A DNA stretch of 36,924 nucleotides, taken from Flavobacteriales bacterium (GTDB lineage Bacteria; Bacteroidota; Bacteroidia; Flavobacteriales_D; Sanyastnellaceae). The notes beneath the pieces are model-generated. The model ran no database searches, was not told the origin of the DNA, and worked only from the letters and a program-made list of their open reading frames with translations. The stretch is taken from the NCBI GenBank assembly GCA_947462725.1, contig CANHPZ010000009.1:1-36924 (forward strand), given 5' to 3'. Position numbers and translations under genes: made by a program. Every line of letters begins with the position of its first letter. The first letter of the stretch is position 1. This document shows, piece after piece, positions 1-36,924 of this stretch.

Positions 1-1
1 A

Positions 2-2083
2 ACGGAGAAAAAAGACAAGGTAGCCCAGCAAGTTGAGGTTATCGACGAGAAGACCATCAATCGGGCGCAGTCACAGACCACTGCAGATTTAATTAGTCAA
101 ACCGGATCCGTCATAGTGCAAAAAAGCCAACAAGGTGGAGGAAGTCCTATCATTCGCGGATTTGAAGCAAGTCGAGTACTGCTCGTTGTCGACGGTGTGC
201 GCATGAACAACCTGATCTACCGTGGAGGTCACTTGCAAAATCTGATTACAGTCGACCAAATTGCGCTTGATCGAGCAGAAATCTTGTTCGGACCCTCCTC
301 TACTATTTATGGCAGCGATGCATTGGGTGGTGTAATTCACCTGTTCACTAAAAAGCCCATGTTCAGCACTGACGATAAACTGCTCACCAAAGTGACTGCA
401 CAATCGCGCTATTCTTCTGTGAACAGTGAGTTTGCTGAAAGTGCCGACATTAATATCGGAGGAAAGCGTTTGGCATCTCGCACTGTGATTTCCTACTCTC
501 AGTTTGGCGATTTGCGCGGAGGATCCACACAAAACCCATTCTATAATGGAAGCTACGGTACGCGCGATTATTATGTAGAGCGAATCAATGGTCGTGACTC
601 TATTGTCAAAAACAGCGACCGCTTTATGCAAGTTGGTTCTGCATATCATCAATACAATGTGATGCAAAAAGTCGCATTCAAGCAAAACGATCATGTGACA
701 CATCAATTGAATCTTCAGTATTCAAACTCTAGCAATGTGCCACGCTATGACCGTTTGACCGATTTAAGTTCAGGCAATTTGAAATACGCGGACTGGTATT
801 ATGGTCCGCAAGAACGTTTGATGGCTGCCTATGATCTCAACATTCAACATGAAGAGAAATTCTTCCAAACCACACACTTGGGATTGAATCATCAGATTAT
901 AGAAGAAAGTCGTCATCAGAGGAAGGTAAATAGCGACGGACTTCAAAATCGCATTGAAAATGTAGGAGTATCGGGATTGAATTTCGATATGAGACACAAA
1001 GATGATCGCCACGAATTGCAATTGGGCATAGACGCGCAGTACAATCAGCTTCAGAGCACCGCCAACGTGGAGAACATTGTGACCGGCGAAACCTCTCCAC
1101 TCGACACGCGCTATCCTAATGGTGACAATACCATGAGCAACGCGGCCATCTATGCTTCACACAGATGGAAAATCAACAATGCCTGGAATATTACCGACGG
1201 CTTGCGTTTAGGATTTGTTAGCCTGAACTCATCGATCAGTGACACCACTTTCTTCAAGTTCCCATTCAGCACGATCCAACAAAACAACCCGGTTTATTCG
1301 GGAAGTCTTGGCGTAGTGCATCACCCATCATCCGATTTGAAAATGTCATTTCTCCTTTCAACCGGTTATCGTGTTCCAAACATTGATGACCTTTCTAAAA
1401 TTTTCGAGTCTGCAGGGGGAATGCTAATTGTTCCAAATCCGGATTTAAAACCAGAAAAAACCGTCAATGCAGAGTGGGGTATCAGCAAGATTTTCAACAA
1501 CAGAACACGCATTGAAAACTCCCTATTCTATACCTCATTTTTCGATGCTATCCAAACTTCTCCATTTCAATACAACAATCAAGACAGCATTATTTATGAT
1601 GGAACACAAAGCGCTGTGATGGCCAATCAGAACATCGGAGAAGCATACATCTACGGATTATCGAGCACCTTAAAAACACAGGCGACAGACGAGTTGAGTT
1701 TTATGCTTTCCATGAATTACACCTATGGCCGCGTGAAGACAGACTCTACCGACGCTCCGTTGGATCACATTTCTCCGTTCATGGCGAAAGGTCAAATATT
1801 ATATTCGGGCAAGAAAATCAGCAGTGAGTTTTTTGTTCTTTACAACGGCTGGAAGCATTTGAAAGACTTCTCAGCCAGCGGAGAAGACAACGCATCGTAT
1901 GCCACGCCAAGCGGCATGCCTGCTTGGATTACGGCCAATTGGCGAGTGGGCTACAATGCCAACGAACACTTCACCGTGCAGGCTGGTGTCGAGAACATTT
2001 TCGACACTCAATACCGTGTATTCGCAAGTGGCATAAACGCACCTGGCAGAAACATGTATTTGACATTGCGCTACTCGCTATAG
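2..2083 (+). CDS. TonB-dependent outer-membrane receptor, haem/haemoglobin-type (5' truncated by window edge)
   Basis: The frame is open from the left edge, so the signal peptide and first part of the plug are missing; 693 residues are visible. The plug domain fills about the first 120 visible residues and carries GGGSPIIRGFEASRVLLVVD followed by VRMNNLIYRGGHLQN, a string I associate with HmuR-like haem/haemoglobin receptors. The remainder is a beta-barrel that ends in the pattern SGINAPGRNMYLTLRYSL. Such receptors import iron compounds across the outer membrane using TonB-ExbBD energy. No haem-handling genes lie downstream; the next unit is polyphosphate metabolism behind a strong terminator. 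The TonB-receptor assignment is secure, but the haem substrate is inferred only from plug similarity and other metal complexes are possible. The GTG at 116 is an internal codon, not the start. Confidence 0.9.
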   Translation, partial: TEKKDKVAQQVEVIDEKTINRAQSQTTADLISQTGSVIVQKSQQGGGSPIIRGFEASRVLLVVDGVRMNNLIYRGGHLQNLITVDQIALDRAEILFGPSSTIYGSDALGGVIHLFTKKPMFSTDDKLLTKVTAQSRYSSVNSEFAESADINIGGKRLASRTVISYSQFGDLRGGSTQNPFYNGSYGTRDYYVERINGRDSIVKNSDRFMQVGSAYHQYNVMQKVAFKQNDHVTHQLNLQYSNSSNVPRYDRLTDLSSGNLKYADWYYGPQERLMAAYDLNIQHEEKFFQTTHLGLNHQIIEESRHQRKVNSDGLQNRIENVGVSGLNFDMRHKDDRHELQLGIDAQYNQLQSTANVENIVTGETSPLDTRYPNGDNTMSNAAIYASHRWKINNAWNITDGLRLGFVSLNSSISDTTFFKFPFSTIQQNNPVYSGSLGVVHHPSSDLKMSFLLSTGYRVPNIDDLSKIFESAGGMLIVPNPDLKPEKTVNAEWGISKIFNNRTRIENSLFYTSFFDAIQTSPFQYNNQDSIIYDGTQSAVMANQNIGEAYIYGLSSTLKTQATDELSFMLSMNYTYGRVKTDSTDAPLDHISPFMAKGQILYSGKKISSEFFVLYNGWKHLKDFSASGEDNASYATPSGMPAWITANWRVGYNANEHFTVQAGVENIFDTQYRVFASGINAPGRNMYLTLRYSL

Positions 2084-2102
2084 CAGACTAACAATTACGC
2101 TG

Positions 2103-2132
2103 AAAAGGCCGTTCTTAGGAACGGCCTTTTTT
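2103..2132 (+). terminator. Rho-independent terminator after TonB receptor
   Basis: A perfect 12-bp stem (2103-2114 with 2119-2130) closes a TTAG loop, and the 3' arm runs into a T tract. It lies 19 bp past the receptor stop and separates the receptor from the polyphosphate unit. Confidence 0.92.
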
Positions 2133-2169
2133 GTAGGCTCAATTCCTTCATTTGAAGGCCGCGTCCAAT

Positions 2170-2177
2170 TAACTTTG
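2170..2177 (+). promoter_or_regulatory. Bacteroidota -7 box TAACTTTG for ppk1-ppx
   Basis: This is an exact match to TAnnTTTG, 18 nt before the ATG at 2196. A TTTG at 2151-2154 could serve as the -33 element, but the 15-nt spacing is short. The box overlaps an in-frame upstream TTG (2175), which argues against that TTG being the start codon. Confidence 0.6.
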
Positions 2178-2195
2178 CGAGATTGCATTTGTACT

Positions 2196-4229
2196 ATGGC
2201 AAACCCTGTAATGAAGAAGAAAAGCGAGTTTATAAACCGAGAGATATCTTGGCTCTCATTCAATGAGCGTGTTCTGAATGAAGCAGCCAATACTCAAGTG
2301 CCGCTGATTGAGCGCATGCGTTTCCTGGGCATATTCTCCAACAATCTGGACGAATTCTTTCGTGTGCGTGTGGCAACACTAAGAAGGGCCATGGGCATCT
2401 CCAAGAAGCCTATTGACCCGATGGATTTCGATCCGGAAGAAACACTACTCGAAACCCAGGAAATCATCAATCTGCAACAAGAAAAATTTGACCTCATTTT
2501 TCATGACCTGATTGATTCACTGGCTAAAGAAGGTGTTCACCTCATTACTGAAAAGAACATCAACAAGGAACACCTTCCCTTCTTGCGTGAGTATTATGAG
2601 GAAAAGGTCAAACCTTATTTGGTGCCGATTATACTCAACAATCGCATACCATTCCCACAACTGAACGACAACAGTATTTATCTAATCATTGAACTCCGAC
2701 GCAAGAACAAAATGCAAAGTTCTGTTCATGCGCTTCTTGAGATTTCAGACAGACTGCCTCGTTTTGTAGAGCTACCCAATAAGGATAAAAAGAGCACTGT
2801 TATTTTCATTGACGACTTAATACGATACTTCGTTAAGGACCTTTTCATTTCATTTGAATTCGACAAAGCAGAAGCATGGGCGATAAAAACAACGCGTGAC
2901 GCAGAATTAGACATTGATGATGACCTTTCGAAAGGCCTTATTGAGAAAATGACACGCAGTGTAACCGATCGCAAGAAAGGGGAATACGTGCGAATGAACT
3001 ATGACAATGCTATTCCTCATCACCTGCTGGATCTTGTATTGAAGCGAGCGCGCATAAAAACTATCGAAAATATTACACCCGGCGGGCGATATCACAACAA
3101 GCGTGATTTGATGCAGTTTCCCCATTTGGGACGCATCGATTTATGCTATGAGAAGTTGCCTGCAATCAAGCACAGAGGCTTTCAATCATCCATATTCGAA
3201 GAGATTAAGAAGAAGGACATACTACTGCATTTCCCCTATCACGACTTTTCCAACACCGTGGATTTACTTCGGGAAGCAGCGGTTGATCCTGATGTGCGAA
3301 CCATTCGCATTACCTTATATCGTGTGGCCAAAAACTCGCAAATTATTCACGCCTTAATTAACGCAGCGCGCAATGGAAAACGCGTCACAGCTCTTGTTGA
3401 GTTGCAAGCACGATTTGATGAGGAGAATAATATTAAAATTACGCGTCAGCTAACCGAGGCTGGTGTTCGCGTGATTCCCGGCGTTCAAGGACTAAAGGTC
3501 CATTGCAAATTGATTCTCATTTCGCGTCGCGAATCCGGGCGAACTTCAAGATATGTTTTTGCCGGGACAGGTAATTTCAATGAGCGGACCGCGCGCATGT
3601 ATACCGATCATGCCGTTCTCACGAACAACAAAGAGCTTGGCGACGAAGTAAGAAAATTATTCGAATTTTTTGAAAGCAACTTTGTGCGCACTGCACATCG
3701 CCACTTGATTGTATCGCCATTCAACACACGACGCAAACTGATGGACTTGATCAATGTGGAGATTGAATTTGCGGAAAAGGGTGAACCGGCGTGGATCACG
3801 CTAAAGCTAAACAACTTGGTAGATGCCAGTTTAATCAGAAAGCTCTACGAAGCTTCGCAGGCGGGAGTGCAGATAAAACTCATTGTACGCGGCATATGCT
3901 CACTCATCCCCGGCCTTGCCGGCAAGAGCGAGAATATTACCGTTGTAAACATTATAGGCCGATACCTTGAACACAGCCGCATTCTCGCATTCGGAAATGG
4001 AGGAAAGCCATTATACTATCTGACCAGTGCCGACTGGATGGTAAGAAACATTGAGCATCGTATTGAAGTCAGCATACCGATCATCAGCGAAGAAATTCAA
4101 AAGGAACTTCAAGACTATCTCGACATTCAATGCAATCAGTCAATAGCTAAAAAACCACGAACGAAAACCAAATCAGTCGCCCAATTACCCGTTCAAAATT
4201 TGGTTTATCAATTCATCAGTAACTTATAG
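2196..4229 (+). CDS. ppk1: Polyphosphate kinase 1
   Basis: This 677-residue cytoplasmic enzyme reversibly polymerises the gamma phosphate of ATP into polyphosphate. The N-terminal domain opens with FINREISWLSFNERVLNEA and then SNNLDEFFRVRVATLRR, both PPK1 signatures. The two catalytic-domain histidines are visible: His436 in GLKVHCKLILIS, which becomes the phospho-enzyme, and His593 in EHSRILAFGNG, matching E. coli His435 and His592. The length is normal for the family. I chose ATG 2196 because the -7 box lies at 2170-2177, so a start at the upstream in-frame TTG would fall inside the promoter. The ppx-like gene follows after 23 bp, so synthesis and breakdown of polyphosphate are probably co-transcribed. 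Confidence 0.96.
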   Translation: MANPVMKKKSEFINREISWLSFNERVLNEAANTQVPLIERMRFLGIFSNNLDEFFRVRVATLRRAMGISKKPIDPMDFDPEETLLETQEIINLQQEKFDLIFHDLIDSLAKEGVHLITEKNINKEHLPFLREYYEEKVKPYLVPIILNNRIPFPQLNDNSIYLIIELRRKNKMQSSVHALLEISDRLPRFVELPNKDKKSTVIFIDDLIRYFVKDLFISFEFDKAEAWAIKTTRDAELDIDDDLSKGLIEKMTRSVTDRKKGEYVRMNYDNAIPHHLLDLVLKRARIKTIENITPGGRYHNKRDLMQFPHLGRIDLCYEKLPAIKHRGFQSSIFEEIKKKDILLHFPYHDFSNTVDLLREAAVDPDVRTIRITLYRVAKNSQIIHALINAARNGKRVTALVELQARFDEENNIKITRQLTEAGVRVIPGVQGLKVHCKLILISRRESGRTSRYVFAGTGNFNERTARMYTDHAVLTNNKELGDEVRKLFEFFESNFVRTAHRHLIVSPFNTRRKLMDLINVEIEFAEKGEPAWITLKLNNLVDASLIRKLYEASQAGVQIKLIVRGICSLIPGLAGKSENITVVNIIGRYLEHSRILAFGNGGKPLYYLTSADWMVRNIEHRIEVSIPIISEEIQKELQDYLDIQCNQSIAKKPRTKTKSVAQLPVQNLVYQFISNL

Positions 4230-4252
4230 TTTTAATTCCAAAATCAGAACGA

Positions 4253-5134
4253 GTGAAGATTGCTGCTATCGACATAGGGTCCAATGCCATCCGATTGCTC
4301 ATCGAAGAAGTTCGTGAGCATCAAGGCCAATGGAGAATTGACAAAGTATCGCTAACCCGAGTGCCTGTTCGATTGGGCGACGAGGTGTTCGTGCACAAAA
4401 AAATATCCGATGAAAAGCTGAGGCAATTAGTGAAAACCATGCGTGCCTTTTGGTACTTGATGGATGTTCATCAAGTTGAAATGTTTAGAGTATGCGGCAC
4501 ATCGGCGATGCGTGAGGCAAAGAATAAGAATAAGGTCATCGAAACAGTGGAACGCGAGGCCAACTTCAAAATAGAAGTACTCAGTGGCGAGGAAGAGGCT
4601 GAGTTAATTTTCAAAAACTACTTTGCACAAAACCTCAGCAATAAGGGCAATTATCTTTATCTCGACGTTGGAGGTGGCAGCACTGAAATCACACTAATTA
4701 GAAAGGGAAAGCGCATCAAAGGCCAATCTTTCAACATTGGCACGGTGCGTTCATTAACAGGAGCGACAGACGAAACAGTATGGGTTGATATTAAAAAGTA
4801 TTTGTCCACCTTAACTAAAAACCCCACAAAGCTTATTGCCATAGGCACAGGAGGAAATGTGAATACGCTTTTTAAGATTCAAGGCAAGAAGCCCAATGAA
4901 TTGGTTTCACTGAACGAGTTGAAGGGACTCCAAAAAGCTTTGGCCCCTTTGACTGTTGATGAGCGTATTTTTAATTACAAGCTAAGACCTGATCGCGCTG
5001 ATGTTATTCTCCCGGCTTGCGACATTTACATCAAAATCCTGCAGTTAGCCAACATAAAGGAAATGCTAGTTCCTAAAATTGGTCTTTCAGACGGAATGAT
5101 CCTCGATATGATAGGTCAAATTAAGAAGGTTTAA
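4253..5134 (+). CDS. ppx: Exopolyphosphatase / Ppx-GppA family phosphatase (short form)
   Basis: This 293-residue protein has the ASKHA (actin-like ATPase) fold. The phosphate-1 loop is AAIDIGSNAIRLLIEE at the extreme N-terminus, the phosphate-2 loop is YLDVGGGSTEIT near residue 140, and IAIGTGGNVNTL lies near residue 200. Ppx removes terminal phosphates from polyphosphate, and GppA acts on pppGpp; the two cannot be separated by motif. The protein ends soon after the second actin-like lobe, so the C-terminal HD-like domain of the roughly 500-residue E. coli enzymes is absent, as in other short forms. The start is GTG at 4253, which puts the invariant IDIGSN at residues 5-10. No separate promoter or SD is visible; it is likely co-transcribed with ppk1. 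Pairing with ppk1 favours polyphosphate as substrate. Confidence 0.9.
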   Translation: MKIAAIDIGSNAIRLLIEEVREHQGQWRIDKVSLTRVPVRLGDEVFVHKKISDEKLRQLVKTMRAFWYLMDVHQVEMFRVCGTSAMREAKNKNKVIETVEREANFKIEVLSGEEEAELIFKNYFAQNLSNKGNYLYLDVGGGSTEITLIRKGKRIKGQSFNIGTVRSLTGATDETVWVDIKKYLSTLTKNPTKLIAIGTGGNVNTLFKIQGKKPNELVSLNELKGLQKALAPLTVDERIFNYKLRPDRADVILPACDIYIKILQLANIKEMLVPKIGLSDGMILDMIGQIKKV

Positions 5135-5138
5135 ATGA

Positions 5139-5152
5139 CCAATTCGAATTGG
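5139..5152. repeat. Perfect 14-bp palindrome, possible operator
   Basis: CCAATTCGAATTGG is its own reverse complement. It starts 4 bp after the ppx stop and ends 6 bp before the TACATTCG box at 5159, where a repressor or activator could act. It has no T tract, so it is not a terminator. Confidence 0.35.
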
Positions 5153-5158
5153 ATTCAA

Positions 5159-5166
5159 TACATTCG
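5159..5166 (+). promoter_or_regulatory. Putative -7 box TACATTCG for T9SS protein
   Basis: It matches TAnnTTTG except for C at the seventh base, a variant that recurs before several genes here. It lies 31 nt before the ATG at 5198. Confidence 0.45.
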
Positions 5167-5197
5167 CTTTGAAAAATTTTAGGTGTAAATCACTACT

Positions 5198-8182
5198 ATG
5201 CAGAAGTTAGTACGTTCCTTATTTCTATTAGCCAGTATTGTATTATCTCATCGCATTGTCGCGCAGGTATATGGTGAACCTGTTGTAAGTTGGGATTTTT
5301 CCAATGGCATTCCTCAAGATTGGATCGTTGGTATAAATAGCACCACCGATCTCGCGCATTGGGAGTATCGAGGTCCAAACACAGAGCCCAACACAACTGT
5401 AGGAGCGCGCGGCTCATGCTCTGCAATAGCAGCTCCGATCGCCTCACTCACACAGTCGAATGGTTTCGTAATTTTCGATGGCAATCACTGGGATGATGCT
5501 GGAACGGCTTGTGGGGCCGGACTTGGATCGGGAGTCGATCCTGCTCCTCATACAGCGTGGCTCATAACAAGCGAAATTGATTTTTCAACTATTTCATCTG
5601 CTGTATTGACGTTTCAGCAGCAATATCGACACTTTCAAACAACAACCAAGGTTCAGATTTCAACCAATCAAGGTACAACCTGGACGGATATTCTGAGCAA
5701 TAATTCGGGTTCTCAGTCAGCAAACGTCGAATGGCAATCAGTCAATATTTCCAACTGGGCTGCCAATCAACCCAGCGTACAATTCAAGTTCATCTATTCA
5801 GGAGTTTATTACTGGTGGCTATTAGACGATATTTCAGTGTACGTTCCCAACTCCAATGATCTCATACTCACATCCGCAGGTTACACCAACAATCCGGATA
5901 TTAATGGCTTAACCTCCATCGCCAATTTGGAATATGATCAATATCCAGCGGTATTCTTTCCAACACTGAATTTCAATGGCACAGCCCTTAATGTTGGCTC
6001 CTTCAATCAAACCGGAGTTCGCCTCAATAGCACCGTTGTAAAAAATGAAACTACCGAAGTCTACAATCAAAACAGCGCTGCTCAAACCATTATTGCAGGA
6101 CAAAGCAACGAATTCAATCTCGCAGCAGGCTTTGAACCTGATGGTATAGGCGATTACACCATCCAACTGGAATTCCGTCAAGACAGCATCGACGAAGCTC
6201 CATTGAATAACAGCGTCTCACTCGATTTTTCTGTCACTCCATACACCTACGCCAAGGATGAAGGCCCTATGGAAGGGAAATACATCGCTGATAGTTTCTA
6301 TGAGCAATACCTATGTGCTTATGGGAATTTCTTTAATAATCCGGAAATGAATCGATACTGCCATTCAGTGCAAGTTGGCATTGCTGAAGGCACAGAGCTG
6401 GGCAAACAAATTCGCGCTATCGTATATAACGAAGCATTCGACTCTCTCTTGGCCACTAGTAATGTTTATTCGGTAAATTATGCGGATCTGAATGAGCTTG
6501 GTGAAGAACGCATGGTGTATTTGGATTTTGAACAGCCCTTCCAAATGGTTGCTGACAGCAGTTATCTCGTTATGGTTCAAGAAATCGACTCGGTTCAACC
6601 TTTTTTTATTGCTCGCAGCGGTAAAAGTTATGGCGAGTCGTCATTGGTGCGTTACCCCAACATCAACGCTTCCCTTATCAGTGCGAAATCTTTTCAGGTG
6701 CGCCTGAGCTTGTTTGCTGCCAACGCGCAGCCCGGTTGTATGGATACACAAGCCATGAATTTCGAAGCTAGCGCAAACATTGCGGATGGATCATGTCGCT
6801 ATTCCGGTTGCACCAATGAAGACGCAGACAACTATGACTCTGCCGCCAATTTTGATAACGGGACGTGTGTGGTCGGCGGATGTATGAACGCAGAAGCTGG
6901 TAACTACAATGCATTTGCTACATATGACAACGGAACGTGTCGCTTTCCTGGCTGCACGTCATCCAATGCCCTCAACTACGATCCGTTTGCCAATGACGAC
7001 GACGGCAGTTGCCGATTTTTATTTACCGCCATTGATGCCATCGATTTGACCGGATGTCCGCCGCTAACTTTTCAAATTGCCAATCACAACGCAATTGAGA
7101 GTAATACGATTTGCAGCTATGCAATCAATGGCACAACTATAGCACAAACCTGCTCCCCCAATTTCAGTTACACCTTAGACCAGTCGGGAATATACACGCT
7201 TACATATTCCATAAGTCTAGGCACAGCAACAGCCGATACGAGCATTACCATCGAAGTACTTCCGACACCTTCAGCTCCAGTTTTATCGTATGATGCCCAG
7301 ACACAATACATATCCTGCTCGAATTGCGCGAATCTTTCTTGTCAGTGGTTCCTCAACGAAATTGCTATAAACAATGCAACCGCAACCAGCGTTGCAGCTG
7401 ACCTCTTCGGCCAAACACAGAACGGCACCTATACCTTAGAGATAACGAACAACCAAGGATGTGGTGGCAATTCTGCCAGCCTTGAAATATTGGAAACATC
7501 CATAGCCACGAGTGTACAAAGTGGTTGTGCTCCATTATCAGTTGAGTTTTTCAATACAACAGACACTGTTTCCTCCATGATCTGCACGCTCTATAGCGGC
7601 GTTTCCATTGTCGAGGATTTTTCAGGAAACTCCATAGTTACCTACGAAACTCCAGGCACCTATAGCGCTGAATTGAGCTGCACCGGCAATTCTACCACAT
7701 CCAGCGTAGCTCTTACCATTGAAGTATTCGATCAGTTTATACCCACATTAACTATTGACCAAGCAAATGGATTTGTTGTTTGCACCAATTGCCAAAACGC
7801 TGAAAACCTCATTTGGAATGTGGATGGCGCAGAAATCGTTGGCGGCACACAGCAGCCGCTTGGAGGTGATGTATACCAAATTCAAGCGAGCAACGCAGCC
7901 GGATGTGGTGGAAGCAATCTTCTAATTGTCAATAGCGCCACTAACATAGAGCACCATGGCATTTTAGTGTTTCCTAATCCTGCTTCAGAAAAATTCACGG
8001 TGACGTCCCAAGGGCAAGCTACTGTTGATGTTTTAGATATTACTGGAACTATAGTTTCGAGCACCAACTTGAACAATTCCTCTCAACACATCAATGTGAC
8101 GACTTGGGCTGCGGGCATGTACGTATTGGAAGTCACAACTTCGAGCGGAACCACGCAGAAAAAAATAGTAATCCAGCATTAG
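5198..8182 (+). CDS. Large secreted multidomain protein with T9SS type A sorting domain
   Basis: This 994-residue protein has a Sec signal peptide (residues 1 to about 22, ending RIVAQ). Residues about 25-220 look like a jelly-roll or choice-of-anchor-J/MAM-like domain: VSWDFSNGIPQDW, a paired-cysteine loop, and YYWWLLDDISVYVP at the end. A beta-rich middle is followed by four 24-residue repeats of the form GC-x7-NY/NF-x9-DG/NG-x-C (residues about 512-605). PKD-like or immunoglobulin-like segments with paired cysteines come next. The C-terminus (about 920-994) is a type A signal: VFPNPASEKFTV, then VDVLDITG, then WAAGMYVLEVTT and a basic tail ending KKIVIQH. It is therefore exported through the outer membrane by the type IX system. 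It may be an adhesin or matrix protein; no catalytic motif is seen. Confidence 0.85.
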   Translation: MQKLVRSLFLLASIVLSHRIVAQVYGEPVVSWDFSNGIPQDWIVGINSTTDLAHWEYRGPNTEPNTTVGARGSCSAIAAPIASLTQSNGFVIFDGNHWDDAGTACGAGLGSGVDPAPHTAWLITSEIDFSTISSAVLTFQQQYRHFQTTTKVQISTNQGTTWTDILSNNSGSQSANVEWQSVNISNWAANQPSVQFKFIYSGVYYWWLLDDISVYVPNSNDLILTSAGYTNNPDINGLTSIANLEYDQYPAVFFPTLNFNGTALNVGSFNQTGVRLNSTVVKNETTEVYNQNSAAQTIIAGQSNEFNLAAGFEPDGIGDYTIQLEFRQDSIDEAPLNNSVSLDFSVTPYTYAKDEGPMEGKYIADSFYEQYLCAYGNFFNNPEMNRYCHSVQVGIAEGTELGKQIRAIVYNEAFDSLLATSNVYSVNYADLNELGEERMVYLDFEQPFQMVADSSYLVMVQEIDSVQPFFIARSGKSYGESSLVRYPNINASLISAKSFQVRLSLFAANAQPGCMDTQAMNFEASANIADGSCRYSGCTNEDADNYDSAANFDNGTCVVGGCMNAEAGNYNAFATYDNGTCRFPGCTSSNALNYDPFANDDDGSCRFLFTAIDAIDLTGCPPLTFQIANHNAIESNTICSYAINGTTIAQTCSPNFSYTLDQSGIYTLTYSISLGTATADTSITIEVLPTPSAPVLSYDAQTQYISCSNCANLSCQWFLNEIAINNATATSVAADLFGQTQNGTYTLEITNNQGCGGNSASLEILETSIATSVQSGCAPLSVEFFNTTDTVSSMICTLYSGVSIVEDFSGNSIVTYETPGTYSAELSCTGNSTTSSVALTIEVFDQFIPTLTIDQANGFVVCTNCQNAENLIWNVDGAEIVGGTQQPLGGDVYQIQASNAAGCGGSNLLIVNSATNIEHHGILVFPNPASEKFTVTSQGQATVDVLDITGTIVSSTNLNNSSQHINVTTWAAGMYVLEVTTSSGTTQKKIVIQH
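6734..7012 (+). repeat. Four tandem 72-bp coding repeats (24-residue Cys-flanked units)
   Basis: Four in-frame units each start GC and end DGSC or NGTC, with a conserved N-Y/F in the middle and a three-residue linker (RYS, VVG, RFP). The nucleotide sequences have diverged, so this is an old protein repeat. Similar Asp/Asn- and Cys-containing repeats are common in secreted Bacteroidota proteins; calcium binding or disulphide stapling is my inference. Confidence 0.75.
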
Positions 8183-8248
8183 AAAATCTTTTGGCACAGT
8201 ATTCGACAAGCGAAGAAAACCGACTGTTAAAGTTTAGTTAAGCATCCA

Positions 8249-8278
8249 TTTGCCACCAACACTAAACTCCTACATTTG
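8249..8278 (+). promoter_or_regulatory. Bacteroidota promoter (TTTG-N18-TACATTTG) for DUF1573 gene
   Basis: A TTTG -33 element (8249-8252) and an exact TAnnTTTG -7 box (8271-8278) are 18 nt apart, the best full match in the window. It lies 33 nt before the ATG at 8312. An 8-bp inverted repeat (AGTTTAGT 8231-8238, ACTAAACT 8261-8268) brackets the -33 element. Confidence 0.75.
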
Positions 8279-8311
8279 ACAAAAGCTAAACATTTTTAAA
8301 TTAGTACTTCA

Positions 8312-8770
8312 ATGAAAAAAGTTCTCCTTTCACTGGCATTCGCAATCGGAACATTCGTGGTTGCTTCAGCCCAAACACCTGTAGCCACAGGTCCTGCAAT
8401 TTTAGTTGACAAAGAAGTTCACGATTACGGTGACATTCCATTCGGCGGCGACGGTACTTGCGAATTCAAAGTTACCAATACAGGTAATGAGCCACTTATC
8501 CTCAGCAAGTGCAAAGGATCTTGCGGTTGCACGGTTCCTAAGTGTGATCCGAACCCAATTCTTCCAGGTGAAAATTCAGTAATTACAGTGAAATATGACA
8601 CCAAGCGTCCTGGTCCTATCAACAAGTCTGTAACCATCAACTCCAATGCTACCAACGAACCTGTAAAGGTTGTTCGTATCAAAGGAAATGTTGGACCTGA
8701 TCCTAACGCAGCTCCAAGCGGTGCTCCTGAAAAGGCTCCAGCTGGTGCACCTGCCGGAGGCAATCAATAA
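8312..8770 (+). CDS. Secreted DUF1573 domain protein, paralogue A
   Basis: This 152-residue protein has a signal peptide (1-20, cut likely after ASA). A single DUF1573 domain (about 28-120) of the ASPM/SPD-2/Hydin-like beta-sandwich type follows, with HDYGDIPFGG, EFKVTNTGNEPLIL, KGSCGCTVPKC and SVTINSNATNEPVKV. The C-terminal tail is Ala/Pro/Gly-rich (PSGAPEKAPAGAPAGG). The family is abundant in Bacteroidota and its role is poorly known. Beyond the usual SCGC pair, extra cysteines at 67 and 78 give CxxxCxCxxxxC, with another at 50. The same positions are kept in the neighbouring paralogue, so the cluster is probably functional (metal or disulphides). There is no T9SS signal and no lipobox, so the mature protein is probably periplasmic or released. 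Confidence 0.88.
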   Translation: MKKVLLSLAFAIGTFVVASAQTPVATGPAILVDKEVHDYGDIPFGGDGTCEFKVTNTGNEPLILSKCKGSCGCTVPKCDPNPILPGENSVITVKYDTKRPGPINKSVTINSNATNEPVKVVRIKGNVGPDPNAAPSGAPEKAPAGAPAGGNQ

Positions 8771-8781
8771 TTCAAGAAATC

Positions 8782-8815
8782 AAAAACTTCCGTTCTCAAG
8801 AACGGGAGTTTTTTT
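8782..8815 (+). terminator. Rho-independent terminator between the two DUF1573 genes
   Basis: A 14-bp stem (8782-8795 with 8800-8813, one G-T pair) closes a TCAA loop, and its 3' arm merges with seven Ts. It sits 11 bp after the first stop and only 21 bp before the ATG of the second gene, with no promoter box in between. Partial read-through may set the ratio of the two paralogues. Confidence 0.85.
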
Positions 8816-8835
8816 ATGCATAAACAACTAGTACA

Positions 8836-9288
8836 ATGAAAAAACTAATCTTCACACTGTCTATTGCTTTGGGAACAGCCCTGAGCGCTTTTGCCCAACC
8901 AGAATTGGTTACTGGCCCTGCCATTACTTTGGATAAGGACACTCACGATTATGGCGATGTTGCTTTCGACGGAAATGGCGCTTGCCAATTCAAGGTAACA
9001 AACACCGGAACTGAGCCGCTTATCATCTCTGGTTGCCAAGGTTCATGCGGATGCACAGTTCCAAAGTGCGATCCTAATCCAGTTGCCCCTGGTGCGTCAT
9101 CTTTCATTGATGTGAAATACGACACCAAGCGCCCTGGTCCTTTCCAAAAATCGGTAACCATCAACTCTAACGCAGTAAATACTCCTGTTAAAGTTGTTAC
9201 TATCAAAGGAACAGTTGGCCCTGATCCAGGCGCAGTGCCAAGCGGTGCTCCTGAGAAAGCGCCAATCGGTGCTCCGGTAAAGCAATAA
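8836..9288 (+). CDS. Secreted DUF1573 domain protein, paralogue B
   Basis: This 150-residue tandem paralogue shares roughly two thirds of the mature sequence with its upstream neighbour by eye. It has a signal peptide (1-20, ending SAFA), the DUF1573 core with HDYGDVAFDG, QFKVTNTGTEPLII, QGSCGCTVPKC and SVTINSNAVNTPVKV, and the tail PSGAPEKAPIGAPVKQ. All five cysteines (50, 67, 71, 73, 78) occupy the same positions as in paralogue A. The N-terminal strand and the FDGNGACQF segment are the most diverged parts. It has no visible promoter of its own and starts 21 bp after a terminator, so expression probably depends on read-through from 8249-8278. The molecular function is unknown; a periplasmic or surface structural or metal-binding role is only a guess. 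Confidence 0.88.
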   Translation: MKKLIFTLSIALGTALSAFAQPELVTGPAITLDKDTHDYGDVAFDGNGACQFKVTNTGTEPLIISGCQGSCGCTVPKCDPNPVAPGASSFIDVKYDTKRPGPFQKSVTINSNAVNTPVKVVTIKGTVGPDPGAVPSGAPEKAPIGAPVKQ

Positions 9289-9309
9289 AAATAATTCAAT
9301 CGAATAAAT

Positions 9310-9337
9310 GAAAAGCCCACGTTTACGTGGGCTTTTC
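9310..9337 (+). terminator. Terminator for the DUF1573 unit
   Basis: A perfect 12-bp stem (9310-9321 with 9326-9337) has a TTTA loop. The stem has AAAA on one side and TTTT on the other, so it could act in both directions; the T tract after the + strand arm is short. Confidence 0.8.
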
Positions 9338-9345
9338 TATTGAAT

Positions 9346-9372
9346 AAAAAAGGGGGCCGAAGCCCCCTTTTC
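9346..9372 (-). terminator. Terminator for the secreted hydrolase gene (UUCG hairpin)
   Basis: Read on the - strand, a GGGGGC/GCCCCC stem with flanking A-T pairs closes a C(TTCG)G tetraloop, an unusually stable loop, and is followed by six Ts. It lies 15 bp past the stop of the 9388-10911 gene. Confidence 0.88.
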
Positions 9373-9387
9373 ATATTCCATTGACAA

Positions 9388-10911
9388 TTACATCTTTTGA
9401 ACTCTGATCGAGCGCGCAGTGCGATCACCCTTTACTTTCAACGTGTACATTCCATTAGCAAATGCACTCAAGTCAATTGCAGTTTGGTAGTTGTATGGAT
9501 TAGCCGTGAAAACACGCTTACCCATAACATCGTAAACCTCTATTGATTCAATGATTTCCCCTTGTTTCATGTTCACCATGAACAATCCTTGTGTAGGATT
9601 GGGGTAAACGCTTACCTCACTGATCTGCTCACTTACGTTCACAGCGCAAGGGCTACCAGCTAAATCCAAAGCGCACATGATACGTGGAGCAGCATATCCT
9701 TGAATAGAATCAATGAATGTGCGTGCCTTTGTAGCCGACATATCAGGGTTGGTCAACAAACCATTCGCGTTGTTGATTGAATCCACCAATGCCGGATTCC
9801 ACCAATCCCATGGGCTAGAATCATAAGGATTGTTTGCGCGGAAAAACGGATACAACCCGTAGAAACCATTGTTGGCTTGATTTGCAGCATTGGTAAATGG
9901 CAAACCTGCGGCATAGGTTTCAGCACCTGCGAAAACAGTATTATTCGTGAATGAATTGGCCATTTCCTGCACGCCATAAGAACCTGTTACTTCTACAACC
10001 TGCTCATTTGTTGTTGGGACGATAACCGTACCCACGTTATAAGGAGCAAAAGGATCTGTTGGAACATGGAAAGAAATCATAGGCACTGAGGTGTCCTCAA
10101 GCCATGAAATATCGCCCATGGCTCCGCCCATATTGACCATTACGTTGAACTCACTTGAATAAGCTTCGTGGTTCGTGTAGCACAGGGTATCACCACTTTG
10201 TGGATTAATACCAACGGTAGTTCCATCAGCATTACCATTGACCTGCTCGATAACCATAGGCATCGGCCCGGTTCCAAATGGGTCCCAATTGAACTTAGGA
10301 ATTGTGGCAATATCCTCCATCCAATTATCCAATGTACCAGCAGCGAAGGCGATGTAACCACCTGTGCCCTGTCCCCAAACTGCAACCTTCGAAGGATCGA
10401 TGCCATATGGGTTGCCCATTTCAGCCACGGAGCGGCGCATGTAACGCACAGCAGTTCTGCAATCCTGAACACCACGATATGCCGCATTGATAAGTGCCCA
10501 AGTTCTTTCCGGCTGCGTAGGTGCGAGCGGATTCCAACCCAAACGATAATCGCAAGAGGCAACAACATAACCCATGCGTGCAAAACGAGAACAGATTTCT
10601 ACAACAGAACTATCGGTGCGAGTACCGCCGGTGCCACCGTTCAGTGGGTAAGGTAAAAAGTTACCTGTGTGAAAATACAGAATCACCGGACGATTGGTTT
10701 CAACATCTCCAGCAGGAGCATACACGTCCAAAATCAAAGGCTCAGGCACGGCCTCGCCAAAGACAGAGTAATACAAAACAGTAGCATTCATGCCGTAAGT
10801 GACGTTAGAAGTCACTTCAACATCAGTGAAAACTTCCTCCAAGTAACGTTGCGCCATCGCGGGCAAAGTCAACACGGAGAAGAGGGCCATCACAAAGTAG
10901 ATTTTTCTCAT
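9388..10911 (-). CDS. T9SS-exported alpha/beta-hydrolase (esterase-like) with Gly at the nucleophile position
   Basis: This 507-residue protein has a signal peptide (1-20, ending PAMA). Residues about 55-250 resemble carboxylesterase/HSL-type hydrolases: LILDVYAPAG, PVILYFHTGNF where an HGG oxyanion loop is expected (His81), YVVASCDYRLGW, DCRTAVRYMRR, and VAVWGQGTGGYIAFA where the nucleophile elbow G-x-S-x-G is expected. The codon at 10366-10368 is GGC, so residue 182 is Gly, not Ser. Unless another residue substitutes, the protein should not be a classical serine hydrolase. The C-terminus (about 430-507) is a T9SS type A signal: VSVYPNPTQGLFMV, IEVYDVMG, FANGMYTLKVKG and the tail SIRVQKM. 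It lies 84 bp downstream of a TonB receptor gene on the same strand with its own -7 box. Confidence 0.85.
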   Translation of the reverse strand: MRKIYFVMALFSVLTLPAMAQRYLEEVFTDVEVTSNVTYGMNATVLYYSVFGEAVPEPLILDVYAPAGDVETNRPVILYFHTGNFLPYPLNGGTGGTRTDSSVVEICSRFARMGYVVASCDYRLGWNPLAPTQPERTWALINAAYRGVQDCRTAVRYMRRSVAEMGNPYGIDPSKVAVWGQGTGGYIAFAAGTLDNWMEDIATIPKFNWDPFGTGPMPMVIEQVNGNADGTTVGINPQSGDTLCYTNHEAYSSEFNVMVNMGGAMGDISWLEDTSVPMISFHVPTDPFAPYNVGTVIVPTTNEQVVEVTGSYGVQEMANSFTNNTVFAGAETYAAGLPFTNAANQANNGFYGLYPFFRANNPYDSSPWDWWNPALVDSINNANGLLTNPDMSATKARTFIDSIQGYAAPRIMCALDLAGSPCAVNVSEQISEVSVYPNPTQGLFMVNMKQGEIIESIEVYDVMGKRVFTANPYNYQTAIDLSAFANGMYTLKVKGDRTARSIRVQKM

Positions 10912-10946
10912 CGCTTGAAGATTTAATTAGTAAATTGTTTCTCCTA

Positions 10947-10954
10947 CGAAATTA
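10947..10954 (-). promoter_or_regulatory. Putative -7 box TAATTTCG for the secreted hydrolase
   Basis: On the - strand this reads TAATTTCG, one base from TAnnTTTG and identical to the box before the upstream TonB receptor gene. It lies 35 nt before the ATG at 10911. Confidence 0.4.
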
Positions 10955-10995
10955 ACTGAATAAACTCACGAAGTAAATCGCCCTTTTCGAGTTAT

Positions 10996-13821
10996 TCACA
11001 TCTCGTATGTCAGAGCGAAAAAGGCCATGCGGCCTATGCGCGGCCCACCATAGGTTTGAATATTCATCCTATTGAGCAAGTTGGATGCACCAAGCTTGAA
11101 ATTAACATGTGACTTCACCAACGTCGCATTCACCTGCGCATCAACAAGGTCATAACCAGGAACAAATCCTGTGAACTGAGGACTGCCTTCGAAAACGAAC
11201 CCCTCAATCCATTTGTAGTTCACCCCTAACCCCCACTTCATACTTGGAGATTTACCAAAGCCATAATCACGCAGTGAAGCACCGACATTGAATTTGTTGG
11301 TTGGCGTATTGAAGGCAGGAATAATGGGATCATTCTCATCGGTCTTAACCAGCTTATTCCAACTATAATTTGCATTCACAGCCAAATAGTTGTTTATGTA
11401 GTAATTCAATCCGATACTCGCTCCTTGCGTTTTTACGATGTTCGTCGAATTTGCAGCGTAGCGAAATGCCTTAACATCACGAGGTAATCCAATGGGTGAA
11501 TTATCAAACTCGATTTCAAGACCAATCATGTAACCGATAAAATGAGTGTAACTGCTATAATAATAGCCTGCATCAACATAGAGCTTATTCCCGAAAGAAG
11601 CGCGATAACCTGCCTCAATGGTGCGCACTTGCTCGGGTTTAATGGGATTTACAGAGAAATAATCCAATGTATCTCGATTGAGCGAACCCCGGAAATTGAA
11701 CCAACTGTCGAGCGTCACCAAACTATCGGCACCATAGAGATTACCGCTCAGGGTTGCCGGCCCAACATTTAGGTATAAATACTGATCTGCCAAGGTCGGA
11801 TTTCGCAGCGCCGACGAAAATGAAACACGCGCGTAATGATTTTTCTTGGGTTGAAACACTAAGCTAGCAGCGGGTGAATAGACGTAATCAAAATTGCGAT
11901 TTTTGTCGACACGAGCAGTGACTTGTGCAATGAGTTTGTCTTCCAACATTTTTTCCTCGATGCCGGCGTATACACCAAACTCACTATTCGTAATGCGCGT
12001 TCCGGCCGTATCACTGAAAATAGTTCCATCACTGTTCGGCGTATATAATCGAACATTACCACCAATTTTCAATTGATCCAATCGACTCCAGTTGAACTGT
12101 TTTTCCGCTTGCATGTGATAGAGCGAAGAGCGATCAAAGAATCGTGTTCCTCCCTCTCCCTCATTATTTTTCAGTGATGTAATTCGATTAAACGCCTCGT
12201 TGAACTGCGCGCTTCCTGGGGCGAGATATCCCATGCTGTCAATACCTACAATACCTGCATTACCTTGATTGGTCCACTGCTCCACCATGCTGTGCCAGCG
12301 CGACAAGGAATCCTGATACTGATTCAGCCATGCGTCATGTCCCGCATAATCATACGGTAGCCAGAAGTTGTTCGTTCCGTTATAGTCCGGATTCGGGACT
12401 AAGCCTGGGTAATTCAAATTATCCATTCGGCTGTCAATACTATCTTGCCAGTAGCGGATGTAGACCTTTGACCAATCCTCATCGGTGCGCGCTTCATCCA
12501 ACAGCTTCAAAGACGTCGCATACGGGTCATAGCTTTTACCTGCGTCTTCGCGGGTGCTATAAACACGAATGAAGAAATCCTCCTTCTTGCGCAACTCGAC
12601 CCGGTTCTGCATGAAAAAAATATCGCGCAAACGGAATCGATTGTCTCCTTGATAGACCGTAGTGCCATTGCCCACATTAGTAGCAAGTATGAGCTCCGCA
12701 GATTCGTAACCCTTAGACGGATTCAATCGCCAATGAATAGCAGCATTGGTTTTAAAGTTCTTCGTATCATAATCCAACACATCTGTTTCCTTATAGCCTG
12801 TTCGGTAGAATGTACCTATTCCGCGGTAACTCCAGGGTGTGGCATCGCTCAAGTCCATCGCCGGGAAGTACTCATCACCATAAACGTTGACTCCGTCATA
12901 TCTGCCTGGGTTTGATTCCTTGTCAGGACTTTGGTCTATTGCCCCATAGTTATCGGCCTCCCAATCGTGCGCGCGCAAGTAGTATGCACTGATTTTATAA
13001 GCCAAAAACTCCTCTCCCTTGCTGTTCTTCATCGCCTCAGCAAATCGAAATTGTGGCTCAACCAAATTGCGCTCGCCTACCTTCACAGAAGCCGAAAGGC
13101 CCTGATAGGTGAACGGGTCTTTGGTTTCCATATTCACTACACCGTTGAAAGCGCCGGGGCCGTAGAAAGCAGAACTTGCGCCTTGCACGATTTCCACTTT
13201 CTTCACATCAAGATCACATGCTCCAAGAAAATTTCCTAGCGAAAAATTCAACCCCGGACTTTGATTGTCGACACCGTCAATCAACTGAAGGGTTCGCACA
13301 GGAGATGTGCTATTGAATCCGCGTGTATTGATAATCCGAAAGCCCAAACTTGCAGAAGTCATATCAACGCCCTTCAGCGTGCCAAGACTTTCGTAGAAAC
13401 TTCCGGTAGGAGCTTCCTTGATCGCAATGGCATCCATTGTTTCAACCGTGAGTGGATTCTGTTTTTGTTTCTCCAGCATGCGATCGCTCACGATGTTCAC
13501 ATCCTTCATCAACTGGTCGTTGGGCTCGAGTTTGATTGTAATTCGTTGATCGGAATCAGCCACTACTACATCAGCACTCAAGTAACCTATGAGCGCGATA
13601 GAAAGCGTTACAGGCACGGACGAAACCTTCAATTGAAATTCACCCTCGAAATCAGTAGTGACTCCGTTGGAGGTACCCCTCTCTCCTACTACTGCTCCAA
13701 ACAACGCTTCTCCGCTGGAGGCATCAATGATTTTACCTTTTACCAACTGAGCATGCGCGCCTGCGGTAAAAAGCAAAATAGAAAGCAGGATCGCTATTCG
13801 CTGAAACAATATAAGCTTCAT
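10996..13821 (-). CDS. TonB-dependent receptor with carboxypeptidase-regulatory-like N-terminal domain
   Basis: This 941-residue outer-membrane protein has a signal peptide (1-24, ending AGAHA). A CarboxypepD_reg-like domain (about 28-105) opens with GKIIDASSGEALFGAVVGE. The plug (about 120-230) contains INTRGFNSTSPVRTLQLIDG and VEIVQGASSAFYGPGAFNGV. A long barrel ends with MNIQTYGGPRIGRMAFFALT and a short terminal strand. Features such as the plug fit substrate-specific importers powered by TonB. I see no SusD-like partner next to it, so it is not a classic SusCD pair, and the substrate is unknown. The start is ATG 13821; the box TAATTTCG ends only 5 nt upstream, suggesting a leaderless transcript. 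The hydrolase gene follows after 84 bp and may or may not be functionally linked. Confidence 0.93.
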   Translation of the reverse strand: MKLILFQRIAILLSILLFTAGAHAQLVKGKIIDASSGEALFGAVVGERGTSNGVTTDFEGEFQLKVSSVPVTLSIALIGYLSADVVVADSDQRITIKLEPNDQLMKDVNIVSDRMLEKQKQNPLTVETMDAIAIKEAPTGSFYESLGTLKGVDMTSASLGFRIINTRGFNSTSPVRTLQLIDGVDNQSPGLNFSLGNFLGACDLDVKKVEIVQGASSAFYGPGAFNGVVNMETKDPFTYQGLSASVKVGERNLVEPQFRFAEAMKNSKGEEFLAYKISAYYLRAHDWEADNYGAIDQSPDKESNPGRYDGVNVYGDEYFPAMDLSDATPWSYRGIGTFYRTGYKETDVLDYDTKNFKTNAAIHWRLNPSKGYESAELILATNVGNGTTVYQGDNRFRLRDIFFMQNRVELRKKEDFFIRVYSTREDAGKSYDPYATSLKLLDEARTDEDWSKVYIRYWQDSIDSRMDNLNYPGLVPNPDYNGTNNFWLPYDYAGHDAWLNQYQDSLSRWHSMVEQWTNQGNAGIVGIDSMGYLAPGSAQFNEAFNRITSLKNNEGEGGTRFFDRSSLYHMQAEKQFNWSRLDQLKIGGNVRLYTPNSDGTIFSDTAGTRITNSEFGVYAGIEEKMLEDKLIAQVTARVDKNRNFDYVYSPAASLVFQPKKNHYARVSFSSALRNPTLADQYLYLNVGPATLSGNLYGADSLVTLDSWFNFRGSLNRDTLDYFSVNPIKPEQVRTIEAGYRASFGNKLYVDAGYYYSSYTHFIGYMIGLEIEFDNSPIGLPRDVKAFRYAANSTNIVKTQGASIGLNYYINNYLAVNANYSWNKLVKTDENDPIIPAFNTPTNKFNVGASLRDYGFGKSPSMKWGLGVNYKWIEGFVFEGSPQFTGFVPGYDLVDAQVNATLVKSHVNFKLGASNLLNRMNIQTYGGPRIGRMAFFALTYEM

Positions 13822-13826
13822 ACAAG

Positions 13827-13834
13827 CGAAATTA
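13827..13834 (-). promoter_or_regulatory. Putative -7 box TAATTTCG for TonB receptor, abutting the start
   Basis: The - strand reads TAATTTCG, then CTTGT, then ATG. Five nucleotides separate the box from the start codon, which leaves room for almost no 5' leader. Confidence 0.5.
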
Positions 13835-13897
13835 ACCGAACGAACGAAAAGGGAATCGCATCAGGTGCAACTTTCCAAGCATCTGTTTGTGGATAGA

Positions 13898-16264
13898 TCA
13901 CTCGGCCATCATTGCCATGACAACATCGTAGACATCTTCTGCTGAAGGCTTGCTGAAGTAATCGCCATCGCTCCCATAAGCAGGCAAGTGTTCCTTAGCA
14001 GCAAGTGTGCGTGGAGCACAATCCAGATTGCGGTATCCACCTTGCGCATGAATAACTTCATTCATCATGTAAGCTGATGCGCCACCCGGCACATCTTCGT
14101 CGACAAACAAAATTCTATTTGTTTTTTGAAGCGACTTCACGATACCATGATGAATATCAAAAGGCAACAATGTGCGAGCATCAATGAGTTCTACTTCTAC
14201 GCCATACTCAGCCAGAGTAGCAGCTGCTGCAGCGCATATGTGCAATGTCGATCCATAAGATACAATAGTCACATCACCGCCTTGGCGGAGTATCTCGGGT
14301 ATACCCAAAGGAATTCTAAACTCACCTATGTTGTTTGGCATCGGTTCTTTGGAGCGATAACCATTGAGACACTCCACAACGAGCGCCGGCTCTTGAGCTT
14401 GCAACAGGGTATTGTACATGCCCGCGGCTTGCGTCATGTTGCGGGGCACGCAAACGTGCATTCCGCGCACGCTATTGATAATGGCCGACATTGGACTTCC
14501 GGCATGCCACACACCTTCCAGGCGATGTCCACGTGTAGAAATAAGCAATGGTGCGCGTTGGCCACCGCGTGTTCTCCAATGCACAGTTGCCAAATCATCG
14601 CGCATGATCTGCAGCGCATAATACAAGTAATCGAGATACTGAATTTCGGCGATGGGGCGCAGACCGCGCATGGCCAGGCCAATACCCTGTCCGATAATTG
14701 TGGCTTCACGAATCCCGGTATCGCTTACACGCAAATCGCCGTATTTTTCTTGCAGGCCTTCAGCGGTTTGGTTCACGCCACCAATTTTCCCAACATCTTC
14801 TCCGAAAATGAGAGTCTCTGGACGAGTTCTAAGTATGTGATCCCAATTGTCGCGAATAATCAGTCGACCATCCACCATTTCAGGCTGTGCATCATAACTT
14901 GGTTCAACAGGAGTAACATTTAAAGCTGAATTCGCATTATCAGCATAAAGAGTTGAAGAATACCGTTGGTCGCATTTCAGTTTCAATCCTTGAATCCACT
15001 GCGCGAGCATTTCTTTCTGAGGCGAATCAGCACTGCTCCTAAGCACCTTCTTTGCAGTTATGAATGCATCCTTACGAATTGGATCCGATAACCGCTTGAG
15101 TTCGCCAGCGGCTTGCTGCGCCTCATCGGTGCCCATCGCTGCAATCATTTCGACCGCTTGGGCGATATCAGCATCCACATCAGCGCGATATGCACTCCAA
15201 GCCTTCTTCTGTTCATCGCGAACAAGCTTGCGCGCCGACTCACGTATTTCATCCAACTCCTTCTCAGAGGCTGATCCGTCGGTTACAATAAACTTCTTGA
15301 ATTGCTCAATGCAATCGTATTGCTCATACCAAGAAAGCAATTCCTTGGACTTATAACGTTCATGCGAACCGCTGGTGCTATGTCCTTGCGGCTGTGTGAT
15401 TTCTTCCACATGCACCAAAACGGGAATATGATTTTCACGGCAATAATTGACCGCCTTTTCATACGTCATGAGCAGGTCAGGATAGTTCCAGCCCTTTACT
15501 TTAAAAATCTTGATACCATTGGTAGTCGTAGTTTTCTCGAAGCCTTTGAGCGCCTCGGAAATACTTTCCTTTACTGTTTGAAATTTTTTCGGAACAGAAA
15601 TTCCCCAGCCGTCATCCCACACACTCATGCACATGGGCACGCCCAATACTGCGGCGGCGTTCATGCTTTCCCAAAACAGACCCTCGCTAGTTGATGCATC
15701 GCCAATGGTTCCGAAGGCTACTTCATTTCCTTGATTGCTAAAGTTGGTCCAGGTTGCAAGTTCAGGCACTTGCTTATAAATTTTCGAAGCTTGAGCCAAT
15801 CCAACCAAACGGGGCATTTGCCCTGCCGTGGGTGAAATATCTGCAGAAGAATTTTTGAGATTAGCCACATTCTTCCATGAGCCATCCTCATTGAGAAATC
15901 GGGTAGCATAGTGGCCACCCATCTGACGTCCGCCGCTGGCGGGCTCTTGCTCCACATCCGTATGGGCATAGAGTGCTGCGAAATATTGCTGCACCGACAG
16001 AGCTTCAATAGCCATCATGAACGTCTGATCGCGGTAATAACCGCTTCGCCAATCGCCATTGCGAAATTGCTTTGCCATTGCAATTTGAGCGAGTTCCTTA
16101 CCGTCGCCAAATATTCCGAATTTGGCTTTACCGGTAAGCACTTCCTTTCTGCCAAGCAATGACGCTTCGCGTGAAATGCATACGAGGCGAAAATCCTCGA
16201 GGATGCGCTGACGAATTTTCTCTTCAGTGAGTATATGTTCCGGAGTTTCGAACGTTCTGGCCAT
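13898..16264 (-). CDS. Fused 2-oxoacid dehydrogenase E1 (alpha-beta fusion; branched-chain or pyruvate type)
   Basis: This 788-residue cytoplasmic enzyme is the thiamine-diphosphate-dependent E1 of a 2-oxoacid dehydrogenase complex, which decarboxylates the oxoacid and acylates the lipoyl arm of E2. The alpha half (about 15-350) has YYRDQTFMMAIEALSVQQYF, EPASGGRQMGGHYATRF and the ThDP/Mg motif GDASTSEG (188-195) followed by DDGWGISVP. A helical, charged linker (about 350-450) joins it to the beta half (about 455-788), with LIFGEDVGKIGGVNQTAEGL, RGLRPIAEIQYLDYLYYAL, ISTRGHRLEGVWHAGSPM and the transketolase C-terminal domain. Single-chain E1 is common in Bacteroidota. Substrate choice cannot be read from motifs; E2 and E3 are not in the window. 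ATG 16264 follows TATTTTAG by 4 nt. It lies downstream of psuG on the same strand with a 38-bp gap. Confidence 0.92.
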   Translation of the reverse strand: MARTFETPEHILTEEKIRQRILEDFRLVCISREASLLGRKEVLTGKAKFGIFGDGKELAQIAMAKQFRNGDWRSGYYRDQTFMMAIEALSVQQYFAALYAHTDVEQEPASGGRQMGGHYATRFLNEDGSWKNVANLKNSSADISPTAGQMPRLVGLAQASKIYKQVPELATWTNFSNQGNEVAFGTIGDASTSEGLFWESMNAAAVLGVPMCMSVWDDGWGISVPKKFQTVKESISEALKGFEKTTTTNGIKIFKVKGWNYPDLLMTYEKAVNYCRENHIPVLVHVEEITQPQGHSTSGSHERYKSKELLSWYEQYDCIEQFKKFIVTDGSASEKELDEIRESARKLVRDEQKKAWSAYRADVDADIAQAVEMIAAMGTDEAQQAAGELKRLSDPIRKDAFITAKKVLRSSADSPQKEMLAQWIQGLKLKCDQRYSSTLYADNANSALNVTPVEPSYDAQPEMVDGRLIIRDNWDHILRTRPETLIFGEDVGKIGGVNQTAEGLQEKYGDLRVSDTGIREATIIGQGIGLAMRGLRPIAEIQYLDYLYYALQIMRDDLATVHWRTRGGQRAPLLISTRGHRLEGVWHAGSPMSAIINSVRGMHVCVPRNMTQAAGMYNTLLQAQEPALVVECLNGYRSKEPMPNNIGEFRIPLGIPEILRQGGDVTIVSYGSTLHICAAAAATLAEYGVEVELIDARTLLPFDIHHGIVKSLQKTNRILFVDEDVPGGASAYMMNEVIHAQGGYRNLDCAPRTLAAKEHLPAYGSDGDYFSKPSAEDVYDVVMAMMAE

Positions 16265-16268
16265 GGTG

Positions 16269-16276
16269 CTAAAATA
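16269..16276 (-). promoter_or_regulatory. Possible -7 box TATTTTAG for the E1 fusion gene
   Basis: The - strand reads TATTTTAG, CACC, ATG. It has A instead of T at the seventh base of TAnnTTTG. The identical 12-mer TATTTTAGCACC also precedes the DUF5916 gene (29009-29020), which supports it as a real variant. Confidence 0.4.
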
Positions 16277-16302
16277 GGTATCGGTGGCGGGTAAATCGAA
16301 TT

Positions 16303-17247
16303 TTACAAAGCGATAAAAGAGCGCTTTTTCTTGATGTTGGCTAGCTCGACAGCAATTGATGCTGCCAAACGCGCATTGTGGAGAACCAATTGTTCATTGG
16401 CCACCTGACTTCTTCCTTGCGTTACTTCATTCAATGTGCGCAGCAAGTAGGGCGTCAATTCCTTGCCCTGAATACCATTTGAGGCAGCCATTTCAATGGC
16501 TTGTGCGATATGCGGCTCAATGGCATCAGCCGGGATTTCAAATTCTTCAGGAATTGGATTGGCTACCAATACACCGCCTTTCAAGTTCAACCGTTTTTTC
16601 TCATGAATGAAAGCTGCAATGTCGTGGGCACTATCCAATGTCTTGGGCAATTCAATACCCGACGAGCGGGAGTAAAATGCAGGGAAATGTTTGGTGCGGT
16701 AACCTATGACAGGCACACCCCAAGTTTCCAAATATTCGAGGGTCTTTGGTATATCAAGAATTGCCTTCGCTCCAGCGCTTATCACGGCAACTGAGGTGTG
16801 TGCAAACTCATTCAAATCAGCGGAGATATCAAAACTCAATTCAGCACCGCGATGGACACCACCGATTCCGCCTGTGGCAAAAACGTCAATACCTGCCATT
16901 TCAGCAATTATCATGGTGGCTGCAACTGTTGTAGCACCGTTGAGTTGCTGGGTAATGGCATAGGGCAGGTCACGTCGGCTGCACTTCATAACCCCCTTGG
17001 CTTGAGCAAAATGTTCCAGTTGATCAGAGGAAAGTCCAACCGCTATGCGGCCATGAACAATGGCAATCGTTGCGGGTACTGCGCCATTTTCTCGAACAGC
17101 ATCTTCCACGCTACGGGCTACCTCCAAATTTTGCGGGAAAGGCATTCCATGCGAAATGATAGTGCTCTCTAAAGCCACAACAGGGGCGTGGGCATTGAGG
17201 GCTTCATGTACTTCTTCAGACAGCACAAATTCGTTCATCCAGCTCAT
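16303..17247 (-). CDS. psuG: Pseudouridine-5'-phosphate glycosidase
   Basis: This 314-residue enzyme splits pseudouridine 5'-phosphate into uracil and ribose 5-phosphate, recycling the modified base from RNA turnover. The hallmark VVALESTIISHGMPFPQN carries the catalytic Glu27. CSRRDLPYAI (with Lys88 just before), ATGGIGGVHRGAE and SAGAKAILDIPKTLEYLE (Lys161, matching the covalent-intermediate lysine of E. coli) are all present, and the length matches the family. A second ATG three codons in (17238) is an alternative start. It lies 15 bp after the HEAT-like gene and 38 bp before the E1 gene, so the three are probably transcribed together. The usual partner, pseudouridine kinase PsuK, is not in the window. 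Confidence 0.95.
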   Translation of the reverse strand: MSWMNEFVLSEEVHEALNAHAPVVALESTIISHGMPFPQNLEVARSVEDAVRENGAVPATIAIVHGRIAVGLSSDQLEHFAQAKGVMKCSRRDLPYAITQQLNGATTVAATMIIAEMAGIDVFATGGIGGVHRGAELSFDISADLNEFAHTSVAVISAGAKAILDIPKTLEYLETWGVPVIGYRTKHFPAFYSRSSGIELPKTLDSAHDIAAFIHEKKRLNLKGGVLVANPIPEEFEIPADAIEPHIAQAIEMAASNGIQGKELTPYLLRTLNEVTQGRSQVANEQLVLHNARLAASIAVELANIKKKRSFIAL

Positions 17248-17262
17248 AGTTGCTGTTTAGGT

Positions 17263-17808
17263 TTAGGAATTAAAATCTTCTTGAGCACGCAGGCGATTGA
17301 GCACAACGAGATATTCTGCCATCAATCGACGGTGATCTGTATTCTCCATATTGTTGAGGGTAGCGTGCATCATCTCAATGCTTTCCAGCAAGTGGTCTTC
17401 TGAGATGGTATCCTCAATACTTTCCAGGAGCGTCAAACATTCAAGGGTCAGGAAATAATCACCCTCAGCGGCCAACTTCGTGATAAACGCTACTGCGCTT
17501 ACTGGTTGAAGCCCCGTGCTCCACATGAAGCCAATCAGGTCTTTGTGCACATGGCTGAAATCAGCATTGGCAAGCGCCGCTACAAAGTACTCTTCGATAT
17601 TGGAAACCTTGAGGGAACCCAGCAATGCTCCAACACGTTGTCGGAGTGCTACCGGAGCCTGCGAAGCATAAAATGCAATGAGCGGCTGCACGAGCGGTGC
17701 ACTTCCCTCCTCCTCGCAACGCGAAATTGCCTTGGCTACCAATGCGTCATCGTTGCTAAAAAGATCAGTCCGAATTTCGTCTAATTTCCTTTGCTGGGCT
17801 GTTGTCAT
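17263..17808 (-). CDS. HEAT-repeat-like alpha-helical protein, unknown function
   Basis: This 181-residue protein is rich in leucine and alanine with regularly spaced amphipathic helix pairs, such as LVQPLIAFYASQ, QRVGALLGSLKVSN and EEYFVAALANADF, which resembles an alpha-solenoid of HEAT type. It has no signal peptide, no membrane segment and no catalytic motif, so it is probably cytoplasmic and acts by protein binding. It is first in a - strand run with psuG (15 bp downstream) and the E1 fusion. Similar small HEAT-like proteins recur in Bacteroidota, but I do not know a function for this one. The -7 box TACATTTG lies 19 nt before the ATG at 17808. Nothing in the neighbours points to a specific partner. 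Confidence 0.75.
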   Translation of the reverse strand: MTTAQQRKLDEIRTDLFSNDDALVAKAISRCEEEGSAPLVQPLIAFYASQAPVALRQRVGALLGSLKVSNIEEYFVAALANADFSHVHKDLIGFMWSTGLQPVSAVAFITKLAAEGDYFLTLECLTLLESIEDTISEDHLLESIEMMHATLNNMENTDHRRLMAEYLVVLNRLRAQEDFNS

Positions 17809-17827
17809 AATTCTTGTGATTGCGCGG

Positions 17828-17835
17828 CAAATGTA
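17828..17835 (-). promoter_or_regulatory. -7 box TACATTTG for HEAT-like gene / psuG / E1 unit
   Basis: It matches TAnnTTTG exactly on the - strand, 19 nt before the ATG at 17808, inside the 111-bp divergent region shared with the small secreted protein gene. No clear -33 TTTG is seen at the usual distance. Confidence 0.6.
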
Positions 17836-17906
17836 GGCTTTCGGCCGCCATGATTATTTCCCGGGGCAGGGTATTTCAACATGAATTTTGGATTAAACTT
17901 GCTGTA

Positions 17907-17914
17907 TAAATTCC
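17907..17914 (+). promoter_or_regulatory. Possible -7 box TAAATTCC for the small secreted protein
   Basis: It resembles TAnnTTCG with C at the last base and ends 5 nt before the ATG at 17920. A TTTG at 17887-17890 is 16 nt upstream and could be the -33 element. This is the weakest of the boxes listed here. Confidence 0.35.
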
Positions 17915-17919
17915 AAAGC

Positions 17920-18267
17920 ATGAAAATCATCCGAGTTCTTGTTGCAGCAATTCTTGCGACAGCCTGCACAACGCTATTTGCGCAGAATACTATCACTCCT
18001 TCCCAGGTTGACATTACCATCACTGGTCAGACCACACGTGAGCAATTGGCGCAACTAAACAAGGACATGCGTGCTCTAGGTTTAACCTTTACATACATTC
18101 CTCAATTCGACAATGACCGCCGTCTGCTCAGCCTTCAATACAAGGTACTCGCAGCTGACAAAACCGTTCTCGGCATGGGAGGTCATGAAGCTTTGCAAAC
18201 CGCGGATGCTTCGGTTAATTTTCACCTGAATATTGCGACTTCGGCTTTTACTGAAATCAAGAAGTAA
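17920..18267 (+). CDS. Small secreted protein, unknown function
   Basis: This 115-residue protein starts MKIIRVLVAAILATACTTLFAQ, a Sec signal peptide cleaved around residue 20-22. Cys16 sits inside the hydrophobic stretch rather than at a convincing lipobox, though a lipoprotein is not excluded. The mature part (about 94 residues) reads as mixed alpha/beta, with TTREQLAQLNKDMRALGLTF, YIPQFDNDRRLLSLQYKVLA and a C-terminus ending TSAFTEIKK. I recognise no family. An in-frame ATG at 17881 would add 13 residues ahead of the signal peptide; I prefer 17920 because the peptide then begins in the normal MK form and because of the promoter-like box just upstream. It is transcribed alone and ends in a UUCG terminator. 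Confidence 0.75.
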   Translation: MKIIRVLVAAILATACTTLFAQNTITPSQVDITITGQTTREQLAQLNKDMRALGLTFTYIPQFDNDRRLLSLQYKVLAADKTVLGMGGHEALQTADASVNFHLNIATSAFTEIKK

Positions 18268-18287
18268 TAAGCTTACATGAATAGAAT

Positions 18288-18313
18288 AAGGCCACTTCGG
18301 TGGCTTTTTTTTT
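18288..18313 (+). terminator. UUCG-loop terminator after the small secreted protein
   Basis: An 8-bp stem (18288-18295 with 18300-18307, one G-T pair) closes a TTCG loop and runs into a tract of nine Ts. The T tract overlaps the stop codon of the convergent GSCFA gene (18312-18314). Confidence 0.9.
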
Positions 18314-19247
18314 ATGAAACCGATTGAATCAATTCATCCATTTGCTTCGTTTTAGACGCCTTGGCCTGATTCCAATCTGCTTCATCCAAATGCAATGGAC
18401 GATGACGAAGGAACTTCACCATTGACTCCATTTTTGAAATAGTTTCTCTGCAACCATCGGTCAGGTACATGTGCTGAAACTTTTCGATGATATAATCAAC
18501 CGCCTGTTGCGATGGGTGAAGCATATCCTCAGAATAGAAACGATAATCACGCAGTTCATCCAGCACAATTTCGTAGGCCGGGAAATAGGACACATTCGGA
18601 AGGCTCTCCGTCAATCGTTCAGCAGCTAAAAGTAAATGCGCCTTGGAGAGTTGATTGCCATGAGCACCATCGCGCAAATAACGCACGGGACTCACCGTGA
18701 AAATAAAACGCAAGCCCGGATTTAATTGTCGCAATGATTGAACAACGTTAAACCATGATTGAAAGATTGCTTCATGATCAACAAGCACTTTACGAAAATC
18801 CGCCTGAGGTAGTTTGTGACAATTGGCCACGATGCGGCCACTGTGCAAATGCTCATAGGCCCAAGCTGATCCCCAGGTCACAACCATGACATTTGCCGAC
18901 TGTAAAAAGGAAGACGCCGCTGATAGTTGTGCATTCATTTTCGACAATGCATCCTGAGCATTACCGGCACTGAATGATCCGTGATGATCCAAGCTGGCAT
19001 AGAGCCCATTGTTTAACAACAGATCTTGTTCCGTGTAAGGGAGAGCATCCACTGCACGCTGAATTCCACGCGCCAATGCTATGGGATGAAAAATAATGCC
19101 GTGCGAATTGAGATTGATTTGGAACCGATAATCATTGAGCCAACTTCCAATTCGTTGTGCGAAACACGAACCATACACCATGAGCTTTGCGCTGTGATCC
19201 AGGTTCCAGTTCGCTGAGGTGATGGGTATTTCGGTTCGAAAATTCAT
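18312..19247 (-). CDS. GSCFA-family protein (SGNH-like hydrolase candidate)
   Basis: This 311-residue protein has the family-defining string VYGSCFAQRIG (Gly26-Ala30), from which the GSCFA family takes its name. Ser27 sits where SGNH/GDSL esterases have their nucleophile. Near the end, SEDMLHPSQQAVDYI contains Asp241-x-x-His244, the spacing of the SGNH block V. Other conserved pieces are NSHGIIFHPIALA, VTWGSAWAY and FTVSPVRYLRDG. The family is common in Bacteroidota but its substrate is unknown to me. There is no signal peptide. It lies 9 bp after a family 9 glycosyltransferase gene, itself translationally coupled to dapD, so an envelope-glycan role is plausible by context. The triad assignment is inference from motif spacing. 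Confidence 0.88.
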   Translation of the reverse strand: MNFRTEIPITSANWNLDHSAKLMVYGSCFAQRIGSWLNDYRFQINLNSHGIIFHPIALARGIQRAVDALPYTEQDLLLNNGLYASLDHHGSFSAGNAQDALSKMNAQLSAASSFLQSANVMVVTWGSAWAYEHLHSGRIVANCHKLPQADFRKVLVDHEAIFQSWFNVVQSLRQLNPGLRFIFTVSPVRYLRDGAHGNQLSKAHLLLAAERLTESLPNVSYFPAYEIVLDELRDYRFYSEDMLHPSQQAVDYIIEKFQHMYLTDGCRETISKMESMVKFLRHRPLHLDEADWNQAKASKTKQMDELIQSVS

Positions 19248-19256
19248 AAGGCCATT

Positions 19257-20246
19257 TTATTTCAATCGCGCAATCAATCGATTCATATCTATATCACCAC
19301 ATTTGAAATGTCCCTTTGGACATTGAGCAAGGCCATGTATTCCGCAAGGCTTGCACGCCGGCTTCTCCGCAGACTGCACGATCGTGCTATTTTCCGAAAG
19401 CGGACCAAAACCAAATTCCGGAATTGTACTGCAAAACACAGCCGTTACAGGCGCATTCATAGCAGAGCACAAATGCAAAGGGGCGCTATCGTTGGTAAAA
19501 TTCATCTTCGCACGTTGCATCAGCGCAGCAGATTCAAGCAGCGACAGGTTACCAGCCAATACCTTCACATGGTCATTTCCAAGGGCCAATTGCTCGCACA
19601 TTTCGACATCAGAAGCACCGCCAAGCAAATACACCACTTTTCCGGCATACTGCTCAATCAACGACTTCCAAACCTTGAGCGGAGTTTGCTTGGTAAACCA
19701 AACCGAGGCTGGGCTAATCGTAATGAATTCACTAGACACATATGACTGTATGCGACTGACGTCGGCCGCAGTCGGATAAAGTTTTGGTCGGGCATCGTGA
19801 CTTGTATCCAAAAAATCAATGAGTGACAAGCATCGATTAACTTCATGTTGCCAATGTGCATCGCCGGATCGACCCAGGCGATGAGGCTTTCTAACTGAAT
19901 AGAACGCCGACAAAGGATTCGAATCAAAACCCACACGTTGCTTGGCACCCGAAAAAGCGGTTAACGCCGCGGATGCGGTGTAGCGTTGAAGGTTCACAAC
20001 CATGTCGTATTTCTGACTGCGTATGGTCGTGAGCAAGCTGAATAGATGCGCATACTTGCGCTGTTTTTTATTCCAAACCAAAACTCTGTGCAGAAAAGGA
20101 TGCTCATGAAACAGAGATTCATTCCCTTGGCGCACGAGAACATCGATAGATGCTTCGGGCACTAGTTGATGCAACTGCTCAAGCACGGCAGTTGCCAAAA
20201 TGACATCGCCAATAAAAGCCGTTTGTATGACCAGTATTTTCCTCAC
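19257..20246 (-). CDS. Glycosyltransferase family 9 (ADP-heptose:LPS heptosyltransferase-like)
   Basis: This 329-residue cytoplasmic GT-B enzyme starts ILVIQTAFIGDVILATAVLE, the typical GT9 N-terminal Rossmann strand and loop. It has VNLQRYTASAALTAFSGAKQ in the middle and FTNDSAPLHLCSAMNAPVTA at about residues 250-270, where heptosyltransferases bind the nucleotide sugar. The family adds heptose or similar sugars to the LPS core. A cysteine group near the end (CKPCGIHGLAQCPKGHFKCG) is common in members of this family. The start is GTG at 20246, overlapping the dapD stop as GTGA, so translation is coupled to dapD. The sugar cannot be decided from sequence. Confidence 0.9.
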   Translation of the reverse strand: MRKILVIQTAFIGDVILATAVLEQLHQLVPEASIDVLVRQGNESLFHEHPFLHRVLVWNKKQRKYAHLFSLLTTIRSQKYDMVVNLQRYTASAALTAFSGAKQRVGFDSNPLSAFYSVRKPHRLGRSGDAHWQHEVNRCLSLIDFLDTSHDARPKLYPTAADVSRIQSYVSSEFITISPASVWFTKQTPLKVWKSLIEQYAGKVVYLLGGASDVEMCEQLALGNDHVKVLAGNLSLLESAALMQRAKMNFTNDSAPLHLCSAMNAPVTAVFCSTIPEFGFGPLSENSTIVQSAEKPACKPCGIHGLAQCPKGHFKCGDIDMNRLIARLK

Positions 20247-21058
20247 GCAGAAACACTGTATTCGCGCAGTGCATCATTGAGCGACGTCTTCAAATCGGTG
20301 CTCTCCTTGCGTTTTCCAATGATGAGAGCGCAAGGCACTCCATATTCCCCGGCAGGAAATTGTTTATTCATTACTCCGGGAATAACCACGGAACGCTCAG
20401 GTATTTCTCCAACAAAAGAAACCGGCTCAGGGCCACTGACATCGATAATGCGCGTTGTTTTCGTGAGCACCACATTCGCGCCAAGAACAGCTTGCTTGCC
20501 CACACGCACTCCTTCGACTACGATACAGCGCGAACCGATGAACGCACCGTCTTCAATAATCACGGGTGACGCTTGCAGCGGTTCAAGCACACCGCCAATG
20601 CCAACACCTCCGCTCAGATGCACATCCTTTCCAATTTGTGCGCAGCTACCCACAGTTGCCCAGGTATCTACCATAGTTCCGCTATCCACATATGCACCAA
20701 TGTTTACGTAGCTAGGCATCATGATTACGCCCGGTGCCAAATATGAACCATACCGCGCTACGGCGTGAGGAACAACGCGAACACCAAGCTTAGCGTAATC
20801 GCGCTTGAGCTCCATCTTATCATGGAACTCCATCGGACCAGCCTCCATCGTTTTCATCTCCTGGATGGGGAAATACATGACCACAGCCTTCTTTACCCAT
20901 TCGTTTACTTCCCAAGTGCCATCGGCTGAAGGCGAGGCCACGCGCAACTCACCCTTATCGAGCATTTCAATCACAGACCGAATAGCCTTTGTTGTTTCTG
21001 CTTCCTTGAGTGCCGCGCGATTTTCCCACGCAAATTCTATGATTGATCTGTAATCCAT
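20243..21058 (-). CDS. dapD: Tetrahydrodipicolinate N-succinyltransferase (DapD)
   Basis: This 271-residue cytoplasmic enzyme transfers succinyl from succinyl-CoA to tetrahydrodipicolinate in the lysine/diaminopimelate pathway, which supplies peptidoglycan. An N-terminal helical part (MDYRSIIEFAWENRAAL) is followed by a left-handed beta-helix of hexapeptide repeats (about 110-230), with APGVIMMPSYVNIGAYVDSG, TMVDTWATVGSCAQIG and LSGGVGIGGVLEPLQASPVI. An in-frame ATG at 21100 would add 14 residues (including LFLTIFLF) absent from the family; I use ATG 21058, which gives the usual length. The -7 box TATTTTTG is 18 nt upstream of this ATG. The gene leads a coupled - strand unit with the glycosyltransferase and GSCFA genes, linking a peptidoglycan precursor enzyme with envelope sugars. 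Confidence 0.95.
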   Translation of the reverse strand: MDYRSIIEFAWENRAALKEAETTKAIRSVIEMLDKGELRVASPSADGTWEVNEWVKKAVVMYFPIQEMKTMEAGPMEFHDKMELKRDYAKLGVRVVPHAVARYGSYLAPGVIMMPSYVNIGAYVDSGTMVDTWATVGSCAQIGKDVHLSGGVGIGGVLEPLQASPVIIEDGAFIGSRCIVVEGVRVGKQAVLGANVVLTKTTRIIDVSGPEPVSFVGEIPERSVVIPGVMNKQFPAGEYGVPCALIIGKRKESTDLKTSLNDALREYSVSA

Positions 21059-21076
21059 ACGAAATAAAAATATGGT

Positions 21077-21084
21077 CAAAAATA
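21077..21084 (-). promoter_or_regulatory. -7 box TATTTTTG for the dapD-glycosyltransferase-GSCFA unit
   Basis: It matches TAnnTTTG exactly on the - strand, 18 nt before the dapD ATG at 21058. It also shows that the in-frame ATG at 21100 lies upstream of the likely transcription start. Confidence 0.55.
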
Positions 21085-21114
21085 GTTGGTGCATATTCAC
21101 GTCCTGAAAATTTG

Positions 21115-21534
21115 ATGATGAGTAAAGTCTTAGGCATTGATTACGGCACCGTACGCACAGGCATTGCCATTACTGATTCGGCCCGAATCATAGCCGCACC
21201 GCTTACTACAGTAGCCACAAAGCACATATGGGAAGAGTTGCAAAAATTAATCTCCAAGGAAAAAATTAGCGAAGTGGTAATTGGTGAGGCCCGTCGCCTC
21301 AATGGTGAAGCCTCGGAAATAACCGCACTTCAAGAAACATTTGTGCAACAATTCAATAAAAAATTTCCGGATGTTGCAGTGCATCGTATCAATGAGATGT
21401 TCACCAGTAAAATGGCTTCGCGATCGATGGTTGTTTCCGGTATGAAAAAATCAGATCGCAGAGACAAGGGTAATATCGATATGATTAGCGCGGCCATTCT
21501 GCTCCAATCGTTTCTCGACCAGCCGCACCGTTAA
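21115..21534 (+). CDS. ruvX: Putative pre-16S rRNA nuclease / Holliday junction resolvase-like protein YqgF (RuvX)
   Basis: This 139-residue protein has an RNase H-like fold. The first acidic residue is in VLGIDYGTVRTGIAIT. The second part, VVIGEARRLNGEASEI, is followed by RINEMFTSKMA, and the third acidic residue is in NIDMISAAILLQSFL. The length is normal. In E. coli, YqgF helps finish the 5' end of 16S rRNA; resolvase activity has been proposed by fold only. The start is ATG 21115 or the adjacent ATG 21118; the frame is open upstream but that part has no family similarity and would enter the dapD promoter region. It diverges from dapD, and no clear -7 box was found for it. It converges on bshC with only 5 bp between the stops. 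Confidence 0.93.
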   Translation: MMSKVLGIDYGTVRTGIAITDSARIIAAPLTTVATKHIWEELQKLISKEKISEVVIGEARRLNGEASEITALQETFVQQFNKKFPDVAVHRINEMFTSKMASRSMVVSGMKKSDRRDKGNIDMISAAILLQSFLDQPHR

Positions 21535-21539
21535 TGGCG

Positions 21540-23123
21540 CTATCCGAGAAGGGCTATCGTTACTTTGTTTTCTAATGGATTAAATGAATCCAGCAAAGCA
21601 TGAATTAGATTTTCATCAGATTGTAGATAGAATGAAAAGAAATTCTCGACACGTTCCTGAGGTTGCTGATTGGGATAAATCTCACTCCATAATTTATTGA
21701 TTTGCGACAACCGCGCCTCTTCCTTCTGCTTCAGGGATTTGCGGGCCTTACCCTGCACATGCTCAATACCGGCTTTAGCCTTTTGCAGCTCACTCATGAC
21801 CGCACCTCGGAGTGTAGCATCAATAGCAGATAGTGTATCGCCGATAGCTGCGTATGTTGTTTCCAATGTTTGCAATTCCGACGCTACTGACCAGTCATCA
21901 ACCTTGAGAATTTGATTGGTAATTTCCAATTGTGGTCGAAATAAATCATCCACCTTCAATCCCAACTTTTCCATTTTGCGTTGAGCTGATTGAGTCAGCA
22001 CCATGGCGCTATCGCGAAGCACCAAACAAGGAAAGTTGACATCATACGCGTCAAACATGGATTTCAGTTGGATCCAATAGGCCAATTCGCCCGGTCCACC
22101 CACATAGGCGAGGTTAGGCAAAAGCACTTCCTGATACAACGGACGAAGAATCACATTCGGACTAAATCGATCGGGATGCTCTTCGATTTCTTGTCGCAAC
22201 GTTTGCTCCGTCCAATGCGCGCGACCATCCGTTGTTCGCCACTCATTGGCATGTTGCTCGATGCGCACACGAGAAGACGTTGAGAGATAAAATAGATTGA
22301 TTTCACGCGGATTCACTTGCGTTTGAAATCCAGCCGCCTGAATCGCTTGGCTCGTTGCCGCCACTGCTTCAAAGGATTGATGCTTGAATACATCGTTGAG
22401 CATGATAGGCGAGAATAACCGCTTGAGTTCTTTATCATCCGCATCCAAAATAACCAATCCATATTCACCCAACAGTTCATTCACCCACATGCGTGTTGCT
22501 CCGGCTAGTGAGGAGCTTTGACGACAAGCCTTCAGCATCATTTCCTTGCTGCTTGCCGACAAATCAGATGCAGGAAATAGCGCCCAATTTTCTTCAATCC
22601 ATGATTCTAATTCCAGCGTTTCAAACCTTCCCACTGCACCTGTCTGGGGAGTGGACCACTCATGTTTCTCAGCATGAATATGAATGTGATTAATTTCTTC
22701 TTTATCGTGATCTTCTGAAGCCATCCAAAACACCGGCACAATGGTCTCATCCGGAAACTCCGATTGGATAAGCTTCGCGAGTTTAATTGTGCTTAGGATT
22801 TTGTAGATGAAGTAAGCCGGTCCGCCAAGGATGCACAGTTGATGGCCGGTTGTAACCGTAAAAGCGTCGCTATTGTGCAGGGCTGTCAGATTAACCGCTG
22901 TTTTATCAGACATGGCAACACCAGCGTATTGGCGAGAAATCACGGCGGCAAGCGTTTCTGTTGAAGGTCGTTTAGCTCTTCGCTTTTCAAGTTGAAGTCG
23001 AATGGAACTCATATCCGCCCAACCATTGACCCAAGAAGCTACTGCAGGCGATTTGCTCAACAGCGCATGAATCAATGCGTCCAATTTCCGAACGTCGCTT
23101 CCAGAGCGTTCAACGATTTGCAT
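21540..23123 (-). CDS. bshC: Bacillithiol biosynthesis cysteine-adding enzyme BshC
   Basis: This 527-residue cytoplasmic protein is thought to join cysteine to glucosaminyl-malate in the last step of bacillithiol synthesis. Recognisable BshC motifs include VTTGHQLCILGGPAYFIYKI (about 92-111), PVFWMASEDHDKEEINHIHI, NVILRPLYQEVLLPNLAYVG and GGPGELAYWIQLKSMF. A coiled-coil segment follows in the last third, around the KAKAGIEHVQGKARKSLKQK stretch. Length and domain order fit the family. The presence of BshC suggests that the organism makes bacillithiol or a related thiol; bshA and bshB are not in the window. The - strand promoter box TACTTTTG ends 4 nt before the ATG at 23123, suggesting a leaderless mRNA. 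Confidence 0.95.
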   Translation of the reverse strand: MQIVERSGSDVRKLDALIHALLSKSPAVASWVNGWADMSSIRLQLEKRRAKRPSTETLAAVISRQYAGVAMSDKTAVNLTALHNSDAFTVTTGHQLCILGGPAYFIYKILSTIKLAKLIQSEFPDETIVPVFWMASEDHDKEEINHIHIHAEKHEWSTPQTGAVGRFETLELESWIEENWALFPASDLSASSKEMMLKACRQSSSLAGATRMWVNELLGEYGLVILDADDKELKRLFSPIMLNDVFKHQSFEAVAATSQAIQAAGFQTQVNPREINLFYLSTSSRVRIEQHANEWRTTDGRAHWTEQTLRQEIEEHPDRFSPNVILRPLYQEVLLPNLAYVGGPGELAYWIQLKSMFDAYDVNFPCLVLRDSAMVLTQSAQRKMEKLGLKVDDLFRPQLEITNQILKVDDWSVASELQTLETTYAAIGDTLSAIDATLRGAVMSELQKAKAGIEHVQGKARKSLKQKEEARLSQINKLWSEIYPNQQPQERVENFFSFYLQSDENLIHALLDSFNPLENKVTIALLG

Positions 23124-23127
23124 GCGA

Positions 23128-23135
23128 CAAAAGTA
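23128..23135 (-). promoter_or_regulatory. -7 box TACTTTTG for bshC, abutting the start
   Basis: The - strand reads TACTTTTG, TCGC, ATG. It is an exact TAnnTTTG match with 4 nt to the start codon. No TTTG is seen at the usual -33 distance. Confidence 0.55.
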
Positions 23136-23168
23136 AGGTTGAGGGAATGAACACCGAGTATTGCAACA

Positions 23169-24209
23169 TCAGCGCACCAAGTGAAACATGCCGCGAATCT
23201 CTTCACGACGTGGCTTGCGATTGGCTTCAGTAATCATGTATGAAATCTGCCATACATAGCTGCCGGCAGGACAATTTGTATCGTTCCAAGACCCATCCCA
23301 TCCGGTGGAGTAATGATCGCCCACATAGACGCGGTCGCCCCAATTGCTGAATATTTCAAACGTCCAATCGCTGATTGTTTGAGATACCGGCAAAAACACA
23401 TCATTATTTCCGTCGGCATTAGGCGTAAATGTGTTGGGAACGAAGAACTCGCGTTCGCCTTCCGCAGGCACGTAGGTCAAAGGGGGCCTGGCGCCAGGTG
23501 TATCCTTGATATCCACGAATTCATGCGACGTATCAAACAAAGGATCAATAGTAAAGTAATCTACAAAGTAGTAGGCAACAGCAGGATCGCTGCCTCGGCG
23601 CACTTGAATGTTTTTGTCATCGTCATCGCCAAACAATCCGAAGGTCATGTAGCGATAGGGCAACTCAGGGATGAACGTGAAGATGTAGGTTTGCCATTCT
23701 TCTGAGTACACCACCGATTCAATCTTCAATTGTGGAGTATTCATGATAGGCTGATCATTATTCTGAAGCGGCGCGTCTACGCTAAACAACAAACCAATTT
23801 TATCTACCGCTAACCCGGACTGTGCCGTTGAAGTATGCGTTCCATTCGTCATGCGAAAACCAATTGCGTATGGCTTACCGACTTGCAATGGAGATGAGAG
23901 TTGCGTGCCGATGTATTCTCTTCTGTTCGAAGTTGCACGCTGACAAACCGCCACACCCATAACCGCATCGCCATCAAAAGACTGCACAAAACCCATAGAT
24001 GTTTCCGGCAAATCACACGCATCAATAGCATCGTAGTGCAGTAAATCTGGACTTGAGATACTGCTTCCGGCATTGTTCCATCCAGTAGCTCGCTGCCATT
24101 GACCCAATCCGTTGGGCATTGAACTGAGTGCTTCGAAACTGCCATTGACCAACTGGGCCGGCATTAGCGACGCAACAAACAACAATAGAATTAGAAACGT
24201 GAATTTCAT
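23169..24209 (-). CDS. Secreted protein with T9SS type B (gliding-motility-associated) C-terminal domain
   Basis: This 346-residue protein has a signal peptide (MKFTFLILLLFVASLMPAQ). A jelly-roll-like region follows (about 20-230) with LVNGSFEALSSMPNG, GWNNAGSSISSPDLLHYDA, IGFRMTNGTH and YYFVDYFTIDPL, similar to carbohydrate-binding-like domains fused to export signals. The C-terminus (about 260-346) is the type B sorting domain: FFVPNTFTPNADGNNDVFLP, WTFEIFSNWGDRVY, GWDGSWNDTNCPAGSYVWQI and a final MFHLVR. It is therefore exported by the type IX system and probably remains at the cell surface. An in-frame ATG at 24242 would put 11 residues before the signal peptide; I use 24209. Upstream TAAATTCG ends 5 nt before this ATG. 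Confidence 0.9.
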   Translation of the reverse strand: MKFTFLILLLFVASLMPAQLVNGSFEALSSMPNGLGQWQRATGWNNAGSSISSPDLLHYDAIDACDLPETSMGFVQSFDGDAVMGVAVCQRATSNRREYIGTQLSSPLQVGKPYAIGFRMTNGTHTSTAQSGLAVDKIGLLFSVDAPLQNNDQPIMNTPQLKIESVVYSEEWQTYIFTFIPELPYRYMTFGLFGDDDDKNIQVRRGSDPAVAYYFVDYFTIDPLFDTSHEFVDIKDTPGARPPLTYVPAEGEREFFVPNTFTPNADGNNDVFLPVSQTISDWTFEIFSNWGDRVYVGDHYSTGWDGSWNDTNCPAGSYVWQISYMITEANRKPRREEIRGMFHLVR

Positions 24210-24214
24210 CACAG

Positions 24215-24222
24215 CGAATTTA
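24215..24222 (-). promoter_or_regulatory. Putative -7 box TAAATTCG for the T9SS type B protein
   Basis: The - strand reads TAAATTCG, CTGTG, ATG, so 5 nt separate the box from the start codon at 24209. The in-frame ATG at 24242 would lie upstream of the transcription start. Confidence 0.45.
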
Positions 24223-24263
24223 GCCTTGCTAATGTAATGCATTCATAGTGCCTTTCGTTCTCC

Positions 24264-25268
24264 TTAAAAAAAGAATCTGCTGAAAAATGTAATGCTAAAG
24301 GCGCTGACATCCAGCACAAGCAATGACCCCTCGTTAATGGATATGGAAGGGAGTGAGGCAGCCAAACTCGCACCATACGTGAAATACTGTTGTTCGAGCG
24401 CACCACGGAATGGCAATTTGCGCTCAACGCCGGCAGCAAAATGCGGTGTTATCAATCGCTTGGGCATAAAATCACTGGGTGAGAAAGCTTGCCAAGTTCC
24501 AGACGAATTGAGCAGGTAGTGATTGGCCGGAATTTGTGATGACAGGACAAATCTTCGGACAATTCCCGACTCGATGAAATACCTTATGGGCCTGTTGTTG
24601 CGATTGAGTGTAACACGCAGTTTCAGTGGAACATCCAGCGTATTGTAAGTCATTTTCTGGCTGACCACATCCACAAAAAAAGTATCGACTTCGCCAATGT
24701 CCGGTGGTTCCGTGATGGTGAAATATTCATAGAACAATTCATTCGCCTCACTACCAAAACGCAGAAGACTATCCACTAGCAATTGATCTTCATTGACCAG
24801 AGTCAGGTATTGCGACTTGATTTGATTCAAGCCTGCGCCGGTAACTAATGAAAGCTCAATTTTTCCATTGGGAGAATTGACGGATGCGAAGCGCGCCCCA
24901 AAGTCAACATAGGCTAGCGCATTCGTTTGCACGGGGTGTCTTCTTCCAACGAAATCATTCAGAGTGGATAGATTACTACTAAAAGTTTGAAAGGAAGAAA
25001 TCGTGTTGTTTACACCCAAGCCAACGCCCGCATTCCAAATATGAAGACGCTGCTTGGCGATAGGCGCTGTTCCCTTCTCGGGCAGTGCTGTTGAATCGGA
25101 TGCCAAAGCACTATCATCACGTTCTATAAAGATGGTGTCGCCATCAATGATGAGCGTATCACGCATACACAATAAATCCAAGCAATTGGATGCAATACCC
25201 GAATAAGGCATCACCCCAAACACGAAACTCGCCAAAAGGACGAAGTATTTCAATTGCGCTGCATGCAC
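24264..25268 (-). CDS. Outer-membrane beta-barrel protein in sigma-factor operon
   Basis: This 334-residue protein has an N-terminal signal-like hydrophobic stretch (YFVLLASFVFGVMPYSGIAS) and two early cysteines. A polar acidic segment (DTLIIDGDTIFIERDDSALA) comes next, then alternating strands typical of an outer-membrane barrel: NAGVGLGVNN, ALAYVDFGARFASV, IELSLVTGAGLNQI, LKLRVTLNRN, HFAAGVERKLPF and a terminal strand ending ITFFSRFFF with C-terminal Phe. I recognise no precise family beyond the PorT/OmpA-like barrel look. It is the third gene of a - strand operon (35 bp after a single-pass membrane protein, itself overlapping an ECF sigma gene), so it may be the outer-membrane sensor or the main target of that sigma factor. 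Confidence 0.75.
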   Translation of the reverse strand: MHAAQLKYFVLLASFVFGVMPYSGIASNCLDLLCMRDTLIIDGDTIFIERDDSALASDSTALPEKGTAPIAKQRLHIWNAGVGLGVNNTISSFQTFSSNLSTLNDFVGRRHPVQTNALAYVDFGARFASVNSPNGKIELSLVTGAGLNQIKSQYLTLVNEDQLLVDSLLRFGSEANELFYEYFTITEPPDIGEVDTFFVDVVSQKMTYNTLDVPLKLRVTLNRNNRPIRYFIESGIVRRFVLSSQIPANHYLLNSSGTWQAFSPSDFMPKRLITPHFAAGVERKLPFRGALEQQYFTYGASLAASLPSISINEGSLLVLDVSAFSITFFSRFFF

Positions 25269-25303
25269 CTGCCTAGATTATTACTTGGCAAGATAGGTGG
25301 GAA

Positions 25304-25864
25304 TTATTTTTTCTGCTGACCGTCCGTATAGGTTTTTACTTTCAGGCCGCGCTTAGCGCCGCCAGAGGTCGGCTGTTGTGATTCCTTTTCAGTATTCACC
25401 TCGGTTGCATTCGAAACTTGTTGGGCATCGCTTGATCCAACCGAAGTTTCTTCTGCAACAGTTTGACCGGTCGATGCTGTCTCATTTGAAATTTGTTTCG
25501 CATGACCATTCGAGTTGCGCTCTGACGGTGCATTCTTGGTAGAACATTGTGACTCATTCGAAAGCAACACCGCAGGAGCGGCATTTGCCGCTTCAAGAAC
25601 GGGCTGAGCGGTTTCAGCACTCTGTGTTGATTGCTCGACAACAATGGCCTCGTTCACTGGTGTTTCAGAGGATAAGTTCAAAGCTACCGCTGCTCCTGTA
25701 ACAAGGATTGCGAGATACCACACATTGAATCGCGTAGCGCTCATTTTGGTGAAGTTAGACCACCAAAGCTTCTTGCGCATTCCGCTATATGCCGATGCCG
25801 GCACCTCGGGCTGATAGTTCGCCATAGTGGAGCGAACCTGATTGTAGAAACGATCTTCAGACAT
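25304..25864 (-). CDS. Single-pass membrane protein, candidate non-classical anti-sigma factor
   Basis: This 186-residue protein has a cytoplasmic-looking basic N-terminus of about 45 residues (MSEDRFYNQVRSTMANYQPE, then MRKKLWWSNFTKM). One membrane helix (about 47-64, FNVWYLAILVTGAAVALNL) follows, then a long low-complexity tail rich in Ser, Thr, Gln, Glu and Ala, ending in a basic patch (KRGLKVKTYTDGQQKK). I see no zinc anti-sigma motif and no FecR domain. Its ATG overlaps the stop of the ECF sigma gene by 8 bp, so the two are translationally coupled, as in sigma/anti-sigma pairs. The N-terminal part resembles, by eye, the short cytosolic heads that precede barrels in other Bacteroidota sigma operons. 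The anti-sigma role is inference from position and topology. Confidence 0.7.
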   Translation of the reverse strand: MSEDRFYNQVRSTMANYQPEVPASAYSGMRKKLWWSNFTKMSATRFNVWYLAILVTGAAVALNLSSETPVNEAIVVEQSTQSAETAQPVLEAANAAPAVLLSNESQCSTKNAPSERNSNGHAKQISNETASTGQTVAEETSVGSSDAQQVSNATEVNTEKESQQPTSGGAKRGLKVKTYTDGQQKK

Positions 25865-26414
25865 GCTCTTTAATTTTTACTGTTGCAATATTTTTCAGTT
25901 CACGTTGTAAGTAAGTCTTGGCGCGGGAAAGCTGCGACTTAGAAGTATTGACGTCAATACCAAGCATATCGCTGATTTCCTTATGCATGAAGCCTTCGAC
26001 CACGTATAGATTGAATACTGTTTTGTAGCCTGAGGGCAGATTTTCGATGCATAACATCATTTCCTCTGCGGTGAATTCCAGATCTTCGAAGTGCATGGGC
26101 TCATCATTGGTGCGAATGAGCTCGTCTACGTCGGCCTGATAGGCATGTTTCAGATTCTTCCTATAATTGGTTATGGAAGTGTTTACTGCAATTCGTCGCA
26201 ACCAACCTTCGAAGCTGCCTTCGTTATTGTAGCTGCCGATATTGTTGTAAACCTTCACGAAAACCTCTTGTAAGACATCCTGTGCTTCCATACGGTTGCG
26301 TGCATAGCGCAAACAAATACCGAAGAGAAGCGACGAAAATTTCTTGTACAGAGCATCCTGCGAGGCTCGTTGCCCGCGGATACACCCGTCAATCAATTCT
26401 CTGTTGATGTCCAT
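25857..26414 (-). CDS. ECF-type RNA polymerase sigma factor
   Basis: This 185-residue protein has sigma region 2 at about 18-85 (LFGICLRYARNRMEAQDVLQ, then EVFVKVYNNIGSY and FEGWLRRIAVNTSITNYRKN) and region 4 at about 120-175 (LPSGYKTVFNLYVVEGFMHK, then EISDMLGIDVNTSKSQLSRA). These are standard for extracytoplasmic-function sigma factors, which direct polymerase to a small regulon. Its stop overlaps the ATG of the membrane protein gene by 8 bp, and an outer-membrane barrel gene follows. Upstream there is only a weak box (TATCTTGC, 5 nt from the ATG) and a terminator-like hairpin of the preceding gene. Many ECF operons autoregulate; I see no clear ECF-type promoter here. Confidence 0.93.
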   Translation of the reverse strand: MDINRELIDGCIRGQRASQDALYKKFSSLLFGICLRYARNRMEAQDVLQEVFVKVYNNIGSYNNEGSFEGWLRRIAVNTSITNYRKNLKHAYQADVDELIRTNDEPMHFEDLEFTAEEMMLCIENLPSGYKTVFNLYVVEGFMHKEISDMLGIDVNTSKSQLSRAKTYLQRELKNIATVKIKEHV

Positions 26415-26464
26415 ACGTGCAAGATAGACATTAATCGGATGGGGATGGTTGCGTGAGGGAAACC

Positions 26465-26512
26465 AAAAAACGGTGCGGCTTTGTGGTTATTTTTTTTTAA
26501 CCGCATAGCCGC
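26465..26512 (-). terminator. Hairpin terminator after the DUF5916 gene
   Basis: On the - strand, AGCCGC/GCGGCT plus seven further pairs form a 13-bp stem with one mismatch (26475-26488 with 26499-26512). The loop is about ten bases and A-rich. Six Ts begin 4 nt after the stem. It lies 21 bp past the stop at 26534. Confidence 0.65.
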
Positions 26513-26533
26513 AAAGCATAAGTTTTGCGGGGG

Positions 26534-29002
26534 CTACCTCAACACATCCCTCACCTTGTGGTAGTCGAGGAAATAGATAAACTTCAGACTGTAGCTGTTG
26601 TTTTGCGGTAAGGCAAACGTGTAATCGAGGTCGGTACCCAAGGATGTGGGCACATAGCTATCGAAGCCGGTGATGTTGTTTTTCCACACCAAACTGAGTT
26701 GACTACCAGGGGTGAAAATCCAAGTGTACATGAGGTCAATAGTGAAAGTATTGAAACTCTGGTTGTCGGCCGTCACGTCGCTAAGTGCCAAATCGCCGTT
26801 TTCAAGTAAGCTATAAAACGCATTGAACTTGGTAAAACCCCAATAATGGCGAATACGTGTATTGAGCGTCATGAACGCATTGAAGGCGTAATTGACGGTA
26901 AGCACATTGGTGTGCGATATGACATCGCGCTTGCCAAAGAGCGGCTGCGTGCCGGCTTCATCTTCAAAAGCATAGGCATAACCCAGGTCATTCACATGGC
27001 TTTGGTAGCTATATACGTAGGTCATGAATAGGTGATCATTGAATCGGAAGCGAGGAGCCACACGCCAGTTGAAGCGATACCTTCCCTCGTTCTCATAAGT
27101 ACCATATCCGGCACCAAGGTCAAGTGCCACCTTCTTGCGGTAGTCGCTGCTGTACCACACATAAGCAAAGGCATTGGTATAGGTGCGAAAGTACTTTCCC
27201 CACACCCGTGGCTCGAAGTAGTCGAACCCACGCACGGGATTGCCCGAGGCATTGAAGCCGTAGGTGTTGAATTTACGTGTAGTAATTCCACCTGATGCCT
27301 CCATGGTAATGTCGGTGAACTTGCGCGGCAAATACAAATTGTTGTACAATACATTTAAATCAGACCACATGCGGTTGAAGCGACCGAAAGGTTTGTATAT
27401 CGCGTAGCTATTGTAAAGCCAGGCACCAATAGAATTGTTGGCCGCCAAGAAACCAAGGTCATTTGGATCGTACGTGTTGCTCTCTGCGTATTGCCCAACG
27501 CTGCATGTCCAGTTACCGCTGATCTTATTGAGGCTCACATCCTGTCGAAAGCCATTCTGATCATCTACACCCTTTTGCCGATAATAGGGACTGGACTTAT
27601 AACTGGCACTGCCGCTTCCGCTGATGCTAAACACATTGCTTTTACTTCGAATTTCGAAGGCGGTGCCCATCACATCCGCATCATAATCGTCGCCGCCTCG
27701 CAGCACGCTGGTGTTGATGAGCGACACAAACGAATTGTTGGGAAGCACCTGATCAAACACCGTTACATTGTAATTCGTAAGATTGGAAGTATTGACGTTG
27801 CGCGTGCCGCCCGAGAGGGTATCGGTAACAATAGCTTCTGATGGCAGTGTTACAGCATTGAAGAATCCTATTCCCAGCTTGTTTTTGTTTCTCCCCGAAA
27901 TCTTCATGGCATTGGCAATGCGGTCCTTGCTCGGGTTGGCACTCACCACTTCATTGGATTGCAGTTGGCCATTCAAATTGCCGGACCGCAATGGCGCTTC
28001 AAAACCGATGCGGCGCGAGTAAAAAATTCCGGCGCGTGAAAACAGTTCGGTTCCTTCGGTAAAAAACTGTCGATTATCTGCAAACTGCAGTTCGTAAGCA
28101 GAGAGATTCAGCACCTTTTGATCGCTGATTGTTTGTCCGAAATCGGGGATTAGCGTGGCATCGAGCGTAAACGCATCACTCAAACCAAGCTTCAAATCCA
28201 AACCATAATTGTAACTACCCGATGACTGCCTCGCGCCGCTGCCATCGCCTGCGGTATTCACGTAGCCGCTAGTATATGGATAGAAAAACACGCGTCGTGG
28301 AGTGTCGATATTCCGTATTCCGGTGAGCGTGCCCATTTGGGTGAGAAGGCCGGCCGTGCGCAAATCAACTCCATTCCAATAGGCGTGATGCCTTGTGCGA
28401 CGCACATCACGCACAAAGTTGATGTTCCAAGTGAGCTCGGAAGAGTTTTGAAAACGCAAAGCCGCAAATGGGATTTTCATTTCCACTGACCAACCTTTAT
28501 CAGTTATCCGCGCTTTGGAATACCACACGGCATTCCAACTCACGTCATCACCATTGTTATCGGTGCGGGCGTCGTACTGTTCTCCATTGGGTGATGAGAA
28601 AAACGTAAATCCATTAATGCCATCACGGTAACAGCTAAAGATAACACCACAATAGTCGGAGTTGCACGACTGATCACGTCCGCAGAGCTGATGCAAGATA
28701 GAGTCAGGAGCTGAGTCGTAGCACATAATTCCGATGTAAACAGCTTCATGATCATACACCACCTTCACATCAGTTTTTTGCTCCAGGGGCATCCCCGGAT
28801 TTGGGGTATCCATTATAAAGTCTGTTGCTACAGGTACATCCTTCCAAAATGGCTCATCGAGAAATCCATCCAATCGTAGTGATTCGGTTAGGCGCACCGC
28901 ATCAATAGTCTTCTTCTCATATTGCGCGGATGTTGTTGTGCTCAGCAACATAACTGCCAAGCAGAGTAATAAACTAGCGGTCGACAGTCGCATGAGGTTC
29001 AT
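26534..29002 (-). CDS. DUF5916 outer-membrane protein with N-terminal CBM9-like domain
   Basis: This 822-residue protein has a signal peptide (MNLMRLSTASLLLCLAVMLL, then STTTSAQ). A CBM9-like beta-sandwich (about 32-215) follows, with LRLDGFLDEPFWKDVPVATD, VKVVYDHEAVYIGIMCYDSA, GFTFFSSPNGEQYDA and WSVEMKIPFAALRF. A long barrel-like DUF5916 region comes next, opening with WNINFVRDVRRTRHHAYWNG and PDFGQTISDQKVLNLSAYEL and ending in paired aromatic strands. The family is frequent in Bacteroidota; binding of glycans or peptides at the outer membrane is assumed but not shown. An upstream in-frame ATG (29077) would place 25 residues before the signal peptide and lies upstream of the TATTTTAG box (29013-29020). 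I use ATG 29002; ATG 28993 is equally possible. The gene diverges from a TonB receptor. Confidence 0.88.
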   Translation of the reverse strand: MNLMRLSTASLLLCLAVMLLSTTTSAQYEKKTIDAVRLTESLRLDGFLDEPFWKDVPVATDFIMDTPNPGMPLEQKTDVKVVYDHEAVYIGIMCYDSAPDSILHQLCGRDQSCNSDYCGVIFSCYRDGINGFTFFSSPNGEQYDARTDNNGDDVSWNAVWYSKARITDKGWSVEMKIPFAALRFQNSSELTWNINFVRDVRRTRHHAYWNGVDLRTAGLLTQMGTLTGIRNIDTPRRVFFYPYTSGYVNTAGDGSGARQSSGSYNYGLDLKLGLSDAFTLDATLIPDFGQTISDQKVLNLSAYELQFADNRQFFTEGTELFSRAGIFYSRRIGFEAPLRSGNLNGQLQSNEVVSANPSKDRIANAMKISGRNKNKLGIGFFNAVTLPSEAIVTDTLSGGTRNVNTSNLTNYNVTVFDQVLPNNSFVSLINTSVLRGGDDYDADVMGTAFEIRSKSNVFSISGSGSASYKSSPYYRQKGVDDQNGFRQDVSLNKISGNWTCSVGQYAESNTYDPNDLGFLAANNSIGAWLYNSYAIYKPFGRFNRMWSDLNVLYNNLYLPRKFTDITMEASGGITTRKFNTYGFNASGNPVRGFDYFEPRVWGKYFRTYTNAFAYVWYSSDYRKKVALDLGAGYGTYENEGRYRFNWRVAPRFRFNDHLFMTYVYSYQSHVNDLGYAYAFEDEAGTQPLFGKRDVISHTNVLTVNYAFNAFMTLNTRIRHYWGFTKFNAFYSLLENGDLALSDVTADNQSFNTFTIDLMYTWIFTPGSQLSLVWKNNITGFDSYVPTSLGTDLDYTFALPQNNSYSLKFIYFLDYHKVRDVLR

Positions 29003-29012
29003 AGGTTCGGTG

Positions 29013-29020
29013 CTAAAATA
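29013..29020 (-). promoter_or_regulatory. Possible -7 box TATTTTAG for the DUF5916 gene
   Basis: The - strand reads TATTTTAGCACC, then six bases, then ATG at 29002, leaving 10 nt after the box. The same 12-mer precedes the E1 fusion gene. Confidence 0.4.
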
Positions 29021-29108
29021 ATCGTATCGTGCAGGCGAAAACAAAATAACGACTCGCTGGTTTTGCAGTGGTAACAAATTCTTGACGATACATCGTTGGG
29101 GTTCAACC

Positions 29109-29116
29109 TAATTTTG
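29109..29116 (+). promoter_or_regulatory. -7 box TAATTTTG for TonB receptor
   Basis: It matches TAnnTTTG exactly, 11 nt before the ATG at 29128, in the divergent region with the DUF5916 gene. A TTG at 29082-29084 lies 24 nt upstream, slightly too far for a standard -33 element. Confidence 0.6.
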
Positions 29117-29127
29117 CGCGCGCTTTT

Positions 29128-31536
29128 ATGCTCCTACGTCCACTTTTCCTCCATCTTCTTTTTCTTACAGCGTCCTGTATAGGGGCAGCTCAAACCCGCT
29201 ATACCATAAGCGGAACGGTGAAAGATGCGACAACTGGTGAGTCGCTTTTGGGGGCTATTGTGCAATGCACCGACCTCAACAAAGGAACGAGTGCCAACAC
29301 TTACGGTTTTTACTCTTTGAGTTTGTCTGCAGGTAAGCATTCCATTACCGCTTCTTTACTCGGATATGCATCTGAATCCTTTATTATCGACATGCAGCAA
29401 GACGTTGAGCTTTCCTGGGAGCTTGACCCCGCGGGAGTTGAAACCAACGAAGTGAAGATTGAAGCCGGAAGAACGGATAATACACAGAGCACCGATATTG
29501 GAAAAATCGGACTCGAGATGGACCAAGTTAAAACACTTCCCGTGCTTTTGGGCGAAGTCGACATTCTCAAAACAATCACCTTGCTTCCCGGTGTAAAAAG
29601 CAGTGGTGAAGGCAATGCCGGATTTTATGTTCGAGGCGGTGGAGTTGATCAAAACCTTGTGTTGCTCGACAATGCGACCGTTTACAATGCTTCTCACTTG
29701 TTTGGATTCTTCTCTGTTTTCAATGGCGATGCAGTGAAGAATCTAGAACTCACCAAAGGAGGCATTCCGGCGAGCTATGGCGGTCGACTGGCTTCTGTAC
29801 TGGATGTTTCTCTGAAGGAAGGCAACCAACGCAAGTTGCACACCCAGGGCGGCATTGGCACCATCTCTTCACGCCTCACGATTGAAGGTCCGATTAAAAA
29901 AGACACAGCCTCATTCATCGTGAGCGCGCGACGCACCTACATCGACATGCTCGTAAAGCCCTTCATTAAACCTACCGCCAATGCATACGGTTCTGGCTAC
30001 TATTTCTACGATGTGAATGCCAAATTGAACTGGAAACTTTCGAGTCGCGATCAACTGTTCCTCAGCGGTTACTTTGGCCGCGATGTTTTCAATTATGCGA
30101 GTAAAAAAACGAATTTCAATACACGAATTCCATGGGGCAATTCAACCGGCACGCTGCGTTGGAACCGCGTGATCAACCCCAAGCTCTTCATGAATTCGAT
30201 TCTGACTTACACCGACTATCATTTTTCATTTGGGGCCGTGCAGGAAAGTTTTGAGTTCACGCTATCCAGCGGAATCAAAGATTTGGGAGCGAAGGTGCAA
30301 TGGAGCTATTACCCCAATTACTTGCATCGCATCAAGTGGGGCGTAGACTACACGCATCACGATTTCATTCCGAACAGTGTATATGCCAAGAGCGGCGACA
30401 CCGAGTTCGACACCGGTAAAAAAACTCATCTGTATTCTCACGAGGCCGCGGGCTATTTGCTTGATGAGTTTGACCTCAGTGAAAAACTGAGCTTCAACGC
30501 GGGATTGCGCTATTCTTTCTTTGCGCATGTAGGTCCGTTCACCCGCTACATCAAAACAGAAAATGGTGCTTTGGGCTCACTAGTGAGTACCACCACAGTT
30601 GACTATTCCAAGGGCGATTTGGTGAAGTACTACGGAGGTTTTGAGCCTCGCCTCAACGTGCGTTGGACCGTAGGCAAGGCCGCCAGTATCAAGGCCGGTT
30701 ACATGCGCAACTATCAGTACATACATCTCACCAGCCTCTCGCCTACTTCACTACCAACCGATGTTTGGCTGCCCAGCACAGAAGTGTTAAAGCCACAAAT
30801 CGGCGAGCAATACAGTGCCGGCTATTTCAAGAATTTCGACAACAACACTTGGGAAAGCAGCGTGGAACTGTATTACAAAACCATGCAGAACCAAAGCGAA
30901 TACAAGGAGGGTGCACAACCCGAACAGACGATAAACGACAACATCGACAATCTTCTTGTATTTGGAAAAGGTGAGAGCTATGGAGCTGAATTCTTCCTGA
31001 AAAAAGCCAAGGGTAATCTCAATGGTTGGCTGGGTTATACATGGTCAAAAACCACACGCACGTTTGCCGCCATCAACAACGGCACCTCATATCCCACGCG
31101 CTGGGATCGCAGACACGATGTTAGCGTAGTATTGAATTACAAACTCCTTCCTCGTCTCGATCTAGGTTTCGTGTTTGTTTACGCCACGGGCAGTGCCATC
31201 ACACTACCGGTGGAACGCTATTTCTACGAAAATCAAATTATTGACGTGTACGGCGCGCGAAACAGTTTCCGCATGGCGCCATATCATCGTGCTGATATCT
31301 CTGCCACTTGGCACTTGCGCAATAGACATCGCGATTTGACTGATGCCCCAGAGCGGAAATCCAAATTCAAAAGCAGCCTCAACTTCTCAATCTACAACTT
31401 GTACAATCGCAAGAACCCTTACTTCATTTATTTCGGAACAGAAGGTCAATTGCAAACGGGTGTATTTCAAGTTAAGGCTTATCAGGTCAGCCTCTTCCCT
31501 ATCCTGCCAAGCATCACCTGGAATTTCGAATTCTGA
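29128..31536 (+). CDS. TonB-dependent receptor with carboxypeptidase-regulatory-like domain
   Basis: This 802-residue outer-membrane protein has a signal peptide (1 to about 21, LLFLTASCIGAAQ). The CarboxypepD_reg-like domain (about 25-105) contains YTISGTVKDATTGESLLGAI and ANTYGFYSLSLSAGKHSITA. The plug (about 130-230) has LPVLLGEVDILKTITLLPGV, GNAGFYVRGGGVDQNLVLLD and PASYGGRLASVLDV. The barrel ends with SITWNFEF, a standard terminal Phe. This type (a plug with LLGE-DILKT) is widespread in Bacteroidota with unknown substrates. It diverges from the DUF5916 gene, and an ABC half-exporter follows 28 bp later. No SusD partner is seen, and nothing adjacent indicates the cargo. Confidence 0.93.
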   Translation: MLLRPLFLHLLFLTASCIGAAQTRYTISGTVKDATTGESLLGAIVQCTDLNKGTSANTYGFYSLSLSAGKHSITASLLGYASESFIIDMQQDVELSWELDPAGVETNEVKIEAGRTDNTQSTDIGKIGLEMDQVKTLPVLLGEVDILKTITLLPGVKSSGEGNAGFYVRGGGVDQNLVLLDNATVYNASHLFGFFSVFNGDAVKNLELTKGGIPASYGGRLASVLDVSLKEGNQRKLHTQGGIGTISSRLTIEGPIKKDTASFIVSARRTYIDMLVKPFIKPTANAYGSGYYFYDVNAKLNWKLSSRDQLFLSGYFGRDVFNYASKKTNFNTRIPWGNSTGTLRWNRVINPKLFMNSILTYTDYHFSFGAVQESFEFTLSSGIKDLGAKVQWSYYPNYLHRIKWGVDYTHHDFIPNSVYAKSGDTEFDTGKKTHLYSHEAAGYLLDEFDLSEKLSFNAGLRYSFFAHVGPFTRYIKTENGALGSLVSTTTVDYSKGDLVKYYGGFEPRLNVRWTVGKAASIKAGYMRNYQYIHLTSLSPTSLPTDVWLPSTEVLKPQIGEQYSAGYFKNFDNNTWESSVELYYKTMQNQSEYKEGAQPEQTINDNIDNLLVFGKGESYGAEFFLKKAKGNLNGWLGYTWSKTTRTFAAINNGTSYPTRWDRRHDVSVVLNYKLLPRLDLGFVFVYATGSAITLPVERYFYENQIIDVYGARNSFRMAPYHRADISATWHLRNRHRDLTDAPERKSKFKSSLNFSIYNLYNRKNPYFIYFGTEGQLQTGVFQVKAYQVSLFPILPSITWNFEF

Positions 31537-31545
31537 TAAATGCCC

Positions 31546-31553
31546 TAACTTCG
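31546..31553 (+). promoter_or_regulatory. Possible -7 box TAACTTCG for the ABC exporter
   Basis: TAACTTCG lies 11 nt before the ATG at 31565 and is flanked by TGCCC (31541-31545) and GGGCA (31553-31557), a short inverted repeat. Read-through from the receptor gene 28 bp upstream is equally likely. Confidence 0.4.
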
Positions 31554-31564
31554 GGCAATCAATT

Positions 31565-33424
31565 ATGAAACAACTGGCCTATCTCAACAAGTACTTCTGG
31601 AAATACAGAGGACGACTGTTGATGGGATTCTTGTTGATAGCTATTGGCAACATTTTCAGCGTGTATGCCCCGGTAGTTGTTCGTGATGGGATCGATTTTC
31701 TTGCCGATGCGTTGCGAGTTAAGAACGACCTGGGAACCGACCAAATATTGCAAGCACCATCCAGCTTTCAACACATCGCAAGTTGGATAGGCAGCAGTGC
31801 CTCCGACATTACCCTCAACACATCCAACTATGCCGATACAGTGGTGCGTATGGGTCTGCTTCTTGCACTTCTTTATTTGGTGATGTTTATCGTGAAAGGC
31901 GTATTCCTTTTCTACCAGCGTCAAGCCCTGATTGTGATGTCTCGTCATATCGAATATGACCTTAAGAATGAGGTTTACAACAAATACCAAGATCTCGATG
32001 CAGCCTTTTACAAGCGCAACCGCACCGGTGATTTGATGAACCGTATTAGTGAAGATGTCAATCGCGTTCGCATGTATACAGGACCGGCGGTGATGTACAC
32101 CCTCAACCTCATTGTAATGGTGGTGATGTGCACTGTGGTGATGCTACAAATCGACGTTGAATTAACGCTGTACACATTGTCACCACTGCCATTCATGATG
32201 TTGGCGATTTATTACGTGAGCCAAACCATAAACAAAAAATCCGAGCTCGTGCAGCAGCAGCAATCGCGACTGAGTGCCATGGTTCAAGAGACCATTTCCG
32301 GCATTCGCGTGTTGCGTGCTTTCCATAGAGAAGATCATTACTCAACTTCTTTTACTGATGAAAGCGCCACGTACAGAGGGAAACAACTAAACCTGGTTCG
32401 CATCGATGCACTGTTTATGCCGGTCATTGTTATTCTCGTTGGCCTCAGCACCATACTTACCGTATACGTTGGCGCGCACAAAGTGATGGCCGGAGAAATT
32501 TCACCCGGGGTAATTGTGCAGTTTGTCTTTTATGTCAACATACTCACCTGGCCCTTTGCTGTTGTAGGTTGGGTAACCAGTTTGGTCCAAAAAGCAGAAG
32601 CAAGCCAAGGTCGAATCAATGAATTCCTTCAAACGCGTCCCGACATTCAAACACCGGCTCAACCTGTCACCTTCAGCGCAGGCACAATTCAGTTCGACCA
32701 CGTTTCATTAAACTATGGTGATAGCGGAGTGAAGGCGTTGGATGACGTCAGTTTCACTATTGAAAAAGGAAAAACCCTTGGTGTCATTGGTCGCACAGGC
32801 AGCGGAAAATCCACCATAGCGCAGTTGATGCCGCGCATGATGGACCCCACATCCGGAAAAATTACGATTGATGGTAAAGAGCTAAGCACAGTGTCACTCT
32901 CCGAGCTGCGCAATCAAATCGGCTATGTGACTCAAGAAGTATTTCTGTTTTCAGATTCAATTCGCAACAACATTCGCTTTGGCTGTGATCCTAGCGAAGA
33001 GGATATAATCGAGGCAGCTCGCAGAGCAGATGTGCACGACAATATCATGGCTTTTCCCGATGGCTATGACACCTTGCTTGGTGAGCGTGGAATCAACCTT
33101 AGTGGCGGACAGAAGCAGCGCATTTCGATTGCTCGCGCTATTGCGAAAAATCCCGACATTCTCATTTTCGATGACTGTCTCAGCGCTGTGGACACTCAAA
33201 CCGAAGACCGCATCATCAAAGGACTGCGCAAGGTTATGCAAGGCAAAACCAGCATCGTCATAGCCCACCGAATATCTACCATCAAAGATGCTGATCAGAT
33301 TATCTTTTTGGACCAGGGCAAAGTAATGGCAAGAGGCACCCACGAAGAGTTGTTAGCGCAAGATGGTGCATATGCCGCACTCTATCGCAAACAACTTCTT
33401 GAAGAAGCCGACCCTAAGGTTTAA
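31565..33424 (+). CDS. ABC exporter half-transporter (fused membrane and ATPase domains)
   Basis: This 619-residue inner-membrane protein has six membrane helices in the first 330 residues, including LLMGFLLIAIGNIFSVYAPV and MGLLLALLYLVMFIVKGVFL. The nucleotide-binding domain (about 370-615) has Walker A GRTGSGKSTIAQLM, Q-loop GYVTQEVFLFSDS, signature LSGGQKQRISIARAI, Walker B ILIFDDCLSAVD and H-loop IVIAHRIST. Residue 537, normally the catalytic Glu after Walker B, is Asp, as in the degenerate site of heterodimeric exporters such as TM287 or BmrC; no second half-transporter is adjacent. The frame stays open upstream to 31343, but that part lies inside the TonB receptor gene and lacks ABC similarity; ATG 31565 gives the standard N-terminus. 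Substrates could be lipids or drugs. Confidence 0.92.
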   Translation: MKQLAYLNKYFWKYRGRLLMGFLLIAIGNIFSVYAPVVVRDGIDFLADALRVKNDLGTDQILQAPSSFQHIASWIGSSASDITLNTSNYADTVVRMGLLLALLYLVMFIVKGVFLFYQRQALIVMSRHIEYDLKNEVYNKYQDLDAAFYKRNRTGDLMNRISEDVNRVRMYTGPAVMYTLNLIVMVVMCTVVMLQIDVELTLYTLSPLPFMMLAIYYVSQTINKKSELVQQQQSRLSAMVQETISGIRVLRAFHREDHYSTSFTDESATYRGKQLNLVRIDALFMPVIVILVGLSTILTVYVGAHKVMAGEISPGVIVQFVFYVNILTWPFAVVGWVTSLVQKAEASQGRINEFLQTRPDIQTPAQPVTFSAGTIQFDHVSLNYGDSGVKALDDVSFTIEKGKTLGVIGRTGSGKSTIAQLMPRMMDPTSGKITIDGKELSTVSLSELRNQIGYVTQEVFLFSDSIRNNIRFGCDPSEEDIIEAARRADVHDNIMAFPDGYDTLLGERGINLSGGQKQRISIARAIAKNPDILIFDDCLSAVDTQTEDRIIKGLRKVMQGKTSIVIAHRISTIKDADQIIFLDQGKVMARGTHEELLAQDGAYAALYRKQLLEEADPKV

Positions 33425-33486
33425 CCCACGACACCGTCACGAACCATTGCGTCTTGCCGATGTTTCAACTAACAAATCACTCCTAG

Positions 33487-34797
33487 ATGACTGAAAAAAT
33501 AGCCATCCATTGGTTTCGTCGCGATTTACGCTTGAGCGATAACCACGCTCTCCACGCGGCCATTCAATCCGGAAAGAAGGTGATGTGCATCTTCATATTC
33601 GATTCGAATATTCTTGAGAAGTTGAGCAACAAGGCCGATGCCCGACTTGCCTTCATCCATGCATCCTTGGTGGCCATGAATGATCAACTCGCGTCTTGGG
33701 GCAGTTCGCTTCAGACTTACTACGGCGACCCCGTCGAGGTGTGGAAAGAAATTATTGAGCGCAATGAAGTATCACATGTGTTTTGTAATCGTGACTATGA
33801 ACCCTATGCGCGCGGGCGCGACAAGTCCATATACGAAATGCTCCAGATGCGCGGCATTGCCATGACAGGATACAAAGACCATGTGATTTTCGAAAAAAAC
33901 GAAGTGCTTAAGGACGATGGAAAACCGTACACCGTGTTCACACCGTACAGCAAGAAATGGAAATCGAAAATCACAGATTCTGCCTTCGCACCGTTTGATT
34001 GTAGTGCTTTGAAATCATGCCTATTGCCTCTGCAGCCAACGCCTATCCGATCGCTTGAATCCATGGGGATGCGTCAAGTATCCGACACAGTTTTTCCTTC
34101 ACCTCAAGTGGATTTAGGTATTATCAGAAACTACCATATTACCCGCGACATACCTTCGATTCGAGGCACCACCCGACTGAGTTTGCATTTACGCTTTGGT
34201 ACTATAAGCATTAGAACTTTAGCGATTGAGGGTTGGCAGGAAAACGAAAAGTGGTTGAACGAGTTAATCTGGAGAGATTTCTACCAGATGATTATCTATC
34301 ACTTTCCACTCACCGTGCATCAAGCGTTTAAGCCGGCGTATGACCGCATTCCGTGGAGAAACAATGAAGATGAATTCAAGGCGTGGTGCTCGGGCATGAC
34401 GGGATATCCTATCGTCGACGCCGGCATGCGCGAATTGAATGCAACCGGATTCATGCACAATCGCGTGCGCATGATCGTAGCCAGTTTTCTGACCAAACAC
34501 TTACTCATCGATTGGCGCTGGGGCGAGCGATATTTTGCGGAAAAATTGCTCGACTTTGAATTGGCAAGCAACGTGGGAGGTTGGCAATGGGCTGCAAGCA
34601 GTGGATGCGATGCGGCGCCGTATTTCAGAGTATTCAACCCGGAATTGCAAACCGAAAAATTCGACCCACAGCACACCTACATCAAACAATGGGTTCCTGA
34701 ATGGGGCACTGCCGCATATCCTGCTCCGATTGTCGATCATAAAGTTGCTCGTGAGCGAGTTTTGAAAACATACAAAGACGCCTTGCAAGAACAATGA
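33487..34797 (+). CDS. phrB: Deoxyribodipyrimidine photolyase (cryptochrome/photolyase family)
   Basis: This 436-residue flavoprotein uses blue light to split cyclobutane pyrimidine dimers. The N-terminal antenna domain starts IHWFRRDLRLSDNHAL (about 5-20) and continues to about residue 130. The FAD-binding helical domain has RLSLHLRFGTIS, LNELIWRDFYQMIIYHFP, WCSGMTGYPIVDAGMRELNA, HNRVRMIVASFLTKHLLIDW and LASNVGGWQWAASSGCDAAP. Asn362, four residues before the first Trp of WQW, matches the flavin-N5 Asn of photolyases rather than the Asp of plant cryptochromes, so repair is more likely than pure signalling. Length and motifs fit class I CPD photolyase. No promoter box is obvious; it may ride on the ABC exporter transcript (62 bp upstream). 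Confidence 0.94.
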   Translation: MTEKIAIHWFRRDLRLSDNHALHAAIQSGKKVMCIFIFDSNILEKLSNKADARLAFIHASLVAMNDQLASWGSSLQTYYGDPVEVWKEIIERNEVSHVFCNRDYEPYARGRDKSIYEMLQMRGIAMTGYKDHVIFEKNEVLKDDGKPYTVFTPYSKKWKSKITDSAFAPFDCSALKSCLLPLQPTPIRSLESMGMRQVSDTVFPSPQVDLGIIRNYHITRDIPSIRGTTRLSLHLRFGTISIRTLAIEGWQENEKWLNELIWRDFYQMIIYHFPLTVHQAFKPAYDRIPWRNNEDEFKAWCSGMTGYPIVDAGMRELNATGFMHNRVRMIVASFLTKHLLIDWRWGERYFAEKLLDFELASNVGGWQWAASSGCDAAPYFRVFNPELQTEKFDPQHTYIKQWVPEWGTAAYPAPIVDHKVARERVLKTYKDALQEQ

Positions 34798-34799
34798 TG

Positions 34800-34807
34800 T
34801 AGTTTTG
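34800..34807 (+). promoter_or_regulatory. -7 box TAGTTTTG for the CoA transferase, abutting the start
   Basis: The + strand reads TAGTTTTG, GGTA, ATG (34812). It is an exact TAnnTTTG match with 4 nt to the start codon, and the photolyase stop codon ends only 2 nt upstream of the box. Confidence 0.5.
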
Positions 34808-34811
34808 GGTA

Positions 34812-35885
34812 ATGAACGCACTATTCAAAGACCTACAGATACTCGACCTGTCTACGGTGCTCGCCGGCCCATCGGTTGCTACTTTTTTTGCTGAGCTCGG
34901 AGCCACAGTCATCAAGGTTGAAAATCCGAATAATGGTGGTGATGTGACACGTTCATGGAAATTAAAATCCGAAGACACGACATCGGACATCAGTGCATAT
35001 TTCTGCGCAGTAAATTACAACAAGCAGTATCGCAAACTTGACTTGGGAAGTGCTGCACATCGCCAGGAATTAGAGGCACTCATTGTCCAAAGCGACATCG
35101 TGATTGTCAACTTCAAGCACGGAGATGATGTAAAATTTGAACTGACAGCTGCCGATGTGCATCGCTTGCAACCTCAAGCTATATATGCCTCCCTGCATGG
35201 ATTTGCATCCGACCCAAGACGTGTAGCATATGATGTAGTGCTGCAAGCTGAAAGTGGTCACATGTATATGAACGGCAATGCGCAAAGTGGTCCATTGAAA
35301 ATGCCTGTTGCCATGATTGATGTTATTGCTGCCCATCAATTGAAGGAAGGAATTTTATGCGGGCTCATTGCACGTGAGCGCAATGGCAAGGGTTGCAAAG
35401 TGAGTTGCTCACTTGAGCAAGCTGCACTAACTGCGTTGGTCAACCAAGCTACCAATTTTCTCATGGCCGGTCACCTGCCACAGGCATCAGGATCCTTGCA
35501 TCCCAACATAGCGCCTTATGGAGAAACCATGCCATGCGCAGATGGAAAACACATCGTACTTGCGGTTGGCAGCGATGCGCAATTCAAAACGTTGTGCAAA
35601 ATTCTTTCCTGTGATGACGCTGCATCTGACCCTCGATTTTTAAGCAATCAGCTCCGCGTGAATAATCGTAGCGATTTATTCAGCATACTCTCAAAGGCCT
35701 TTTTACAAGAGTCAAGCACTCATTGGATGTCGCAATTGATAGCAGGAAATGTTCCTGCAGGCGCAGTGAAAAACATGGCGGAGGTGATGGAAACACAGGC
35801 AGCACAATCCATGCTGCTCAAAGAGATTATTGACGGAAAAGAAACCACGCGACTAAGTGGTGTAGCCTTTACTGTGGAATTTTAA
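34812..35885 (+). CDS. Family III CoA transferase (CaiB/BaiF type)
   Basis: This 357-residue cytoplasmic enzyme moves coenzyme A between carboxylic acids. It has LQILDLSTVLAGPSVATFFA at residues 8-27, then ELGATVIKVENPNNGGDVTR, SAYFCAVNYNKQYRKLDL and VVLQAESGHMYMNG. Asp170 in PVAMIDVIAAH lies where the catalytic Asp (formyl-CoA transferase Asp169) is expected, followed by GILCGLIARERNGKGCKVSC. It is slightly shorter than the usual 380-430 residues, so the C-terminal part may be trimmed, and the reaction cannot be named. It starts 14 bp after the photolyase stop and ends convergent with the lytic transglycosylase gene, the two coding regions overlapping by 17 bp (35869-35885). Confidence 0.9.
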   Translation: MNALFKDLQILDLSTVLAGPSVATFFAELGATVIKVENPNNGGDVTRSWKLKSEDTTSDISAYFCAVNYNKQYRKLDLGSAAHRQELEALIVQSDIVIVNFKHGDDVKFELTAADVHRLQPQAIYASLHGFASDPRRVAYDVVLQAESGHMYMNGNAQSGPLKMPVAMIDVIAAHQLKEGILCGLIARERNGKGCKVSCSLEQAALTALVNQATNFLMAGHLPQASGSLHPNIAPYGETMPCADGKHIVLAVGSDAQFKTLCKILSCDDAASDPRFLSNQLRVNNRSDLFSILSKAFLQESSTHWMSQLIAGNVPAGAVKNMAEVMETQAAQSMLLKEIIDGKETTRLSGVAFTVEF

Positions 35886-36795
35886 ACTCGTATTTCTTTC
35901 GCTCTTTGTTGCGCAGAAAATTCTCACGCAACCACGGATTATATACCTTGAGCATCTTGTAATTGGTTCCTTGCTGTTTAGCAAATACCGCCAAATCTGA
36001 AATGCTAGAGTCAACTGATATCGTTTGAAAGCGATAAGGCTCATATAACTCAGCCGGACGAATGACAAAGCCATATTGATCGGCGTGATTGAAAATTTCC
36101 TTCATGGCGAGAATGCGATAGACATAACGTCCTGTTTCCTCATTGAGAAGCAAATCCCAATAGGCCGTTTCACCTTGACGGGTAACCTGTCGCTGCAGTC
36201 CTCCCATACCCATGTTGTATGATGCAGCCGCCATCGCCCAAGAGCCATGGCGATCATAAGCGTCTTTGAGAAAATGGCATGCAGCATATGTGCTTTTTTC
36301 TACATGATATCGCTCGTCCACTTCATCAGTGATTTCAAGACCATAACTCGTCCCTGTTTCCTCCAGGAATTGCCAAAATCCCTTTGCACCTGCCGGCGAC
36401 GACGCATTGGTGAGGCCACTTTCAATAACCGCCAAGTACTTGAAATCATCTGGAATTTCATTAGCCTTAAGAATCGGTTCAATGATAGGAAACCATCGGT
36501 ATGCGCGCTTGATAGAGAGCAGCGTATTGCTATGCCAATAGACGTTGACTAGGAGTTCGCGATCAAACCGTTCACGGGCATCGGTATCATCAAAAGGCAC
36601 CATCTCTCCTGCAAACTCAAGTTGATCAGGAAGAGGTAAGGCATAAATTCTATAGCGACCATTGATAACGTCGAAATACGCCTGGTTCTCTTGCTTGGTC
36701 GGTTTAGACTTTAACACGAAACTAAACAGTGTCACTACCAACAACGATGTGCATATGCCTATGAGTGCCGCTATGATGTATACCCTGCGATTCAT
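35869..36795 (-). CDS. Membrane-anchored lytic transglycosylase (MltD/Slt-like)
   Basis: This 308-residue protein has one N-terminal membrane anchor (about 6-27, YIIAALIGICTSLLVVTLFS). The transglycosylase SLT domain (about 100-215) has DDFKYLAVIESGLTN with catalytic Glu125, SPAGAKGFWQFLEETG and SWAMAAASYNMGMGGLQRQV, the classical ESG / GxxQ / AYN pattern. The last 60 residues (FQTISVDSSISDLAVFAKQQ, then GTNYKMLKVYNPWLR) resemble a LysM-like carbohydrate-binding module, as in MltD proteins. It would cleave peptidoglycan from the periplasmic face to form anhydro-muramic ends. It lies 6 bp after the 3' end of rmlC, suggesting co-transcription, and converges with the CoA transferase gene. Confidence 0.93.
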   Translation of the reverse strand: MNRRVYIIAALIGICTSLLVVTLFSFVLKSKPTKQENQAYFDVINGRYRIYALPLPDQLEFAGEMVPFDDTDARERFDRELLVNVYWHSNTLLSIKRAYRWFPIIEPILKANEIPDDFKYLAVIESGLTNASSPAGAKGFWQFLEETGTSYGLEITDEVDERYHVEKSTYAACHFLKDAYDRHGSWAMAAASYNMGMGGLQRQVTRQGETAYWDLLLNEETGRYVYRILAMKEIFNHADQYGFVIRPAELYEPYRFQTISVDSSISDLAVFAKQQGTNYKMLKVYNPWLRENFLRNKERKKYEFKIPQ

Positions 36796-36801
36796 CGATG
36801 C

Positions 36802-36924
36802 TTAGAAAAAAGGAGATTCGAAGTCTGCCAAACGCTGTGCATTCTTGTCTTTTTCCGAAACGATGGGATCAGCAACTCCCCAATTAATGTTTAACTGCTC
36901 ATCACACCAAAGCATGCTTCGATC
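36802..36924 (-). CDS. rfbC: dTDP-4-dehydrorhamnose 3,5-epimerase, C-terminal end (cut by window edge)
   Basis: The last 40 residues of a - strand gene are present; the 5' part lies beyond the window. The visible part contains SMLWCDEQLNINWGVADPIV and then SEKDKNAQRLADFESPFF, with the W/G-D-P-SEKD pattern and -FESPFF end that I recognise from RmlC/RfbC. The enzyme epimerises dTDP-4-dehydro-6-deoxyglucose at C3 and C5 on the way to dTDP-L-rhamnose, a surface-polysaccharide sugar. It ends 6 bp before the lytic transglycosylase start. The call rests on this C-terminal tail alone. Confidence 0.78.
   Translation of the reverse strand, partial: DRSMLWCDEQLNINWGVADPIVSEKDKNAQRLADFESPFF

Follow-up and report, generated by a model that had tools for sequence, protein, structure and literature searches.

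Four genes lie in series on the minus strand of the window, by which we mean the whole 36,924-nucleotide stretch of DNA that was analysed. The first (25857..26414) encodes an ECF sigma factor of 185 residues, in which both Sigma70 regions, Sigma70_r2 and r4_2, scored over the Pfam cut-off. The next ORF (25304..25864) overlaps the sigma gene by 8 bp and encodes a 186-residue single-pass protein, hereafter the middle protein, which is a candidate anti-sigma factor made up of a head, a helix, a disordered tether and a C-terminal strand motif. The barrel gene (24264..25268) begins with GTG 35 bp further on, and its 334-residue product has a signal peptide and is modelled by AlphaFold2 as an 8-stranded outer-membrane barrel. 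After a gap of 21 bp comes a fourth gene (23169..24242), whose 357 residues comprise a signal peptide, a jelly-roll domain and a T9SS type B (CHU_C) C-terminal domain, and the gene after that is bshC (NCBIfam TIGR03998, 426.6 bits). The original prediction had described the first three genes, namely an ECF sigma factor, a one-helix protein of 186 residues and a barrel-like protein of 334 residues on one strand, and we found all three with the overlap and the gap that it gave. An ECF-type promoter, GCAACC-N17-GTCTA, lies on the same strand at 26425..26452, with the sigma start codon 10 nt downstream. Between this promoter and the upstream DUF5916 gene is an inverted repeat (26474-26513), perhaps a terminator, whose arms are 16 nt long and whose loop contains a T/A run. 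Elsewhere in the window, on the plus strand, two adjacent genes (8312-8770 and 8836-9288) encode small exported proteins of 152 and 150 residues that look similar by eye and are likely a tandem duplication.

The gene order was followed through 36 loci of the window's GTDB family, that is, the window and L055-L089. A sigma query matched 57 of 60 relatives. A one-helix middle protein (163-226 residues) comes next after sigma in 34 of the 36 family loci, and in the other two the contig ends at sigma; the two genes are spaced by a median of -1 bp in these 34 loci, with overlap frequent. A barrel ORF follows the middle protein in 33/36 (three of these cut by a contig end), and the T9SS gene stands third after sigma in 27/36. 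Among the nine loci without a third-place T9SS gene, L055 shows the gene's start, seven end earlier and L076 lacks it at that place. These data show that the three-gene arrangement is more than chance and that its order is conserved across the family, which was one of the points on which the original prediction had said it could fail. By sequence the middle protein diverges fast: when 60 relatives were searched with it, 21 gave matches with an E-value no higher than 0.1, some of them at chance level. The barrel profile matched 95 of 114 family genomes, 30 of which had supplied its rows, and one of 185 other genomes of the order (G099), misses that were not listed individually being assumed to lie outside the family because the list was sorted by kinship. 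Close named records are Flavobacteriales and Crocinitomicaceae MAGs, part of them labelled Chryseobacterium gleum. Alignments were made from 30 of 32 listed barrels (L073 and L075, which were open, left out), 31 of 33 middle proteins (L075 and L077, with doubtful starts, left out) and 26 of 28 fourth genes (L055, open, and L082, with a doubtful start, left out).

Hydropathy places the middle protein's single hydrophobic helix at about residues 46-64 (25673..25729, minus strand), after a basic head of residues 1-45 (25730..25864, minus strand) that would lie in the cytosol and that served in the hhalign comparisons described below. Zinc anti-sigma (ZAS) factors carry a HisX3CysX2Cys motif in the head. 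The head of the middle protein has no His or Cys in residues 1-45 and thus no zinc anti-sigma motif. A FecR-type assignment, which calls for a FecR domain and a TonB-dependent receptor as partner, fails as well, since neither Pfam nor NCBIfam gave a FecR match and the partner is modelled as an 8-strand barrel; on both counts the original prediction was right. No Pfam or NCBIfam family reached its cut-off anywhere in the middle protein, and when PDB sequences were searched with the middle profile the sole match, to part of VirB10 at E 0.16, was dismissed. The tether measures 103-163 residues in the family (median 125, 34 loci), is rich in A, E, V, S, T and P, and is free to vary in both sequence and length; we judge it to be disordered from this composition and variability. 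By eye, the middle proteins of most relatives have a short stretch that looks like a strand at their C-terminus or close to it; in the window this stretch reads GLKVKTY (residues 173-179; 25328..25348, minus strand) and may be a docking strand.

The barrel protein matched no Pfam or NCBIfam family over cut-off and no TonB-dependent receptor. Its description as barrel-like is borne out by the AlphaFold2 model (30 alignment rows; mean pLDDT 85.5), in which we counted eight long strands. The nearest solved folds are NspA (Z 18.4, 2.4 Å over 148 residues) and OmpA (Z 18.2), and none of the 50 PDB structure matches listed is named as a T9SS or PorP/SprF barrel, which excludes neither. Across the barrels of 30 relatives, Pfam matched OMP_b-brl in 4/30 (best E 2.8e-5) and OMP_b-brl_2 in 4/30 (best E 0.0018). 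Conservation is strongest in two places. The N-tail carries the motif DTLIIDGDTIFI (residues 37-48; 25125..25160, minus strand), in which D37 is invariant in 30/30 barrels and D42 is present in 90% or more, and T38 and G43 are highly conserved too; the long outer loop 2 carries E193-x-D195-T196 (24681..24692, minus strand), in which E193 is invariant (30/30) and D195 and T196 are present in 90% or more. After Met1, the seven most conserved residues belong either to the N-tail (D37, T38, D42 and D58) or to loop 2 (E193, D195 and T196), none of them lies in a strand, and the N-tail set precedes strand 1. By the usual topology of such barrels the N-tail would face the periplasm and loop 2 the outside. 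As conservation is concentrated at these two sites, we propose that the barrel carries a change of state inward from the surface.

The fourth gene is a predicted T9SS type B cargo gene, judged by its C-terminal CHU_C/TIGR04131 domain (PF13585, 1.5e-14; TIGR04131, 4.4e-11, 42.8 bits vs a cut-off of 35) and by a signal peptide recognised from hydropathy. Its modelled protein (pLDDT 78.0) places a jelly-roll domain before the T9SS domain, and the best fold matches, at Z 9-11, are carbohydrate-binding modules and other jelly rolls such as cyclases. Its place in the operon and its conservation in the family suggest that the fourth protein is an outer partner or a ligand carrier, although the gene may be only a regulon member.

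The promoter recurs with the operon. In 31 of 36 family loci a GCAACC occurs 34-63 bp ahead of sigma (shuffles, 1.5%), and 30 of these 31 have GTY after it, at a spacing of 17 bp in 29 and 16 bp in one, extended to GTYT in 22. Within the window the pattern has two matches vs 0.16 expected, the second at 26272-26299 inside the sigma gene, and among 48 sister loci (the fused-barrel loci L163-L165 included) GCAACC falls within 110 bp before sigma in 26. The best reading of these sequences is that sigma drives its own operon via a GCAACC-N17-GTYTW promoter. In the window about 10 nt (26414-26425) lie between the -10 box and the sigma start, and in six further genomes of the genus this distance is 6-9 nt; the sigma message may therefore be nearly leaderless. 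Another ECF sigma gene (L255:4108-4623, minus strand; G002:C96) has the same pattern 47 bp upstream, with possible cross-control between sigmas.

Genome-wide, the fuller pattern gave 75 matches in eight genomes of the genus vs 74 for a reversed control, and 8 vs 20 in the window's own genome. Such counts are at control level and hence mostly chance, so we used only matches filtered by position. Of 74 that could be placed in the eight genomes, 21 precede a start codon outside other long ORFs, and seven of those are the sigma operon itself, the eighth genome's copy having been excluded for an antisense ORF. Among the other 14 targets, 11 have a strong N-terminal hydrophobic stretch resembling a signal peptide, a twelfth (L264) acquires one only from an earlier start, and the remaining two are an ECF sigma and a soluble protein; orthologues were counted separately, and the 12 exported-type targets make seven kinds by their starts. 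A curated T9SS sorting domain was found in six of eight candidate targets of relatives that were scanned; of these six, L267 and L268 are orthologous, and L224 adjoins an ECF paralogue and had failed the position filter. Two of the eight (L234 and L237) run off the end of the stretch, and none of the eight is a part of the T9SS machine. With a scrambled -35 box, 0/30 loci were promoter-like vs 8/30 for the real pattern (Fisher p 0.005), and with the sigma operon set aside the real pattern gave 4/26 (p 0.04); real loci past those 30 were at first fetched by choice and were later completed bar one. Applied to the window's own genome, the filter by position left this operon and an ECF paralogue (C8:32075-32101), with no cargo gene. 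The link to cargo thus rests on the relatives, and it could belong to the ECF paralogue.

Outside the family, we examined 45 sister loci (L090-L134), our selection among the related ECF sigma matches rather than all of them. The ORF next to sigma is at least 260 residues long in 40 of the 45; it begins with the same head, helix and tether and then runs on. We had expected these fused ORFs to end in a barrel. Their common C-terminus instead matches CHU_C, and the barrel profile found no match there. Pfam detected PKD in 28 and CHU_C in 28 of the 40 long ORFs. For the sigma trees and the head comparison, we labelled 33 rows by hand as fused CHU_C, using a home-made HMM at E 1e-3 (some matches partial), Pfam and reading of the alignment; since Pfam backs CHU_C in 28/40 ORFs, up to five of these labels rest on less. 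Ten sister ORFs were scanned singly, and four of them matched barrel models, three of these below the curated cut-off. The window's own genome holds two loci of the wider group: L095 (G000:C8:31500-37500), with an ECF sigma and a 424-residue head-helix ORF of CHU_C type by the home-made HMM, and L097 (G000:C54:1000-8000), with an ECF sigma and a 424-residue ORF that matches a barrel weakly. Three loci (L100, L107 and L128) have an ECF sigma, then a one-helix protein of 187-199 residues and then a second protein of 356-363 residues. We considered them as split systems of the same kind and rejected them, their second proteins matching neither half.

Fused ORFs that do end in a barrel were found with the barrel profile, which gave two matches outside the family among 198 genomes of the class, in G437 (E 3.6e-6) and G468 (E 9.0e-6). 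These matches are the C-terminal barrels of 424- and 511-residue ORFs that have a head and a helix and follow immediately after an ECF sigma. Barrel matches beyond the family are of modest strength (E 3.5e-6 to 9.0e-6 per genome), and they span the profile incompletely. A fused ORF of Tenacibaculum (L145) scored 89% on the middle profile, through its head, and 72% on the barrel profile, and L105 scored 76% and 58%; L111 scored 64% for the head and 3.5% for the barrel, and L097, L123, L126 and L130 were under 15% on both profiles alike. As a query, the Tenacibaculum fused ORF matched in 0 of 150 genomes, a set with no positive control among them, so that the zero carries no weight. In G099 (L165:2400-2500), sigma is followed by a head-helix-tether ORF, and the barrel lies in a different frame at a run of ten A; the frame break may stem from an error in assembly or reads, from phase variation of the run, or from an ongoing fission. 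A gene 42 bp 3' of a fused-barrel ORF (L164:1-1350, minus strand) is cut at its C-terminus, which is T9SS type A-like by eye.

The arrangement of these ORFs is that of the dual-membrane-spanning (Dma) layout, described as an N-terminal anti-sigma domain, a helix, a disordered tether and a barrel, beside an ECF sigma (PMC13088901). With the helix excluded, the head in 34 family rows aligned by hhalign to that of the 33 CHU_C-labelled rows at 96.7% (score 41.0), and to that of ten rows taken as fused-barrel at 96.3% (score 39.3), these ten including L123 and L126 despite their lack of a Pfam barrel match. Column shuffles scored as high in 0/60 trials in each test, the best reaching 13.5 (CHU_C) and 8.3 (fused-barrel), and with L123 and L126 dropped the eight remaining fused-barrel rows gave 96.9% (score 43.2; best of 60 shuffles, 10.3). 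By these alignments the head of the middle protein is homologous to the heads of both the PKD-CHU_C and the fused-barrel ORFs. The original prediction could not assign the middle protein to any known anti-sigma family, a verdict now superseded by the homology of its head to the heads of Dma-layout ORFs. The kinship to Dma runs through fused ORFs of the same layout in relatives, and the comparison with the published Dma system is one of layout.

A sigma tree bears on how the barrel came to be separate. It contains 24 of the 36 family rows, and its L145 row begins at an internal Met. The sigma rows of split systems form one clade (100/99), and nearest to it are the fused-barrel rows L130 (97/62) and L105 (94/68); a quicker tree put L130 in the same place with support of 81. 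L130 is thus the nearest sigma row despite its low profile score on both halves. Because the split clade lies nearest to fused-barrel rows, fission is favoured, and the separate barrel probably arose by fission rather than by fusion. The tree has no fixed root and the SH-aLRT values of the fused-barrel sisters are weak (62 and 68), which stops short of proof.

We think it likely that the operon is a split, autoregulated sigma control system of the Dma type with a T9SS surface partner. It is best read as a divided Dma because its head and its barrel match the two halves of Dma-layout fused ORFs. Sigma would drive its own operon from the GCAACC promoter, and the head of the middle protein would bind sigma and hold it in the cytosol, while the one helix anchors the protein in the inner membrane and the disordered tether crosses the periplasm. 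The strand motif that closes the tether would dock on the conserved periplasmic N-tail of the barrel, a contact we infer because the N-tail and the tether end look conserved while the tether varies. A change at the surface, perhaps binding of the fourth protein, may then pass inward through the barrel and loosen the hold on sigma, the direction being our assumption, and the freed sigma would transcribe its own operon and, in relatives, T9SS-cargo genes. The original prediction had proposed a relay through cytosol, inner membrane, periplasm and outer membrane; the layout is backed by the homology of head and barrel to fused ORFs, whereas the T9SS-linked fourth gene and the promoter had been overlooked.

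The same genes could be read without any signalling through the barrel. The middle protein would then be an ordinary membrane anti-sigma factor freed by inner-membrane proteolysis, with the barrel and the fourth gene as output only. ECF operons often contain regulon genes, and the other GCAACC targets of relatives are also exported, so that exported neighbours would be expected. However, sister loci have head and barrel fused, and the barrel N-tail and the tether end look conserved whereas the tether does not, and we judge this reading unlikely. Even more improbable, to the point that we give it little weight, is that the middle protein is a tether or assembly partner of the barrel and sigma is controlled elsewhere. 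This would agree with the absence of any Pfam or NCBIfam model that names the protein an anti-sigma factor; it sits poorly with a gene directly after sigma, so often overlapping it, and with a basic head that is on the cytosolic side and homologous to Dma-type heads beside ECF sigmas.

A further reading overlaps that of a split Dma and is possible, if doubtful: the system would sense T9SS export itself, arriving type B proteins being the input and sigma tuning cargo expression. It draws on the frequency of CHU_C and PKD in ORFs beside related sigmas (28/40 for each), on the CHU_C domain of the fourth gene, on the GCAACC promoters that precede T9SS-cargo genes in relatives, and on the precedent of PorA, a CTD protein that acts on the pathway of an ECF sigma (PMC7712824). 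Against it, the window's T9SS domain is on a separate protein and the eight scanned targets include no T9SS machine part; the anchored protein would also have to reach the T9SS. More broadly, and as a tentative proposal that we would not yet lean on, Flavobacteriales may have a class of T9SS-coupled trans-envelope anti-sigma factors, in which, in sister loci, a PKD and T9SS-tailed chain could be drawn to the surface by the T9SS while its head holds sigma. In the window's family this chain would be split among tether, barrel and T9SS protein, with a loop between sigma and cargo. If such a class is real, a loop is closed between surface secretion and transcription.

How a surface signal reaches sigma without TonB-dependent receptors in Bacteroidota is a largely open question. 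A naturally divided Dma would give separate pieces for a direct test of the step between tether and barrel, and sister proteins with a T9SS tail suggest that transcription is coupled to secretion at the cell surface. Both the split-Dma and the T9SS-tail readings make checkable predictions about the promoter, the contacts and the partner.

In the FecI-FecR-FecA system, an outer-membrane protein signals via a single-pass anti-sigma protein to an ECF sigma. The route proposed here is alike in its order of parts and differs in that the window has no FecR match and that its outer-membrane protein, a small barrel of eight strands, matches no TonB-dependent receptor. In PorXY-SigP with PorA of Porphyromonas gingivalis, a CTD protein of the T9SS has an influence on the ECF sigma in control of T9SS genes (PMC7712824). 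The likeness is a T9SS CTD protein linked to an ECF sigma; the difference is that the P. gingivalis pathway works with a two-component system, whereas the window has a dedicated one-helix protein in the sigma operon. The SM6 promoters of Flavobacterium psychrophilum (PMC9723704) differ from the present case, where the targets are T9SS cargo genes, the -35 box lying outside this comparison. Apart from the founding Dma1 paper (PNAS 2024), which was excepted, our literature search found no description of a split Dma or of an anti-sigma factor with a T9SS domain. The closest system is Dma, with Dma1 described as the first representative of this class (PMC13088901). The window shares with it an anti-sigma-type head, one helix, a disordered tether, an outer-membrane barrel and an adjacent ECF sigma (PMC13088901). 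It differs in that the tether and the barrel are two proteins and in that the operon continues with a T9SS type B protein. Because the barrel here has an ORF and a signal peptide of its own, we file the system as a split variant and not as a Dma protein.
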